A DNA stretch of 64,000 bases, taken from the NCBI GenBank assembly GCA_913058265.1, contig CAJXPQ010000005.1:62001-126000 (forward strand), written 5' to 3'. The notes under the pieces were generated by a model. That model had not been told where the DNA came from. It saw only the letters and a list, made by a program, of their open reading frames with translations, and did not search any database. The number at the start of each line of letters is the position of its first letter. Positions within the stretch are counted from its first letter, which is position 1. Position numbers and translations under genes: made by a program. Positions 1-64,000 of the stretch are shown here, piece by piece. This DNA is from an uncultured Oligoflexia bacterium (GTDB lineage Bacteria; Bdellovibrionota; Bacteriovoracia; Bacteriovoracales; Bacteriovoracaceae).

Positions 1-467
1 AAATGCAAAACATAGATTTATTAGTAAGTGTTGCTAAAGAATTACACGATATTGAGTTTATTGTTGCCGGCAAAGGCCCCCAAGAGCATAAGCTTGCAAA
101 CCTACCAAACCTATCGTTTCTAGGAGAGGTTCTGAACTCTGAGATACCAAAGATTGTAAAGTCATCACACTTAGGATTATCTTTTCGTAATGATGGAATA
201 ATCAATGAAACTTCATTTCCTGTTAAAATCTTTGAGTATCTTGGTGCAAAGCTACCAGTAATCTCAACTCCACACTCTGAAGCAGGATTTTTTCTTGAAA
301 AAAACAAGCTTGGTTTTCAATATAAAAATTCAGAACGGAATCAAATCGTAAACAAAATAAGAGAAATCCAAAAGAACTCAAACACTAACAATGTCGATTT
401 GACTAAATATTCGAGACAATATCAATCAAAAAAATTTACGGACGTAGTAAGAGAAGTCCTTAATTAA
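1..467 (+). CDS. Glycosyltransferase family 4 (GT-B), C-terminal part, cut by the window edge
   Basis: This is the C-terminal half of a GT-B glycosyltransferase that probably adds a sugar from a nucleotide donor to a lipid-linked polysaccharide repeat at the cytoplasmic membrane. The visible part has the family's Rossmann-like donor half: a VAGKGP-type turn, then 'FLGEV' and an acidic patch followed by 'VKIFEYLGAKLPVIST', which matches the E-x7-E donor-binding region with 'K-x-x-EY-GAK-P-I'. A methionine at base 3 is in frame, but 154 residues is half the usual size and the reading frame is open to base 1, so the true start lies outside the window. It converges on the sugar-phosphate transferase gene. 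Confidence 0.8.
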   Translation, partial: MQNIDLLVSVAKELHDIEFIVAGKGPQEHKLANLPNLSFLGEVLNSEIPKIVKSSHLGLSFRNDGIINETSFPVKIFEYLGAKLPVISTPHSEAGFFLEKNKLGFQYKNSERNQIVNKIREIQKNSNTNNVDLTKYSRQYQSKKFTDVVREVLN

Positions 468-1777
468 CGACCAATTTTACCTATGACAATTTTAATTGTT
501 TTCAAAATTATTCTTAGATCTAACCAGGACGATTTATTTTTAACATAAAATAAATCATATTGAAGCTTTATTAAGGAATCATTCTCGCTAGCACCATAAC
601 CATAGTTGACCTGCGCCCAGCCAGAAATTCCAGGTTTAACCAAGTGACGATAATTATAAAAAGGAATTACATTAATTAATTTTTGCTCAATTATTTCTGG
701 CCTCTCAGGTCTAGGTCCAACTAGGCTCATTGTACCATTTAGAACATTCCACAACTGAGGAATTTCATCAATTCGTGTTGTCCGTAAAAATTTTCCTATC
801 AATGTTATTCGATCATCATTCACAGGAGACCACTTGGCACCATTTTCTTCTGCATTTAAATTCATTGTTCTAAATTTAAAAATTTTAAAAACTTTATTGT
901 TCAATCCGACTCGGTCCTGTGAGTAAAGAATTGGTTTTCCGGAGACTAGATATAAAATGGGTATTAAAATGAGTACTAATGGAAACAGTAGACATATTCC
1001 CAAAATGGCAATTACATGATCAATAAAAATCTTTGAAAAATAGTAAGATCCCTGGTTCAAATTAATTCTCGAGTCAATAAACCATGTATGATCAATTGCT
1101 TCCAATGGAACTTTCCCAGAGATCACTTCGCTAAATTCACTAAGGGACAAAATACTTTTTCCTGTATTTAGCAAATTAAATAGTTCTGTGCCAATATCCT
1201 CAGATCCTAGTAGATTGTCCTCAATTACAAGTAGCTTTGTATCATAGTCAGGTTTATAATTATTCATACTTTTAACGTGTGCCTTAATTGAAAAACCCAG
1301 ATATCCTTTTTTATTGAATAGATCTTTAAGCTCTGTGAATGTGCTGGAGTTACCAACAAAAACCACATTGCGAGTAAATACTTTATAAGAAAAAACCTTG
1401 AAAAATATTTTTCTCCATAAGAACACAAAGACAAATGTAATGCAGCCAAAAATTATTAAATTTGTCTTTGGTGTAATCCCAAAAATACCTCCAAAAAGAT
1501 AGAAAAAGATCACCGTTACAACAGATGAAAAGAGTACCGAGCGCAGTAAAGAAATAATCAAGCCATTTCGGTTAAAAACTCGAAGGGAATAAAGGCCCTC
1601 AATAAAGAAAACTGAAACCCAAATAGGTGTTAAAATCATTGTTATCAATAAATGTTGCTCTAAATATTTTGTTACTGCTAAAGAGTGTTTATCAATAAGT
1701 ACTGTACACATCATTGAAGCAACAAATAAAAACATGTCTCCGAATAATAATAATAATTTCTTAGATCTATTTGACAT
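464..1777 (-). CDS. Polyprenyl glycosylphosphotransferase (WbaP/WcaJ type)
   Basis: It is predicted to transfer a sugar-1-phosphate from a UDP-sugar to undecaprenyl phosphate, the first step in building a polysaccharide repeat. The 437 residues have the full family layout: four N-terminal membrane segments within about residues 8-122, a central soluble domain, a fifth hydrophobic segment near 255-280 and a C-terminal bacterial sugar transferase domain. Visible motifs of that domain are KIFKFRTM, RIDEIPQLWNV, LVGPRPERPE and KPGISGWAQVNY. The sugar specificity cannot be read from sequence. It ends 3-4 bases over the converging glycosyltransferase and is followed upstream, with a 7-base gap, by the wbpD-like gene, so it is probably the last gene of an operon running leftwards from about 3.7 kb. 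Confidence 0.9.
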   Translation of the reverse strand: MSNRSKKLLLLFGDMFLFVASMMCTVLIDKHSLAVTKYLEQHLLITMILTPIWVSVFFIEGLYSLRVFNRNGLIISLLRSVLFSSVVTVIFFYLFGGIFGITPKTNLIIFGCITFVFVFLWRKIFFKVFSYKVFTRNVVFVGNSSTFTELKDLFNKKGYLGFSIKAHVKSMNNYKPDYDTKLLVIEDNLLGSEDIGTELFNLLNTGKSILSLSEFSEVISGKVPLEAIDHTWFIDSRINLNQGSYYFSKIFIDHVIAILGICLLFPLVLILIPILYLVSGKPILYSQDRVGLNNKVFKIFKFRTMNLNAEENGAKWSPVNDDRITLIGKFLRTTRIDEIPQLWNVLNGTMSLVGPRPERPEIIEQKLINVIPFYNYRHLVKPGISGWAQVNYGYGASENDSLIKLQYDLFYVKNKSSWLDLRIILKTIKIVIGKIGR

Positions 1778-1784
1778 GAATTTT

Positions 1785-2360
1785 TTATTCTTTTCTAATT
1801 TGAGAATTCTCTAAAATATATTTTTCATTTGTATTTGGGCATAGCCAATTACCATTCCCAGAAATGGGTAAGTCTATTCTCTCTCCAAATGCACTCATCC
1901 AGCCGACATGTATAGCTGGCACCCCTAGCATCAAGGCAAAAGATTTCACATCTTTAGTAACAACCGCCCCGGCTGCGATAAAAGAATACTGTCCAAGAGT
2001 TACACCGCACACAATTGTTGCATTTGCTCCAATTGTTGCACCTTTTTTGACTAGAGTTTTTTTATATTCTGTTTTCCTCTCAATGGAGGCTCTTGGGTTG
2101 ATTACATTTGTAAAGACCATGCTAGGTCCACAAAAAACATCATCTTCTAAATGTACATTATCGTAAACGGAAACATTATTTTGTATTTTCACACCATTTC
2201 CAATTGTGACTTCATTGCCCACATAAACATTTTGTCCAAAAGAGCAGCGTTCTCCAATTGTAGTTCGGGGACAAATATGAACCCAGTGCCAAATTCGGCA
2301 ATCGCGTCCAATACTGGCCCCATCGTCAACAATTGCTGTTTCATGCTTAAAGTAATTCAT
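1785..2360 (-). CDS. wbpD: WbpD/WlbB-type UDP-3-amino-sugar N-acetyltransferase
   Basis: A 191-residue left-handed beta-helix acetyltransferase. Hexapeptide repeats of the [IV]-G-x4 type cover about residues 10-150 (for example '[15 protein letters not shown]', '[15 protein letters not shown]', '[16 protein letters not shown]'), and the end carries the WMSAFGERI segment typical of WbpD/WlbB proteins. These enzymes use acetyl-CoA to acetylate the 3-amino group of UDP-GlcNAc(3NH2)A on the way to UDP-di-N-acetyl-uronic acids. The neighbouring WbpA-type dehydrogenase, 3 bases away, supplies the first step of that pathway. The oxidase (WbpB) and aminotransferase (WbpE) are not in the window. A decayed relative of this gene lies at 3737-3996. 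Confidence 0.85.
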
Positions 2361-2363
2361 CTG

Positions 2364-3668
2364 TTATGCCTTAATTATATGTGACTCGTTGCTTCTATAT
2401 TTTCCTCTGGTATCGATGATCAATCTTGATCCGTTCTTAATTACCTCATAGTCAAAGCCGTCATGATCTGTTGCCAAAACAACACAATCAAAATTGGCTA
2501 AAGTATCTAGAGATATTGTTGTGTTTTTTAGATCAAACTCATGTGATCTCATTTCAGGAAAAATCGGAACATGTGGGTCAGAGTACGATACAATTGCTCC
2601 CCGATTTCGTAACTTCTCCATCAAAACGATAGATGGAGATTCCCTAACATCATCTACATTTTTTTTATACGCAATCCCTAAAATTAGAATTTTTGCACCA
2701 TTTATAGTTTGTTTTTTTTCGTTAAGACCTTGTGCAACTTTTTTAACGACGAAACTTGGCATAGAATTATTTATTTCTCCTGCCAACTCGATAAACCGAG
2801 TATGAACTCCAAACTCTCTCGCCTTCCAAGTAAAGTAGAACGGATCAATCGGAATACAATGTCCACCAATTCCAGGCCCTGGTTTATATGCAACAAATCC
2901 GAATGGCTTTGTTGCTGCCGCATCAATTACCTCATGGATATCAATTCCCATTTTATCAGCAACGATCTTCATTTCATTAACTAAACCAATATTTACAGCT
3001 CTATGAATATTTTCTAATAACTTTGTTAGTTCGGCAGCTCTAGTTGAACTTACTGGTACGACCCTATCGATTACGGAGCGATACAAAGCTATTCCCACCT
3101 CAAGACAACTTTTCGTATGACCGCCGCATACTTTTGGAATTGTTTGTGTTGTATAATCTATGTTACCTGGATCTTCTCTTTCAGGGGAGTAAATTAGAAA
3201 GAAATCCTCTCCAACCTTTAAGCCCGACTTGGATAATCGTGGCAACAGCTCTTCGTCTGTCGTACCTGGATATGTAGTGCTTTCCAGTGAGATGACATGA
3301 CCTTTCCTTAAGTATTCACTGCATTTCTCTGTTGTTTCTATAACATAACTTAAATCAGGTTCTCTATACTTATTCAAAGGAGTTGGAACACAAAGTATAA
3401 TTGCATCGGCGTCAGATATTCTCGAAAAATCAGAAGTGGGCTCAAAACCCGATTTAATTGAAGTACTTACCGACTCTGAAGAAATATGTTCAATATAGCT
3501 TTCATATTTATTCAATTTTTCGATTTTACGATCATCTATATCAAAACCAATGACTTTATAGCCTACCTCAGCATATCGAATAACTAAGGGTAGTCCAACA
3601 TAGCCAAGACCAACAATTCCAATCACTGCATCTTTTCTCAACAGTCTATCTATTAATTTTTTTTTCAT
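2364..3668 (-). CDS. wbpA: UDP-N-acetylglucosamine 6-dehydrogenase (WbpA-type)
   Basis: An NAD-dependent nucleotide-sugar dehydrogenase of 434 residues, predicted to oxidise C6 of UDP-GlcNAc to the uronic acid. The N-terminal Rossmann motif GLGYVGLP starts at residue 20, followed by a 'GFDID' acidic turn that would bind the NAD ribose. The catalytic cysteine is Cys271 in GGHCIPIDP. The 'ESYIEHI' and '[11 protein letters not shown]' segments are those of the WbpA/WecC branch rather than UDP-glucose dehydrogenase. It is first in the leftward operon with wbpD and the sugar-phosphate transferase. UDP-ManNAc dehydrogenase (WecC) is the main alternative. Confidence 0.88.
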
Positions 3669-3736
3669 ATCCCACTTTGATAATAGTTTTTAATTATATT
3701 ACAGCCAATGAAGTGATTAAAAAAGTTAATTTCACA

Positions 3737-3996
3737 CTAAATAATGACCCCACACAGAAATTTCGCACTTGCACCAATAGTACTCTCAATTTTACAAGAA
3801 TTTTCTTATATCGTGTTTTCTTTTAATGTAAAGTCTAGGATTTTCAACATATAAAAGCCATACAGGACCAGTGAAAACATTACCTTAAAGTTCCACGCAA
3901 TCATAAACAGACATGTACCCAATGCCAAATCCGAGTTCCTGCTCCAATCTTTGCACCGGCGTCTATAATTGCTGTTTCATGGGTAGTTATAGTCAT
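3737..3996 (-). pseudogene. Decayed second copy of a wbpD-like acetyltransferase
   Basis: Three stretches in different reading frames on the minus strand match WbpD at 1785-2360 in order. Bases 3996-3901 open with ATG and encode 'MTITTHETAIIDAGAKIG...RIWHWVHV' then stop after 31 codons, matching residues 1-29. Bases about 3860-3792 encode 'VENPRLYIKRKHDIRKFL', matching the '[19 protein letters not shown]' segment. Bases 3793-3737 encode 'STIGASAKFLCGV', matching '[13 protein letters not shown]'. Some 50 residues are deleted between the first two. The ATG overlaps the stop of the acyltransferase gene (ATGA), so the intact gene was once coupled to it. Similarity was judged by eye. Confidence 0.8.
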
Positions 3997-4862
3997 AGTT
4001 TCTTCTCTTCCAATCTTATTCCATATCTCCTTAGAAAAGATATGAAGCGGTTAATGCCATCGACTTCTTTGTTCACAGAATATGAGTAATCATTCATGTC
4101 TATGCTTAAAGCACACTTCTCTTTATCAATTGTTTCATCATTTCTCACAAACTTAACATTCAATTCGCTTAGCTGAGAACTTTGATTTGGAGTTCTTTTT
4201 TCATATTTTTCAAATTCTTCAAAGATATGTTTGATCCTAGTTTTAAACTTCTCATCGCTTAACTCTTGATTTATATTTTCTTTAATTACTTTGCCTGGTG
4301 ACCCTGCAACCAACGTGTGAGCTGCTGTTGATTTCACAACGGTAGAGTTTGCTGCGATTATTGAGCGTGTTCCAATTGTCACTCCAGGCATAATGAAGAC
4401 TCTCCAAGGAATCCATACATGATCTTCAATATATACTGGGCCAAATTGAACTGGTCCCCCATGTAAATAATCTGACCATGAGCCATGAGTAAAGATCAAG
4501 GTATGTCCGCCAATTCCAACATGATCCCCTATGTATACACCTTCTCCAGGCTCAATCCAGCAGAATGGAAAAACACGGGAATGCCTTCCTAATTCAAAAT
4601 TACCTCCATCAATTGATGGACCATTGATAATGGCAAAAGATTCAATATGTGAAAAATCTGAAAGTCTTACTTCATTCGCCTTCACAACTGAAAAAGGAGA
4701 AATCTTAACATTCTTTCCAATTAATAGTTTTTTAGAAAAAACAAAACTAAAAATGCTTATATGTGTGTTCTCACCAATATTTTGTCCGAACATTCTTCGA
4801 ATAAATGCATTCAATGGATGTGGAACAAAAATTAAAAGAACAGATAGTATTTTATTAATCAT
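3993..4862 (-). CDS. Hexapeptide-repeat acyltransferase (WbbJ/LbH type)
   Basis: A 289-residue protein with a short hydrophobic N-terminus and a left-handed beta-helix acyltransferase core at about residues 45-200. Repeats such as 'VYIGDHVGIGGHTLIFTHG', 'VYIEDHVWIPWRVFIMPG' and 'VTIGTRSIIAANSTVV' end with the family's 'VAGSPGKVI'. The histidine in 'IFTHG' is in the place of the usual catalytic His. It should O- or N-acylate a polysaccharide sugar or precursor. The C-terminal 90 residues are charged, helical in character and not part of the repeat fold; I do not recognise them. It lies 6 bases after the deacetylase-like gene and overlaps the wbpD remnant by 4 bases. Confidence 0.8.
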   Translation of the reverse strand: MINKILSVLLIFVPHPLNAFIRRMFGQNIGENTHISIFSFVFSKKLLIGKNVKISPFSVVKANEVRLSDFSHIESFAIINGPSIDGGNFELGRHSRVFPFCWIEPGEGVYIGDHVGIGGHTLIFTHGSWSDYLHGGPVQFGPVYIEDHVWIPWRVFIMPGVTIGTRSIIAANSTVVKSTAAHTLVAGSPGKVIKENINQELSDEKFKTRIKHIFEEFEKYEKRTPNQSSQLSELNVKFVRNDETIDKEKCALSIDMNDYSYSVNKEVDGINRFISFLRRYGIRLEEKKL

Positions 4863-4868
4863 ATCAGA

Positions 4869-6209
4869 TCACCTACTCAAAACTTCTTCATATAAGTTTC
4901 TTGTTTCCTTATTTGAAAATTCTGTATTATGCCACAAGGCAGTAAACTGTCCATTAACTTTACGACAGCTATTTTTTAAAGCCAATATTTTTTCCAATGC
5001 CTGCTCCAAACTTAACTTCATATATCTATCAGCTGTAACAGTACAGTCCATTACGATAAGTGGGCGAATTCTAATAGTCAGTTGCTTACTTTCAACAGGG
5101 TCAAATGCAGGATACTCAAAACAAGTCCCACATCTAAATCCGGCCATATCTGAAAAGCCTAAAGTGCTATCGTACGCCATATTTGCTTTCTGGCAGGTTT
5201 TTAAGGTTAACGGATGCGTCCATCTTAAGAAATGCATTCTACCACCAAATTTTTTAAGTGGAATTTTCTCTTCATCACATACTTTTTTTAATAAATTTGC
5301 CTCAGATAGAAATCGCTCTTCATCCTGATAACAATTATAACTGGGGTGTAACCCGATCTCATGTCCTCGAGAGTGAATATCACTCATCAATTTTCTCATT
5401 GCAGGATGCTCAATATCATAATCAGCATCATTCATTGGATGAGACTTTCCGCAAATGAAATAGAATGCACTTTTTAAATTATTTTTTTCGGATACATCCA
5501 TAATCCATTTAAAAGTATTTGCTTCATCGAGCTTTAGCAGATTTTTATTAGTACCAAAATATATTAGAGGTGCAGTAAATATATTTATAAACTTCCTGTT
5601 TCGCAATACATCGACACCGAGCTCTCTTGCAAACGCCTTAAAGCTTCTGAATGCATAACGACTAGGCTGATCAACATCATGACTGATATTAATCTTAAAT
5701 TCGTTTTCTTTTAACTTCAGATCAGGCCAGGTTTTTACTATGACTTCACTAAGAATATGCAGCCACTCATCAACAATAGGTCTTTCCAAATATTGGTATT
5801 TATAAGAATGCGAATCAACTGCAGAGAAGCGGTTATGGTTATCTGTTTTTTCGGGGGTAATTTCCTCTATCCGATTTAGCATCCAGAAGATAAGTCCGAA
5901 TACATCAAACTTAATCTCGCTAGAATCATCTCCGACAATAATTAATGGAGAAGCTAACTTACTATTACTAGGAGAAGGCAAGTTTCCATCAAGAGTCTGA
6001 CCAAATTTTCCAGATTCATAATCCCATTCAAAGCAGTTTTTAATTTTACTTGGAATTTTATAAAAGTCACCGCAGTGACTCACAGAGACATATTTTAATT
6101 CATCTTCATATTTAATCTGAATATCAATCTCGTTAAATAATAATTGAAATTTCTGTCCAAAACGTTCTTCAAGAATAGTTTCAAACCAATGTAAAATATT
6201 CGAATTCAT
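4869..6209 (-). CDS. Polysaccharide deacetylase-family protein (NodB-like)
   Basis: A 446-residue cytoplasmic-looking protein with no signal peptide. The first 160 residues form a separate domain, and residues about 172-446 resemble the NodB metal-dependent deacetylase barrel. The first metal motif is seen as 'ISHDVD' (residues 175-180, Asp-Val-Asp for the catalytic base and metal), and 'GHEIGLHPSYN' gives the H-x3-H-like second motif. Related proteins occur in O-antigen and capsule clusters, where they are presumed to remove acetyl groups from nucleotide- or lipid-linked sugars. Its neighbour is an acyltransferase, so the two may act on the same residue. The substrate is unknown. Confidence 0.75.
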   Translation of the reverse strand: MNSNILHWFETILEERFGQKFQLLFNEIDIQIKYEDELKYVSVSHCGDFYKIPSKIKNCFEWDYESGKFGQTLDGNLPSPSNSKLASPLIIVGDDSSEIKFDVFGLIFWMLNRIEEITPEKTDNHNRFSAVDSHSYKYQYLERPIVDEWLHILSEVIVKTWPDLKLKENEFKINISHDVDQPSRYAFRSFKAFARELGVDVLRNRKFINIFTAPLIYFGTNKNLLKLDEANTFKWIMDVSEKNNLKSAFYFICGKSHPMNDADYDIEHPAMRKLMSDIHSRGHEIGLHPSYNCYQDEERFLSEANLLKKVCDEEKIPLKKFGGRMHFLRWTHPLTLKTCQKANMAYDSTLGFSDMAGFRCGTCFEYPAFDPVESKQLTIRIRPLIVMDCTVTADRYMKLSLEQALEKILALKNSCRKVNGQFTALWHNTEFSNKETRNLYEEVLSR

Positions 6210-6270
6210 GAGATCTATTTAAGTAATTCACTTGGCTTCTGTAAAGGCATAGCGCTATACTTAAAAATAT

Positions 6271-7506
6271 ATGCTTTCAAAACTACTAAAAAAAACAGAA
6301 GTCAAAAAGAACCTAACAATTAGCGTTATTGGGACCGCCGCTGGTCAACTGATCCACCTCGGAACAACCCCAATAATTTCCAGAATTTACTCTCCAGAGC
6401 TATTTGGACAATACTCCTTGTTCTTGTCATTCCTTGGAGTTTTTACTGCCATTAGTCTTTGTAAGTTTGATCTTGCAATTATTGCTGTAGAGGATGATGA
6501 AGTATCTTTTTTTAGAAAAATTCTTTTCAAGCTTAGTGTCCTTACCACTCTGATTTCAACAATAGTTCTGATTTTCCTTTATTTTACAGACAGTGGGAAT
6601 ATATTAAGTTTTCTCTTTCTTACTTTAACAATACCTGTTTCAGCGAAATATTGGATGCATAGGAGTATACTCAATAAATCTAAATTATTTAAGAATTTAA
6701 GTATCGGAAAAGTTTTAGAGAACTCATCAAACGGTCTTATTGCCATAGGCCTAGGTTTAATGAGTTTAAAAGATATTGGCTTATTTGCAGGTAAATTTTT
6801 TGCGCTATTATTTAGTTGGCTCTACTTCAGAATACAATCATCTAAGCTCTACCTTAAAAAATCTATACTTCCACCAAAAGATATATTAAAAAAATATATC
6901 AACTATCCAAAATACTCTTTTCCTGCAGAGTTAGTAGGGCAATTAAATCTTAATACTATTATCTTTATTTTTGCCTACTTATTTTCACCTCTTGAAGTAG
7001 GACTTATAGGACTTACGACGAGAGTCATGTCGGTTCCAGCAAACTTCGTCTCAATATCTTTCCTTGATGTATTTAAACAAAAATCCATGCAAGATTTTAA
7101 AGATACAGGTAGCTTTCGTACTATATTTATAAAGTTTTTTTTCGCACTGTCTGCCATTGCAATTTCAATGATTACTGTCATTTATTTTACAGGTCCGAGC
7201 TTATTTAATCTAGTATTTGGTAATGAATGGGGAAAGGCAGGAATTTATGCTCAGTATTTATGTTTTTTCTATGCTATTAGACTTGTAACAGGCCCTCTCG
7301 CTTATGCTCTAGAAATTGTTAATAAGCACTATATAAACTTAATATTTCAATGCTTATATCTCATCACTGGCGTAGCTAGTATTTTAGGAACTTTTTATAT
7401 TACCGGTGATGATCTTCTATGCATCAAGGTATATAGCTTTAGCTTGTTCATATTATATGCAATACATACAACTGTAGCCTTTAAATACTCTAAAAAAGTG
7501 AGCTAA
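6271..7506 (+). CDS. Oligosaccharide flippase (Wzx-type, MOP superfamily)
   Basis: A 411-residue integral membrane protein with about 12 hydrophobic segments spread over its length and charged residues confined to the short loops. The opening 'SVIGTAAGQLIHLGTTPIISRIYSP' with 'ELFGQYSLF' is the typical N-terminal signature of Wzx/RfbX-like flippases. Its role would be to move undecaprenyl-diphosphate-linked repeat units across the inner membrane. It is transcribed alone, divergently from the deacetylase gene (61 bases between starts), and converges on the sulfatase-like gene. No Wzy polymerase or chain-length regulator was recognised nearby. Confidence 0.85.
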   Translation: MLSKLLKKTEVKKNLTISVIGTAAGQLIHLGTTPIISRIYSPELFGQYSLFLSFLGVFTAISLCKFDLAIIAVEDDEVSFFRKILFKLSVLTTLISTIVLIFLYFTDSGNILSFLFLTLTIPVSAKYWMHRSILNKSKLFKNLSIGKVLENSSNGLIAIGLGLMSLKDIGLFAGKFFALLFSWLYFRIQSSKLYLKKSILPPKDILKKYINYPKYSFPAELVGQLNLNTIIFIFAYLFSPLEVGLIGLTTRVMSVPANFVSISFLDVFKQKSMQDFKDTGSFRTIFIKFFFALSAIAISMITVIYFTGPSLFNLVFGNEWGKAGIYAQYLCFFYAIRLVTGPLAYALEIVNKHYINLIFQCLYLITGVASILGTFYITGDDLLCIKVYSFSLFILYAIHTTVAFKYSKKVS

Positions 7507-7518
7507 TAGATGACAATC

Positions 7519-9042
7519 TCAATGATCATGTACATTTATACACTTCTCATTAAGATGTACTTTAAATGGACTATCTTTGCTTGAACTAATAAGGTCACCA
7601 TTACTTGAACAGTTAAAGAAGTTCTCAAATACCTCTTTATAATTAGTACTATTTAAGTTTTGTCCATCTGATTCAAATAGGCTTGAGTCTTGCGAAAAAA
7701 CCTCACTCAAAATGGTTCCGTAAATATCGATATTTTCAACATATTTAGTATTTAATGTCGTCTGCTTTGAACCCACAAATTTTACAATAATTGGAACTTG
7801 AACTATCTCTTCTGGGCCCAAGCTTCTAATTCCGTACTCTATTGTTTTCTCAGACTCACTTCGCACAATTCCATGATCAGACATAATAATAATTAATGAG
7901 TCTTCATACTTTCCCTGCTCCTTGAGACTATCTACTAGCATAGAAAGTTCATGATCAAACTGAATAAGTTGACTCTTATATCTTCTAAAAATATGAGTGT
8001 AAAATAAGCCTTTCTCACCCTGCTTTGCTGTTTTAATTCTGCTAATTAAGTCATTAAAGGTATAGCTCTCTTTTTTAGGATTGAATTTTTTGACTTTAAC
8101 AGGTAGCTCAATTTTGTTTAAAGAGATATTGTACAGATACATCCGCCAAATAATATTATAAAGTCCTAAGTCTTTTTTATCATGATTAAAGGGAGAACAT
8201 GCCAAGTTTTCATAAGCACAAAAGCTTTCATAATAACCTCTATAAGCAAAAATATTTGGTTTGTAATGCTTGGCGAGTATGTGTAAAAGTGATCTTCCTT
8301 CCTTCGAATTCTTATATGCTTCTTTATACTCTCTTATTCCAGTCAATAAATTTGGAATTGAAATAAAAGTTTGTGGAGAATTTGAACGTGCATTCGGAAA
8401 AAATTGAGCATCTTCTCGAGAAAATTTACTTAAAAAAGGCAGCTTCTCCGGTAGAGGATACATATCCTCACCTAAAAAGTCACTTGTAAGGTCTGTTCCA
8501 TCGAGCATGATAAAGATAATGTTTGATGGAGCATCATCCTTAAGGCTTAATTCTTTAATCTCATTTTCATATTTCCCGTAGTCAAACCACCCCAAAGGGA
8601 ACAAGTCTCTGCTAAAGCCTGAATACGTTTTATTGGCGGTATGTAACGTTAATAGAATAGATAAGACTGATAGTGTCCAAATAAAATTTTTAAAGAATTT
8701 ATCTTTAAAAGCATTAAGTATTAAAATCAAATACATAACAACTAGAAAATATCCTTGAATGTTATTTTTTACGGTTAAAATACCGGCAAATTGCAATAAT
8801 GCTAAAACTAAAAAAATAGTTCTAAATACTTTTTTACCATCAAAGAAAAGCGAAAAGACTCCCTGAAGGAGAAGTGGTAAAACAAAAAGACTTCCCAGTA
8901 TCAAGCAAAAGGTCGTGGGAGTTAATCCGTAGTACTGCTCTAATATTGTGTTCTTTCGCATTAAATCTAATACAGGTTTGTATACGGCCAAGATGTTTAT
9001 GAATGTAATTGAAAGGTAGTACTTATATGAATCAGATTTCAT
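7519..9042 (-). CDS. Membrane-anchored sulfatase/alkaline-phosphatase-fold enzyme
   Basis: The N-terminal 135 residues contain four or five membrane helices. From about residue 173 a periplasmic domain of the sulfatase/phosphoethanolamine transferase/LtaS fold follows. Metal-site features are 'IIFIMLDGTD' (Asp181), the 'PQTFISIPNLLTG' segment where the nucleophile Ser/Thr should sit, and 'IIIMSDHG' near residue 395. Family members transfer phospho-groups or cleave sulfate or phosphate esters on surface glycans. Its start overlaps the end of the methyltransferase gene by 4 bases, so the two are co-translated. Whether it is a transferase or a hydrolase cannot be told from sequence. Confidence 0.75.
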   Translation of the reverse strand: MKSDSYKYYLSITFINILAVYKPVLDLMRKNTILEQYYGLTPTTFCLILGSLFVLPLLLQGVFSLFFDGKKVFRTIFLVLALLQFAGILTVKNNIQGYFLVVMYLILILNAFKDKFFKNFIWTLSVLSILLTLHTANKTYSGFSRDLFPLGWFDYGKYENEIKELSLKDDAPSNIIFIMLDGTDLTSDFLGEDMYPLPEKLPFLSKFSREDAQFFPNARSNSPQTFISIPNLLTGIREYKEAYKNSKEGRSLLHILAKHYKPNIFAYRGYYESFCAYENLACSPFNHDKKDLGLYNIIWRMYLYNISLNKIELPVKVKKFNPKKESYTFNDLISRIKTAKQGEKGLFYTHIFRRYKSQLIQFDHELSMLVDSLKEQGKYEDSLIIIMSDHGIVRSESEKTIEYGIRSLGPEEIVQVPIIVKFVGSKQTTLNTKYVENIDIYGTILSEVFSQDSSLFESDGQNLNSTNYKEVFENFFNCSSNGDLISSSKDSPFKVHLNEKCINVHDH

Positions 9043-10403
9043 TTTTTCTTCAGCAGGTATAGAGTTCTCTTAGAACCCTGTACATTCTCTTTCTTTTCAA
9101 CTGTGTAATATTCAGAAAAGGCTTTTTCAAATCCACTTTCATTATAATCAGAAAAAATATCTTCTCGAGAAGACAATAAGATATCAACCTGAGAGTCACC
9201 CTTTGGAACAAACTCAATAATTAAGTTCTCGGATAACTTAGAAAAGAACATTGCAATTTGTTCAAGAGGAACATTGTTACCAATGGCCAAATGGTGGATA
9301 AGTGCAAGTGCCATTACAAGATCTACATCCTTAGCTCTTTCGACAAAGCTATCCCTCTCAACAAGTGACCACCCTATTGATGGCGTGGGATTTGTTAAGT
9401 CCACCAAAAGAGGTGATATAGAAGTTTCACTTGATTTTTTTATTTGATTATAATTTTTCTCAACAGCTATGGGGTCAATATCCCACGCGATAGTATTTAT
9501 GCCCTGATCTGCAAAAATTCGGCTAAAAACACCTCGATTTGCACCTAAATCCCATACTTTTTTTAATTTCAGTTCTTTAGAAAAACTCTTAATCAGCTCT
9601 TTTTTCTCATTAAAAGACTCATCTGAGTAATTAGTATTATTATAATAATCTCCCCACTCAGTATCCACAGTAGAAAGCTTAAGCTTAGAAATGGTTGTTT
9701 TTAAACTATCTAATATTCCTAGTGTTTGCATCTTAGGTATTTTCTTTACCTCTTGCTTGGATATTCCAGAATCAGAGTATTTACCTTGCATCTTAGCATG
9801 AAAAAATAAATGCATACTTAATCCCAAGCTCAACTTAGATTTTAAAGGCATCAAACTGGCGGCCAAATCTAGAGGGATTCCATCTATATAATTTTTTAAT
9901 AGTGAGCCAAGCCTAATATCTGTACATGACATTAAAGCTAGTGGTGCCAAAAAGTGCTGGCAAAATTGTTTATAAGCGACCCAAGCCTGCCCTTCAGAAA
10001 AGTTTTCAAAAGATGTTGTATCAATAAAAATTGGCTTACCGTTTTGAAATTGAATATTATATGCACTCGCATCTTTTAAACTCATTCCATGCTCAATTGC
10101 GACTTCCTGAATTTTCAAAGTTAAAAGCGCGGCATCTTTCAACTGAGAAAAACTCCATTCATACGGATAAGATATATTAGAAATTAACTCGGGCTTAATT
10201 AAAAAGCCACCTTCTCTCTCTCCGTTCTCTTCATGGTCAACTATAAACTGATTTTTAACTAACTCTTTATGTAAACCAGAGTTCATCAATTTATCGTATT
10301 TAGACTTAAAGTTATTTGAGACAAATCGATGTAAAACATTATCTATAAATAATATTGCCCCATCAGGATCTCTGAATGAAGCAGGGTGATTAGTAATATT
10401 CAT
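9039..10403 (-). CDS. SAM-dependent methyltransferase with N-terminal extension
   Basis: A 454-residue protein with a class I methyltransferase fold in its C-terminal half. Motif I 'VWDLGANRGVFSRIFA' sits near residue 288, followed by the acidic 'AWDIDP' that would bind the SAM ribose and by 'VMALALIHHLAI' as the motif IV region. The first half (about 270 residues) contains 'GMSLKDASAYNIQF..GKPIFIDTTSF', a kinase-like D-x4-N then D arrangement. Similar two-part proteins occur in polysaccharide loci. It is expected to methylate a glycan or its precursor in the cytoplasm. It lies between the YLDPGTGS small protein and the sulfatase-fold gene in one operon. Confidence 0.75.
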   Translation of the reverse strand: MNITNHPASFRDPDGAILFIDNVLHRFVSNNFKSKYDKLMNSGLHKELVKNQFIVDHEENGEREGGFLIKPELISNISYPYEWSFSQLKDAALLTLKIQEVAIEHGMSLKDASAYNIQFQNGKPIFIDTTSFENFSEGQAWVAYKQFCQHFLAPLALMSCTDIRLGSLLKNYIDGIPLDLAASLMPLKSKLSLGLSMHLFFHAKMQGKYSDSGISKQEVKKIPKMQTLGILDSLKTTISKLKLSTVDTEWGDYYNNTNYSDESFNEKKELIKSFSKELKLKKVWDLGANRGVFSRIFADQGINTIAWDIDPIAVEKNYNQIKKSSETSISPLLVDLTNPTPSIGWSLVERDSFVERAKDVDLVMALALIHHLAIGNNVPLEQIAMFFSKLSENLIIEFVPKGDSQVDILLSSREDIFSDYNESGFEKAFSEYYTVEKKENVQGSKRTLYLLKKK

Positions 10404-10411
10404 TAATGAAC

Positions 10412-10594
10412 CTATTCTTTCTTATTTTTATTTAAAAATGTTTTGATTTTCTGCCAGTATTGTTTAATAAAAAATAATGAACCTGCAATCGCACCGATTA
10501 CAACTTGAATGATAAAACTTCCAGTTCCCGGGTCTAAATACGCGTATGCGTCATGAGTTATAAAAGTCGATAAGATTAAAATTAGAGGGTACAT
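10412..10594 (-). CDS. Small YLDPGTGS-motif membrane protein
   Basis: A 60-residue protein with a signal-like N-terminus (residues 1-18), the motif AYLDPGTGSFIIQ directly after it, a second hydrophobic segment at about 28-44 and a lysine-rich tail. Small proteins with this same YLDPGTGS block are found beside polysaccharide genes in many bacteria, but no function is established that I know of. It begins the operon with the methyltransferase and sulfatase-fold genes, with an 8-base gap, which suggests it helps one of them at the membrane. Confidence 0.7.
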   Translation of the reverse strand: MYPLILILSTFITHDAYAYLDPGTGSFIIQVVIGAIAGSLFFIKQYWQKIKTFLNKNKKE

Positions 10595-11037
10595 ATATTC
10601 ACCTTGATTGCTTTTTGGATGAATTTATTAAATGATAATATGGGTATAATGTAAAGATTTTCTAGAAAGGGCTCTACAGCAAACCCTTACAAAATAGAAT
10701 TACGAACAATTAGTTCCGATACAATTCCAATTGAAATTAGCTGTATCGAAAAAATCACCAAGAGCACACCTAGCATTAGAAATTGAAGAGAATATTTAAA
10801 TAATTTTGTTATAACCTCAGAGCTTTGAGACTTTAAATCAAATGTGGAATTTCCTCTAAAAAATTATGTCATGCTTGGAATTGATATGATGGATTTGCTG
10901 GAAGTGCAGATTTTTCAAATATAATAGACAAAATATCTAATACCTCAACGTACATCATAATAAAATCGGGTACTTAGTTATGTCCAATAGCTGAGGATTA
11001 TTGCAATCTAAAACTCGTAACTAAAAAAGGAGTTTAA
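10595..11037. other. 443-base non-coding stretch with gene debris
   Basis: This gap holds the remnant of a family 2 glycosyltransferase at 10687-10863 on the minus strand. From about 10880 to 10976 the plus strand stays open and could encode 'SADFSNIIDKISNTSTYIII' and a few more residues before a stop, but it has no start and no family I recognise, so it may also be debris. The last 20 bases before 11038 carry AAAAGGAG, the ribosome binding site of the coiled-coil gene. Confidence 0.6.
10687..10863 (-). pseudogene. 3' remnant of a membrane-anchored family 2 glycosyltransferase
   Basis: An open stretch of 58 codons ends in TAA, lacks a start and is preceded by an in-frame stop. It encodes 'LFKYSLQFLMLGVLLVIFS' followed by 'IQLISIGIVSELIVRN'. 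The pattern of a hydrophobic helix ending in Q-L-x-S-I-G-x-x-x-E-x-I-V-R is typical of the extreme C-terminus of GtrB/DPM1-like GT2 enzymes, which attach sugars to polyprenyl phosphate. The catalytic domain is gone, so this is a dead gene left inside the polysaccharide locus. Recognition rests on pattern only. Confidence 0.6.
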
Positions 11038-11448
11038 ATGATTAACGCTATGAGGTATACTAGAGATCTAGAGGAAAGCGGCTTTACTAAAGAGCAAGCA
11101 AACACAGCGCTCAACGTCGTATTGGAAATTATGAACGATAATTTTGCAACATCGAAAGACATTCAATTATCTGAGCTAGCACTTAGGTCTGACATGGAAA
11201 GAATGGAAACTTCTATTCTTAGTGATATGAAAGAGATGGGTGCTGCAATTCGTAGTGAAATGAAAGAGATGGAAACCTCTATTCGTAGTGAAATGAAAGA
11301 GATGGAAACTTCGCTTCGAGGTGATATAAAAAATATTCAGTCAGACCTTGAGTCTCTGCCGGACAAGCTCACGATTAGGTTAACTAGAAATGTCGTAGTT
11401 ATTGTTGGAGTAATCGTGGCCGCTCAAACAGTTATACTTCGCTTATAA
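11038..11448 (+). CDS. DUF1640/CCDC90-like coiled-coil membrane protein
   Basis: A 136-residue protein with the layout of the DUF1640 (CCDC90/MCUR1-like) family: an N-terminal 'LEESGFTKEQANTALNVV' helix pair, a long coiled coil and one C-terminal membrane helix (about residues 115-133). The coiled coil is built from four 11-residue units of the form D/E-M-x-x-M-E-T-S-I-x-S, encoded by 33-base DNA repeats at 11191-11322. Its function in bacteria is not established. The start has a strong AAAAGGAG site. It converges on the epimerase gene and overlaps it by 6 bases. Confidence 0.75.
   Translation: MINAMRYTRDLEESGFTKEQANTALNVVLEIMNDNFATSKDIQLSELALRSDMERMETSILSDMKEMGAAIRSEMKEMETSIRSEMKEMETSLRGDIKNIQSDLESLPDKLTIRLTRNVVVIVGVIVAAQTVILRL
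11191..11322 (+). repeat. Four tandem 33-base units in the coiled-coil gene
   Basis: Units begin at 11191, 11224, 11257 and 11290. The second to fourth share ATGAAAGAGATGG, and the first, third and fourth share ATGGAAAC. Each encodes an 11-residue (hendecad) period, so the array would lengthen the coiled coil without breaking register. The unit after 11322 is degenerate. Confidence 0.85.
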
Positions 11449-12420
11449 TTCTATCCCCTGATAAAAAGCATAATTATCTTTATAGTGAGCAACACACCTA
11501 TCAATTCCCTCAGTAAAAGAAATTTCTGGTTTCCAGCCTAAAAGCTTATTCGCCTTATCAATATTGGCCCAAGTCTTATGCATATCAGACTTATTAAATT
11601 CAAGGTTATTAACTATGGCTTCTTTCCCAAGCCTCTGTTCTAACATTTTTATCATTTGATTTATCTCGATGGGATTCTCTCCTCCGCCAAGATTGATGAT
11701 CTCAAAGCCTAAATCTTTCTCAGAGGCAAGGATCGTTCCTCTGGCAATATCATCAACGTGAGTAAAATCTCTTGCCTGAGTGCCATCACCGTAAAGTGTA
11801 ATTTCTTGCTCATTATCAATCCATTTCATAAATCTTAGTTGTGCCATATCAGGTCTGCTTAGCTCTCCATACACTGTAAAATACCTCACAATCGTACAGT
11901 CGATACCATAGAGATGATGATAGCTATAGCACATGGCCTCTGCGCCTTTCTTGGTGGCGGCGTAAGGTGAGATAGGCTCACTTACATCCAGAGTCTCTAA
12001 AAATGGCATCTCTTTTCCAGCATAAAGTGAACTTGTTGAGGCGAGGACAAATTTTTTGATATTATGCTTTTTACACATATTTAAAAGATTCAGATTACCC
12101 TGAATATTTGTTGAGACGTAGATATCAGGGTTCTCCATTGAATAACGAACTCCTGCCCTTGCAGCAAGGTTTAAAACCTTAGAAAATTCATTCTCTGCAA
12201 AGAGTTTTTCTAAATCCACAATATGTTCAATATCAATATTATAAAAACGAAAGTTTTCATTTTTTTTCAATTCATTTAGACGAAATTCTTTTAATTTCAC
12301 ATCATAGTAAGAATTCATATTATCGATACCGATAACTTCGTGTCCTGCATCCAGTAACATTTGAGCTGTTCTACTTGCAATAAAGCCTGCCACCCCTGTA
12401 ACTAAGATTTTCTTACTCAT
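11443..12420 (-). CDS. NAD-dependent nucleotide-sugar epimerase (CapI/UDP-glucuronate 4-epimerase-like)
   Basis: A 325-residue short-chain dehydrogenase/reductase of the extended type. It has 'LVTGVAGFIA' (dinucleotide-binding glycine loop, residues 6-15), 'LAARAGVRYSMENP', a serine-rich 'LASTSSLY' and the catalytic Y-x3-K as 'YAATK'. The 'AGVRYSMENPDIYVSTNIQG' segment is that of CapI-type UDP-glucuronate 4-epimerases. It would interconvert C4 epimers of a UDP-sugar for polysaccharide synthesis. The start overlaps the end of the pyrophosphorylase gene by 8 bases, so the two form an operon that could make and then epimerise a UDP-sugar. GalE activity cannot be excluded. Confidence 0.85.
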   Translation of the reverse strand: MSKKILVTGVAGFIASRTAQMLLDAGHEVIGIDNMNSYYDVKLKEFRLNELKKNENFRFYNIDIEHIVDLEKLFAENEFSKVLNLAARAGVRYSMENPDIYVSTNIQGNLNLLNMCKKHNIKKFVLASTSSLYAGKEMPFLETLDVSEPISPYAATKKGAEAMCYSYHHLYGIDCTIVRYFTVYGELSRPDMAQLRFMKWIDNEQEITLYGDGTQARDFTHVDDIARGTILASEKDLGFEIINLGGGENPIEINQMIKMLEQRLGKEAIVNNLEFNKSDMHKTWANIDKANKLLGWKPEISFTEGIDRCVAHYKDNYAFYQGIEL

Positions 12421-13795
12421 GACTATCCTTTAAATCTAATCGTCCTGTGGTCTCATTAAATATATATTTTTGCTCAGTCTGTATAAAGTCATCCATTTTT
12501 TTAATTGGTATAAAGAAATTCTCTCGGGCAACACTATCTAAGTTTAAGAATTTCACACAAGACTCTCCATCACCACCACTTAGCCGCATATACTTATCCA
12601 GATTTAAAAGCAGCGAGCCTATCGCCCCCTCTAGTTGAGTATACTTTTTACCATCTTGCTCTTTCACATTTTGAATAAGATCTGGTGCTATAACCTCACT
12701 GAAATCTCCAAAGCTCATATCTGAAAGGTACTTTTTAAATAAACTCTTCACTAGAGATCTATTTATCACCACAATATTTGTATTAAACAAACAAAGATTA
12801 TCTGAGTCCCTTAGGCCTAGTTCTTCAAAGTAAGCTAGTTGATCTGCTTTTTCAGCTTGGGCCTTCTCAATTATTGTGATGTATTTCTGATCACCTTCTT
12901 TAACTAAAGAGATCTGACCACCCTTTTTATCTTTTTCAAGTTTAGTGGTTGTGATCATAGCAATAGGAACTTGCTCCTCAACCATCCAAGTTAAGATTTT
13001 TTCATCTGCAACAGAATTTAAGTCTTCGCCGTTTCCAATGGTGATAATCTCATCAGCGGACTCTTTCTCGTTAAAGATTTCTGATAATAAGTAAAAACCT
13101 AAAAATGCATGGCCCCCAGGAGCAACTCTATCCAGTGTTAGCTTCCCACTCTCATGAATTGTTGGCATTTTCAGTTGAAAGATTTGAGAAGCTTCTGTAA
13201 TTGTATCTTTAAATTTTTTTTGATCTATATACGAAGTTTTCTCTGAGCACTCTTTTACAATTTTCCAGGTATCTTCATTTACAAGGCTTTGAATTGAAAT
13301 ATGACTTAGATTCTTTTGTTTTTCCATTAACTGTATTTGAATATATTGAAGTTCGGCCAGAGATCTATGTTCACCTTGAATCTTTAAATACAGATCTGTA
13401 CCTTTTGATCCCAAGGCTGATCTACCAGCAACTTCACCTAAGTGCTCAAGTCTTTTCACACTTGAACCAAGTCCTGCATGCATCTTCATAATCTTAAGGC
13501 TTATATTTTTTATAAGTTCAGGTTTAACCTTAATATCTTTATAATGCCCGATTGAGACATCTAATAAGTCCTCACGGCTTGCAATTGCAAAGGGCACAAC
13601 AGGTGACTCAATTCCCTCTTCAGGACAATGAAGCTTAAGTTCTAAGGAGGAAGAGGAAGCGGAAGCGGAGGAGTTTTCCGTATATTTTTGATAAAGGGCC
13701 GTAAAATATTCTTTGTTTAGTTCCTTAGAGGCAGCGTCACCGCAATCGATTTGCAGGACATACTCTTCTAAAAGCTTGATTTCATTTGCATTCAT
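12413..13795 (-). CDS. UDPGP-family nucleotidyltransferase (predicted UDP-sugar pyrophosphorylase)
   Basis: A 460-residue protein that resembles the eukaryotic-type UTP:sugar-1-phosphate uridylyltransferase family rather than bacterial GalU. The nucleotide loop appears as 'MHAGLGSSVKR' near residue 105 (the family form is usually NGGLGT), followed by a substrate loop 'GTDLYLKIQG' and 'PGGHAFLG' in the place of the family's PPGH-type motif. 'ITIGNGEDLNS' fits the UDP-sugar-binding strand. It precedes and overlaps the epimerase gene, which supports a role in making the UDP-sugar substrate. A serine/alanine run at about residues 42-49 is encoded by a repetitive GGA/AGC-rich stretch. Confidence 0.6.
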   Translation of the reverse strand: MNANEIKLLEEYVLQIDCGDAASKELNKEYFTALYQKYTENSSASASSSSLELKLHCPEEGIESPVVPFAIASREDLLDVSIGHYKDIKVKPELIKNISLKIMKMHAGLGSSVKRLEHLGEVAGRSALGSKGTDLYLKIQGEHRSLAELQYIQIQLMEKQKNLSHISIQSLVNEDTWKIVKECSEKTSYIDQKKFKDTITEASQIFQLKMPTIHESGKLTLDRVAPGGHAFLGFYLLSEIFNEKESADEIITIGNGEDLNSVADEKILTWMVEEQVPIAMITTTKLEKDKKGGQISLVKEGDQKYITIIEKAQAEKADQLAYFEELGLRDSDNLCLFNTNIVVINRSLVKSLFKKYLSDMSFGDFSEVIAPDLIQNVKEQDGKKYTQLEGAIGSLLLNLDKYMRLSGGDGESCVKFLNLDSVARENFFIPIKKMDDFIQTEQKYIFNETTGRLDLKDSHE

Positions 13796-13905
13796 AGATG
13801 CTGACTATACCTTAAACAAAGGATCTTTAGCAAATGGTCCGGCTGCGCGTCAAATCAATTTTTTTTTCATTTTACTTATGTTTTTTAATCAACTATCACT
13901 AGCTC

Positions 13906-14367
13906 ATGAAAAAAATAATCCTACTCGCAACACTTTGTCTTACTCAATTAACTCATGCAGTGATTTTTGAAGTCACAGACATCTGTGAAGATAGACCGAT
14001 GCTCAAAGAAGATATTCAAGTCTTTCAATCAACGACAGTAGGACATCTGACTAAGTACACCTTTGATAGCTACTCTGTTCCTTATATTGGGGATGAGATG
14101 GAAATGCATTCTATCTTGAATACACCATTTGCCCGTGATGCTATTCAATTTTTAGCTCCAAACACTGTTCGCGTTTATGGATGGTGCTTTGAAATAAATG
14201 GAATGGTGTCATCTCTTCCAACCTACCAATCTCTTGTAAGCCCTCACTCTAAATCACATATAAGATGGTTTTTTGGTTATGCTGAAAGACAAGCTGATAG
14301 ATGGGTTGAATATTGTAAGCCCGCTTATGAGATGAAAGATGGCTTTATGTGTTTACAAAAAAAATAA
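13906..14367 (+). CDS. Secreted protein of unknown function
   Basis: The 153 residues begin with a Sec signal peptide (MKKIILLATLCLTQLTHA, cleavage after THA). The mature part is about 15 kDa with four cysteines ('DICEDRP', 'GWCFEING', 'EYCKPAY', 'FMCLQKK') that could form two disulfides in the periplasm. 'GWCFEING' and 'IRWFFGYA' look like conserved blocks, but I do not recognise the family. It is a single gene, divergent from the pyrophosphorylase gene and convergent with kdsD. Confidence 0.6.
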   Translation: MKKIILLATLCLTQLTHAVIFEVTDICEDRPMLKEDIQVFQSTTVGHLTKYTFDSYSVPYIGDEMEMHSILNTPFARDAIQFLAPNTVRVYGWCFEINGMVSSLPTYQSLVSPHSKSHIRWFFGYAERQADRWVEYCKPAYEMKDGFMCLQKK

Positions 14368-14389
14368 ACAGAATTAACAGACACAATTC

Positions 14390-15331
14390 CTAGATATCGT
14401 AACGATGCAAAATACCTTTAAACTTTTTATCATCACATACAATTAGTGCACTAATTTTTTTCTCATGCATGATCTCTTCAGCTTGAGCAATTTTCATACT
14501 TGATTCAACAGTAATGGGATTGGTACTTCCAAAGTCAGAAGTTTTAAACGATAACGCTTTTTCTTTTTCATTACGAAGTAAACGACTAATATCTCCATCA
14601 GTTATAACTCGCTTAATTCTTTCTTCTTGATCAAGCTCAACCGCCATCCCTAGTCTTCCCTCAGAGATTACCGCTATAATTTCATCAAAGGCCATATCTG
14701 ACTTTAAGATAGGCAATTTCTCAACCTTCATAATATCTGCAACTTTAGTTAGAAGCTTACGTCCAAGGCTTCCACCAGGATGAAATTTGGCAAAGTTTTC
14801 AGCTTGAAAGTTTCTCGCTTTCATCAGTGCTACAGCAATAGCATCACCAACTGCCATTGTGACAGTCGTTGATGTAGTTGGAGCCAGCTCTAGAGGACAA
14901 GCCTCTTTACTAATACCAATATCAAGAAAGTAATCACAATGCTTAGCTAGAGTTGAATCTTTCTTTCCTGCCATGGCAATGACAGTATTTTTATTATTCT
15001 TAAAAAAGGGAAGTAGTTTGATGAGCTCATCTGTTTCACCAGAGTAAGAGATAGCAATAATAACATCACCATGGTGAATCATTCCGAGATCGCCGTGATA
15101 AGCCTCACCTGGATGCATAAAAAATGATCGTGTTCCTGTTGAGGCCATAGTCGCTGAGATTTTTTTCCCAACTAGCCCTGACTTCCCCATCCCCGTAATC
15201 ACACATCGGCCACTGGCATTTAAAATCGACTCAATAATTTCATTAAAGTATGTGGGTAGTTTTGCTTGAACTTCTTTTAAGCCTGAGACTTCAATATCAA
15301 AAACATTATTCGCTATTTCTTTATAATCCAT
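14390..15331 (-). CDS. kdsD: Arabinose-5-phosphate isomerase (KdsD/KpsF)
   Basis: It converts ribulose-5-phosphate to arabinose-5-phosphate, the precursor of Kdo in LPS or capsule. The 313 residues have a SIS isomerase domain (about 30-180) with 'GMGKSGLVGKKISATMASTG', 'GDLGMIHHGDVIIAISYSGE' and 'LELAPTTSTTVTMA', then two CBS domains (about 200-313) that start at 'VADIM'. Family members are 310-330 residues, so it is complete. It is a marker of a Gram-negative outer membrane with Kdo. It stands 22 bases after the unknown membrane protein gene and may share its transcript. Confidence 0.95.
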   Translation of the reverse strand: MDYKEIANNVFDIEVSGLKEVQAKLPTYFNEIIESILNASGRCVITGMGKSGLVGKKISATMASTGTRSFFMHPGEAYHGDLGMIHHGDVIIAISYSGETDELIKLLPFFKNNKNTVIAMAGKKDSTLAKHCDYFLDIGISKEACPLELAPTTSTTVTMAVGDAIAVALMKARNFQAENFAKFHPGGSLGRKLLTKVADIMKVEKLPILKSDMAFDEIIAVISEGRLGMAVELDQEERIKRVITDGDISRLLRNEKEKALSFKTSDFGSTNPITVESSMKIAQAEEIMHEKKISALIVCDDKKFKGILHRYDI

Positions 15332-15352
15332 ACACCAAATATAACATAAGAT

Positions 15353-15829
15353 TTAAATAAGTAATAGCGCGATGAATCCTGAAAGAAGTAAATAGGCTAG
15401 AATACCAAAGTTGTTAACTTTTCTCTCTTGGATTCGAATCATTTTACGAGTTATTTGATAAAGAAAATCTCGCTGATCACTTGAGAAATTAGCACTTAGA
15501 AAATGATTATCTTTTCCATTTAAAAAGGTATGAAAGACCTCTCCATCAGCAGCAGTAAACTCAATCTCAACTTGGGGGCCCCCTATTCCAAAAACAGGAC
15601 GAGAATACTTAATAAGTGTCTCTACATCTCGGTAGTCATATTTAAAAAGTTCGCTATTTCTAACAAAAGCTATATATTCTGGATTAAACCTAATTTCATC
15701 CACAAGACGATCACGAATTAAGTCGCTAATAAGGTCTCCAAATAGAACACCATATTCCAAAACGAAAAAAAGTAATTCGGTAGTAGGTTTAGAATCCCGT
15801 TTAAACCGACTTTGATATCTTGCTTTCAT
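15353..15829 (-). CDS. Unknown protein with C-terminal membrane anchor
   Basis: A 158-residue protein with a basic N-terminus, a soluble region and one hydrophobic segment at the very C-terminus (about residues 141-158, 'FGILAYLLLSGFIALLLI'), so it is probably tail-anchored in the inner membrane. The central part contains 'GGPQVEIEFTAADGEVFHTF', which may be a beta-rich small domain. I do not recognise a family. It lies just upstream of kdsD on the same strand. Confidence 0.55.
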   Translation of the reverse strand: MKARYQSRFKRDSKPTTELLFFVLEYGVLFGDLISDLIRDRLVDEIRFNPEYIAFVRNSELFKYDYRDVETLIKYSRPVFGIGGPQVEIEFTAADGEVFHTFLNGKDNHFLSANFSSDQRDFLYQITRKMIRIQERKVNNFGILAYLLLSGFIALLLI

Positions 15830-15950
15830 TTAACTATATTAATAGGGATCTTAAGTTGCATTTAAGGTATCTTCTGATTCCTTGTCTTTTTAGATAGTTA
15901 ACAAGAGTAAAGGAGTGAAAAGAGCTGTGAACTATCAATAATTTTTGGCA

Positions 15951-17030
15951 CTAAAGCTTAATCATCTCCACTAGTTCCTTGGCGACTTTAAAGGCACTTA
16001 GTTTTGACTGCCCTGAAAAACCTCCCAAGTAATAGAGAGAGTTATTTCTTAAACTGCGACCCATAAGAGGAACTCCATCAGTTGAATAGGTAATACTAGC
16101 TTCATTAATTTCTGAAAACTCACCCGTGGGAAAGTTTTTTGCCTTAAACTTTTCAAAATTTAGTATTGTTCTTCTCTCATCAATTTGTGCATCATCTTCA
16201 GCTCTAAAGTCATCATGATGAGCAAAAAAATAACCATCTTTCAATTTTACAAAGTAATCATTATCAGATGCACTAGAATAATTAAATAAATCTAAATGAT
16301 TTTTAGGTGACTCTACCCTCATAACAAAGCTCTTTTTAACTTTTATTTTTTCTTTTACTTCGGGAATAAATTTTCCAAGGGAAGCCCCAGCAGTCAAAAT
16401 GACATTTTTACCAAGGTACTCCGAACCAATGACTGTTTTAACTCTAATATCATCCATAAGCTTACTTAATAGTTTACAACTTTCATTCTCAACAATATCG
16501 ATTTGAGTCGTTAGTTTCTTATATAGAGTCTTCATCATACCATCGCTTTCATAGTTGCCATCATGAGAGAACTTCACTCCTAATTTCAAGTTCTCACTCT
16601 CAACTTTCTCTAGTTTCACATGACTCTTTTTAAGTTGGTGAATAAAGCTTTCAAAAGAACCATTATCTTTAACACTATCTGAATCAAAATGATTTACCGT
16701 GCCGCCAGAGAATACATTTAAATAAGGATTTCTATCAATGACATTTAACTCCTTATTCATAAGGTCTATGTTTTTATCAAACTCTTTAAAGAGATCTACT
16801 ACCATCTCTATTCCATGGGTTTGGTATAGATCATACATATAAGCAAGGGAGCCTACAGTTAAGTCTGGTATTTTTGAGGAGCTTGTACTTTGAATTATTT
16901 TTGAATCATTTAGAATAAGGATAGTGGCCTTTGGGTGATGCTTCTTTAGCCAATAAGCGCAAGAAAGACCAGCAAGTCCCCCGCCTACGACTATAAAATC
17001 ATATGTCCTAGATAAAGCTTTATTTTTCAT
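15951..17030 (-). CDS. FAD-dependent oxidoreductase (DAO/glycine oxidase-like)
   Basis: A 359-residue flavoprotein of the D-amino-acid oxidase fold. It has the N-terminal FAD motif 'VVGGGLAGLSCAYWLKK' (near residue 14) and a C-terminal 'LYYLGGFSGQSKLSAFKVAKELVEM', the second FAD-contacting block of this family. 'GVPLMGR' precedes it, as in DadA/SolA-type enzymes. The substrate is likely an amine or amino acid but cannot be named. It is a single gene with its own upstream region. Confidence 0.8.
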   Translation of the reverse strand: MKNKALSRTYDFIVVGGGLAGLSCAYWLKKHHPKATILILNDSKIIQSTSSSKIPDLTVGSLAYMYDLYQTHGIEMVVDLFKEFDKNIDLMNKELNVIDRNPYLNVFSGGTVNHFDSDSVKDNGSFESFIHQLKKSHVKLEKVESENLKLGVKFSHDGNYESDGMMKTLYKKLTTQIDIVENESCKLLSKLMDDIRVKTVIGSEYLGKNVILTAGASLGKFIPEVKEKIKVKKSFVMRVESPKNHLDLFNYSSASDNDYFVKLKDGYFFAHHDDFRAEDDAQIDERRTILNFEKFKAKNFPTGEFSEINEASITYSTDGVPLMGRSLRNNSLYYLGGFSGQSKLSAFKVAKELVEMIKL

Positions 17031-17135
17031 AGAACTATCTTAAATCTTAAGGTGAACTTAAGCAACATTAAATTTCAATAACTTAAAAATGTGACAATAA
17101 ATAAAATCTATTTAGCAAATCTAATATGACTACCT

Positions 17136-18032
17136 TCAAGGGCAGTTAACTCCTGAGACAACTAAAAAGCTTACGGGACTAACGGACTCGAATGAAAAAG
17201 TACTCTCTTCAAGCACAAGGGCAGACTCATAAGTTTTCAAGTCGCCTAAAGAGCCTCTTAAAACGACAATGGCGTCCTTATCATTTAACTTTAAACTAAA
17301 CTTTTTTCCAGCTGGGTAATTTATAAGCTCCACCTGGAAATCTTTATGTTTTGCCAGAGTTATAATCTCTTCACTCTCAAAAAGATGACTCTTAGATGTT
17401 GTTAATAATTTTTGATTAAAATCTTCCGAAAAATTAAGCACGTCCCGAGCTTTATCTATATGAAGCTCACGGGGATTTCCATCTAGCCCCATACGATTCC
17501 AATCCCAAACTCGGTAAGTAATTCCTGAGCTTTGTTGAGCTTCGCAAACAGTTATACCCGACCCAATAGCATGAACAGTACCAGGAGGAATATAGAAGAA
17601 ATCACCAGAATTTACCTCTATGAAATTTAAAAATTTATCTACTGCCAACCCACTTGCAACGGCATTAAAAAATTCTTTTTTAGTCACACCTTTTTTAAAT
17701 CCTAAATAAATTCCGGCCCCTGGGTTTGCATCCAAAATAATCCAGCATTCTGTTTTTCCAGAAGCATTCTCATGTATGCGAGCATACTCATCATCTGGGT
17801 GAACTTGAATTGAGAGGTTAGCAGCTGTATCAATAAATTTAACCAGATATTTAAGTGAGCATAATGTACTTAAATCAATATCTCCCACTTTTGAAGATCC
17901 CTGACTTAAAGTAGAAACCTCCCAAGTTTCACCAACAGGGTTAGTTGAGTTAATACCTTTGGCGCGAGCCAGCCTGGATCCTCCCCAAACTGTTTCACTA
18001 ATAAATGGATTTAATTTAATAAGCTTTCCCAT
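17136..18032 (-). CDS. manA: Mannose-6-phosphate isomerase, class I
   Basis: It interconverts fructose-6-phosphate and mannose-6-phosphate, the entry to GDP-mannose. The zinc-binding cupin shows 'SIQVHPDD' (metal His), 'KTECWIIL' (Glu) and 'PPGTVHAIGSGI' (His), the Bacillus ManA arrangement of about 300-320 residues. 'LNPFISETVWGG' is the family's N-terminus, which supports the ATG at 18032. The frame extends 12 codons further to a TTG at 18068, and neither start has a clear ribosome binding site. ManC at 32788 carries the same pathway on. No phosphomannomutase is visible in the window. Confidence 0.9.
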   Translation of the reverse strand: MGKLIKLNPFISETVWGGSRLARAKGINSTNPVGETWEVSTLSQGSSKVGDIDLSTLCSLKYLVKFIDTAANLSIQVHPDDEYARIHENASGKTECWIILDANPGAGIYLGFKKGVTKKEFFNAVASGLAVDKFLNFIEVNSGDFFYIPPGTVHAIGSGITVCEAQQSSGITYRVWDWNRMGLDGNPRELHIDKARDVLNFSEDFNQKLLTTSKSHLFESEEIITLAKHKDFQVELINYPAGKKFSLKLNDKDAIVVLRGSLGDLKTYESALVLEESTFSFESVSPVSFLVVSGVNCP

Positions 18033-18132
18033 AGAAAAATAGTTTAACAAAAGTGTTACAATTCTCAAAGTTTCATTGCTAATAAACTAAATAAATAATA
18101 CACTAGTAGCTCAAAATGAAAGGCGATATATA

Positions 18133-21100
18133 GTGAATAAAATTCTCATACTAGATGGTGCCATGGGTACCATGATTCAAAAATATAATCTCACAGAAGA
18201 AGACTACCGGGGTGAAAGGTTCAAAGACTATCATATGTCTGTTAAAGGTAATAATGATCTTCTCTCCATAACTAAGCCTAGTGTTATCGAAGAAATTCAT
18301 CGAAACTTTCTAGAAGTTGGCGCCGACATTATAGAAACGAATACATTTTCGGGAACAACAATTGCCATGGCCGACTATGGTATGGAAGATATCGTTTTTG
18401 AGATGAATTTAGAGAGTGCGAAACTTGCTAGAAAAGTATGTGATGAATTCACGAAAAAAGATCCAACTAAACCAAGATATGTAGCAGGGTCTATAGGGCC
18501 TACTAATAGAACAGCGAGTATGTCTCCGGATGTAAATGATCCTGCCTTTAGAGCTGTCACCTATGATGATTTAGTCATTGCTTACAAACAACAAATCAAA
18601 GCACTTGTTGAGGGTGGCTCTGACTTTCTGCTAGTAGAGACGATATTTGATACCTTAAATGCAAAGGCGGCTTTATTTGCAATTCAAACATACTTTGAAG
18701 AAACAAATCAAAAACAATTACCTATTATGGTTTCAGGTACAATTACAGATGCTTCTGGAAGAACTCTATCCGGACAAACAGTTGAAGCTTTTCTTTATTC
18801 AATGTCACATATGAATCTCATGAGTATTGGTATAAATTGCGCCCTCGGTGCAGATCTTATGCGCCCTTATATTAAAACTCTTGCTGAAAAAGCTCCTTTC
18901 CAAATTTGTGTTTATCCAAATGCTGGATTACCAAATGAATTTGGAGAATACGATCAAAGCCCTGATGCTATGGCGTCAATTATCGAAGACTATTTAAAAG
19001 ATGGCTATATTAATATCATTGGTGGCTGTTGTGGAACTAGTTACGAGCATATAAAAGCGATTGCAGAAGCCGCAAAAAAATATCCTGCAAGAGTTGTCCC
19101 AGAGAAAAGTAAGCTTACTCATCTTTCAGGATTAGAACCGCTACTTATTACTCCTGAGCTAAACTTTATTAATATTGGTGAACGAACAAATATATCAGGC
19201 TCAATTCGTTTTAAAAAAATGATTTCAGAAGATCGTTATGAAGATGCTCTCGCCGTGGCAAAAGATCAAGTTGAAGGCGGAGCACAGATTCTAGATGTTA
19301 ATATGGATGATGGGATGATAGATGGTAAAGCCGCTATGGTTCGCTTTCTCAATTTAATTGCAAGTGAGCCCGACATTGCCAGAATTCCTATTATGGTTGA
19401 TTCCTCTAAATGGGAAATTATTGAAGCCGGCCTAAAGTGTGTTCAAGGTAAAGCCGTAGTAAATTCTATTTCCTTAAAAGAAGGCGAAGAAGAATTTATC
19501 AAACATGCCACGCTGGTAAAACAATATGGTGCAGCCGTAGTGGTGATGGCCTTTGATGAGTCAGGCCAGGCAGACACTTATGATAGAAGAATTGAAATTT
19601 GTGAAAGGGCCTATAGAATCCTAGTGGATAAGGTTCACTTCACTCCTCAAGATATTATTTTTGATCCCAATATATTGGCGATTGCCACAGGGATTGAAGA
19701 ACATAATAATTATGGTGTTGATTTCTTAAACGCCACTCGCTGGATAAAAGCAAACCTACCTCATGCCAAAATTTCCGGTGGGGTATCTAATCTCTCTTTT
19801 AGTTTTCGAGGAAATAATCCTGTAAGAGAGGCGATGCACTCGGTATTTCTCTACCATGCTATTCAAGAAGGCATGGACATGGGAATTGTGAACCCAGGAA
19901 TGCTTGAAGTATATGATGAAATCGAACCAAAACTTAGAGAATATTGTGAAGACGTTATTCTCAATAAGTCTCCCGATGCGACAGATAAACTTCTTGATTA
20001 TGCTCAAACAGTTGTGGGCTCAAAGAAAGAAAGAGTTGTAGATGATAGCTGGAGAAAAGAGCCTGTTGCCAAAAGACTGGCTCACTCTCTGGTAAAAGGG
20101 ATTACCGAATTTATTGACGTAGATGTAGAAGAAGCACGCCATAATTATGAGAAGCCTCTACATGTTATTGAAGGTCCTTTAATGGATGGAATGAATATTG
20201 TTGGTGAACTCTTTGGGGCAGGGAAAATGTTCTTACCTCAAGTCGTAAAATCTGCCAGAGTTATGAAAAAAGCCGTCACCATCCTAAATCCATATATTGA
20301 AAAAGAAAAAAACGGCGCCAGTTCATCTAACGGAAAGATACTAATGGCCACAGTTAAAGGTGATGTCCATGATATTGGTAAGAATATCGTATCTGTTGTA
20401 CTGGGATGTAATAATTTTGAAATAATAGATATGGGAGTCATGGTTCCTTGTGAAGATATTCTCAAAAAAGCAATTGAAGAGAACGTCGATATCATTGGCC
20501 TCTCAGGTCTTATCACACCGAGCCTAGATGAAATGGTCAATGTGGCCGAAGAGATGCAAAGACTAAATATGAAGATGCCGCTACTTATTGGAGGGGCAAC
20601 GACCAGTCGTGTTCACACAGCTGTAAAGATTGATCCAAAGTACAATGGAACTGTTGTGCATGTATCAGATGCTTCAAAGAGTGTTCCTGTAGCTCAAATG
20701 CTCATTACTGATACCAAAAAGATTCATGCTGACACTAAAGATCAATATGAAAAGATGCGTGAGAATCATTCTCTAGGTGCAACCTACGAGACAACTCCAA
20801 TAGAACTTGCGAGAGCAAATAAAACTCCCATCAATTGGGAAGAATCAGCTTTGCCAACTCCTAAAAAGCTTGGCATTACTGAGTTCAATGATATCCCTCT
20901 AAGTGAGCTTGTTGCTTTTATTGATTGGACTCCATTTTTCTCTGCCTGGAGATTAAAGGGGGCTTATCCAAAAATTCTAACAGATGAAAAGTATGGAGAA
21001 GAAGCAACCATATTATTTAACGAAGCACAGGTATACCTGAAAGAAATAGTAGACTCTGGCATTCAGCTAAACAAAGCCAAAGTAGGAATATTTCCGGCCA

Positions 21101-21762
21101 ATAGCCTTGGCGATGATATTCAAATATATAACGATAAAAAAGAAATTATTGAATCTCTTTGTATGCTTCGATCTCAAAGAAAAATGAAAGAGGTTGATTC
21201 ATACAATAGATGTCTTGCAGATTATATTGCTCCTCTAGAGTCAAAGAAAGATGATTATATTGGAGCCTTTGTTGTCACTACTGGTCTTGGACTAGAAAAA
21301 CTTCTAGTAAAGTACGAGAAGTTAGACGATGACTATGCACTCATAATGATAAAAAGTCTTGCGGACAGACTTGCAGAAGCCTTTGCAGAATATATGCATG
21401 CCAAAGTAAGAACTGAACTTTGGGGCTATAATTCAAATGAAGATTTAAGTGCCAGTGAGCTTATTAAAGAGAAATATATTGGAATTAGACCCGCTCCTGG
21501 TTACGCTGCATGCCCGGATCACTCAGAAAAACAAAAACTATTTAAGCTACTAGGTGCAGATTCAATTGATGTAAAATTAACTGAATCTTGCGCTATGCTA
21601 CCGGCTTCAAGTGTTAGTGGTTGGTACTTCTCTCACCCACAGGCTAAATACTTCAATGTTGGAAGAGTAGAAAAAGATCAAGTTTTGGACTATGCCAGCA
21701 GAAAGGGTTACACTGAAGTAGAAACTGAAAAATGGTTAAGATCAATTTTAAATTATAATTAA
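18133..21762 (+). CDS. metH: Cobalamin-dependent methionine synthase
   Basis: It transfers the methyl group of 5-methyltetrahydrofolate to homocysteine through cob(I)alamin. The 1209 residues contain all four modules in order: homocysteine domain (1-325) with zinc cysteines in '[11 protein letters not shown]' and 'GGCCGTS', pterin domain (from about 340, '[11 protein letters not shown]'), cobalamin domain with lower-ligand His746 in 'DVHDIGKNI', and the SAM-dependent reactivation domain ending with '[12 protein letters not shown]'. E. coli MetH has 1227 residues, so this is full length. The start is GTG at 18133, with an AAAGG site about ten bases upstream. MetF follows 10 bases later. Confidence 0.97.
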
Positions 21763-21772
21763 AGGGTTACTG

Positions 21773-22732
21773 ATGACTAAGGTTGTTGATCATATAAAAA
21801 AAGCAAATGGAAAGACCTTATTTTCCATTGAGATCCTACCTCCAATGAAGGGACAAGGGATTCAGAATCTCTTTAATCAAATTGAACCTTTAATGGAATT
21901 TGATCCTAAGTTTATCGATGTGACTTATCACCGTGAAGAGTATGTCTACAAGAAGCGTGAGCAGGGACTATTAGAAAAAGTAGCTATTCGAAAGCGTCCT
22001 GGGACGGTTGGAATATGTGCCGCCCTGATGAATAAGTTTCATGTTGATACTATTCCTCATATTATATGTGGTGGTTTTACTAAAGAAGAGACAGAGAATG
22101 CCCTTATTGATCTCCAGTTTCTAGGTATTGATAATATTCTTGCTATTAGAGGTGATGCCATTAAATCGGAATCAAGGTTTACTCCCACTCCTGGTGGACA
22201 TCATTACGCCTCAGATTTAATAGAACAAATCACAAAAATGAATAGTGGGAACTATTTAAATCAAGAAGTTGAGAACGCTTTTGCCACAGATTTTTGTGTG
22301 GGAATTGCTGGTTATCCTGAAAAACATTTTGAAGCTCCAAACTTTCATACTGATTTAAAATATCTTAAAAAGAAAGTTGATCTGGGCGCAGAGTATATTG
22401 TGACACAGATGTTCTTTGACAATACTAAGTACTTTGCCTTTGTAGATGAGTGTAGAGCAGCTGGAATCAATGTCCCCATAATTCCAGGTCTCAAGTCTCT
22501 TTCCACTTTAAGCCAACTGACAGTACTACCAAGTATTTTTCATATTGATCTTCCAGAAGATCTTGTGGCCGCCGCTGAAAAGTGTAAAAATAATTCAGAA
22601 GTTAAGCAAGTGGGAATTGAATGGGCAATAGCTCAATCTAAAGAGCTAAAAGAAAAAGGTGCTCCATGTCTGCACTACTATGCCATGACGAAAAGTGATA
22701 ATATCGTTCAAATTGCAAAAGAGGTTTTTTAA
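21773..22732 (+). CDS. metF: Methylenetetrahydrofolate reductase
   Basis: It reduces 5,10-methylene- to 5-methyltetrahydrofolate with FAD and so supplies the methyl donor for the adjacent MetH. The 319-residue barrel shows 'FSIEILPPMKG' (catalytic Glu region), 'DVTYHRE', 'NILAIRGD' and 'ADFCVGIAGYPEKH'-type segments ('DFCVGIAGYPEKH'), then 'QMFFDN', all standard MetF blocks. It sits 10 bases after metH, and its stop is followed by one base and the start of the next gene, so all three are co-transcribed. Confidence 0.95.
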   Translation: MTKVVDHIKKANGKTLFSIEILPPMKGQGIQNLFNQIEPLMEFDPKFIDVTYHREEYVYKKREQGLLEKVAIRKRPGTVGICAALMNKFHVDTIPHIICGGFTKEETENALIDLQFLGIDNILAIRGDAIKSESRFTPTPGGHHYASDLIEQITKMNSGNYLNQEVENAFATDFCVGIAGYPEKHFEAPNFHTDLKYLKKKVDLGAEYIVTQMFFDNTKYFAFVDECRAAGINVPIIPGLKSLSTLSQLTVLPSIFHIDLPEDLVAAAEKCKNNSEVKQVGIEWAIAQSKELKEKGAPCLHYYAMTKSDNIVQIAKEVF

Positions 22733-22733
22733 T

Positions 22734-23462
22734 ATGCTTCCCTTCCATCAGGCCTTATTAATAGTTCCGACATATAATGAAATCGATAATGTTGAAAAGA
22801 TGTTAAAGATTCTTACAAGCCTTTATGACACTTTAAACATCCTTATTATTGATGACGGCTCACCAGATGGCACTGCCGATATCGTAAAAAAATATCAGCA
22901 ATCAAATGAAAAGATTCATCTTATTGAGAGATCAGGAAAGCTAGGTCTTGGAACAGCTTATATCACTGGTTTTAGATGGGCGCTTGAAAGAGACTATAAA
23001 TTTGTATTTGAGATGGACTGTGACTTTTCTCATGACCCTAAAGACCTCCCCTCACTATTAGAGGCAGCACAGAAAAATGATTTAGTTATTGGTTCAAGAT
23101 ATATAGATGGTATTAGAATTATCAATTGGCCCTTTCATCGGTTACTACTATCCTACTGTGCCTCAATCTATACACGGGTTATAACTGGTATTGATGTGCT
23201 AGATGTTACAGGTGGATTTAAGTGTTTTACAAGAAAGGCGCTGGAAAGCTTAAACTTAGATAATGTCATCTCTAATGGATACTCCTTTCAAGTTGAGCTT
23301 AATTATAAAGTTTGGTCTAAAGGACTTTCTGTAAAAGAAGTTCCTATTATTTTTACCGAAAGACGAGACGGGGAATCAAAAATGCATGGTGGAATTGTAA
23401 AAGAAGCCATCTTTGCAGTGATCATGCTTAGAGTAAGAAAAATATTTGGAACCCTACACTAA
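22734..23462 (+). CDS. Polyprenol-phosphate mannose synthase-like glycosyltransferase (DPM1-type GT2)
   Basis: A 242-residue soluble GT-A enzyme without a membrane tail, like the DPM1/Ppm1 branch. It has 'LIVPTYNEIDNV' at the N-terminus, 'IIDDGSPDGT' for donor binding, 'FEMDCDFSHDP' (the catalytic metal-binding aspartates) and 'DVTGGFKCFTRKAL' with 'GYSFQVELNYK', the classic DPM1 signature. It would move mannose from GDP-mannose to polyprenyl phosphate. The start is taken at 22734, one base after the metF stop, with AGAGG nine bases upstream. An in-frame ATG at 22695 lies inside metF. Confidence 0.88.
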   Translation: MLPFHQALLIVPTYNEIDNVEKMLKILTSLYDTLNILIIDDGSPDGTADIVKKYQQSNEKIHLIERSGKLGLGTAYITGFRWALERDYKFVFEMDCDFSHDPKDLPSLLEAAQKNDLVIGSRYIDGIRIINWPFHRLLLSYCASIYTRVITGIDVLDVTGGFKCFTRKALESLNLDNVISNGYSFQVELNYKVWSKGLSVKEVPIIFTERRDGESKMHGGIVKEAIFAVIMLRVRKIFGTLH

Positions 23463-24055
23463 TGCTCAGTTTAATTAATACTCTTGATACTAATCTTTTT
23501 TTATTTCTAAACGGATTACACTCTCCATTATGGGATAAGATAATGCTTGAGATTTCATATAACAAATATGGATTTCTCGCTCTCATAATTTTTCTGAGTT
23601 ACCTTGGGTTTAAAAAGTACAAAAAACAGTTTTTCCTTGGATTCTTTTTCTTACTGGTTTCATTCGGGTTGAGTGACTCTATTTCAACAAGAGTTTTTAA
23701 AGACAATATTAAAAGACTAAGACCTTGTCATGAAAAAGTCTTGGCGCCACAAGTTCATCTAGCGGGACAAAAATGTTGGGGAGGAAAGTTTGGTTTTGTT
23801 TCTTCTCATGCGGCAAATAGCTTCGCTATTATTACTTTTTTCTGGTTAATGCTAAGAAGAGAGCACTCTTGGCTCAAATGGTTTTATCTACATGCAGCTG
23901 TAATTGGTTACTCAAGAATCTATTTGGCCAAGCATTACCCTCTCGATATTTTCTTTGGAGCAATACTTGGTATTTTATGTGGCTTAGCTGGTTACAAGCT
24001 ATTTACTTCTGCTCTTGCCCGTTGGTGGCCACAGTCTTCAAATCAACATGGATAG
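23462..24055 (+). CDS. PAP2-family membrane phosphatase
   Basis: A 197-residue protein with about five membrane helices and the three-part PAP2 phosphatase signature: 'KDNIKRLRPC' (K-x6-R-P), 'SSHAANSFA' (P/S-S-H) and 'SRIYLAKHYPLDIFFG' (S-R-x5-H-x3-D). It would hydrolyse a lipid or isoprenyl (di)phosphate at the membrane, for example recycling undecaprenyl diphosphate or dephosphorylating a lipid. Its ATG overlaps the stop of the mannose synthase-like gene (TAATG). Its last 53 bases overlap the converging gene on the other strand. Confidence 0.9.
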   Translation: MLSLINTLDTNLFLFLNGLHSPLWDKIMLEISYNKYGFLALIIFLSYLGFKKYKKQFFLGFFFLLVSFGLSDSISTRVFKDNIKRLRPCHEKVLAPQVHLAGQKCWGGKFGFVSSHAANSFAIITFFWLMLRREHSWLKWFYLHAAVIGYSRIYLAKHYPLDIFFGAILGILCGLAGYKLFTSALARWWPQSSNQHG

Positions 24056-24887
24056 TACTACCTTTAACGGTCACTCCATCTAACTCAAGTCTTTTTATTT
24101 GCTTCAGCAATGTCTTTTTTATTGAGAATATTCCCAATTTTGCTTTTAAAAGAAAAATATCAATTTTGGTATTATCTTTATTGCTAGTCATTTTACCACC
24201 AACTCTCAGCCAAAGATTTATGTATGAGTCGATAAGAGCTTTACCATCGAATATTCCATCCTTAACTCTATAGTCCACTTTGCGTACGATCATAGGAATT
24301 TCAAGGGACTGCCCTCTTCTTTGTATTTCATTTATCTCTACAGTTTGCGCCGGATTCTCAGTTCTCATATCATCAAAGATAATGTCCTCGAAAGCTGCAA
24401 AGGTCATTTTTCTAATCAGTAAACTCGCGTTTAGAATCAATCCGTCTACAACAGAGATATCTTCATCGTCTTGGGTAGGAATATTTCTAACGTCTGTTTC
24501 GACATAAAGCTCTTCAAGGTGGTACTTTTTAGGATCAATATATAGATCAAATTCGTCACTACTAATTGTAAATAGCTTATCTGTTGATTGGATATCGAGA
24601 TCCTTAAATGAAAAAGCTTTAAAGACATTCAAGAAACTAAAGTCAAAGTCTAATTCAACTCTTGTACTAGGGTCACTAATCACAAGGTTCTTTTCTTGTT
24701 TATTAAATTTTACATCAATATTTTCATGTGAGATTCGCACTTTAGGTAATTTATATGAAGCTTTCAGCGCATACGCCGTGCCATTACCATCAAGATAATC
24801 TCCACTGATATTCTTCACATCAATAATGGGAAAAGCCGCAAGTGCTGAATTAATTGTTATACTTAAGATCATTAAAATTTTCATCAT
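24003..24887 (-). CDS. Secreted protein of unknown function
   Basis: The 294 residues start with a signal peptide (residues 1-17, ending 'NSALA'). The mature protein is rich in beta-prone segments and resembles a repetitive lipid-transport or AsmA/LptC-like beta structure only in general style. No motif is recognised. It follows the DCC-family gene by 5 bases and is third in an operon that begins with the M14 carboxypeptidase. The 3' end overlaps the PAP2 gene on the opposite strand by 53 bases. Confidence 0.55.
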   Translation of the reverse strand: MMKILMILSITINSALAAFPIIDVKNISGDYLDGNGTAYALKASYKLPKVRISHENIDVKFNKQEKNLVISDPSTRVELDFDFSFLNVFKAFSFKDLDIQSTDKLFTISSDEFDLYIDPKKYHLEELYVETDVRNIPTQDDEDISVVDGLILNASLLIRKMTFAAFEDIIFDDMRTENPAQTVEINEIQRRGQSLEIPMIVRKVDYRVKDGIFDGKALIDSYINLWLRVGGKMTSNKDNTKIDIFLLKAKLGIFSIKKTLLKQIKRLELDGVTVKGSTIHVDLKTVATNGQEQK

Positions 24888-24892
24888 TACCT

Positions 24893-25264
24893 CTACGCTT
24901 TACGTCCCTTTGTACCACATCGAAAACATCCATGCTTTTTCATTTGTCTCATTGTATTCAGCTGGCCATAGAAAGCCTTAGCTGCTTTTTGTGTGGCCTC
25001 ATTATCTAATAGCCAAGCAAACTTTTTCACTGCAGGAAAATGCTTAAGCAGCTCTGTTATAACTTCACCGCCGCGGTAAACCTTTCCTTCATTGATAAGA
25101 TGGACTTCCTCTTCACAGTCTTCTTGATTTAGTTCTGGATATTCAAGGTAGACTGCAGGATCTGTCACAGCAAAAAACTGAATTTTGTTTTCAATATCAA
25201 GAAGTTCAAGGCCCTTCTTAAAACGCGAGCACATTGAACACTCATTATCGTATATAAGTATCAT
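24893..25264 (-). CDS. DCC-family (DUF393) thiol-disulfide oxidoreductase-like protein
   Basis: A 123-residue protein opening with 'LIYDNECSMCSRF', the D-x-x-C-x-x-C block that names the DCC (DUF393) family, in a thioredoxin-like fold. A second CxxC ('CFRCG') near the C-terminus could bind a metal or form another redox pair. Members are presumed redox proteins, but their substrates are unknown. It overlaps the carboxypeptidase stop by one base. Confidence 0.8.
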   Translation of the reverse strand: MILIYDNECSMCSRFKKGLELLDIENKIQFFAVTDPAVYLEYPELNQEDCEEEVHLINEGKVYRGGEVITELLKHFPAVKKFAWLLDNEATQKAAKAFYGQLNTMRQMKKHGCFRCGTKGRKA

Positions 25265-26694
25265 TATAGGCTTATATCTAGAGTTTGTAGTTTAGCGCCA
25301 ATACTAATTCTCTCTTTGGCGATAATCTTATCAGCAACAACAAAATGAAGATCATAATCACCTGGGTTTAACACCAAATGATACATTCCTGTTTTATGTC
25401 CAACATAAGACTGAAAACTCTCTGTCTGACCTGAATTCAAAATTTCTACTTTAAAATCACTCACAATGGCTTTATTCATTGTAAACTGACCTCTAACACC
25501 ACTTTCTTCTAGACGTGTAAGTAAGTGCTGCCATCCAGCTCTATTCTTAATAACAGTCTTATCTCTCCACTTAGCATAACTTGGTTGAAACCCTTCTTTA
25601 TTAGAGTTCAATTCAATGACAAAAGGAATAACCTGATAAGCATCATACATCCAATCGATATCACCACCATCAGCATTGTAGAGTAATTCCCATGCAGTAC
25701 CTGCAGTATAGTTTAGCTTTTTACCAATCTCTTTTCCTATTTTTTCAACAACTTCCTGTGTTGGTGTTCTTTCTGGTGAACAGCCAAAAGGATAGATAAC
25801 AAGTTCTGAGTATGAATGATAAGATATATCAAATACAGGTCTAACGTTTGCAATAAAATTCATCATCGCTTGAGTCTCAGGTTCTGATGCAGGATCCGGA
25901 CCTCTATAAGTTTGAGAGCTTCTCCAACCACTAGATCCGTTACACTTATTCCAACCCGAAGGATAGTTTCTATTGAGGTCGACTCCGTATCCACCTTGAT
26001 TATTTTTTCTCCACCACTTATCTTTAGTCCACATTTTATTGTTTCCATCAACATTAAACATTGGCATAACCCAAATCTCGTATGAATCAACCCACTTAGT
26101 GATTTGAGTATCGTTTCCATATCCACTCAATAGAGTTTCCATAATATCAATTGCCACCTCTGGTCCCATAACTTCTCTTGCATGGTGCATGGAATTGAAT
26201 AGAACTGCAGGTTCTGAAGATTCATCAATATCTGCATTATCAGAAATTTTTACTGCCCAGATATCACGCCCTTCTACGGACTTACCTATAGAGATTCTTT
26301 TGGTTAAATTTGGAAATTTATTAGCAAAATCTAGAGTCAATTGCTCTATCTCTTCTGGATTTCTATATTCTTCGTCAGGGCCCTTACTAATTCCCTTAAC
26401 TTCACGAATTTTAAGTTCAATTCCTTCCTTGACTAGATTTTTATAGTCGTAGTCATTAATCAGAACATCAATCTCGTTTGTCTTCATATTTACACCGGCA
26501 ATATCGATTTCTAGATGATGTAGTTTTTCAAACACAGGCTTAAATACTTTTGCTTTTATTGAAGCAATAAACTTCCAGTCTTTTTGAAAAATAGGGTTAT
26601 GATTTGCATGATTTGGTGATGCTATCGCTATCGAGCTTGTTAACATCATGGCAGCTGCTAAAATAGTGCTCACTTTTTTAAGATTACTAAACAT
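25264..26694 (-). CDS. Secreted M14 zinc carboxypeptidase
   Basis: A 476-residue exported peptidase. A signal peptide (about 1-25, ending 'SIAIAS') and a pro-like region (to about 110) precede the carboxypeptidase A-type catalytic domain. Zinc ligands are in 'NSMHHAREVMGPE' (H-x-x-E) and 'ISYHSYSELVIYP' (His); 'DLNRNYP' holds the substrate-binding Arg, and 'IPFVIELNSNKEG' the catalytic Glu. The last 80 residues look like a beta-sandwich. It would trim C-terminal residues from external or periplasmic peptides, which suits a predatory or scavenging bacterium. It is the first gene of the operon with the DCC and unknown secreted genes. Confidence 0.93.
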   Translation of the reverse strand: MFSNLKKVSTILAAAMMLTSSIAIASPNHANHNPIFQKDWKFIASIKAKVFKPVFEKLHHLEIDIAGVNMKTNEIDVLINDYDYKNLVKEGIELKIREVKGISKGPDEEYRNPEEIEQLTLDFANKFPNLTKRISIGKSVEGRDIWAVKISDNADIDESSEPAVLFNSMHHAREVMGPEVAIDIMETLLSGYGNDTQITKWVDSYEIWVMPMFNVDGNNKMWTKDKWWRKNNQGGYGVDLNRNYPSGWNKCNGSSGWRSSQTYRGPDPASEPETQAMMNFIANVRPVFDISYHSYSELVIYPFGCSPERTPTQEVVEKIGKEIGKKLNYTAGTAWELLYNADGGDIDWMYDAYQVIPFVIELNSNKEGFQPSYAKWRDKTVIKNRAGWQHLLTRLEESGVRGQFTMNKAIVSDFKVEILNSGQTESFQSYVGHKTGMYHLVLNPGDYDLHFVVADKIIAKERISIGAKLQTLDISL

Positions 26695-26812
26695 ATAACT
26701 CTCCCGTCCGTGGAATTAATAATTAACTCTCCTAGGACAACAAAATAAATTTAAAGAGTAAATGTTTATTTGTTATTAAGAACTTACATGAAAAACCAAG
26801 TTTGTCAGTTGT

Positions 26813-28117
26813 TTATGCTGCTTGCTTTGTATTGATGCTAAAAATAGTCGGCCATTGGTGATTGGCCTCCTCAAGATACTCATCCGCCTTTTTATCAGAA
26901 CCCTCATCTCTTAAGGCCTGAATAGTGATCTTCATACTTTCAGGATCTTTGATACCATTATTCCACAACTCTAATCCCTGAGAAACTTTCTCAGTTGATG
27001 ATAGAGTATTTGTATATGCTAAGAAATTAGAGATTTTGAAGATTGCTTCATCATCTGGTTTAGAACCAAATCTTGCTATTAATTTTTGAGCATCATCATG
27101 GTGTTCATACTCGGATAGTAATTTTATCATGGCGCCTAAAAACTTTGATTTTCCGCTACAACTAATTCCGACCTTATCAAAGATCTCTCTACACTTAGAA
27201 CTATCACCTTCCAGCATAAAATATTTTCCAGAAACATACATTCCCGATGAAACGTAAGTGACAACATCTTCTGTTCTTTCATCAAGTTCGACAAAAATAT
27301 TATAATAGTCTTCCATGTCTGCATAATTCTCAGTTCTAATTGCTAAGCGAATAACTTCTTTCAATCGATCTGGGTTTGCTGGGAAGTACTTCGCAATATT
27401 TTTAACAATTGAATAAGCTTCGACATACTTTTCATCTTTCATGAATATTTCATATAAACCAATCTGACACTTAAAGTGAATATTATTGATCTCAAGACCT
27501 TTTTTATAATCATCCTGAGCTTCATCCATAATTTCCATCATATACTTTGTTTGACCATGATAAAACAATGCCAAAGAAGGTTTCTTACTCAGAGAAGTCG
27601 CTTCATCAAATAGCTCAAGAGCAACATCATACTTGCCCTTAAACATTGCTTCCTTTCCTTTTTCAATAGCTTGTATATATTTATTTGGATGAATTTTGCC
27701 AATCACAGTTGTAATTAAACTTTTCTCTAAGCTTTTAACTGTATAAGGTTTAATAATAAAACTATCTACGTCTTCCTCTGCTGCTTTTGCAACTGCGGAC
27801 TGAGAAATATTAGAAGTAATAAGTATAAGTACTGCTTTCTTTTCTTCAGGGTGAATAATGCGATACTCTTTAAAGAGATCAAAACCAGAGCCACCATTAA
27901 GAGTAAAGTCAGATAGAATAAGCTTGGGTTTCTTTTCTTTGATTACATCAATCGCTTCAGAATAATGAGAAACACTATCAATCTGTGAGCGCTTAGCTCC
28001 CATATCGACCAACGTCTTCATTAGACGACGTCTTGATGCAGAACTTTTATCAACAATCATAACATTGCCGCTTGATAAAAATTCTTTGAATAGAGCTTGC
28101 TTCTTATCAGCCTTCAT
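26813..28117 (-). CDS. Response-regulator receiver protein with TPR-like C-terminus
   Basis: Residues about 17-140 form a CheY-like receiver. The phospho-acceptor Asp is in 'LILSDFTLNGG', the Thr in 'LILITSN' and the Lys in 'IIKPYT'. The usual N-terminal acidic pair is D-K here ('VMIVDKSS', Asp23-Lys24), so metal binding may be weaker. The remaining 290 residues are helical repeats of TPR type (for example 'PSLALFYHGQTKYMM', 'KCQIGLYEIF'). It has no DNA-binding or enzymatic output domain, so it probably signals by protein contact. It lies 6 bases after the large repeat protein gene and is co-transcribed with it. Confidence 0.85.
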   Translation of the reverse strand: MKADKKQALFKEFLSSGNVMIVDKSSASRRRLMKTLVDMGAKRSQIDSVSHYSEAIDVIKEKKPKLILSDFTLNGGSGFDLFKEYRIIHPEEKKAVLILITSNISQSAVAKAAEEDVDSFIIKPYTVKSLEKSLITTVIGKIHPNKYIQAIEKGKEAMFKGKYDVALELFDEATSLSKKPSLALFYHGQTKYMMEIMDEAQDDYKKGLEINNIHFKCQIGLYEIFMKDEKYVEAYSIVKNIAKYFPANPDRLKEVIRLAIRTENYADMEDYYNIFVELDERTEDVVTYVSSGMYVSGKYFMLEGDSSKCREIFDKVGISCSGKSKFLGAMIKLLSEYEHHDDAQKLIARFGSKPDDEAIFKISNFLAYTNTLSSTEKVSQGLELWNNGIKDPESMKITIQALRDEGSDKKADEYLEEANHQWPTIFSINTKQAA

Positions 28118-28123
28118 CTATTA

Positions 28124-31100
28124 TTAGTATCCCTTTGCTCTTTCCATAAAGTCATTAATACTACCCTGACGATCCTGGTAAAGAGTTATAAAAGCATCAT
28201 ATTGCTTTTTATCTATTTCACCAATCGCTATAACTAGTGTGTCTTTTTTGTTATCTAATTCTTCTATATCTTCAATGGTACCTTCTACTGCTAATTTAAT
28301 TCTCTTTCCATTATATTGAAGACTTACACTTGCGAAAACATCTGTTCCCTTAGTCAAGGAATTCTTAGGTGATAGAACAATAAGTTCATCTTCATAAAAA
28401 TCTTCAAAATCACACATAAAAGTAATTTCATTTCCTGCTTGAGTCTTTTGTTTAACAATAACTTTAAGTTCACCTGACTCTAAGTTTAAATCAGGCGGAG
28501 TCTCGCTCATAATCTTATCTAAACTTGGACCATTATCCGTAATATCATCGTCTAAATTACCAGTCGGGCCACCGTCTTTGATGTCATCGTTAGCTCGGGC
28601 CATTTTTTCATGAAACTCAGTTAATCCACCACCGAGAGCATCATCCATTTCGCTGGCAATTGATGCTGCCTTTGAAACCTCACTTTCTTTATTTTTTCCA
28701 TAAAGATTCTTTCCACTTTCAGTTTTATTTTTTGTATCGACTTGTTTTTTTTCTGTACTTTCTTTTCCTGGACTTTGCTTAGGTTTTTTGTCATCTAAGT
28801 AACTCATACCTTCAGCTGTAATTTTTGCTTCTCGCTCTTTTTGTTGCTTCTTTTTATCTCTCAAGCTGCGTAGTTCATCTGCCACTTCTTCTGCAGACTT
28901 AGCAGCATTGGCGAACTTCTCTGCTTTTTTACGCTTAATATCTTCTAGGTAGCCTGTATCACTCATTGCCCCTTGATCATTGGCAGTTTTAGTTAAATCA
29001 AGAGGATCACCACTTGCACCCTGCTTCTTCTGACCTGAATCTTCTTTAAAGGAATCAAATCCATCTTCGAAGGAATCCTCAGTAGGTTTTTTAAGTCTAT
29101 CGAAGGCAAGAGTTTCAGAGTTATCTACTTTTTCTTTTTTCTCTTTATTATCAATAATTTTATTTAATTCATCTTTCTCAAGGCCAGGTGGTTTCTTCTT
29201 ACCCATGCCATCGATGACATCGTAAGCGCTTAAATCGTCATCTGTATCCTCAAAACCTTCAGGAGCTTCAGGATCTAAAATGATACTATCTTCCTCGTCC
29301 TTAGACAGCTGTACAGGATCAAGAACTGGATTTCCTTGATCATCTAACTTCGGTGGCATAGGTTTTCCATCCGGACCTTCCTCACCTTCATAATGCTTTT
29401 GAAGAGATTCCTCTCTAAATTTATTTTTCTTAGGATCTGTATTTTTACGGCTATTTGCACTGTTTTTACCAGCAAGCGCCCCACCTAGATCATCTTTATT
29501 CGGTTTACCGGCTTGAGGATCTTCACCCATTTTATCTGTTGAAGATTTTCCATCAAGTGGGCCACCAAGATCATCTGTTCCAGCTTTACCAGAAAGTGGA
29601 TCTTCACCCATTTTATCTGTTGAAGATTTTCCAGCAAGTGGTCCACCAAGATCATCTGTTCCAGCTTTACCAGAAAGTGGATCGTCACCAAAGTGATCAG
29701 CTGCACTTCCTTTTCCGCCAAGAGGTCCCCCTAAATCATCAGAGCTACCCTTGCCACCAAGAGGATCTTTTCCATATTCGTCAGACTTGCTGTCTTTACC
29801 TGCTAGTGGGTCTTCACCAAGACGGTCAGCCGCACTTCCCTTTCCAGATAAAGCATCATCACCATAATGATCAGCTTCAGAGCCTTTTCCGTCATAGTGC
29901 TTTTTAATTCCTGCTTCGCTAAATTCATTATTAGAATCATCGTCTGATTCTTGCCTTTTATTTTTCGTCTTTCCAGATATTGGGCCACCATCTAAGTTAT
30001 CCGTTGAAGATTTTCCAGATAGTGGATCTTTTCCAAATTTGTCAGTCGAAGACTTCCCCGCAAATGGGTCATTTCCAAGTTGATCAGCAGCACTTCCCTC
30101 ACCACTGAGAGGGTCCTCACCCATCTTATCTGTTGAAGATTTTCCAGAAAGTGAATCAGCACCATATTGATCAGCGGCTCCACCCTTTCCAGATAATGGA
30201 TCTCCTGCAAGTTCTTCAGTAGATCCTTTTCCTTCCATATTTGACAAGTTATCAGTCTCACTATCTCCGGCCAGGTTCTCACCTTCGTCATTCTCTGTAG
30301 CATCACCTTCAATATTAAACTTACTATCGCAAGTTTTGAGAATCATTCCTTCCCGAGTCTTCGCAAAGACTGAGTTTTCACATAGTTTTACATGTCCACC
30401 CTCATACTTAAAACGTGAATATACAGTTCCATCTTGTGCATAGAAATATAGATGAGGTGCTTCTGATGGAAAAATCCAGCGATTAATTTTCCAATCGAAC
30501 TCTGGCTTATTTCCTTTAAAAAACCAAGAACCGTCATCACATACAAATGTCTTACTCTCTGGATTCTTTAGTAGGTATCTCCATGTTCCTGGCTGTGACT
30601 CAACCTCAACCCAACTTCCAATATATGGAGATGGACCTAGCATTCTTACAAGCCATCTTCTTAAAATTTTCTTATAATCTGTTTTGGCCTTAATTAGCCA
30701 GATATCACTTTCAAGTTCAAGAGGTTTCTGTAAAACAAAATCCTCTTTTTTCTCTGGTTGCAGAGCAGTCGCTTTTGCTTGCTTATCTTTCCTAGACTTA
30801 AGCTCTTCTTCCCTTTCCATTTTTGCAAGATGAGCAACAATTGGCTTAGACCAAAAATCAAGCTTAAAAGTTATAGTTTTGGCACGAGTCGTTGGCTCTA
30901 AAACATCCATACACCCATACTTGGCAAGTACTGATTCGACTTTTTTATTTGTTAAACCGCTAATACAAGCAGGCTTCAAAAGTCCTTTTTTTATTAATTT
31001 TTTCTGTGCCTTTAAAACCGTTACAGCATCTCGCATGTCCAATTTGTTTGTGACTTTAAAAAAGAAAATACCATTCCCCACGGACGAAATAAATTGGTTT

Positions 31101-31225
31101 ACCTCTGCAGCCGTATTGATTGTCTCCACATCAAACTTTGATGAGTCTTTGTAGAACGATTTTAAATCTCGAATTAATGCTATCGAGTCATCAAAACCAA
31201 AGAATATTAAACTTACCTTACTCAT
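28124..31225 (-). CDS. Large low-complexity repeat protein with receiver-like N-terminus and PilZ-like C-terminus
   Basis: The 1033-residue cytoplasmic protein has three parts. Residues 1-140 look like a degenerate receiver ('VSLIFFGFDDS', 'ACISGLTNKKVE', 'GCMDVLEPT'). Residues about 170-300 form a tryptophan-rich domain ('GSWVEVESQPGTWRYLL', 'DDGSWFFKG'). Residues about 330-620 hold some 17 repeats of 13-15 residues of the type GK-S-S-T-D-K-M-G-E-D-P-L-S, and an acidic charged linker follows. The last 115 residues ('GELKVIVKQKTQAG' to 'FMERAKGY') resemble a PilZ-type beta barrel, but the c-di-GMP motifs RxxxR and D/NxSxxG are not evident. It shares a transcript with the receiver-TPR gene. 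Confidence 0.7.
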   Translation of the reverse strand: MSKVSLIFFGFDDSIALIRDLKSFYKDSSKFDVETINTAAEVNQFISSVGNGIFFFKVTNKLDMRDAVTVLKAQKKLIKKGLLKPACISGLTNKKVESVLAKYGCMDVLEPTTRAKTITFKLDFWSKPIVAHLAKMEREEELKSRKDKQAKATALQPEKKEDFVLQKPLELESDIWLIKAKTDYKKILRRWLVRMLGPSPYIGSWVEVESQPGTWRYLLKNPESKTFVCDDGSWFFKGNKPEFDWKINRWIFPSEAPHLYFYAQDGTVYSRFKYEGGHVKLCENSVFAKTREGMILKTCDSKFNIEGDATENDEGENLAGDSETDNLSNMEGKGSTEELAGDPLSGKGGAADQYGADSLSGKSSTDKMGEDPLSGEGSAADQLGNDPFAGKSSTDKFGKDPLSGKSSTDNLDGGPISGKTKNKRQESDDDSNNEFSEAGIKKHYDGKGSEADHYGDDALSGKGSAADRLGEDPLAGKDSKSDEYGKDPLGGKGSSDDLGGPLGGKGSAADHFGDDPLSGKAGTDDLGGPLAGKSSTDKMGEDPLSGKAGTDDLGGPLDGKSSTDKMGEDPQAGKPNKDDLGGALAGKNSANSRKNTDPKKNKFREESLQKHYEGEEGPDGKPMPPKLDDQGNPVLDPVQLSKDEEDSIILDPEAPEGFEDTDDDLSAYDVIDGMGKKKPPGLEKDELNKIIDNKEKKEKVDNSETLAFDRLKKPTEDSFEDGFDSFKEDSGQKKQGASGDPLDLTKTANDQGAMSDTGYLEDIKRKKAEKFANAAKSAEEVADELRSLRDKKKQQKEREAKITAEGMSYLDDKKPKQSPGKESTEKKQVDTKNKTESGKNLYGKNKESEVSKAASIASEMDDALGGGLTEFHEKMARANDDIKDGGPTGNLDDDITDNGPSLDKIMSETPPDLNLESGELKVIVKQKTQAGNEITFMCDFEDFYEDELIVLSPKNSLTKGTDVFASVSLQYNGKRIKLAVEGTIEDIEELDNKKDTLVIAIGEIDKKQYDAFITLYQDRQGSINDFMERAKGY
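29440..30250 (-). repeat. Tandem 39-45-base coding repeats
   Basis: About 17 in-frame units encode G-K-x-S-x-x-D-x-x-G-x-D-P-L-x. Two alternate forms recur: 14-residue 'GKSSTDKMGEDPLS' and 13-residue 'GKAGTDDLGGPLA', which in part alternate as pairs. One interruption contains 'FSEAGIKKHYDG' and the array ends with a similar 'FREESLQKHYEG', as if a longer super-unit had been duplicated. The near identity of DNA between units points to recent expansion. Confidence 0.85.
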
Positions 31226-31385
31226 AATTTATAATTCATCCTCTTATATTTCAGTACCTGTATCGGTTATATTTGATGGAACTATAAAGGATTTATTTTT
31301 TTATTTCAGATACTTGCCTCTATGACTCCACTAATTTAGAAAAACTAATTACTAATTATTTGAGCCGAATACTCGAAAAGAAATC

Positions 31386-32774
31386 ATGGATGAAAAAGAA
31401 ATAGATGACCGGAAAGATCAACTTCGAGTTGTTCTAGATACAGGTAATCGAGATTGTATTATTGAAGCTTTAGAGGAGTTTCCGCCTGCTTTTATTATTG
31501 AGATCCTAGAAGATAAAACAGAATATGAAATTATTAAGTTTCTTCAAATGATAGAAGTTGAGGAAGCCGGAAGAATTTTCAGTTATTTTTCAGCTGATAA
31601 ACAATATGACCTAAAGAAAACTTTAGATAAAAGAGTTTTCGCGTCCATTTTTACTTATATGTTTTCTGACGTTAGGGCCGATCTATTTCAAAGTTTTCAA
31701 AAAGAAGAACAGATTGAAATCCTTCCCTATCTAGATAAAAAAACCAGAGAAGATGTCATTGTCCTTAGTGCGTACGAGCCTGAAACTGCTGGTGGTATTA
31801 TGAGTACTGACTTTGCAACAATTGTCATCAATATGACTTGTAAGCAGGCGATTGCAAAAATCCGTCATGATGCTCCATCTCAAAAAATGATCTACTATAT
31901 TTACGTTGTTAACGACGATATGGAAATGCTAGGAATGATCACCATTAAAGATCTCATAATGGCTGACCCAAAAGATATTGTTCGAGAGCTTTATAATGAT
32001 AATTTCATTTATGCAGATGTAAATGCTGACAGAGAATACGTTGCATCTGAGATTGAGCGACATGACCTAATTGCGATTCCTATTTTAAATAGTTTAAATC
32101 AGCTCGTAGGTATTGTAACCCATGAAGAAGCCATCGATGTCATACGAGCGGAACAAACCGAAGATATGGAAAAATTCATGGGGATCGTTCCATCTGAAGA
32201 TGAGCTTAGCTATCTTCATACAACAGCTATCCAACATTTCAAAAAGCGAGTTGTATGGCTAGTAGTATTGGCCGCAGTTGGATTAATTTCAGGAGTCATC
32301 GTCCATCATTACCAAAATGTCTTAGAACAATTAATTATTCTTGCTCTCTATATGCCTATGATGACTGCCACTGGTGGTAACACAGGTTCACAAGCAGCAA
32401 CAGTTGTTATTAGGGCGATGGCACTTCAAGAAGCATCTGAAAAAGAATGGTTAAGTATTTTGTTTAAGGAAGCTAGAATATCTTTTATGTTATCAATTTG
32501 TGTTGGAGGTCTTGTATTTGTTAAAATTGCATTTCTAACATCATACTCTTTACTGCCAGATAACTTCACCTTTCCTTTTCTCGGTTTTATCATCTCTCTC
32601 TCGATCGCTTTGCAAGTTATGACTTCTGCTATTGTAGGAGCAGGACTTCCTTTACTTGTTAGAAGATTAGGTGGAGATCCCGCTGTAGCAGCAAGTCCCG
32701 CGATTACAACAACAGTTGATATCACTGGTCTTCTGATTTACTTTGGGATAGCATCATATGCATTACAACTCTAA
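31386..32774 (+). CDS. mgtE: MgtE-type magnesium channel
   Basis: A 462-residue Mg2+ channel. It has the N domain (about 1-130), two CBS domains (about 135-260, 'GGIMSTDFATI' and 'IVTHEEAIDV') and five membrane helices (about 285-462). The pore signature is 'MPMMTATGGNTGSQAATVV', followed by 'GGDPAVAASPAITTTVD', as in all MgtE proteins. The cytoplasmic part gates the channel by Mg2+ level in characterised members. It lies 13 bases before manC on the same strand. No M-box-like leader is visible upstream. Confidence 0.95.
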   Translation: MDEKEIDDRKDQLRVVLDTGNRDCIIEALEEFPPAFIIEILEDKTEYEIIKFLQMIEVEEAGRIFSYFSADKQYDLKKTLDKRVFASIFTYMFSDVRADLFQSFQKEEQIEILPYLDKKTREDVIVLSAYEPETAGGIMSTDFATIVINMTCKQAIAKIRHDAPSQKMIYYIYVVNDDMEMLGMITIKDLIMADPKDIVRELYNDNFIYADVNADREYVASEIERHDLIAIPILNSLNQLVGIVTHEEAIDVIRAEQTEDMEKFMGIVPSEDELSYLHTTAIQHFKKRVVWLVVLAAVGLISGVIVHHYQNVLEQLIILALYMPMMTATGGNTGSQAATVVIRAMALQEASEKEWLSILFKEARISFMLSICVGGLVFVKIAFLTSYSLLPDNFTFPFLGFIISLSIALQVMTSAIVGAGLPLLVRRLGGDPAVAASPAITTTVDITGLLIYFGIASYALQL

Positions 32775-32787
32775 AAACGGTTAACAA

Positions 32788-33813
32788 ATGAAAGCAGTTA
32801 TTTTATGTGGTGGATCTGGAACAAGGCTATGGCCTATAAGTCGAACCAGTCATCCAAAACAGTTTGTTCCTCTTTTCGGAAACAAATCTTTATTCCAACT
32901 CACAGTAGAGAGAAATAAAAATCTTGTCGATGGTTTTGTCATTGTCGTTAATGAAAAACAACTCTCTCTTTGCCAAGAACAAATTCCAAAAGACTTAATC
33001 AGTAAAACTCAATTCATTATTGAGCCATGCGGAAGAAATACTGCGCCAGCAATAGCTCTCGCAGCTCACTTAAACCCAGATGATGATTTATTCGTTCTAC
33101 CTTCTGACCATTTAATTAAAGATCAAACGGCTTATAACAATACCACTGGAACGGCGTTAGGATTTTCAAATTCTGGCAATCTAGTTACCTTTGGGATTAC
33201 ACCGCAATACCCTGAAGTAGGATATGGTTATATTGAAGCAGATAAAAATACTGTCCTCTCATTTAAAGAGAAACCAAATTTAGAGACAGCAAAAGAATAC
33301 CTTAAATCAGGAAACTACTATTGGAATAGTGGTATGTTTCTTTTTAAAGCAAAGACCTATTTGGCCGAATTAGAAAGTCATCACCCTGATATATCTGAAA
33401 AATCAAAAAAAGCTCTTACAAATGCAAATGTTGAAAATAATATTTTTCGTATAAATCTAGATGATATGCAAAGTATACCTGCTGATAGTATCGACTACGC
33501 TGTTATGGAGAAGAGTTCTCGTGTAAAAACTGTCCCCTCCGATTTTGGATGGTCAGACCTTGGATCTTTTGATTCTCTTTTTGGCGAATTTACTAAGGAT
33601 AAAAATGAAAATGCTTCCCAGTCAGAGGCGATTCAAGTGAATTCTCATCGCAACCTTATTATTTCAGATAAGCTTGTGACGACTTTTGACGTTGATGATC
33701 TTATTATCGTAGATACCAAAGATGCACTGCTTGTAGGGAGACGTGGCGAGAGTCAGAATGTAAAAAAGGTTTTTGAAGAAGTTAAGAAGTTAAAAAAAGA
33801 ACTTCTAGATTAA
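32788..33813 (+). CDS. manC: Mannose-1-phosphate guanylyltransferase
   Basis: A 341-residue enzyme that makes GDP-mannose from mannose-1-phosphate and GTP. The N-terminal signature 'LCGGSGTRLWPISR' with 'HPKQF' is diagnostic. 'LPSDHLI', 'FKEKPN', 'WNSGMFLFK' and 'DYAVMEKSS' with 'SDFGWSDLGS' follow in family order. It has only the transferase domain and a short beta tail, without the cupin isomerase domain of fused ManC proteins. This fits the separate ManA at 17136. It overlaps the nagB stop by 9 bases on the opposite strand. Confidence 0.93.
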   Translation: MKAVILCGGSGTRLWPISRTSHPKQFVPLFGNKSLFQLTVERNKNLVDGFVIVVNEKQLSLCQEQIPKDLISKTQFIIEPCGRNTAPAIALAAHLNPDDDLFVLPSDHLIKDQTAYNNTTGTALGFSNSGNLVTFGITPQYPEVGYGYIEADKNTVLSFKEKPNLETAKEYLKSGNYYWNSGMFLFKAKTYLAELESHHPDISEKSKKALTNANVENNIFRINLDDMQSIPADSIDYAVMEKSSRVKTVPSDFGWSDLGSFDSLFGEFTKDKNENASQSEAIQVNSHRNLIISDKLVTTFDVDDLIIVDTKDALLVGRRGESQNVKKVFEEVKKLKKELLD

Positions 33814-34527
33814 TTTTGCCGATTCTTTATCCAGAATAAGAATAGCATTTGGATGCTGTTTAATTGCAGTCGCTGGAACCTTTGAATTAATATCTCCATT
33901 CACAACTTTTTGAACAATGTCTGATTTTGATAGGCCCGTGGCAACCATAACACATCTGCTGGCCTCCAGAATAGTTCCGATACCTATGGTTATAGCGGTA
34001 AGGGGTACATTTTCATTACTAAAAACCATCTTGTTTGAATTACGAGTACTACTTGTTAGCGCCACAACTCTCGTGCGAGAGTCAATACTCGACCCAGGCT
34101 CATTTAATCCAATATGCCCGTTAATTCCAATTCCCAAAAGCTGAAAATCGATCCCTCCGGCATTTTTAATGCTGGCCTCATAATCTAAGCAGGCCTGATC
34201 AATATTCTGCAACCCCACATTAGGTATGTAAACCTTGCCTGAGTCAAAGTTTAGTTGATTAAAGAGATGAAGGTCTAAATAGGCCTTATAGGAGTTTGCA
34301 CTTTCATCAGCTAAGCCAATATATTCATCTACTGCAAATGCACTTACTTTATTCATATCGAGTGTTTTCTCTCGGGCATGTGAGATAAACTTATGATAGA
34401 TGGCATCCATAGTTCTACCCGTGGCCACTCCAAGGTTAGAATCTAGTTTTCCCTCAATCTGTCTCAAAAGCTCTAAAGCTGCAAAGTTCGAAGCTTCCGC
34501 CGCCGAGTTAAATATTTTGATCTCCAT
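33805..34527 (-). CDS. nagB: Glucosamine-6-phosphate deaminase
   Basis: It converts glucosamine-6-phosphate to fructose-6-phosphate and ammonia. The 240 residues show 'GVATGRTMDAIY' (phosphate loop), 'FAVDEYIGL' (catalytic Asp), 'LLGIGINGHIGLNEPGSS' (catalytic His and Asn) and 'TIGIGTILEA'. It is 20-25 residues shorter than E. coli NagB, lacking the allosteric C-terminal part, like many short NagB proteins. It stands alone, converging on manC. Amino-sugar use would fit degradation of cell walls. Confidence 0.93.
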   Translation of the reverse strand: MEIKIFNSAAEASNFAALELLRQIEGKLDSNLGVATGRTMDAIYHKFISHAREKTLDMNKVSAFAVDEYIGLADESANSYKAYLDLHLFNQLNFDSGKVYIPNVGLQNIDQACLDYEASIKNAGGIDFQLLGIGINGHIGLNEPGSSIDSRTRVVALTSSTRNSNKMVFSNENVPLTAITIGIGTILEASRCVMVATGLSKSDIVQKVVNGDINSKVPATAIKQHPNAILILDKESAKLI

Positions 34528-34603
34528 GACCTGATTATATCACCTATGTAAAATATTCGGAATCAGAATTATAAATTTGATTTCGGAATAAATAAGGTCT
34601 ATT

Positions 34604-35953
34604 GTGCTTCGCATGAGCAAGATAAAAATTAAGATACTTATTTGTGATGATGATAAATACTTCAGAATGGCGCTTAAAGAGCTGCTATCACCTCACGGAA
34701 TCGTTATTGAGGCAGACAGCGAGCTAAGTGCTCAAAAGCTAATAGAGTCCGAATACTTTGATTTAGCGCTTATAGATATGGACATTGACGGGCCACTATC
34801 AGGTATACAGATATTAAAATCATCCAAATCCAAAGGTATACACTCTATAATCCTTAGCTCACAAAGCGACGAGGGAATTATCGAAGAGGCCTACGAATCA
34901 GGCTGTGACCATTTCCTAGCAAAAGTTCACTACAGAACTCACCTTGAACCCTATATTCATAGTTATAAGAAAAACTACCTAACGAATGATATATCAACCT
35001 TCTTTTCTGAAAAGTACATAACTCAGGACGAAGAACTTAAGGCAAGTATTGAGAATTTATGTCGCATCAACTTAAAGAATAAAACAATCTTTATTACCGG
35101 AGAGACCGGGGTCGGTAAAAGTTTAATTGGTGAGCTTCTTCATTATCAAACATATGATAAAACGAAGCCTTTTGTTCACTTAAACTGCTCTGAGATACCA
35201 GAGAATCTTATTGAATCAGAGCTGTTTGGACACTTAAAGGGATCCTTCACAGGAGCTTCAAGCGATAAAGTTGGGAAGCTTGAACTCGCGAGGGGTGGGA
35301 CGCTATTTTTAGATGAAATAGGAACTATGCCTGCTAGTATGCAACAAAAAATTCTCAAGGCGCTTGATCAAAAAACGTTTTACCCTGTAGGTGCAAGTAA
35401 GCCTACTCGCTCTGAATTCACCTTGATAACAGCTACATGCGAAGACCTGTTCGAGAAAATTCACAAGGGTGAGTTTAGAAAGGACTTATTCTTCAGAGTA
35501 AGTGGATTAAACCTTGAAATAAAACCTTTAAGGCAAAGAGTAGACGATATCCCTCTACTCGTTAAACACTTTATAAAGCAATCACATAGACGATTTATTG
35601 TTAAAGACTCTGCCATCATCGCCTTTAAAAAGCATGAATGGAATGGAAATATAAGAGAGCTGAAAAAGCAGCTTGAAATACTCTCAACGAGCCAAAAAGG
35701 AATTGTCTCAGAAAGCGACATTCAGTTCACTAGACAATCCAAAGCACTAAGCGACCACTGGCTAACAACTGCACAAAGAGACTATATTGAAGAAAATGGG
35801 CTCAGATCATTTATTAAGAAGATCGAAGAAGAATCTATAAAAGACTCACTTGAACGAAACCAAGGCAAGATCACTGGTACAATCAAAGAGTTAGGTATCT
35901 CAGCTTCAGCATTCTACAGAATCTTTGATAATATAAAAGTAAACGCTCATTAA
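34604..35953 (+). CDS. Sigma-54-dependent response regulator (NtrC family)
   Basis: A 449-residue transcription activator. Its receiver domain (about 8-125) has the acidic pair in 'LICDDDKY', phospho-acceptor in 'LALIDMDIDG' and Lys in 'FLAKVHY'. The AAA+ domain (about 145-370) has Walker A 'GETGVGKS', the sigma-54 contact loop GSFTGA, Walker B 'GGTLFLDEIG' and the arginine region 'FRKDLFFRVSGL'. A Fis-type helix-turn-helix ends the protein ('GKITGTIKELGIS'). The start is GTG at 34604 with AAGG 6 bases upstream; an ATG three codons later is possible. No cognate kinase is adjacent. A sigma-54 promoter begins two bases after its stop. Confidence 0.93.
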   Translation: MLRMSKIKIKILICDDDKYFRMALKELLSPHGIVIEADSELSAQKLIESEYFDLALIDMDIDGPLSGIQILKSSKSKGIHSIILSSQSDEGIIEEAYESGCDHFLAKVHYRTHLEPYIHSYKKNYLTNDISTFFSEKYITQDEELKASIENLCRINLKNKTIFITGETGVGKSLIGELLHYQTYDKTKPFVHLNCSEIPENLIESELFGHLKGSFTGASSDKVGKLELARGGTLFLDEIGTMPASMQQKILKALDQKTFYPVGASKPTRSEFTLITATCEDLFEKIHKGEFRKDLFFRVSGLNLEIKPLRQRVDDIPLLVKHFIKQSHRRFIVKDSAIIAFKKHEWNGNIRELKKQLEILSTSQKGIVSESDIQFTRQSKALSDHWLTTAQRDYIEENGLRSFIKKIEEESIKDSLERNQGKITGTIKELGISASAFYRIFDNIKVNAH

Positions 35954-35955
35954 AG

Positions 35956-35972
35956 TTGGCATAACTCTTGCT
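35956..35972 (+). promoter_or_regulatory. Sigma-54 (-24/-12) promoter
   Basis: TTGGCATAACTCTTGCT matches the consensus TTGGCAC-N5-TTGCA with the invariant GG (35958-35959) and GC (35970-35971) exactly 10 bases apart. The predicted transcript starts near 35983, which leaves a 27-base leader with GAGGAG before the ATG at 36010. It lies two bases after the stop of a sigma-54 activator, which makes that protein the natural regulator. Confidence 0.85.
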
Positions 35973-36009
35973 CTACTCCTCTTCATAAAACATGAACGAG
36001 GAGAACGAC

Positions 36010-36351
36010 ATGACAACACTACAAGAAAGTATTTTAAATCAGTACAGAGAAACCTTCCCAAACGATAAGCTTAAAGATTATTGTGCAAAAACGGGAATTC
36101 AAATCACACGCATTCACAGAGTATTAAATGGTGCAGAGATGAAACTCTCAGAGTTTGAAGCCATTGAGAAAGCTATTCAAGGTGACGATCCCATCACAGA
36201 AGATTTTATCAAAACAGCATTCAAATGTATCAAAAAATTAAATTCAAAAAAAATCAGTGAATATAAGAATCAAATGAATCATGCACTAAAACTTGCAACA
36301 ATGACAGAGCTTCAAGTTCAACCTCAACTCTTTGAGATGAGACTAGCTTAG
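36010..36351 (+). CDS. Small protein with helix-turn-helix-like region, sigma-54 operon
   Basis: A 113-residue, mostly helical protein. The stretch 'DYCAKTGIQITRIHRVLNG' with 'MKLSEFEAIEKAI' resembles an XRE-type helix-turn-helix, so it may bind DNA, but the match is weak. I do not recognise a family. The start is set at 36010 because GAGGAG lies 6 bases before it and the predicted promoter would place the in-frame ATG at 35992 too near the transcript start. It is the first gene of the sigma-54-driven operon. Confidence 0.65.
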   Translation: MTTLQESILNQYRETFPNDKLKDYCAKTGIQITRIHRVLNGAEMKLSEFEAIEKAIQGDDPITEDFIKTAFKCIKKLNSKKISEYKNQMNHALKLATMTELQVQPQLFEMRLA

Positions 36352-36359
36352 GAGGCAAT

Positions 36360-36836
36360 ATGAACTATAATATAACCTTACCTGAACGAATGATTCTAGA
36401 GTCTCTAAGTAAAAAAAGTAAAGATCTACTAGAGCTTACAGATTGCACAGGACTTCAAGATAGGATCGTACAAAACATACTATCTGTCTTAGCAGCAAAG
36501 AATCTGATCGCTACTCATCATAACAAATATTGCATCAGTGAATATCTTAACTCAGACATGGTTAAGGAATTAAATGATCCTGAAAACAAAAAAATTGAAA
36601 TACAGTATGTTTTAAAATCGACATTGGATATGAAGCAGAAGGAAGCCTTTAATTATAAAAAAGTGTCTATGAACGATAGAGAAAAGAAAATATTTAATGG
36701 ACATATCTACAACCTTGAAGCCTTTATAGATAGTCTGGATAAAAACAAAAAAGATGAGCAATTAAAAAATCAAAACATTATATTCTGGGGAGAAGTAAAT
36801 TATGGAAAAGTTATTAATCATATGCTTAATTTTTAA
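36360..36836 (+). CDS. Unknown cytoplasmic protein with winged-helix-like N-terminus
   Basis: The first 65 of 158 residues ('LPERMILESLSKKSKDLLEL' to 'NKYCISEYL') read like a winged-helix domain: three helices with 'VQNILSVLAAKNLI' as recognition helix, then a short hairpin. The rest is lysine-rich and helical. No family is recognised. It follows the first gene by 8 bases with AGGAGG upstream and overlaps the lipoprotein gene by 35 bases, an unusually long overlap that ties their translation together. Confidence 0.6.
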   Translation: MNYNITLPERMILESLSKKSKDLLELTDCTGLQDRIVQNILSVLAAKNLIATHHNKYCISEYLNSDMVKELNDPENKKIEIQYVLKSTLDMKQKEAFNYKKVSMNDREKKIFNGHIYNLEAFIDSLDKNKKDEQLKNQNIIFWGEVNYGKVINHMLNF

Positions 36837-37440
36837 TATTATATCATGTGGAAAAGAAGAAACAGATAAGAAAAAGAAAACATCAACTCTACACTCAAAA
36901 GTATTAGGTGAAGTGGGATCAATTATGTCAAAGATTGAACTCGACTCTGACTTTTCTCAAAAAATATTCATTCCTAAACATAACTTCAAAAAGATGCATA
37001 TACTTAGTTCAGGTACCGTGACTTCCTTTGAACAAGCTGTAGATAAAATTACATTCTCCCTGGGTAGAGGTACTGCAAACTACAACTTAAGTTGTGTCAT
37101 AAACAAGTATACAATTCATGCCCAAAAGAAAGAGTCTCTTGAAGTTGCAAAACCCTCTAACTATTTTGACATTTACTTTAACCAACATCTTGCTAGCTTA
37201 GATACAATCATGATTGCATGGAATAAGGCACTTAGAGATAAAGGTGAAGTTGTAATGGTGACTTTAAAACTTAGAGAGAACTATCGTTTTAATCTTCGGA
37301 CTGGAATTGACTTTGTAAAGACGAATATATGCACTAAAAACAGTCGAAAAATAGGAACCCAAGTTTACAGAGACAATGACAAGCGAGTGATAAAACCAGC
37401 TCAGTTTGATGGAAACATAGCCGTAGAATTTGAATACTAG
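36802..37440 (+). CDS. Putative lipoprotein, last gene of the sigma-54 operon
   Basis: A 212-residue protein with a lipoprotein signal: 'LLIICLIFNIISCG' gives a lipobox with Cys16 (I-I-S-C). Residues 18-26 after it are charged, then a mature domain of about 185 residues with two further cysteines ('LSCVINKY', 'TNICTKN') follows. The function is unknown. It would be anchored in the periplasm or outer membrane and made only when the sigma-54 operon is on. It converges on psd and overlaps it by 4 bases. Confidence 0.65.
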   Translation: MEKLLIICLIFNIISCGKEETDKKKKTSTLHSKVLGEVGSIMSKIELDSDFSQKIFIPKHNFKKMHILSSGTVTSFEQAVDKITFSLGRGTANYNLSCVINKYTIHAQKKESLEVAKPSNYFDIYFNQHLASLDTIMIAWNKALRDKGEVVMVTLKLRENYRFNLRTGIDFVKTNICTKNSRKIGTQVYRDNDKRVIKPAQFDGNIAVEFEY

Positions 37441-38357
37441 TTTAAATCAGCCACTTCATCACCAAGATGAATATATGTTTCAACACCAAGCTCTGTATTT
37501 TTCAACATATCTGAGCTTGGTTTCCACTTACCTTTCTCTCCACAAACAATCACAGTGCTTCCTCCAAAAAGAAAATACCCTTTCTCATCTCCACGCTTAA
37601 ATGATTGAGATTCATCAAAAGATTGAACAATTTTTCCGACACATGTAGCACCAACTTCAATATAAGCAAGTTTTCCACAATTTTCTGTCTCAATGATTGA
37701 AACTCTTCTCTCATTCTTAATAAAGATATCTCCCCTATGCTTTAATGCAATAGGATTAACTGAATGGTAGTCACCATGAACAGGGAAGCTTTTAATGGTC
37801 TTGCCAGAGTCTGGATAGTGATAACGATGATAATCAACCGGACAAAGCCTAGCAATCATAAGTGGCCCGCCCTCAAAGTCCTTAGCGAGTTCACTATCAC
37901 CGACTAAATCTTTAGCCCTTAGCATGGAACCTTTAACTGGAATTGTTAACTCATCATGAATTTCGCCGTAACCAAAATATCTAGCTTCTGCAAATGCCGC
38001 CATTTTACTTTTGTCCTCTATAAAATTTCTTTTACCATCCTTGAAAGTTCTAATAAAGAATTCATTAAATGATTTATAAGAATTCTCTATGGGCGCATCT
38101 TGAAATGACCCTTTATTATAATCATCAATTTTAATATTAAAGCTCTTAAGAAATGGTGGAACTTTTTTTGCTGACGAAGCCTTATCTTGGAATGAACCAT
38201 AAAGACGACTTAATGTCTTACTTCCAATAATAGGGCCGAGCAGTTTTCCTGCGAAAGAATTATAGGCAAACTCTACTGCCTCCTGGCCGTAAACCTTTTC
38301 GACCTCGTTAGCATTTGTATATCTATTAAATATTGTAATTTCATATGGTTGACTCAT
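37437..38357 (-). CDS. psd: Phosphatidylserine decarboxylase
   Basis: A membrane-associated, pyruvoyl-dependent enzyme that makes phosphatidylethanolamine. Motifs in order are 'RTFKDGKR' (the PSD entry block), 'FRARYFGYG'-like 'EARYFGYGEI', 'LCPVDYHRYHYPDSG' (catalytic His) and the self-cleavage site 'LFGGSTVIV', where the Ser of GST becomes the pyruvoyl group. The start is set to the ATG at 38357 because AAAGG lies about 10 bases upstream; an ATG at 38366 has that site too close. About 306 residues, normal for the family. Confidence 0.93.
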   Translation of the reverse strand: MSQPYEITIFNRYTNANEVEKVYGQEAVEFAYNSFAGKLLGPIIGSKTLSRLYGSFQDKASSAKKVPPFLKSFNIKIDDYNKGSFQDAPIENSYKSFNEFFIRTFKDGKRNFIEDKSKMAAFAEARYFGYGEIHDELTIPVKGSMLRAKDLVGDSELAKDFEGGPLMIARLCPVDYHRYHYPDSGKTIKSFPVHGDYHSVNPIALKHRGDIFIKNERRVSIIETENCGKLAYIEVGATCVGKIVQSFDESQSFKRGDEKGYFLFGGSTVIVCGEKGKWKPSSDMLKNTELGVETYIHLGDEVADLN

Positions 38358-38440
38358 AGCTAACATACCTTTTACTGGATAAAATCTAATTTATTACTTA
38401 TTATATATCTGTTTTTTCAAACTAAGAAAAGGAGCATTGT

Positions 38441-39481
38441 ATGAAACTTATTCCACTACTCGCTATTTTATTTCTTTTTCCTTTGACCTCATCTTCAGTA
38501 TCTACAGATCTACTTCAACTTGAAAAAAGAATCATAGAAGTTTATAAAAACTCAGTTCCTGCTGTCGTTAATGTTGCTAGTATTAAGGTTGCTCGAAACT
38601 TTTTCTATGGTGATGCTGTTGAGGTGCCACAAGGATCTGGAACAGGTTTTGTTTGGGACGATAAAGGACATATCATTACAAATTTTCATGTGGTTCAGGG
38701 TGGAGATAATTTCATTATTACTTTTCATAAAAATAAAGCTGAATACAAAGCAAAGGTTGTTGGAACAGATCCTAAAAATGATATTGCCGTGTTAAGGCTT
38801 GAAAGCATGCCAAAGAACTTTAAAGTTATCCCTATTGGAGAATCGAAAGAATTACAAGTTGGTCAATTGGCCTTAGCAATCGGAAATCCATTTGGCTTTG
38901 ACCATTCCATATCAAGAGGAATTATTTCTGCCTTAGGAAGAAAAATGGATGGTGTTGGTGGAGTTAAAATTAACGATATGATTCAAACGGATGCTGCCAT
39001 TAACCAAGGAAACTCTGGTGGTCCCTTGATTGATTCCATGGGAAGAGTCATAGGGATGAATACAATGATTGTCTCTAGGTCAGGAAGTTCAGCAGGCCTT
39101 GGCTTTGCGGTTCCTATTAATACCGTCAAACGAATTGTTCCTCAGTTGATTGCCCACGGAAAAGTTATACGTCCGGGTCTAGGGGTTGGCGTACTCGAAG
39201 ACCATATTAGAGAAAGATATGTTGGAGAGAAGGGCGTTGTTGTTACCTATGTTGACCCCAATGGAACAGCAGGAAAGGCGGGACTCAAAGGGATGACCAA
39301 AGATCGTTACGGTAGAACATACCTAGGAGATATAATAACTAAGATTAACGGAAAAGAAGTAAATACGAGAGATGATATTTTTCAGATCTTAGAAAAATTT
39401 AAAATTGGTGATACTGTGAAGCTTGAGTTTTTAAGAGAAAAGAAAAAAGTCAAAGTCACTGCAATTCTAAGAGAGATCTAG
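38441..39481 (+). CDS. HtrA/DegP-like periplasmic serine protease
   Basis: A 346-residue exported protease with a signal peptide (1-18), a trypsin-like domain and one PDZ domain. The triad is His in 'IITNFHVV', Asp in 'DPKNDIAVLRL' and Ser in 'QGNSGGPL'. The PDZ domain runs from about 250 ('RPGLGVGV') to the end, with the 'GDIITKINGKEV' block. A single PDZ places it closer to DegS than DegP, though it has a cleavable-looking signal rather than an obvious anchor. AAAAGGAG precedes the ATG. It is likely to degrade or sense misfolded envelope proteins. Confidence 0.93.
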   Translation: MKLIPLLAILFLFPLTSSSVSTDLLQLEKRIIEVYKNSVPAVVNVASIKVARNFFYGDAVEVPQGSGTGFVWDDKGHIITNFHVVQGGDNFIITFHKNKAEYKAKVVGTDPKNDIAVLRLESMPKNFKVIPIGESKELQVGQLALAIGNPFGFDHSISRGIISALGRKMDGVGGVKINDMIQTDAAINQGNSGGPLIDSMGRVIGMNTMIVSRSGSSAGLGFAVPINTVKRIVPQLIAHGKVIRPGLGVGVLEDHIRERYVGEKGVVVTYVDPNGTAGKAGLKGMTKDRYGRTYLGDIITKINGKEVNTRDDIFQILEKFKIGDTVKLEFLREKKKVKVTAILREI

Positions 39482-39590
39482 AGAATGCGCCTCGAGTCTA
39501 GTGGCTGATATCTCATTAAGAACGACCAATTTACTGGACTTTATAACCAAGTTTCGTTACAAATTATAAAACACATAAGAGGCAAAGGTT

Positions 39591-40178
39591 ATGGTAAAAC
39601 TAGATTCAGATATTAAGGCGTACCTACAATCTTTAACTAAGATTCCTATTGAAGATTGGTCTCCTCTAGAATCACTCATGACAGAAAAATCTTTCAAGAA
39701 AGGTGATCACTTCTTTCAACACTTTGATCATTGTGATGAAGTAGCGGTTGTAAGATCCGGCCTACTTAGAATTTACTTAACTGACCATGAAGGCGAAGAG
39801 AAAACATTCTCATTTATTCCCGAATATTCTTTTATCTTAGACTTCTTTCTTTCTTGGGAAGCAAGATCTAAAACAATGGTTTCTATTCAGGCAATTGAAG
39901 ATACAGAGCTCTTAACAATTAAATACAATAATTTCCTTGAGCTTATGGGTTCGAGTAAAGTTTGGCAGGAAGTTTATAGAGAAGTTCTACTTCGTAACTA
40001 TATGTTTAAAACTAAAAGAGAAATCCAATTTGTTCAGTTTAATGCTAAAGAAAGATTAAATATGTTTATGAAAAACAGAAGAATAAATGTAAGTAGAATT
40101 CCAAAAACATTTTTAGCCTCATACTTAGGTATCCAGCCACCTTCACTTTCAAGACTACTAAGAGACTTAAAAAACTAG
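39591..40178 (+). CDS. Crp/Fnr-family transcription regulator
   Basis: A 195-residue protein with a cyclic-nucleotide-binding-like beta barrel (about 20-120) and a C-terminal Crp-type helix-turn-helix (about 165-195, 'FLASYLGIQPPSLSRLLRDL'). The barrel lacks the phosphate cassette R-x-A of cAMP binders and has no N-terminal Fnr cysteines, so the ligand is unknown. 'EEKTFSFIPEYSFI' resembles the Bacteroidetes-style Crp/Fnr proteins. It is a single gene with GAGG before its start. Confidence 0.85.
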   Translation: MVKLDSDIKAYLQSLTKIPIEDWSPLESLMTEKSFKKGDHFFQHFDHCDEVAVVRSGLLRIYLTDHEGEEKTFSFIPEYSFILDFFLSWEARSKTMVSIQAIEDTELLTIKYNNFLELMGSSKVWQEVYREVLLRNYMFKTKREIQFVQFNAKERLNMFMKNRRINVSRIPKTFLASYLGIQPPSLSRLLRDLKN

Positions 40179-40200
40179 AACACTAATGATACTAGTGTTC
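40171..40200 (-). terminator. Intrinsic terminator of the yej-like operon
   Basis: GAACACTA (40178-40185) pairs perfectly with TAGTGTTC (40193-40200) around a 7-base loop. Read on the minus strand it is followed three bases on by TTTTTT. It overlaps the stop codons of both converging genes. Confidence 0.75.
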
Positions 40201-41220
40201 TCCTCGTTTATGTGGATCCATAGCATCTCGAACAGCTTCACCAACAAAATTAAATGCCACTAATACTGTAAATAAAGCTATAAATGGATAGAGAGCAAGC
40301 CACCACCCAATCGTAAAGTTTTTCTGTGCTTGAGCTAAAAGCTCTCCCCAGCTTGGAGTTGGCGGTGCAAGACCAAAGCCCAGGTAATCAAGTGCTGCTA
40401 AGCCTGAAATTCCTCCAGCAATAACAAATGGAGAAAAAGTTATAATTGGCCCAAGTGAATTTGGTAGGATGTGCCTAAAAATAATTTTCATATGTCCTAG
40501 ACCAATCGCTCGCGCCGCCTCAACATATTCTCTTTTTCTATTTTTAAGAAACTCTCCCCTCATATAAATACTGATGGAGATCCAGCCAAAGAAACTGGAA
40601 ATAACTATAAGTAACGTTAGTGAAGGTTCAAAAACTGCGATGAGGATAATTAATAAAAATAAGGTAGGAACTGTACTTAGAATTTCTGTCATCCTTTGTC
40701 CCACAAGATCCCAAGCACCACCATAATAGCCCTGAATACTTCCTAAAATCGTTCCAATGATAAAGGTTATAATCCAAACACCAATAGCATATCCTATGGA
40801 ATATCTGAGACCATATAGAAGACGAGTTAATACATCTCGACCTCTATCGTCAGTACCCATAAGGTTTTGACCACTAGGTGGTGCAGGATAGTCATCTACT
40901 TTTTTATTTGATTCAAACGGGTCCCACTTTATTATGGGCCAAATAATTATATCGCCCTCAGAGAGTTTTAAGGTCCTGTAGTCAACTTGCATTGTATCTG
41001 TAATTCCAAATTCACTAACAGCGTAGTCTTTCACAACTGGAAAAAAGGATTTCCCTTGGTAGCTTAAATACACTGGTTTTGAATTGGCCCAAAACTCTGC
41101 TGTAAAACTAAAGAAACACATTATCAGTATCAGCCAAACTGAGAAATAGCCTGTCTTATGAGATTTAAAAGCTCTCCACTTCTTAAGTGTTTCCTCACTT
41201 TTTATTCTTTTTTCTATCAT
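40192..41220 (-). CDS. yejE: Peptide ABC transporter permease, YejE-type
   Basis: A 342-residue inner-membrane permease with six helices. The long periplasmic insert after helix 1 ('FWANSKPVYLSYQGKSFFP') is typical of YejE. The binding-protein-dependent transport signature (EAA loop) is 'YVEAARAIGLGHMKIIFRHILPN', which contacts the ATPase. 'GTDDRGRDVLTRLLYG' is the OppC/DppC-family block. It overlaps the yejB-like gene by 4 bases. No ATPase gene follows. Confidence 0.9.
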   Translation of the reverse strand: MIEKRIKSEETLKKWRAFKSHKTGYFSVWLILIMCFFSFTAEFWANSKPVYLSYQGKSFFPVVKDYAVSEFGITDTMQVDYRTLKLSEGDIIIWPIIKWDPFESNKKVDDYPAPPSGQNLMGTDDRGRDVLTRLLYGLRYSIGYAIGVWIITFIIGTILGSIQGYYGGAWDLVGQRMTEILSTVPTLFLLIILIAVFEPSLTLLIVISSFFGWISISIYMRGEFLKNRKREYVEAARAIGLGHMKIIFRHILPNSLGPIITFSPFVIAGGISGLAALDYLGFGLAPPTPSWGELLAQAQKNFTIGWWLALYPFIALFTVLVAFNFVGEAVRDAMDPHKRGEH

Positions 41221-42233
41221 TTGAAATCTATCCTTGGATCAACCAGTACATAAGCAATATCTGAAATTATATTTCCAATCAACATCAATAAAGCCTGTAT
41301 AAAAACTAGGCCCATAATCACATTATAATCTCTTGAGAGAATTGAGCTAAAGCCCAATAGACCAATGCCATCAAGTTGAAAAACTTTTTCAATAAGTAGA
41401 GAACCCGCAAAGAAAATTCCCAAAAAGCCTCCGATACCGGTGACAATTGGGATCAATGCATTTCTAAGTGTGTGCTTAAAGATAACAACATTTTCCGCAA
41501 GGCCTTTCGCCCTGGCCGTTCTGACATAATCTTTTTTAATTTCTTCTAGTAACGAGTTACGCATTAGCATAGTTAATGTTGTGTATGATCCAATGGTATA
41601 ACATATAGTTGGCAACACAAAGTGATAGGCCCTATCAACAAATTTTTCCCAAGAATTCATTTCATCATAGAAATCTGAGAACAGTCCACCAATGGGAAAG
41701 ATATCGAGATAGCTTCCGCCGGCTAAAAATACGATTAGAATAATACCTAACATAAATCCGGGAATGGCATAGGCCACAAATAAAACGAAGCTCGATAAGT
41801 AATCAAATTTAGATCCGTATTTTACTGCTTTATAAACACCCAAGGGAATGGAGATTAAATAACTTAAAATCAGCGAGATTATTCCGAATTGCAAAGAGAC
41901 TGGGAATTTACTCATTATAACTTCTGTGACCTCTTCTTCATAAGTAAAAGACTCACCAAAGTTTAGGGTGGCCAAGTTCTTTAACCATAAAAAATATCTT
42001 TCATGTATAGGTTTATCAAAACCATACTGCTTCTTAAGCGCTTCTAAGACTTCATTGGACACGGTAGCAGTACCAGCTCCTGATTGCTCAGTCGAGCCTG
42101 AGAACTTTAATGCCTGTAATTGTTGCTCAATTGGCGAGCCAGGGGCAAGGTTAATAATAAAAAATACTACTAATGTAATACCAAAAAGAGTTGGTATCAT
42201 TAACAGTAAACGCCTTAGTATATATACTCCCAC
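41217..42233 (-). CDS. yejB: Peptide ABC transporter permease, YejB-type
   Basis: A 338-residue permease. 'YILRRLLLMIPTLFGITLVVF' opens the protein as in YejB/OppB, a loop with 'APGSPIEQQLQAL' follows, and the EAA loop reads 'YVRTARAKGLAENVVIFKHTLRN'. It has six hydrophobic segments. It would form the membrane channel with the YejE-type partner for import of oligopeptides. The substrate-binding protein gene ends 2 bases upstream. Confidence 0.9.
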   Translation of the reverse strand: MGVYILRRLLLMIPTLFGITLVVFFIINLAPGSPIEQQLQALKFSGSTEQSGAGTATVSNEVLEALKKQYGFDKPIHERYFLWLKNLATLNFGESFTYEEEVTEVIMSKFPVSLQFGIISLILSYLISIPLGVYKAVKYGSKFDYLSSFVLFVAYAIPGFMLGIILIVFLAGGSYLDIFPIGGLFSDFYDEMNSWEKFVDRAYHFVLPTICYTIGSYTTLTMLMRNSLLEEIKKDYVRTARAKGLAENVVIFKHTLRNALIPIVTGIGGFLGIFFAGSLLIEKVFQLDGIGLLGFSSILSRDYNVIMGLVFIQALLMLIGNIISDIAYVLVDPRIDFK

Positions 42234-42235
42234 TA

Positions 42236-43843
42236 TTATTCCTCTCTTACTTTAGATTTAAAATCCCAATAACTGGATCCAACACCGTAACGGTAAGTAT
42301 CCTTTTCTCTTTTAATCCTATCTGTATATCCATAAAATGTATCTTCAGTGTAAGAAAACCATATATATGGATATTCATTAATTATAATTTCTTCAACCTT
42401 TTGTAGAACTTTAATTCGTTCACTTCTGTTGTGAATAAACTTGGCCTTAGTCATTAACTCATCCGCCTCTTTATTAGAAAATCCAATAAAGTTAGATCCC
42501 CCCTTAAACGAGTCTGTATGCCATATTTGAATAGGATTCCAATCAAGTACTGCTGACCAGGCCAGTCTACAAGCATCAAATTTTCTTTCATCTAAAAGTT
42601 TTACGAAGGAGTTCCATTCAATAATTTTTATATTAATTTCAACACCAGCTTTTTTAGCATCTTCCTTGAAGATAGTGAGGTACTTCATGAAAGTTTCAGA
42701 TGGCTCCATAATTGTAATTGAAAATTTTGTCTTTTTTCCATCTATTTTTTTATCTAAAATATTGTCACCGTCAGTATCACGCCAACCAGCATCTTTTAGT
42801 ATCTTCAACGCTAACTTTGGGTCAAATTCCACGGCCTTTAATTTTTTATTATGATAAGGTGAACTTGGATATATTGGCCCCACTGCGGGGACTGAATAAC
42901 CATATTCAAACTTATCTATCATAAGTCTTCTGTTAACAAGATGAGATAAAGCCTTACGAACTCTTCTATCTTTCAGTATTGGATGCTTTAAGTTCCAACC
43001 AATCCAATTGTATCCCTTAGGTGCATTATTTTTTGTTTTGACTTTAAAAACGCTTTTTCCCCATTCATCTCCACTTGTTTTTTTAACATAGTCTTCTGCT
43101 CGCATGCCTAGAAAATCAAGTGATCCCTTCTTAAGCATTTCAATTTTAACACTTCCATCGCTAACAAAGCGCAATACAATCTTTGAAAAGTTCCACTCTT
43201 TTTGCTCTGGATCTTTAAAACCCCACCAATCCTTATTTTTAATTAAAACAATTCTATTTCCACGACTATATGTTTCTAGTTTGTAAGGACCACTACCTAT
43301 TAAATTTTTATTAAAAAAACTTTTCTTTTGATCTTGTTCGTAAAAATGTTTAGGGTAAATTGTTAGCCCAGCTGCTCGCTCAAAATTTTGCCAAAACTGA
43401 TCTTTTGCAATAACTTTTATATTATATTTATCTATTATTTGAATCTCTTTAAGTCCAGTGTAGTAAGGTCTTACAGCTACTGTATTAAACTTATCTTTAA
43501 ATAATATATCAAAAGAGAATTTAACATCTTCTGCTGTAAACTCCTTTCCATCTTGCCACAATACGCCTTCCCTTAGTTTAAAAGTGTATTCCATCTTATT
43601 TTCAGATACAGTCCACTCAGTCGCCAATGCTGGCTTCCACTCTTTAGTATCAATATCTTGACCTAACATAGACTCAAATATATAGCCTGCGACTTTAGAT
43701 GCAGAAGCATCCGTGCTTCCAACAGGGTTTAATCTTGAGGGTTCATTTACAATATTAAAATAGAATGCTGTATTGGACTTTGGTCTCTGCTGACATGAAC
43801 TAAATAGGACTACCATCAGTATGAGTAGTACGGGCCTTAACAT
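42236..43843 (-). CDS. yejA: Oligopeptide-binding lipoprotein (SBP family 5, YejA-like)
   Basis: A 535-residue periplasmic binding protein with a lipobox ('VVLFSSCQ', Cys17). The SBP_bac_5 motifs are present: 'KPALATEWTVSENKMEYTF', 'LREGVLWQDGKEFTAEDVKFSF' and 'VRKALSHLVNRRLMIDKF'. It would capture peptides for the two permeases that follow within one operon. The lipid anchor is unlike E. coli YejA, which is soluble. The gene order A-B-E matches the yej operon. Confidence 0.9.
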   Translation of the reverse strand: MLRPVLLILMVVLFSSCQQRPKSNTAFYFNIVNEPSRLNPVGSTDASASKVAGYIFESMLGQDIDTKEWKPALATEWTVSENKMEYTFKLREGVLWQDGKEFTAEDVKFSFDILFKDKFNTVAVRPYYTGLKEIQIIDKYNIKVIAKDQFWQNFERAAGLTIYPKHFYEQDQKKSFFNKNLIGSGPYKLETYSRGNRIVLIKNKDWWGFKDPEQKEWNFSKIVLRFVSDGSVKIEMLKKGSLDFLGMRAEDYVKKTSGDEWGKSVFKVKTKNNAPKGYNWIGWNLKHPILKDRRVRKALSHLVNRRLMIDKFEYGYSVPAVGPIYPSSPYHNKKLKAVEFDPKLALKILKDAGWRDTDGDNILDKKIDGKKTKFSITIMEPSETFMKYLTIFKEDAKKAGVEINIKIIEWNSFVKLLDERKFDACRLAWSAVLDWNPIQIWHTDSFKGGSNFIGFSNKEADELMTKAKFIHNRSERIKVLQKVEEIIINEYPYIWFSYTEDTFYGYTDRIKREKDTYRYGVGSSYWDFKSKVREE

Positions 43844-43852
43844 TAATATCTC

Positions 43853-44545
43853 CTATTTTTTATAATAAAGTTTTGTATCAAGGGACCATCGGTCTTCAAC
43901 CATATTTTGATCCCTAACTCTATATTGTTGCATTTTGAAATCTAGCTCATGCAACCTTGAAACGGTTTGTTGATAATTTAAATAACTTCTTGATTTATCT
44001 TCTTCCACACTAGAGAGCTCTTTTTGCCACTCAAGCTCAAGTTTTCTACGAAGAATTTCATAGCGTTGGTTTACAAGGTCGACCTTTTCTATATAGCCAT
44101 CAACTTCTCTTTTATAACGGCTTAACCTTGCATCTAATGCCGTACGCTTTCGTGTTAGAACATCATTTAATTCTTTTGCAGTAATCAAGCTATTCTCTAA
44201 ATCTGCACTATACATATGAAGGTAACTTCCAGCAGCGAAATATACGGCCGAGAGACATCTTTGCATTTTTGGAACTCTAATCAATAAATAATCATTTGAG
44301 CGTGCTTCTAAATATCCAAAACATTTTTTATCTGGAACAGATTCGTTCCACATTTCAATACGATTATTCTTTGATAGAAATTTGGCATTTTCAAAATTGA
44401 TTTTAATTCTTACTAACTTTGCTACTTTATTAAGACGCGAGATTCTACCAGGGAAAATAACAGTATCGTTATCTAATACATATTCTTTTGCAAAAAGAGG
44501 TTGGCTTAATATAACGATTAAAAGTGCAATACATTTCAATAACAT
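43853..44545 (-). CDS. Secreted coiled-coil protein of unknown function
   Basis: The 230 residues start with a signal peptide (1-19, ending 'QPLFA'). Residues about 20-110 are beta-rich with two cysteines ('DKKCFGYLEA', 'MQRCLSAVYF'). Residues about 120-225 form a long charged helix or coiled coil ('RTALDARLSRYKREVDGYIE', 'ELDFKMQQYRVRDQ'). No family is recognised. It lies 9 bases upstream of the yejA-like gene on the same strand and may be part of that operon. Confidence 0.6.
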   Translation of the reverse strand: MLLKCIALLIVILSQPLFAKEYVLDNDTVIFPGRISRLNKVAKLVRIKINFENAKFLSKNNRIEMWNESVPDKKCFGYLEARSNDYLLIRVPKMQRCLSAVYFAAGSYLHMYSADLENSLITAKELNDVLTRKRTALDARLSRYKREVDGYIEKVDLVNQRYEILRRKLELEWQKELSSVEEDKSRSYLNYQQTVSRLHELDFKMQQYRVRDQNMVEDRWSLDTKLYYKK

Positions 44546-44595
44546 AACTCTATTATGCCATGCTATTAGAATATTAAAAGAGAAGAAATACCTGA

Positions 44596-45036
44596 CTAGC
44601 TCACTTTATAAAAGGCTGAATTCTTTTCATTTTCACGAACTTCAACTTTTGTAACCCATACCCTGTTATCAGTCTGTTCTTTAACCATTTGATCTACCTT
44701 ATCAAAAACATACTTAGCTGTTCCCTCCATTCCTGGATTTGGTAGAACTCGTAGCTGAATAACACCATCCTTATTCATTTGTTCAAACTTTTCAAGGTAA
44801 GGATCATCCGATGCAATTAAAAATGTATGGTCAAACATATGCTCAAGCCATTTTTTAACTTCTTTTAAACCACCAAAATCCATGACCCAAAATTCATCTG
44901 TCATTTCACTACAGGCAAATTCGAAGTAAAATGATCGGCTATACCCATGAACATACTTACAGTGAGAGTCAGCTTTCCACTGTCTGTGAGTACAAGGAAA
45001 ACCAGTAAAATTTTTTGTTGAGGTATAGTGGGCCAT
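44596..45036 (-). CDS. queD: 6-carboxytetrahydropterin synthase-like protein (QueD family)
   Basis: A 146-residue T-fold protein. It keeps the catalytic Cys26 region ('HCKYVHG'), zinc ligands His17 and His30, the 'MDFGGLK' block, 'FDHTFL' with the catalytic His, and 'VRVLPN..MEGTAKYV'-like 'LRVLPNPGMEGTA' with the pterin-anchoring Glu. The third zinc ligand is Tyr32 (HGY) where QueD and PTPS have His (HGH). QueD makes the queuosine precursor from dihydroneopterin triphosphate; with this change the reaction could differ. It overlaps the methyltransferase stop by one base. Confidence 0.75.
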   Translation of the reverse strand: MAHYTSTKNFTGFPCTHRQWKADSHCKYVHGYSRSFYFEFACSEMTDEFWVMDFGGLKEVKKWLEHMFDHTFLIASDDPYLEKFEQMNKDGVIQLRVLPNPGMEGTAKYVFDKVDQMVKEQTDNRVWVTKVEVRENEKNSAFYKVS

Positions 45037-45713
45037 TAAAACGCCTTTTGAACAATGATGCTTGATCTAAACTCTCGCTCGTGTAGAGGTTCTTCGTATT
45101 TAAGAATTTTTGCATTTGAAAACATAGTCAGTAGCTCCTGCTCTTTTAAATAATAGCTTTCTTTCTCATCCTCTGAATTTTTAGCTTGAAGCTCCTTAAT
45201 AGTGTGAGCTTCATAAATTAAAATACCACCAGGCTTGAGCCATCCCATAATTTTTTTATTAAGTGAGCGATCAACATAGTAAAAACAAATAATTGCATCA
45301 TAGCTATTTAGAGGTATCTTGTATTTTTTTAAACTGCCTGTGATAGTTTTAAACTTTACTCCTCGCTCGTTTCCCAAGCGCTTTGCTTTCTTTATAGCAA
45401 CAGAGCTAATATCAATACCTGTAACCAGGTGGCCTTTTTGTGCCAAAAAAACAGCATTTCTACCTTCTCCCATCCCCATATCAAGAATCTGTGATTCAGG
45501 CTTTAAATAATCAAAGTTTTCTGCAAGGAATTTAGCTGGTGCTTTGCCATAAACAAATGTTCTCTTATTATACCTTTTATCCCACTTAGTCTTATTATCA
45601 AAAGGCAGTGTCGACTCACCAGATAGTTTATCAAGCCGAGATGGACTCATAAGGTCCTTAGCAAAAGTACTGATTGAGAGTTGTGAAATCAGTAAGATAA
45701 TTAGCTTGTTCAT
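45036..45713 (-). CDS. Class I SAM-methyltransferase (TehB-like) with apparent signal peptide
   Basis: Residues 60-225 form a class I methyltransferase: 'ILDMGMGEGRNAVFLA' (motif I), 'VTGIDISSVAI' (acidic ribose-binding loop), 'DAIICFYYVD' and 'LKPGGILIYE' (post-motif). The order matches TehB/thiopurine-type small-molecule methyltransferases. Residues 1-18 (MNKLIILLISQLSISTFA) look like a normal Sec signal, which is odd for a SAM-using enzyme. A later in-frame Met at residue 22 would give a cytoplasmic form. It is translationally coupled to queD. Confidence 0.75.
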   Translation of the reverse strand: MNKLIILLISQLSISTFAKDLMSPSRLDKLSGESTLPFDNKTKWDKRYNKRTFVYGKAPAKFLAENFDYLKPESQILDMGMGEGRNAVFLAQKGHLVTGIDISSVAIKKAKRLGNERGVKFKTITGSLKKYKIPLNSYDAIICFYYVDRSLNKKIMGWLKPGGILIYEAHTIKELQAKNSEDEKESYYLKEQELLTMFSNAKILKYEEPLHEREFRSSIIVQKAF

Positions 45714-45790
45714 ATTATTTTCCTAAAAGCTTGAGATCATAAGAAATTAATACATTGAATCATATAGCTTTGTAATGCGCAAGGCGTCAA

Positions 45791-46261
45791 TTAAGGTATA
45801 TCTTCTAAGGCATTTAGATCGTCTTCTTGAATAAAGAGGTCGTTACTCTTAGTTAAATCCTCGGATTTGTTATTGGATATCTCTCCAGAGAGTTCGGCGT
45901 CGATATATAGTGTAAGTACAGTGAACTTCTTCCCTATCAAAGCTATATTTCTGATGACTTCGTCTTCAATAGCATTTGGCATATCTTCAGTATGCATAAG
46001 ATACCAATAGAGAAGGTCTACAGTTGTATAGAAATCATTTGCTAATTCAATAACTTCGCTTGGAAGGTGTGCGAGGTCAAACATACTGGCCTGTGCATAC
46101 CTATTAACAAAAACTTCATCAAATATATTACGATCTCTCTTGGCAGAAAAGTGTTCCATATAGATCTTTTCTCTTTCCTTAATACGTTCAAATAAATTCT
46201 CTGAATCAATCTTGATTAAGATGAGATATCTTTCTGCTAAATTTGTGTGAGTATTTTTCAT
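45791..46261 (-). CDS. Unknown cytoplasmic protein, second gene of a sigma-54 operon
   Basis: A 156-residue acidic, largely helical protein without signal peptide or membrane segment. Its opening 'MKNTHTNLAERYLILIKIDS' could form a beta strand, and the C-terminus is acidic ('FIQEDDLNALEDIP'). No family recognised. It begins 1 base after the upstream gene's stop, so both are made from the transcript of the sigma-54 promoter at 46883-46899. Confidence 0.6.
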   Translation of the reverse strand: MKNTHTNLAERYLILIKIDSENLFERIKEREKIYMEHFSAKRDRNIFDEVFVNRYAQASMFDLAHLPSEVIELANDFYTTVDLLYWYLMHTEDMPNAIEDEVIRNIALIGKKFTVLTLYIDAELSGEISNNKSEDLTKSNDLFIQEDDLNALEDIP

Positions 46262-46262
46262 T

Positions 46263-46712
46263 CTATGCCGCCAAGCTCATACGAGGTTTTTTCCCACCAG
46301 GCCAACGGTTTACTGGTGATACTTTAATATCGATCATACTTGATACAGAGTAACAAAAGTAATCAATATCAACAGGTAGCTTTGCAAAGTTATAAAAGTT
46401 TCTTTTCATAACAGATGGATCATTAACAGAATCAAAGCTTGAAGCAATATAAAGATGAATATTTCCGGCCCTCATTAAGTACTTTAAAATTCTTGTTACT
46501 TTATTATGATAGTAAGACAGTTCACTTCTCGATTTGATAACGATAAGTACATGGATGGCTTTTCTCTTAGAAACGCATTCAAGTAGACCTTTTAAAGTTA
46601 TAGGTATTAGACTTTTATTTGATTTTTTAAACTGCTGATCAAGACGAATATACTCTCGTGGTAAATCTTTAGTTAACTTTAAATAAAAAATCCAGTGCTC
46701 ATTTGCTTCCAT
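46263..46712 (-). CDS. Unknown protein, first gene of a sigma-54 operon
   Basis: A 149-residue protein. The middle (about 50-125) has alternating strands and helices ('IHVLIVIKSRSEL', 'HLYIASSFDS', 'DIDYFCYSVSS') spaced like a degenerate receiver or small Rossmann domain. The C-terminus is basic, 'VNRWPGGKKPRMSLAA'. I do not recognise it. Transcription probably starts at the sigma-54 promoter about 170 bases upstream, so regulation by an NtrC-like activator is expected. Confidence 0.6.
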   Translation of the reverse strand: MEANEHWIFYLKLTKDLPREYIRLDQQFKKSNKSLIPITLKGLLECVSKRKAIHVLIVIKSRSELSYYHNKVTRILKYLMRAGNIHLYIASSFDSVNDPSVMKRNFYNFAKLPVDIDYFCYSVSSMIDIKVSPVNRWPGGKKPRMSLAA

Positions 46713-46882
46713 ACAATACTGTATCGGAGACTCAAAGCACTGGACTTAAGGGGAAATAGGGAAAAGGGGAAAAAAGGAAAAAACTGCCTGTACACCATCC
46801 TGGTAAAGCTTAACATCCATGTTAATAAGAAAAGGTATCCATCCTTGGACTCTTTCTGCCCATCCGTAGGCACAATATATAG

Positions 46883-46899
46883 AGCAAGTGCTGTGCCAA
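46883..46899 (-). promoter_or_regulatory. Sigma-54 (-24/-12) promoter
   Basis: Read on the minus strand, TTTGGCACAGCACTTGCTC matches TTGGCAC-N5-TTGCA. GG (complement of 46896-46897) and GC (complement of 46884-46885) are exactly 10 bases apart. The transcript would start near 46872 and reach the gene at 46712 after a leader of about 160 bases. The 290 bases between 46713 and 47003 hold nothing else I can name, apart from a purine-rich stretch at 46749-46789. Confidence 0.8.
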
Positions 46900-47003
46900 A
46901 TCTAACCTACTGAAATATGGATACTTAAGAATTCTAAATATGACACCAGGGTCATTTCATCACAGCAAACTGGCACTTTGAAATAATTTCAATGAAAGAT
47001 ATT

Positions 47004-48395
47004 TTAATAAAGAAATTTTAGAAGGTATGCATCAAAGCATTTACTTGATTCTTTAACATAGATTTTATCAAGGAATGAGACCGCCTCAGTACAAAGAGTC
47101 CCGTTCGCCATAGTTGTGGCCCCTTGATAGCAGCTTGCATTGTCCAAGTAATTTGACCAATCGACACCATCTGGTGAGATTGCTTTTTGAGCATAACTAA
47201 AACTAAAAGAATGTGAGATATCATTTGGTGATAAAGATGAAATTGGAACTCTGGTAATCTCACTTACAACATGGTCAAAATTTTTGAAAAAGACTTTGTT
47301 CATGTCCTCATAAATCTCTCGAGTAATCCAACTAGGATTACTCATTCCATGCAAAGTGCCAGTAGCAACTCTTAAATTTGTATTCATATATTCATTTAGC
47401 CATATTTCTATAATACCTGGAAACTTTTTCTCAAACTTCTCAAAGAATGGTTTCATCGCCCAAGAGTCAGCAATATCTCTAAACACAATTTTGCCAGTGG
47501 GCTTCATATTTTTATCAAGTTCGATCAGATATTGTTGTGAATGTGCAGATTGAAAAGTTAATCCCATAAAGGAGAACATTTCTGCAGATGCTTTTCCCAG
47601 AGGGGCATGATAATGTTTTGTCCAAAATTTTGCAGGATTGTTTGCTCCATTCGTTTTTGAGATCGATTCACCAACGGCTTCATTTAGTGCACTAAAGCCA
47701 GGAAGATAATATTTTTTACCCGATACGAAGTCGTCTCCAAGTTCACGAACAATAAATCCATGATCTATATCTGCTATAACTCCGCCTGCTGTTTCTAACT
47801 GAATAACAAGGTTCTTAAATGCAAAGCGTCTCTCTACATTCTCTTGTATATCGTTGGCAAGTCTCGCTTTAACAACTTGATTTCTGTTAACACCTTTATC
47901 TTGCCAGTTACCACCAGTTTTATTTGTTCCAACTTTGATTGAAAATATTGCGCCTGATTTTGGGTCAGATACAAGCATTGATCTTGAAGATGTAAGAGCT
48001 CCTACGAATCTTGATTTTAGTGTAGCATCAAGTCCCTTACCTTTTAGCCAACTTTCAACTTTCAAATAATTGCTGGTATCCTCTGAGTTCACAACCCAGC
48101 GAATCCATTCCTGATTATCTTTTGTAAAAATTAATGCTTTTCTAATCTTAGGATCTAGTGTGTCTGCAAAGTGACCTTCAAGTTCACTTAATGGAAACTC
48201 AAAATGCTTCATTTGAAAATATTGATTTCCTCTCGTACTTGGATTGTTTGCTGTATTTGCATGAAACTCCCATTCAAGAAATTTTTGAACTGGCTCAGGA
48301 AAAGCTTCTTTGAGTTTAGCTGAATCATCTCCAAACGAGAGAGACGAAGTCATAAGAAAAATGAGAATTAATATATTTTTAAGTTTTAAGTTCAT
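47004..48395 (-). CDS. Exported protein, possibly IucA/IucC-like
   Basis: A 463-residue protein with a signal peptide (1-22, ending 'SLSFG'). Two blocks recall the IucA/IucC siderophore synthetase fold: 'LTSSRSMLV..GAIFSIKVG' for the ATP-binding strand pair, and 'FQSAHSQQYLIELD' with 'GKIVFRDI', like the E-x-H-x-Q-N-x-x-L and R-D motifs. Cysteines occur only near the C-terminus ('NASCYQG', 'GTLCTEA', 'SSKCFDAY'). The resemblance is weak, and export is at odds with an ATP-using enzyme. It follows the lipoprotein gene by 1 base, so the pair works together. Confidence 0.45.
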   Translation of the reverse strand: MNLKLKNILILIFLMTSSLSFGDDSAKLKEAFPEPVQKFLEWEFHANTANNPSTRGNQYFQMKHFEFPLSELEGHFADTLDPKIRKALIFTKDNQEWIRWVVNSEDTSNYLKVESWLKGKGLDATLKSRFVGALTSSRSMLVSDPKSGAIFSIKVGTNKTGGNWQDKGVNRNQVVKARLANDIQENVERRFAFKNLVIQLETAGGVIADIDHGFIVRELGDDFVSGKKYYLPGFSALNEAVGESISKTNGANNPAKFWTKHYHAPLGKASAEMFSFMGLTFQSAHSQQYLIELDKNMKPTGKIVFRDIADSWAMKPFFEKFEKKFPGIIEIWLNEYMNTNLRVATGTLHGMSNPSWITREIYEDMNKVFFKNFDHVVSEITRVPISSLSPNDISHSFSFSYAQKAISPDGVDWSNYLDNASCYQGATTMANGTLCTEAVSFLDKIYVKESSKCFDAYLLKFLY

Positions 48396-48396
48396 A

Positions 48397-49611
48397 CTAT
48401 CTCACAGTCCTAAAGACACTTAGACATTGATTCATAGGATTTATCCCGCTTCTGAATCTTGCTTCAGGTGAAGGGGTTGGAGTATCAACTCGAGGTGAAT
48501 CTACAATGAATGCTTGATTCTCAAAGGGGTAATCAGCAAAGTACTTAAACCTTGCTTCATCTAGGCGACTTTCTTTTACCAGTTCGGTAAACCTAGCAAT
48601 TTTCTCTTGCCTAGAAAAATTTATTCTTTTAGGGATCTTAACCTCTATGGGTCTATTAATATCCCTGAGATAAGTAAGACGACCATTTATAAACTCAGCC
48701 TCTAGAATAAACTCATTAATTGTCTGCTGGGGTCTAAATCCTCTTAATTCAATTCTTCTCTGCTCCTCAGCTACACTTTGCCCGATACTTCGAAAGCTTA
48801 AGTGTTGATAGTAACTTGGGGTCCAAACTTTCTTCTTATTATTAAGCCAGAACGGGTTACTTACATAAACTCTTCTATCTATCTCTTTCCCAAGGTGTTG
48901 CATTGCTGCGAGTCCACCAGTTGCGTCTAAAGTTTCATCAAATATTCGAATAGTATCTTTAAACGAGTCATGAAGGTGTGGCTCTAGAGCTGAGATCGGA
49001 GGTGAATTACCAGTATGATTTCCAAATATTCCCGCAACTAAGTGAGGGTTATTAGCTTGATCAACAACGAAGTTTCGGAATAACAAAGCATCATTATTTG
49101 GAAAAGCAGTTTTTAAGTCGACATTTACATGCCCTCCACCAATTCTAACATGAGGTTTTAAATCAAGTTCTGCACCTGATTCCCAAATCATTCTTTTAAT
49201 TATATCTTTGCGCTCTGTAAACTCAGATACTGTAGATGGTTTCGCCTGAACTTCCAAGCATCCAGTATCAGTACCTGCTTGAAGCCAAAATCCATCTTCA
49301 AACTTAATTCTATATGCTTCTCCATGCTTATCGCTTGTTTTGACAACTTTACATGCAAGCACTACACACAGTAATTCAAACTTAGCTTTCCATTCCCTAA
49401 GAATATCAATATTTAATTTATTGGCATAGTCTGTTGCACCAGTCATTGAGTTAAGAATTTTAGAGTTCGTGAATGAAAATTCTGGCCCGAACAAAGCATC
49501 AATTCCTGTGTTTGCAGGGTCTCGAGAACTTTTCTCAATAGTCGTTAATGAACAAGCACCGAGTACAAGACTTAAAAGTACTAATAAGATTATCTTTTGT
49601 TTTTGAATCAT
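48397..49611 (-). CDS. Lipoprotein, possibly amidoligase-like
   Basis: A 404-residue protein with a lipobox ('LVLGACS', Cys20). Blocks 'DTGCLEVQAKPST', 'HVRIGGGHVNVDL' and 'QRRIELRGFRP' occur in the order and spacing of the metal-binding Glu strand, H-x-N/H strand and Arg/Glu strand of the glutamine-synthetase-like COOH-NH2 ligase (amidoligase) superfamily. This is pattern recognition only. Its lipid anchor would put it outside the cytoplasm, where ATP is not expected. It is the first gene of the operon with the exported protein at 47004-48395. Confidence 0.45.
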   Translation of the reverse strand: MIQKQKIILLVLLSLVLGACSLTTIEKSSRDPANTGIDALFGPEFSFTNSKILNSMTGATDYANKLNIDILREWKAKFELLCVVLACKVVKTSDKHGEAYRIKFEDGFWLQAGTDTGCLEVQAKPSTVSEFTERKDIIKRMIWESGAELDLKPHVRIGGGHVNVDLKTAFPNNDALLFRNFVVDQANNPHLVAGIFGNHTGNSPPISALEPHLHDSFKDTIRIFDETLDATGGLAAMQHLGKEIDRRVYVSNPFWLNNKKKVWTPSYYQHLSFRSIGQSVAEEQRRIELRGFRPQQTINEFILEAEFINGRLTYLRDINRPIEVKIPKRINFSRQEKIARFTELVKESRLDEARFKYFADYPFENQAFIVDSPRVDTPTPSPEARFRSGINPMNQCLSVFRTVR

Positions 49612-49682
49612 AGTTCCCTCTTTAACATTTAACTTATCGAAATTGTGGAGCGAATTCTTGAGGGCTTATTTGAATTTTGACC

Positions 49683-49707
49683 AAAAAAAGGGAGGCAAAG
49701 CCTCCCT
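49683..49707 (-). terminator. Intrinsic terminator of groESL
   Basis: AGGGAGGC (49689-49696) pairs with GCCTCCCT (49700-49707) over a 3-base loop. On the minus strand the hairpin is followed directly by TTTTTTT. It lies 27 bases after the groEL stop. Confidence 0.9.
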
Positions 49708-49733
49708 AAGTAAATGATATTATGTTATTTATA

Positions 49734-51401
<1,668 letters not shown>

Positions 51402-51421
51402 CTAATATTTCTTATTGTTAA

Positions 51422-51709
51422 CTACTGGAAAACACCAATAATTTTTTCTTCTTTCATCATTAAAAATTCTTGTCCATCAACTTTAATCTCAGTTCCACCC
51501 CATTTTTCGAATAAAACTTTATCCCCAACTTTTACTTCTAATGCTCTGGGGGAACCATCTTGGTTTCTATAACCAGGTCCAACGGCCATAACTTCACCTT
51601 CGCTAGGCTTTTCTTTTGAATTTTCTGGGATGATGATCCCTGAAGCTGTTTTCGTTTCTTCTTCAAGTCTTCTGATTAAGACTCTGTCTTGCAATGGCTT
51701 TACAGTCAT
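51422..51709 (-). CDS. groES: Co-chaperonin GroES (Hsp10)
   Basis: A 95-residue lid of the GroEL folding chamber. It begins '[16 protein letters not shown]' and contains the mobile loop '[20 protein letters not shown]' and '[19 protein letters not shown]', as in all GroES proteins. AGGAG lies 6 bases before the ATG. It is the first gene of the groESL operon. No CIRCE inverted repeat is visible upstream, so HrcA control is not supported. Confidence 0.98.
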
Positions 51710-51730
51710 GACGCTCTCCTGAATTATATT

Positions 51731-51759
51731 TATATCGTAAACATTTTTGTCGTTATCAA
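51731..51759 (-). promoter_or_regulatory. Probable sigma-70-type promoter of groESL
   Basis: On the minus strand TTGATA (complement of 51754-51759) and GATATA (complement of 51731-51736) stand 17 bases apart. The start would be near 51724, just upstream of the groES ribosome binding site. A heat-shock sigma promoter cannot be excluded. Confidence 0.45.
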
Positions 51760-51880
51760 TTTAATACCTATTAGATCAATGTCAATGTTACAGAACCTAA
51801 AAAAGCTTCAAAAACCGACTATTTCTTTTTTAATTCATGATTATGTAAATATATCGATCGTTTTACCGACAAGTCACTAT

Positions 51881-52462
51881 ATGACAAAGAAAATGACTAG
51901 CTGCAAGGCGCTTCTATTAATGACACTCGTGAGCACACTTTTTGGATGTGGTAAGCCAGTTAAAGATTCTGAAAGTACAAATGATGAGGGTTCTACGGTA
52001 GTCAATCGACCAGGAGCAACTGTGAGCATGCTAGAACTTAGCCTTGCAATGAACCCCCAAAGAGATAGTATTGCGAGCTCATCTAACCTTGTTGCTGGTG
52101 ATGCCTGGGCCAGAATCCCTGAGTCCGTTTTTGTATCTGAAGGATCTCCACTAGTTATATCTTCAAAAGTTTATTTAAACACAAAAGAAACTAGTAAGAG
52201 AAGCTCTCCAGAGTTATTCTGCTCTTATACATCCATCAGACAAGTTACCGGAACTGATCAACCATCACCGGATGGATACAATCATTATTTTAAAGGTTGC
52301 TACCAAGATGTTGATAATGACGGTCAGGTAGATGAACTAAATTATATTCCGGGTGATGAAATCGCCGTTGATAAGGGCAATTATATTGTCCTATCAGTTC
52401 AATCAGACAACTCAGTAAATTCCCTAGTAATTTTATCTGAGATAGAATTGCGCTGGCTCTAA
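51881..52462 (+). CDS. Putative lipoprotein of unknown function
   Basis: A protein of 193 residues whose N-terminus 'MTSCKALLLMTLVSTLFGCG' ends in a lipobox (L-F-G-C). The mature part contains 'DVDNDGQVDELNY', an EF-hand-like or dockerin-like D-x-D-x-D-G acidic loop that may bind calcium. The frame is open upstream to 51689, but those 64 codons overlap the groES start and lack signal character, so the ATG at 51881 (or 51893) is chosen. The family is not recognised. Confidence 0.6.
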   Translation: MTKKMTSCKALLLMTLVSTLFGCGKPVKDSESTNDEGSTVVNRPGATVSMLELSLAMNPQRDSIASSSNLVAGDAWARIPESVFVSEGSPLVISSKVYLNTKETSKRSSPELFCSYTSIRQVTGTDQPSPDGYNHYFKGCYQDVDNDGQVDELNYIPGDEIAVDKGNYIVLSVQSDNSVNSLVILSEIELRWL

Positions 52463-52563
52463 GCAACCATCTGAAATTTTTTCCCACATAAGTGTCATTT
52501 GGTGAAGCTAGCTTCCCCCCTTACAATAGAGCTATAAACACGATGGCCATTTAAGGAGATCAT

Positions 52564-53445
52564 ATGCGCATACTTTTATCACTCATCTTGCTTACGGCAA
52601 GTTTTATTTCAACTGCATCTGTAAGTATAGAACAGACAGCGAATATAGATTGCAAACTAACTTCTAAAGAGACACTTGTAATAGGCTGTACAAATTACTG
52701 TGGCAGGTTTAATAAGTGGGCCTTAAAGTGGTATGCAAGAAAACTTAACTATAATATCAAAGTCGTAAACCTAAGATCAAAGTATCAAAGTATAGATCAT
52801 ACTCAAGTTGACGGGATTCTCATTCCAGGAGGATCTGATATAGATCCAAAATGGTATATCTCAAAGGTCGATGGAAAAATTAAAGATTACCTTGAAAGTG
52901 TTAAGCACCTTGCCATCAAATCTGAGATTGGCACCAAAAGAGATGAGTTTGAGTTTTCATTACTTGATGATTACTTTAGTAATGAGGCGCAAAGATACCA
53001 ACCTGTCTTAGGGATTTGTAGAGGAATGCAGGTTCTAACTGTCTCACAAGGAATACCTCTATACGTAGATATTAAGACAGAGCTAGGAATTAAAAATCGT
53101 AGATATACATTAGATCAAGTAAATGTACTCAACCCAGAGTCATTAATTAAAGAGCTTATACCCAGAGATCAATTTCGAGCAGTTGAATTACACCATCAAG
53201 GACTTAGGCTTGACTACTACTTACAACATAAAGAAGAATGGCCACAACTAGAAGTCACAGCTGTCTCCAATCAAAATAAGATTGCTGAAGTCCTTGAATT
53301 TTATAATAGACCAATTCTAGGAGTGCAGTTTCATCCAGAATACACCTTTGGTAAAGTACGCCGAGGAGTTTTTAAATGGCTTCTTAAAAGAGCGTGTTTC
53401 AATAAAATCATGGGAAAGAAATTAACAACAAAGGAAATTAAATGA
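52564..53445 (+). CDS. Exported class I glutamine amidotransferase-like hydrolase (C26 type)
   Basis: A 293-residue protein with a signal peptide (1-20). The catalytic core matches gamma-glutamyl hydrolases/PuuD: 'IDGILIPGGSDI', the nucleophile elbow 'LGICRGMQVL' (Cys), and His and Glu in 'VQFHPEYTF'. These enzymes cut gamma-glutamyl bonds. Here the signal peptide places it in the periplasm, as in a few secreted C26 members. AAGGAG lies 6 bases upstream of the start. The stop overlaps the next gene's ATG (ATGA), so it is coupled to the M1-like peptidase. Confidence 0.85.
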   Translation: MRILLSLILLTASFISTASVSIEQTANIDCKLTSKETLVIGCTNYCGRFNKWALKWYARKLNYNIKVVNLRSKYQSIDHTQVDGILIPGGSDIDPKWYISKVDGKIKDYLESVKHLAIKSEIGTKRDEFEFSLLDDYFSNEAQRYQPVLGICRGMQVLTVSQGIPLYVDIKTELGIKNRRYTLDQVNVLNPESLIKELIPRDQFRAVELHHQGLRLDYYLQHKEEWPQLEVTAVSNQNKIAEVLEFYNRPILGVQFHPEYTFGKVRRGVFKWLLKRACFNKIMGKKLTTKEIK

Positions 53446-54803
53446 AATTAGTAATTATTTTTTTATTATCAGTTTCAATAGCACTAGCTGGGTTTGATCA
53501 AAGACCTCCGAATTTTAATGTTGGTAATCAAAGAGCGGTTTTTGTTGATTTTGAATCTGCAACCTATGATATAAATTATCAAGCTGACAACCAAGCAGCA
53601 GTTGTTAAGACAGAGATTACTTTTTATCAAGCTGAAAAAGGTTATCCAATATTCGATTTAAAGATTAAACCTATGTCGGTAAATATGGGGATGGAGTATG
53701 TAGGTCAAACGCTAGTAAGTCCCCCAGGACAAGTGACTAGTTTTAGAATGCTACAAAAAGAACTCAATCCAGGAACTCATACAATTTCGATTCTTTCGCA
53801 ACTAAAATCTGGTACTCGTTACGATACAAAAAGAAAAAACTGGCATAGTGTTTCTAGTGCATTTTTCATCAGAGACTTGAAGGACAGAATGTTTCTAGAG
53901 AAATATCTGCCAACAAATTTAGAGTATGATCAATACCAAATGACAATGAATGTTTCTGTATCAGGTACTAAAAGGTTTCACTCATTATTTGCGAACGGAA
54001 AAGTTACCAAGCATAGTGAATTTAAATATACAGTAGTCTTCCCTGATTGGTACACATCGTCTTCAGTATTTTTTCACTTTGTCCCAATAAATAAGTTTGT
54101 TAGATGGTATCTGAAATATCCTTCAATCGATGGACGTCAAATACCAGTTACAATTTACTCAAGCTATAGATTTTATAATCACTATGTTAAGAAAAAAGCT
54201 TGGACTGTTATGAAAGAGCTTGAGGCCGACTATGGGCCTTGGCCTCATGAAAAATTGATTATATACGGAACAGGTATAAAAGGTGGAATGGAGTATGCTG
54301 GAGCTACTGAGACATCCATCATATCTCTTGGACATGAATTACAACATGCCTACTTTGCAAAAGGGCTTCACCCGGCAAATGGAAATGCAGGATGGATGGA
54401 TGAAGCAATTGCGAGCTGGAGAGATAAAGGACATCAATCTTTTGATAAACCATTTTATCACTCAGCAAACTTAGGTGCTCAGAATATTTATACGAGAAAA
54501 ACAGATAAGCGATCTTATGAGTATGGTAGATCATTTATGGCGTATCTTGATTACCAGTTAAAAGATATTAGTTTACCAGGGCTTAAGGATTTTCTAAGAA
54601 TCTATTTTGATAAAAGAAAGTATACAACAGTAACAACACAAGACTTTAAAAGTGATCTCGAAGACTATGCTCGTATGAGTTTTGACTCTGATTTTTTCCA
54701 ATATATATATGGGGGAAACAAAACTTCGCATAAACATGATCACTCTCATGAGAATCCTCATCACCCTACTATTACTCAAGAGCAAATAGACTCAATCCTT
54801 TAA
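53442..54803 (+). CDS. Secreted M1-like (gluzincin) metallopeptidase
   Basis: A 453-residue protein with a signal peptide (1-16, 'SIALAG'). After a beta-rich N-terminal region, the catalytic domain has 'GIKGGMEYAGA' (in place of GxMEN), the zinc motif HELQH in 'SLGHELQHAYFAKG' and the third ligand Glu in 'WMDEAIASW', as in M1 aminopeptidases and the related M61/DUF families. A His-rich tail ('HKHDHSHENPHHP') may bind metal. It acts with the C26 hydrolase in one operon, perhaps in stepwise breakdown of peptides outside the cytoplasm. Confidence 0.8.
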   Translation: MKLVIIFLLSVSIALAGFDQRPPNFNVGNQRAVFVDFESATYDINYQADNQAAVVKTEITFYQAEKGYPIFDLKIKPMSVNMGMEYVGQTLVSPPGQVTSFRMLQKELNPGTHTISILSQLKSGTRYDTKRKNWHSVSSAFFIRDLKDRMFLEKYLPTNLEYDQYQMTMNVSVSGTKRFHSLFANGKVTKHSEFKYTVVFPDWYTSSSVFFHFVPINKFVRWYLKYPSIDGRQIPVTIYSSYRFYNHYVKKKAWTVMKELEADYGPWPHEKLIIYGTGIKGGMEYAGATETSIISLGHELQHAYFAKGLHPANGNAGWMDEAIASWRDKGHQSFDKPFYHSANLGAQNIYTRKTDKRSYEYGRSFMAYLDYQLKDISLPGLKDFLRIYFDKRKYTTVTTQDFKSDLEDYARMSFDSDFFQYIYGGNKTSHKHDHSHENPHHPTITQEQIDSIL

Positions 54804-54804
54804 T

Positions 54805-55665
54805 TTAGAAGAAATAACCTATCTCGATGCCGGAGCTTTTAATGGCTCCGTCGTCGAGAATACTTTCGGACCTAATTAATGTCAGATCAAAAGATTTAAA
54901 TGAATAGCCCAGATTAACAGTATTTGCTTTCTCTGTTTCTTTTTCTATATTTGTTACTATTAAATTATGACTAAAATAGAGAGATACTTTTTTATAAAAT
55001 ATACTTATACCAAAAGACTGTGATGTATCCAAGAATCCATAAAGAAGGCTCTCTAAGTCTGGCAATAAAGAAAGAATGACAGGCTTTTTATTTGGAATAG
55101 TATTTGGATCTTCTGCATACTCATATTTTGTATATCGATACCTCACACTCACAAAATCGCTTAGCTCTTGCAAAAGCCCTATATAAGAATATTTTTCTTC
55201 GAAATCCAGTTCTAAATCATTACTAGCATTTTTCAATTCGCGATAGTAAGTATGCTTTTTTGCTCCTCGCCCAAGAGAAATAGATGTTAAGTAGTATGAT
55301 TTCCACAAGCTATTTACTCTTATTTTCATCGAGAGTTCATTCTCTGTACTCTTAAGATATTCAGACTCTACGGACTTATAACCTTCAATACTGACACTTA
55401 AGTAACGACTTAGGTCATGTCCGTAACTCAGACCTCCAGAGTTCGATACCTCTGAATCTTCATCATCATCATCGCTTTCGTAACTCGTTCTACTTCCACT
55501 TAGTTCAATAAATCCATCTTTGAATATTTGACTTCCGAAAGATAAATCCTGTGTTTGAGTTTCTTCCTCACTTAAAACAGAAGAAACAGATAAAATCATC
55601 TGTCTCTCCTGCGCACTTAAGTTATTGGCTAAACATAATATAAATAAAAATGCAAGTAATCTCAC
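54805..55665 (-). CDS. Probable outer membrane beta-barrel protein
   Basis: A 286-residue protein with a signal peptide (1-18, ending 'NLSA') and alternating polar/hydrophobic strands to the end, closing with 'IEIGYFF'. The terminal phenylalanine is the usual signature for insertion by the BAM complex. An acidic loop 'SDDDDEDSEVS' sits at about 65. The family is not recognised. The start is GTG at 55665, which overlaps the stop of the upstream basic protein (GTGA). Confidence 0.65.
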   Translation of the reverse strand: MRLLAFLFILCLANNLSAQERQMILSVSSVLSEEETQTQDLSFGSQIFKDGFIELSGSRTSYESDDDDEDSEVSNSGGLSYGHDLSRYLSVSIEGYKSVESEYLKSTENELSMKIRVNSLWKSYYLTSISLGRGAKKHTYYRELKNASNDLELDFEEKYSYIGLLQELSDFVSVRYRYTKYEYAEDPNTIPNKKPVILSLLPDLESLLYGFLDTSQSFGISIFYKKVSLYFSHNLIVTNIEKETEKANTVNLGYSFKSFDLTLIRSESILDDGAIKSSGIEIGYFF

Positions 55666-56006
55666 CTGTTATTCAGATTCCCTGCTATCACGTCTCTCTT
55701 GACGCTCAGCTTGTCTTTCGCTTCTATTTTCTTGACGCTCGCTCTTTTTCTCAGCTCTGTTTTCTTTTCTCTCACTTCTGTTTTCTTGGCGCTCGCTCTT
55801 TTTCTCTGCTCTGTTTTCTTTTCTTTCGCTTCTATTTTCTTTTCTTTTACTTCTTTGTTCTTGGCGAATTTCTTTTCTTTTCTTTCACTTCTTTGTTCTT
55901 TGCGATTTTCTTTTCTAGCTGTTCTATTTTCTTTTCTCTCACCTCTTGCCAAGGCAAGACTTGAAAACATAAAACTTATAATTAAAATTAATCCTGTATT
56001 CTTCAT
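55662..56006 (-). CDS. Secreted Arg/Lys/Glu-rich repeat protein, probable frameshift
   Basis: A signal peptide (1-20, 'SSLALA') is followed by 94 residues made almost only of K, R, E and N or A. In this frame the first half reads ERKENRTARKENRKEQRSER, but the ENRxERKEN pattern then stops. It resumes in the frame one base away from about 55870 on ('KRKENRSERKENRAEKKSER', twice) and ends at a TAA at 55669. The frame given here ends at 55662 and overlaps the next gene. Either a base was lost in an A-rich run or the repeat tolerates both frames. Function unknown. Confidence 0.5.
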   Translation of the reverse strand: MKNTGLILIISFMFSSLALARGERKENRTARKENRKEQRSERKEKKFAKNKEVKEKKIEAKEKKTEQRKRASAKKTEVREKKTELRKRASVKKIEAKDKLSVKRDVIAGNLNNR

Positions 56007-56055
56007 AGTTATCTCCTAGGTTGAAATGTAATTTCGTATTATTTCGCTTATTTTA

Positions 56056-56934
56056 TCACTCACATGAGTAAAATTCTATATCATGACTCTCATTACCTCT
56101 TGTCACAGTCGCATTACCACAACTATTAAAGTTAACAGTTCCTATTCCTGAAATTATACCTGAGAATGTTACATCAATCGTTCCCGATGTAGGGTAACAA
56201 CACCCCTCAGAATAAGATAAATTATTTGGCTCTAAAGTCACTTTATACTTGGCAAGGTTATGGGATATTTCCAGAGCCCCACCATCAACTAATCTATCTT
56301 TTCTTTTTAGTTGATTCATAAATATAGGACTCGATGTTTTCATTGAGATATCAAGTCTAGATTTCCCCTGACTCCCTGTTCTTATTCGATGCTTACCAAG
56401 AATCTCTAACTCATATCCACCATTTATAGTCGTAATTTTACCACCACCTCCATAGGTATCGCCCTCAAAATCTGATCTCTCAACAGAAGTTGTTCTTATC
56501 TCGGCCCCCCATGATGTCGTTCTTGTTTTTTCAAAAGTTCTAACTACTGACTCTCCTTCTTGATCAACGCTACATTCTGTTATGTCTGAGTAATCAAGAG
56601 ATACGTAACCAACAAGTGTTTGATCTGATTCACCAATATTACAATTATAATTCTTTACCTTTAAACCATTAACACAATCAGACTCAACAGCTCTTCCACT
56701 ACACACTTCTTCAGTATCGATTTCCGCTGATTGAACACTTAAAAGATTAGATGTAGATAATTCCTCACCCTCTTCTTCATCCCCTACACTTCCAATAGAT
56801 GTTATGGCCATTTCAACACTATCTGCGATTGCCTTGTCAGTCCTTTGCTCTATTAGTTCTTCAGTTTGAGGCTTACAGCCAGTAAGGACCATTGATGCCA
56901 AAATGAATGATATTAGTAAACTCCGCTTTTTCAT
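56056..56934 (-). CDS. Lipoprotein of unknown function
   Basis: A 292-residue protein with lipobox 'MVLTGCK' (Cys20). The mature protein is beta-rich and holds nine further cysteines in pairs ('EEVCSGRAVESDCV', 'NYNCNIG', 'ITECSV', 'GCCYPTSG', 'NSCGNA', 'FYSCE') that probably form disulfides. It stands upstream of the basic repeat protein and the beta-barrel gene on the same strand and may share an operon with them. No family recognised. Confidence 0.6.
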   Translation of the reverse strand: MKKRSLLISFILASMVLTGCKPQTEELIEQRTDKAIADSVEMAITSIGSVGDEEEGEELSTSNLLSVQSAEIDTEEVCSGRAVESDCVNGLKVKNYNCNIGESDQTLVGYVSLDYSDITECSVDQEGESVVRTFEKTRTTSWGAEIRTTSVERSDFEGDTYGGGGKITTINGGYELEILGKHRIRTGSQGKSRLDISMKTSSPIFMNQLKRKDRLVDGGALEISHNLAKYKVTLEPNNLSYSEGCCYPTSGTIDVTFSGIISGIGTVNFNSCGNATVTRGNESHDIEFYSCE

Positions 56935-57088
56935 TAATCTCTCCTATCTATTGTCATAATTAATATGTTATCCTTCTGAATCTAATACGCTCAGTCGTGT
57001 AAAAAGTTTCGCGCTAAGTTAAAATAAACACCTATTTGATGATAAGAACATATAATTACATACACTTACAGGGCAAACAAAATAATCT

Positions 57089-57691
57089 ATGAAAAAACCG
57101 CAACCTTTAGACTCCTTATTCGTATTAGTAACTGATAGCGATGAAAAGCTTATGAAGTATGTACAAAATGGAAACAAAAAAGCCCTTGAAAAGCTATATG
57201 AAAGATATAAGGGTAAAATATTTAACTTTGTGGTGAATATGATGAAAGATCAAAAACAAGCAGAAGAAGTTACACAAGATGTCTTTATAAAGATAATCAA
57301 AAGTAGTGCACGATTCTCTGATCAGTATAAGTTTGCTACGTGGATATTTACAATCGCTAAGAATACGACGCTTGATAGAATCAAAAAGAAAAAAGAAAGT
57401 ACCTTCGGACTTGATGCTTTGGAATCTGGGAACTATGTGGATCAACAAGTTGATGATTCTGTTAACATTGAAATGGATGCGATCGCGAAAGCTGACAGAG
57501 AAATTGTTGAGAAGTGCTTAGGGAAACTCAAGTATGAACAAAAAGAAGCCCTAATGATGAGAGTCTACTCCGAAGAGTCATATGAAGAAATTTCCAGAGC
57601 ACTAGATAAATCACTAAGCTCAGTAAAATCTCTTATTAATAGAGCAAAAGTTGCGCTAAATAAATGTGTGACCGAATGTATGGAGGCTTAA
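57089..57691 (+). CDS. ECF-type RNA polymerase sigma factor
   Basis: A 200-residue group 4 sigma factor. Region 2 lies at about 30-95 ('ALEKLYERYKGKIFNFV', 'AEEVTQDVFIKI', 'KFATWIFTIAKNTTLD'), and region 4 at about 140-195 with helix-turn-helix 'SYEEISRALDKSLSSVKSLI'. It would direct polymerase to a small stress or envelope regulon. The next gene starts immediately after its stop and encodes a membrane protein in the anti-sigma position. Confidence 0.93.
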   Translation: MKKPQPLDSLFVLVTDSDEKLMKYVQNGNKKALEKLYERYKGKIFNFVVNMMKDQKQAEEVTQDVFIKIIKSSARFSDQYKFATWIFTIAKNTTLDRIKKKKESTFGLDALESGNYVDQQVDDSVNIEMDAIAKADREIVEKCLGKLKYEQKEALMMRVYSEESYEEISRALDKSLSSVKSLINRAKVALNKCVTECMEA

Positions 57692-58024
57692 ATGGATAGA
57701 GATGAGCTTGAACTACAAAAAAAATTAAAACAAAACCTCTCAAAGGACTTCGATAAGAACTTTTGGAAGCGTTATAATAATGAAATCAACGAAGAGGAAT
57801 CATCATTAGGAATATGGGTTCCACTTTCAGGTTTTACTGTTGCATGTTTCCTCGTACTTGTGATTATGAATACAACTAATATTCATAAAATAACCGAACA
57901 AGACATGGTCGCTATGAGTATAGATAAAGAAATGTATGAAAATATGGATCTGCTTGCAAATATAGAGGACGATATGATGAATCTTAGTGATAAGGATTGG
58001 AATGAACTACTTGAACCAATTTAA
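57692..58024 (+). CDS. Membrane protein, candidate anti-sigma factor
   Basis: A 110-residue protein with a charged cytoplasmic N-terminus (1-43), one membrane helix (about 44-62, 'WVPLSGFTVACFLVLVIM') and an acidic periplasmic tail. Size, topology and position directly after the ECF gene (start at the next base) fit a single-pass anti-sigma factor, like the DUF3619 proteins found beside ECF and DUF3106 genes in beta-proteobacteria. There is no zinc-binding H-x3-C-x2-C motif. Confidence 0.65.
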   Translation: MDRDELELQKKLKQNLSKDFDKNFWKRYNNEINEEESSLGIWVPLSGFTVACFLVLVIMNTTNIHKITEQDMVAMSIDKEMYENMDLLANIEDDMMNLSDKDWNELLEPI

Positions 58025-58202
58025 ATACATCGCTCTTTTCTTATTATTTCTTCCTATTGCTCTAGCAAGTGATGATGAAATAATTAAAAACTTAGAGTTC
58101 TATGAAAACTTTGATGTTTACGTGAGTGAAGAATATGAACAAATCATTATAGATGAAGAAGACAAAAAAACACAATCAACAGAAGAGAATAACAATGTAT
58201 AA
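58002..58202 (+). CDS. Small acidic secreted protein
   Basis: A 66-residue protein with a signal peptide (about 1-22, 'FLLFLPIALAS') and a 44-residue mature part with about 15 acidic and 3 basic residues ('SEEYEQIIIDEEDKK'). AAGGA sits 5 bases before the ATG at 58002, inside the end of the upstream gene. An earlier in-frame ATG at 57987 lacks a site. It overlaps the start of the DUF3106-type gene. Function unknown. Confidence 0.6.
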   Translation: MNYLNQFKYIALFLLFLPIALASDDEIIKNLEFYENFDVYVSEEYEQIIIDEEDKKTQSTEENNNV

Positions 58203-58575
58203 ACTTATAATCGTATTGATAACATTTTTAGTCACAAATCTAGCTTTTGCAAATATCGAAGATAATAAATCCCGCTGGAACAATATGTCCGAAGTACAAA
58301 AACAAGCGATTCGCAAGAACTTCCAAAAGTTCAAAGAGCTACCTAAAGAAAAACGCTCGATTCTATCTAAAAGATACAAAGCATTTAAAAAAATGCCCAA
58401 AGAAAATCAATTAAAGATAAGAAAGAAGTTCAGAGAGTTTAAAAAACTATCCCCTGAAAAACGAAAAAGCCTCAAAAAAAGATGGTCAAAGTGGAAGGGT
58501 TTATCAAAAGAACAAAGACAAAGAAGATTTAAAAGACTTAGACAAAAAATTAAAAGAAGAAGGAATAATAATTAA
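58195..58575 (+). CDS. Secreted DUF3106-type basic repeat protein
   Basis: A 126-residue protein with a signal peptide (1-18, 'TNLAFA'). The mature part has four or five repeats of about 20 residues of the form W/F-x-x-F/W-K-x-L-x-x-E-x-R-x-x-x-x-K-R ('FKELPKEKRSILSKRYKAF', 'FKKLSPEKRKSLKKRWSKW'), typical of DUF3106. It is very basic and ends in an Arg-rich tail. DUF3106 genes are often found with ECF sigma and anti-sigma genes, as here. The start at 58195 overlaps the upstream stop by 8 bases. Confidence 0.75.
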   Translation: MYKLIIVLITFLVTNLAFANIEDNKSRWNNMSEVQKQAIRKNFQKFKELPKEKRSILSKRYKAFKKMPKENQLKIRKKFREFKKLSPEKRKSLKKRWSKWKGLSKEQRQRRFKRLRQKIKRRRNNN

Positions 58576-60050
58576 TCTAAATTACGCGTAAATTCGAAGA
58601 TCGCCCACGGTCCTGGATGCATATCCGTATGATAGATTTTCTTTTGGACTAATTGGAATTGATCGAAACAATCCTTCTCCTTAAGCTCTTTTTTAACTCT
58701 GCCATCAGGGTTATGACTATCCAGAAGGAAGAAATCCCCTCGCTCTTTACAAAGATCTTTCTCATCCACATGTATAAGTTTAATATTTTCATCGAAATAT
58801 GAACGATATAGTCCACTCATATAGTACTCAGTATCATATTCACTAAAAAGGATAAATTTTTTATAGTCGACCAGCTTATATTTCATGTCAAAGACGGCAT
58901 TTTTTGTTAACTGACTCTTCTCTAATAAAACGCCCTTCACCAGACCGGTAGAAAGCATACCAAAATAAATAAGTGCCACCATAATACTTAAAACTTTATA
59001 TTGTACAGATTTGAGAGATATCTTATCCAACAAATAAAAAACAACGAAGTGAAAAACAAAAATATAAAATAAAAAATACATGGGCTTGATTTCATCCAGT
59101 CTTAGTACAAGACTCAGAAAGATAAAGCCAGCGCCACTTACGATTGAACTTATTCCGACATAGGTTTTTAGAACTATATTCTGATCGTTTTTCAAATAAT
59201 AATAAAACGCAACAACACCAAAGCCTATGAGGATAAGCTTAAATATAATTTCAACCGATGTGTTAGTCTGACCTCCAAAAATAAGTTGTTGAGCGCTATA
59301 GAGCACTTTACCAAAAGTATATTCATAAGATTGAGTATCCCTATCGACGAATCGAAATAAGAAAATCACAGGTGTTTTTAGTATAAATAAAATAGACATA
59401 AAAGAGACAAAAACCTTAGGGATCTTAACTCCGTCTCTATGTCTATAAATGAAACAGACAAATACTAGTGTCCAAAAATAGAAATATCCCATATAAAAGA
59501 ATAATGAACCAATCCCTAGGGAATAGATTGCGTACCTAATCTTGATTTCAAGATGAAGATTTTTTCGATTAAGAAAATAAGCCGCTAAGACACAAAAAAA
59601 GAAGTAATGAATATACATATAAATATACTGACCAATCTCAATTAAAAAATAATTTAAAACAAATGAAAGGCCGAAAAGCGACCCAACATACTTTCGTTCA
59701 AAACTATCTCTTCCAATTCTAAATAACGTTATAATTGCTAAGATATAAAAAAGTAAGGAGAATCCCTTTAAGACTGGTTTTGAAAAGCCAAACAGAGAGC
59801 TCCACATTTTCAACCCCATTGAATAACCCGGTTGGTGATCTAGAGAGCAACAACAGGGCTGTCCATAACCAAAACTTAATAATTCTCCAATAGACCTCAT
59901 CGCACAATTGATCATTGTGGCCTCATTCAATCTAAAATCAATTGCCATCATCTGACTTGCAACTATTAAAATGGCTGAAATAATTATGATAACTTCAATA
60001 ATAGATATCTTCTTAAGCAATTTTAATTCTCCCTTAGTGAAGTTTATCAT
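58572..60050 (-). CDS. Multi-pass membrane protein, probable GT-C glycosyltransferase
   Basis: A 492-residue protein with about ten membrane helices and a C-terminal soluble part. The first periplasmic loop has 'DFRLNEATM' followed by 'HQPGYSMGLKMWSSLFG' and 'LKGFSLLFYI', which resembles the first loop and second helix of ArnT/PMT-type GT-C enzymes, where an acidic residue in that loop is catalytic. A Cys triplet 'QPCCCSL' lies in the same loop. If correct it would use a polyprenyl-phosphate sugar, such as that made by the DPM1-like enzyme. It converges on the DUF3106 gene and overlaps it by 4 bases. Confidence 0.55.
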   Translation of the reverse strand: MINFTKGELKLLKKISIIEVIIIISAILIVASQMMAIDFRLNEATMINCAMRSIGELLSFGYGQPCCCSLDHQPGYSMGLKMWSSLFGFSKPVLKGFSLLFYILAIITLFRIGRDSFERKYVGSLFGLSFVLNYFLIEIGQYIYMYIHYFFFCVLAAYFLNRKNLHLEIKIRYAIYSLGIGSLFFYMGYFYFWTLVFVCFIYRHRDGVKIPKVFVSFMSILFILKTPVIFLFRFVDRDTQSYEYTFGKVLYSAQQLIFGGQTNTSVEIIFKLILIGFGVVAFYYYLKNDQNIVLKTYVGISSIVSGAGFIFLSLVLRLDEIKPMYFLFYIFVFHFVVFYLLDKISLKSVQYKVLSIMVALIYFGMLSTGLVKGVLLEKSQLTKNAVFDMKYKLVDYKKFILFSEYDTEYYMSGLYRSYFDENIKLIHVDEKDLCKERGDFFLLDSHNPDGRVKKELKEKDCFDQFQLVQKKIYHTDMHPGPWAIFEFTRNLD

Positions 60051-60224
60051 ATGATTCTTATTATTCTAATGCCTTCAATATAAGCCTAACCCTCTGAAAT
60101 AACTGAACAATCAATATAGTCATCGAAGTTGTTTAAATATAAGACATAGTCGTAATCTTTTCAACTTCTTAGATCGAAATTAGTTATAACTCTATACTAA
60201 AGAGAATAGAAAAAAGGAGATCAA

Positions 60225-60740
60225 GTGAAGAAGTTTATTACACTTTTAGCAGTTAGTTCGAGCTTACTTTTAAGTTCATCAGCTATGGCCAATACTCTTG
60301 ACGGTAAAGAGTTTACTAAATGCTTTAAAAAAGCTTTTAACGATGCTGTCATTGAAACAAAAGAGAAATATCCTAAAGTGAAGCTTTGTGAAAAATTATC
60401 AGATAAAGCCTTTAAAAATATTACTTTGTTTAATACTGGCTCTGACAAGTACGGAAACACCGGCCCCCTTTCTGCAGAAGCTATGGGTGAAGACAGTATA
60501 AGAGAATATTATGAGAATATTGTTTGGGAAGTAGAATGTTATGATGAAACTTCTTTTCTACCTGTATTATTCTTTAAACGTCTAGGGCAAGCGGCAAGTG
60601 ATCTTGCAGGTGGACACAATAAGAATGACCTACAACTTGTAGAGGATGCTATGTCTATAATGCTTAGTCGCCCCATGTGGTCAGAGAATGGATCCGATCT
60701 TCTTAAAGAGAATGACCTTTCATACTGCGAAGAAAACTAA
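60225..60740 (+). CDS. Secreted protein of unknown function
   Basis: A 171-residue protein with a signal peptide (1-22, 'SSSAMA'). The mature part has four cysteines ('TKCFKKAF', 'VKLCEKL', 'EVECYDE', 'LSYCEEN') that could make two disulfides. No family recognised. AAAAAGGAG lies 6 bases before its start codon. It is a single gene with its own strong terminator at 60781-60817. Confidence 0.6.
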   Translation: MKKFITLLAVSSSLLLSSSAMANTLDGKEFTKCFKKAFNDAVIETKEKYPKVKLCEKLSDKAFKNITLFNTGSDKYGNTGPLSAEAMGEDSIREYYENIVWEVECYDETSFLPVLFFKRLGQAASDLAGGHNKNDLQLVEDAMSIMLSRPMWSENGSDLLKENDLSYCEEN

Positions 60741-61618
60741 GAAAATAAAATAAACTTCATACCAATTATAAAAAACACAAAAGCTCCCAAGAGATACTTA
60801 CTTGGGAGCTTTTTTTCTAATATTGATTCAAATAGAGATGTAAAAATAACGCTTGTAATGGCAATACCAGACAATGTTGCCAAGTGGGCGGTCTTTATCG
60901 CCTCTAAATAAAAAGCTAAAGACAAAAATGTTCCAAAGATTGCCCCCAATGTGACCACATATCGGGAATTCCAGTTGAGACTTTTAAAGTTTGCCCGAAA
61001 ATCAAAAGGACGATATCTACTAATAATCAAATAAGCGAATAGCGCTCCAATACAACGGTAGAAATTCCCCTCAAAACCAGTCAGTAATTCGTTCATATCA
61101 AACGCAAGTCTTGTGATAATAATTCCAACACCATCTATAACCATAGCAAGACAAGCGTACAAAAGACCTTGAATCTCCCAGTGCCCTTTGTTCTTAAAGT
61201 TTTCATAGGAAAAAGTAAGAAGACAGAGAATAAAAAAGATAATTCCAATGAGCTTACTTTCTTGAACTGCTTGTTCTAATAAAATGAAAGAGAGAACCCC
61301 CACCACCAGAGGCTGAAAACCAAAGAGAACCATCGTCCTCGCAGGACCAAGTACAGACAGTGCTTTTAGCAAATAAATATCCCCGATCCCTAAAGCTATA
61401 AAACCAGAAATAAAAAATATACCAAAATTAAGAATCGAGATCTCATGAAATCCAGTGGTAAAGATTATAAAGACGAAGAAAAGAATGGCCGCGACTACCG
61501 CTTTATAAGTATTCATCCATAATGATGAAAATTTACGTGTATAATGAGCAAAAAACATCGCTCCAAGAGCAAAAGATAGATTTGCTCCTAAAGCATAATA
61601 AATATATTTTTCAGTCAT
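60737..61618 (-). CDS. EamA/DMT-family transporter
   Basis: A 293-residue membrane protein with ten helices in two EamA repeats (about 1-140 and 150-293). Typical elements are 'ALGIGDIYLLKALSVLGPA' near the end of repeat one and 'ALGAIFGTFLSLAFYLEAI'-like 'TLGAIFGTFLSLAFYLEAIK' in repeat two. These carriers export or import small metabolites; the substrate is not predictable. It is divergent from oxyR. The plus-strand terminator of the neighbouring gene lies inside its 3' end. Confidence 0.85.
   Translation of the reverse strand: MTEKYIYYALGANLSFALGAMFFAHYTRKFSSLWMNTYKAVVAAILFFVFIIFTTGFHEISILNFGIFFISGFIALGIGDIYLLKALSVLGPARTMVLFGFQPLVVGVLSFILLEQAVQESKLIGIIFFILCLLTFSYENFKNKGHWEIQGLLYACLAMVIDGVGIIITRLAFDMNELLTGFEGNFYRCIGALFAYLIISRYRPFDFRANFKSLNWNSRYVVTLGAIFGTFLSLAFYLEAIKTAHLATLSGIAITSVIFTSLFESILEKKLPSKYLLGAFVFFIIGMKFILFS
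60781..60817 (+). terminator. Strong intrinsic terminator, embedded in the opposite gene
   Basis: AAGCTCCCAAG (60781-60791) pairs perfectly with CTTGGGAGCTT (60801-60811) over a 9-base loop, and eight T residues follow (60810-60817). It terminates the secreted-protein gene that ends at 60740. On the minus strand the same bases encode part of the EamA transporter. Confidence 0.92.
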
Positions 61619-61676
61619 AGATATATCCTATCAGATTGTACTTGCATAATAGATTAAAATTTATTAAAAATCTACT

Positions 61677-62630
61677 ATGACTTTGACTCAATTAGAATAC
61701 ATTTTGGCCGTAGATCAACTCAAACACTTCGGGAAGGCTGCAGAGTCCTGCTTTGTCACCCAACCCACTTTAAGTATGCAAATACAAAAGCTTGAAGATG
61801 AGTTACAAGTCACGATCTTCGATAGATCCAAAAGTCCGATTCAAACGACGGTAGAGGGTAAAGCGATTATTGATCAATCTCAAATAATCATCAAAGAAAA
61901 AAAACGACTTTTCAGTATCCTGGATGAAAGCAAAGAAGAGCTTACCGGTGAATTTAAACTTGCAGTTATTCCTACGTTAACCCCTTTCCTTGTCCCTCTC
62001 TTTATTCAGCACTTTGTAAAAAAATATCCTAAAGTGAACCTTATGCTAGAAGAGGCCAAGACTGAAGATATCATCGAAATGCTCAAAAAAGATGAGGTTG
62101 ACGCGGCCTTGCTAGCGACACCTCTTGAAGAGAAGCATATTGAAGAGAGAGTTTTGTACTACGAACCGTTCTATCTTTTTGTTCATGCAAAACATCCCCT
62201 TGCCAATAAGGTCAAAGTCAAAGAAGAAGAACTTGATATAAATGATATATGGTTACTAAATAAAGGAAATTGTTTCAGAGAACAAGTTCTTAATATATGT
62301 GCTCAAAAAAGAGGAAACTCTACTAACGAGCATATTAACTTTGAGAGTGGAAATTTTGAAACTCTTAAGAATATGGTCCTTAAGGGCTTTGGCTACACCA
62401 TCCTTCCTCATATGGCAGTCCAGGACCTTTCTAAAGCTCAAAAAAAACTCGTTAGGCCCTTCAAAGCACCTATTCCGACTAGAGAGATTTCTCTAGTATT
62501 CAGTAAAGACTGCTTAAAAAGAAAAATTGTTGACGCGCTTGAAGAAGAAATTCTTGGTGATATACCTGATGAATTACGTGATATTCAAAAAAAGAATCTA
62601 CAAGTTATTGAATTTTCTGTAGGTCATTAA
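61677..62630 (+). CDS. oxyR: Hydrogen peroxide-sensing LysR regulator OxyR
   Basis: A 317-residue LysR-family regulator. The N-terminal winged helix is 'LTQLEYILAVDQLKHFGKAA' onwards with 'TQPTLSMQIQKLEDEL'. The redox pair is Cys199 and Cys208 in 'NCFREQVLNIC', the same residue numbers and spacing as the E. coli OxyR disulfide. In known OxyR, peroxide oxidises these and the tetramer then activates antioxidant genes. A matching binding site lies just upstream of the adjacent peroxiredoxin gene. It is divergent from the EamA gene. Confidence 0.95.
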   Translation: MTLTQLEYILAVDQLKHFGKAAESCFVTQPTLSMQIQKLEDELQVTIFDRSKSPIQTTVEGKAIIDQSQIIIKEKKRLFSILDESKEELTGEFKLAVIPTLTPFLVPLFIQHFVKKYPKVNLMLEEAKTEDIIEMLKKDEVDAALLATPLEEKHIEERVLYYEPFYLFVHAKHPLANKVKVKEEELDINDIWLLNKGNCFREQVLNICAQKRGNSTNEHINFESGNFETLKNMVLKGFGYTILPHMAVQDLSKAQKKLVRPFKAPIPTREISLVFSKDCLKRKIVDALEEEILGDIPDELRDIQKKNLQVIEFSVGH

Positions 62631-62674
62631 CATTGCACATCATCAATATTATTTAGTTATCTACAGCTAGTATG

Positions 62675-62711
62675 ATAGATAAACTCTATTAGTATAATAG
62701 AGATTAACGAT
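62675..62711 (+). promoter_or_regulatory. OxyR binding site upstream of the peroxiredoxin gene
   Basis: Four quarter-sites ATAG, CTAT, ATAG and CGAT at 62675, 62686, 62697 and 62708 are separated by exactly 7 bases each. This is the OxyR consensus ATAG-N7-CTAT-N7-ATAG-N7-CTAT with one mismatch. A possible promoter TTGTAT (62711) - 18 bases - GATACT (62735) abuts it, as expected for activation. Confidence 0.88.
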
Positions 62712-62788
62712 TGTATTTTAATTGCTTTTTGAACGATACTCTCAACACAGTAATTAAATTGTTAACTTTTAATTTTAGGAGATAAATT

Positions 62789-63379
62789 ATGAGCTCATTA
62801 GTAACGAAACAAGCACCAGACTTTAAAGCGACTGCAGTGATGGCAGATGGATCTTTCAAAGATGTATCTCTTTCTGACTACAAGGGACAATACGTTGTTC
62901 TTTACTTTTACCCACTAGACTTTACATTTGTATGTCCTTCAGAAATCCTTGCTTTTAATAGCAAAGTATCTGAATTCAAAGAAAAAGGTGTTCAACTATT
63001 AGGTTGTTCAATTGATTCACACTTTTCTCACTTTGCTTGGAGAAACACTCCCGTTGAAAAAGGTGGAATCGGTGAGATCGACTACCCTCTAATTGCTGAT
63101 GTAACAAAGAACATCGCCAGAGACTACGGAGTTCTTTTCAATGAATCTGTTGCTTTAAGAGGATTATTCTTAATCGACAAAGCTGGATTAGTTAGACACT
63201 CAACAATTAATGACCTCCCTCTTGGAAGAAATGTTGAAGAAGCTCTAAGAGTTATAGATGCACTTCAATATACTGACGAGCACGGTGAAGTTTGTCCTGC
63301 AAACTGGAAAAAAGGTGAAGAAGCAATGACTCCTACAGCTGAAGGCGTTGCTGCATATCTTTCAAAGAATGCTAAGTAA
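62789..63379 (+). CDS. Typical 2-Cys peroxiredoxin (AhpC/Prx1 type)
   Basis: A 196-residue cytoplasmic peroxidase. The peroxidatic cysteine is in 'LDFTFVCPSE', the resolving cysteine in 'GEVCPANW', and the helper Arg in 'VALRGLFLIDK'. 'FAWRNTPVEKGGIG' with a GG(I/L)G insert and the long C-terminal tail mark the overoxidation-sensitive Prx1 class rather than E. coli-type AhpC. TAGGAG lies before the ATG. It would reduce peroxides with thioredoxin or AhpF as donor; no ahpF is nearby. Control by OxyR is indicated by the upstream box. Confidence 0.95.
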   Translation: MSSLVTKQAPDFKATAVMADGSFKDVSLSDYKGQYVVLYFYPLDFTFVCPSEILAFNSKVSEFKEKGVQLLGCSIDSHFSHFAWRNTPVEKGGIGEIDYPLIADVTKNIARDYGVLFNESVALRGLFLIDKAGLVRHSTINDLPLGRNVEEALRVIDALQYTDEHGEVCPANWKKGEEAMTPTAEGVAAYLSKNAK

Positions 63380-63406
63380 TTTTTTTATATAATACTTATG
63401 TGACTA

Positions 63407-63432
63407 GGCCCTCAGTTGAGGGTCTTTTTTTT
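63407..63432 (+). terminator. Intrinsic terminator of the peroxiredoxin gene
   Basis: CCCTC (63409-63413) pairs with GAGGG (63418-63422) around AGTT, and a T-run follows at 63425-63432. It lies 30 bases after the stop. Confidence 0.85.
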
Positions 63433-63436
63433 ACAT

Positions 63437-63461
63437 AAAAAAGGGAGACTACAAGCCTCCC
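63437..63461 (-). terminator. Probable terminator of the Cys-rich lipoprotein gene
   Basis: On the minus strand GGGAG and CTCCC (complements of 63457-63461 and 63443-63447) pair over a 9-base loop and are followed by TTTTTT (63437-63442). It stands back to back with the peroxiredoxin terminator. Confidence 0.65.
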
Positions 63462-63488
63462 CCTATAAACTATAATTTTATCTAATTA

Positions 63489-63773
63489 CTACTTCTTCTT
63501 TTTTGGAAGATCACAAGACCCAGTCTTACAACATGAGTGATCCGGCTTACACTTCGATTTCTCAGCTTTCTTCATATCACATGATCCATCTTTACAGCTT
63601 GAAACACCATCACAACTTCCACACTTATCTTCACAGCACGATTTATCGGCTTTACATCCTTGCTGGCATTCAGCTTTCTTTGCACAGCATGAATGATCAC
63701 CCTTGCTAAAATGTGAACAAGAAGTAAATACAAATAAAGATAGAACTAAAAATAGACTTGAAAAAAATTTCAT
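63489..63773 (-). CDS. Cysteine-rich lipoprotein
   Basis: A 94-residue protein with lipobox 'FVFTSCS' (Cys19). The 75-residue mature part carries 14 more cysteines, in recurring forms C-C and G-S-C-D ('DHSCCAKK', 'DKSCCEDKCGSCDG', 'DHSCCKTGSCDL'), with many lysines. The repeats suggest a metal-binding, metallothionein-like role at the cell envelope, but the order matches no family I can name. AAGGA precedes the ATG. It follows the partial gene at the window edge by 57 bases on the same strand. Confidence 0.65.
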   Translation of the reverse strand: MKFFSSLFLVLSLFVFTSCSHFSKGDHSCCAKKAECQQGCKADKSCCEDKCGSCDGVSSCKDGSCDMKKAEKSKCKPDHSCCKTGSCDLPKKKK

Positions 63774-63829
63774 AAAATTTCCTTGGCTTAATAATTTTAA
63801 ATAGATTAATAATCATTTAGTAAAAAATA

Positions 63830-64000
63830 TTAAGAAAGAATTGGAGGCCTAAAGAGCTCTTTTATGATTCTCTTAATTTGTAGATTTGTATACAAGATAT
63901 CGAGTTTATTATAGGAACGATTTATATATGAAAGTTGATCAAAACTATCTACTGTCTTAAGAGAAATATGACAGCAAGGCATTTCACAATTTGTATCTTC
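63830..64000 (-). CDS. Partial unknown gene entering from the right edge
   Basis: An open frame of 56 codons runs from the window edge to a TAA at 63830. It encodes 'CEMPCCHISL' followed by 'LQIKRIIKELFRPPILS'. The Cys-x3-C-C-His cluster recalls metal-related small secreted proteins, but the N-terminus lies outside, so it cannot be named. The next gene on the strand is the Cys-rich lipoprotein, and the two could be one operon. Confidence 0.5.
   Translation of the reverse strand, partial: EDTNCEMPCCHISLKTVDSFDQLSYINRSYNKLDILYTNLQIKRIIKELFRPPILS

Follow-up and report, generated by a model that had tools for sequence, protein, structure and literature searches.

A putative NtrC/sigma-54 switch ahead of two predicted DNA-binding proteins, in two arrangements across the Bacteriovoracia

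The class Bacteriovoracia includes Bacteriovorax and Halobacteriovorax, which prey on other bacteria. Here, we propose that in this class an NtrC-type activator acting with sigma-54 probably switches on a second-tier regulator, a pair of proteins named here A and B, through a tandem-dyad enhancer, and that this circuit exists in two arrangements. The sequence support for this proposal covers gene order, promoter conservation, the dyads, ntrC orthology and fold predictions. The window (the whole stretch of 64,000 nucleotides analyzed, G000:C5:62001-126000) belongs to a 3.23-Mb genome, and it was compared with relatives to give 87 distinct genomes: the window itself, 48 from whole-genome searches and 38 from named records, counted after removal of 15 duplicates. 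Relatives of A and B were sought with a closer subset of each alignment, the full A and B alignments having too few conserved stretches. Nearly every named record with gene A is labeled Bacteriovoracaceae, Halobacteriovoraceae, Bacteriovorax or the like, which places the window genome in the class Bacteriovoracia.

Results

A conserved sigma-54 promoter precedes genes A and B

A -24/-12 promoter, TGGCATAACTCTTGCT, occupies positions 35957-35972 (+ strand), with GG at 35958-35959, ten bases, and GC at 35970-35971. The preliminary description of this DNA had placed such an element, with exact GG-N10-GC spacing, two bases after the stop of an activator gene, and indeed only the two bases AG separate the ntrC stop from the TTGGCA of the promoter. 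Transcription of the operon is predicted to start near 35983. Two properties of the genome are relevant here: it contains the strict consensus TGGCAYN5TTGCW at 22 sites, versus 2 for a reversed-pattern control, and rpoN is present as a single gene (G000:C15:8259).

With the threshold set so that no more than 1% of 1000 shuffles of the region upstream of A scored as high, we detected a -24/-12 element ahead of gene A in 81 of the 87 genomes, far above shuffled controls and in most cases 36-60 bases ahead of the nominal start of A; one of these, L090, has a poor core (GGACACTAAATTTGCA) and is included by score only. No qualifying element was found upstream of A in the other six (L058, L083, L085, L089, L137 and L141). 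Homologues lying apart from any sigma-54 promoter had been named in advance as evidence against the module, and this conservation speaks in its favor. We therefore assign the element as a sigma-54 promoter on its GG-N10-GC geometry within TGGCAY-N5-TTGCW, on its conservation ahead of the gene and on the presence of rpoN in the genome. The promoter has outlasted great divergence of the A and B proteins, which mostly share 20-40% identity among relatives, so that we regard it as a firm entry into the sigma-54 regulon. Among family genomes at least 90% complete, rpoN (sought by its sigma-54 DNA-binding domain) was not detected in G025 and G050, two Bacteriovoracia genomes of 90-95% completeness in which A and B are missing too, while G002, G009 and G049 carry rpoN, yet miss A and B; this small sample is consistent with rpoN and A/B having been lost together.

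Other sigma-54 sites were observed in the same genome. A second perfect consensus lies in the window at 46883-46898 (- strand), 170 bases before a gene for a 149-aa protein (46263-46712). By eye, many of the 22 genomic sites (L174-L195) precede exported proteins and lipoproteins, including an exported protein that resembles phospholipase D (L188) and exported proteins, L182 and L189, that are rich in repeats and look alike. These sites would fit an envelope-related regulon, and nothing ties A and B to them. Elsewhere in the window, positions 28124-31225 (- strand) encode a protein of 1033 aa whose middle part holds many GEDPLSGKSSTDKLG-type repeats, nearly identical to one another.

The activator gene encodes an orphan NtrC-type response regulator

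The open reading frame of ntrC spans 34604-35953 (+ strand) from a GTG at 34604; alignment with relatives makes the ATG at 34613 the more likely translation start (34613-35953). Pfam recognizes a receiver domain (REC), a Sigma54_activat domain and, weakly, a Fis helix-turn-helix (HTH). The phospho-acceptor aspartate, acidic pocket and lysine of the receiver are all present, as are the Walker A and B motifs, the arginine fingers and the GAFTGA-type loop of the AAA+ domain, and all are conserved in 54 relatives; the loop reads GSFTGA in the window genome and GAFTGA in most relatives. These domains and residues agree with the earlier identification of an NtrC-type response regulator. As the residues for phosphorylation and for sigma-54 contact are conserved, the protein should receive phosphate from some kinase, which is no obvious neighbor: by eye, no histidine kinase gene is seen between 31 and 41 kb of the window, in line with the earlier remark that none is adjacent. 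Each NCBIfam equivalog model shown (NtrC, ZraR, NorR and others) stays far below its cut-off, the best among them scoring 246 bits against a cut-off of 650. DNA folding of the region upstream of ntrC is unremarkable.

NtrC, ZraR, FlrC and LuxO are NtrC-family bacterial enhancer-binding proteins with sigma-54 targets. The circuit described here resembles these systems in the receiver, AAA+ and Fis HTH domains, the GAFTGA loop (GSFTGA here), the -24/-12 promoter and tandem dyad sites two helical turns apart. It differs from them in that the window activator is an orphan without adjacent kinase and falls below every named NtrC-type equivalog cut-off shown, and in that, where ntrC is adjacent to A, the candidate enhancer precedes the gene of its own activator.

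Two gene arrangements exist across the class

In 35 of the 87 genomes, including that of the window, ntrC ends 2-70 bases before A, and in the remaining 52 it is not adjacent to A. A lipoprotein gene lies behind B in 29 of the 35 genomes versus 1 of the 52. The order activator, promoter and downstream genes had been proposed as something to look for in related genomes, and the same order does recur; however, neither "self-contained" nor "three-gene," as the module had been called, describes its general form, given the 52 genomes without an adjacent ntrC and the 57 of 87 in which no lipoprotein gene was found behind B (in a few of these the contig ends at or soon after B). In a tree of joined A and B proteins, nearly all ntrC-adjacent genomes fall within a single region, the exceptions being L046 and L067; the tree is midpoint rooted and its deep nodes are unreliable.

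In the second-form genomes examined, the best ntrC homologue is found elsewhere in the genome with 245-402 bits, mostly above 270, versus at most 201 bits for five fetched paralogues. Detached and adjacent genes group together in the ntrC tree, apart from the five paralogues, and the adjacent genes, L046 excepted, form a subclade with support 0.94. As support for the joint clade is only 0.49, the case for orthology comes chiefly from the gap in scores and from 35-45% full-length identity.

A tiny protein (60-86 aa) with an invariant histidine, mostly in an HD[LIF] motif, adjoins detached ntrC genes (L216:6436-6648, L217:6342-6530, L220:4685-4882, L221:4965-5180, L232:2943-3185, L233:6413-6673 and L230:1010-1192). 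A profile search added three copies (L214, L215 and L219) and found zero at ntrC-adjacent loci. The protein resembles an isolated histidine-kinase dimerization/phosphotransfer domain and is a candidate phosphodonor.

A and B are predicted DNA-binding proteins of undescribed families

Behind the promoter, the open reading frames 35992-36351, 36360-36836 and 36802-37440, the last two overlapping by 35 bases, lie where the preliminary description had put them. Gene A encodes a 113-aa XRE/Cro-like HTH protein (+ strand); a GAGGAG ribosome site and the starts of its homologues make the ATG at 36010 (36010-36351) more likely as its start than 35992. Gene B (36360-36836, + strand) encodes a 158-aa winged-helix protein. 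The model of A (pLDDT 85.7) is a helical bundle containing an HTH, with weak top Foldseek matches to XRE-type C (controller) proteins (E 0.057), and that of B (pLDDT 89.0) is a winged helix with additional helices, closest, again weakly, to MarR-type winged helices (E 7e-4). Sequence searches of Pfam, NCBIfam and the PDB returned no family for A, B or the lipoprotein C, and together with the predicted folds they bear out the first impression of unrecognized HTH-like, winged-helix-like and lipoprotein genes. Across the Bacteriovoracia, each genome has one clear A orthologue and one clear B orthologue, always adjacent, and at single-sequence sensitivity neither was found in other families of the phylum (0 of 38). 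Taken together, A and B are likely DNA-binding proteins of undescribed families.

Whether A and B represent a diverged, split form of a known regulator type is an evenly balanced question. By this account they would be a two-gene version of the DUF4423 (PF14394)/TIGR02147 regulators, with the N-terminal HTH in A, the winged helix and C-terminal domain in B, and the two acting as a heterodimer; such a reading would refine, and not oppose, the proposal that A and B are a second-tier regulator. DUF4423/TIGR02147 regulators are abundant in the phylum. In searches of 290 genomes of the phylum, the non-orthologous matches of the B profile were mostly proteins of 250-300 residues that match an in-house DUF4423/TIGR02147 model. 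Among the weak B-profile matches that we fetched outside the clear orthologues, this holds for 17 of 18 (one locus counts via a neighboring open reading frame as well), and the strongest A-profile match outside the orthologues (E 2.3e-4) falls on the N-terminus of a protein that matches DUF4423 at its C-terminus. In profile-profile comparison with DUF4423/TIGR02147, A reached 49-63% and B up to 40%, and a concatenated A-then-B aligned through both HTH regions at 76% versus 27% for B-then-A. The points of likeness to the DUF4423/TIGR02147 proteins of the Bdellovibrionota are a possibly shared order, HTH then winged helix, and the best non-orthologous profile matches.

Against it, no member of A or B reaches DUF4423/TIGR02147 in Pfam or NCBIfam, and with no match to the curated models we do not file the pair there; a direct TIGR02147 search of the window's own genome gave no match, its controls being equally silent. 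DUF4423 proteins also rank with the most frequent HTH proteins in these genomes, and in a test against 1,371 background open reading frames the AUC was 0.93 for the winged helix, 0.86 for A and 0.62 for the C-terminal half of B, this last value suggesting that general HTH likeness explains part of the resemblance. A and B further differ from the known regulators in being two genes instead of one, below Pfam/NCBIfam detection, with a C-terminal half that is not recognizably related. With the curated models silent and that half unlike, we treat the split regulator as a lead only. Bd3700, a DUF4423 protein of Bdellovibrio, is among the proteins up-regulated during growth in prey (PMC12546842), this being a different protein in a different genus.

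Tandem dyads form a candidate enhancer

Upstream of ntrC in the window lie two dyads 20 bp apart, ATTCGGAATCAGAAT (34555-34569), which matches ATTCGGA-N-TCCGAAT at 13 of 14 positions, and ATTTGATTTCGGAAT (34575-34589), whose counterpart in the alignment is the second of the two dyads conserved in relatives. In the whole genome only the first dyad matches the degenerate pattern ATTCSGANTCNGAAT exactly, and it is a likely NtrC-binding site, as upstream activating or autoregulatory sequence. More generally, the ntrC-adjacent form carries ATTCGGA-N-TCCGAAT directly before ntrC and, 20 bp further along, ATTTGAAATCCGAAT or a similar sequence. At a threshold of at least 11 of 14 positions, 26 of the 35 genomes have the dyad at this position with respect to ntrC versus an expected 0.16 per 4 kb, related genomes being taken as separate in this and the following dyad count. 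In the second form, phylogenetic footprinting revealed two dyads, TGTTCT-N6-AGAACA, 20-22 bp apart and located about -66 to -110 relative to the -24 element. Matches to 10 or more of the 12 positions occur in 21 of 46 second-form genomes versus about 0.7 expected from shuffles; Bacteriovorax sp. DB6_IX (L119) is a genome with dyads ahead of A. No TGTTCT-N6-AGAACA turned up close to the promoter in the ntrC-adjacent form, nor were the ntrC-side dyads found before detached ntrC genes.

Both dyad types have a TTC-N7/8-GAA core in common, suggesting that one protein family binds both, and NtrC is the best candidate because a SAFYRI-type helix is common to the two forms. The tandem dyads are therefore likely an NtrC enhancer. 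A rival assignment makes them operators for A/B, feeding back onto ntrC, or for the divergent gene nagB, and in most ntrC-adjacent genomes they do lie between nagB and ntrC, near both starts. We consider it unlikely: the position of the dyads is fixed relative to ntrC and is kept in L042, whose neighbor is not nagB; the recognition helix of A is nearly unchanged between the two forms, whereas dyad flanks and spacing differ; and the TTC...GAA core agrees with the SAFYRI-type helix of NtrC, which is similar in both.

Even with NtrC as the binder, about 1.4 kb separate the dyads of the ntrC-adjacent form from the promoter, a long distance for an enhancer. Closer extra copies, near the sigma-54 promoter and within the 3' part of ntrC, occur in only 2 of the 35 genomes (about 264-279 bases before gene A in L043 and 282 bases in L048). 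Considering this distance and the rarity of closer copies, the ntrC-side dyads may act on the promoter or could serve ntrC autoregulation only.

Gene C encodes a lipoprotein

Gene C (36802-37440, + strand) encodes a 212-aa protein with a signal peptide and the lipobox IISCGK. The family found behind B in ntrC-adjacent genomes consists of lipoproteins, mostly of 380-485 aa, or 414-475 aa by a narrower range, in which the signal peptide with lipobox was recognized by eye and the cysteine is invariant in the alignment; a DxDGD motif looks, by eye, like a calcium-binding repeat. The signal peptide and a weak C-terminal profile match (17.9 bits) hint that C of the window is a short, divergent member of this family.

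Discussion

In our model, the phosphorylated NtrC-type activator would bind the dedicated tandem-dyad enhancer and open the sigma-54 promoter, so that A and B are made, and the two proteins would jointly bind DNA as a single second-tier transcription regulator. In the branch that includes the window genome, ntrC stands directly before the promoter, the enhancer would lie ahead of ntrC and C would be co-transcribed; in the remaining genomes ntrC is elsewhere as far as examined, and the enhancer would lie 66-110 bp before the promoter. C may report on the envelope or feed back from it. As the sigma-54 switch is kept before A/B in almost every genome, the pair is probably the second step of an unstudied regulatory cascade. 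Sigma-54 cascades of this kind, with one activator turning on another regulator, are known, for example Rrp2-RpoN-RpoS of Borrelia and FlrA-FlrC of Vibrio. The proposed circuit shares their two-tier logic and differs in its second tier, which consists of two small HTH proteins whose families are undescribed.

We give a still lower probability than to the operator assignment of the dyads to an ordinary orphan sigma-54 operon with no second tier, in which A and B would have a structural or other joint role, for instance as chromatin proteins, and simply happen to have HTH folds. The weak structural matches of A and B would suit such an operon, as would the many other sigma-54 sites of the genome that precede exported proteins and lipoproteins. 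Against it, both proteins have predicted DNA-binding folds and, by eye, neither a catalytic signature nor a signal peptide, and the near-invariant residues of A (R34, R37, G41, M44 and E48) lie within or beside the HTH. A toxin-antitoxin pair was dropped, as A and B are chromosomal, single copy, class-wide and without a toxin fold, the HigB-like match being a lone one in 54 members. A functional link to the neighbors degP and psd was also set aside, since their orientation and order vary between branches.

As possible roles, the preliminary description had offered envelope sensing or a life-cycle switch. More broadly, one may imagine a class-wide, lineage-specific master switch of the Bacteriovoracia, in which an orphan NtrC, acting with sigma-54, activates a split HTH/winged-helix regulator of a phase of the predatory life cycle, the enhancer having moved before ntrC and an envelope lipoprotein having been added in one branch. 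This extension is doubtful as a whole; only the nature of the organism makes a link of A and B to the predatory cycle plausible. In the open-access literature searched we found no paper linking Halobacteriovorax to sigma-54, and Bacteriovorax appears together with RpoN in only two papers, in passing mentions. How Bacteriovorax-type predators control their genes has hardly been studied, and the single-copy A/B pair offers exact sites at which to study their regulon.
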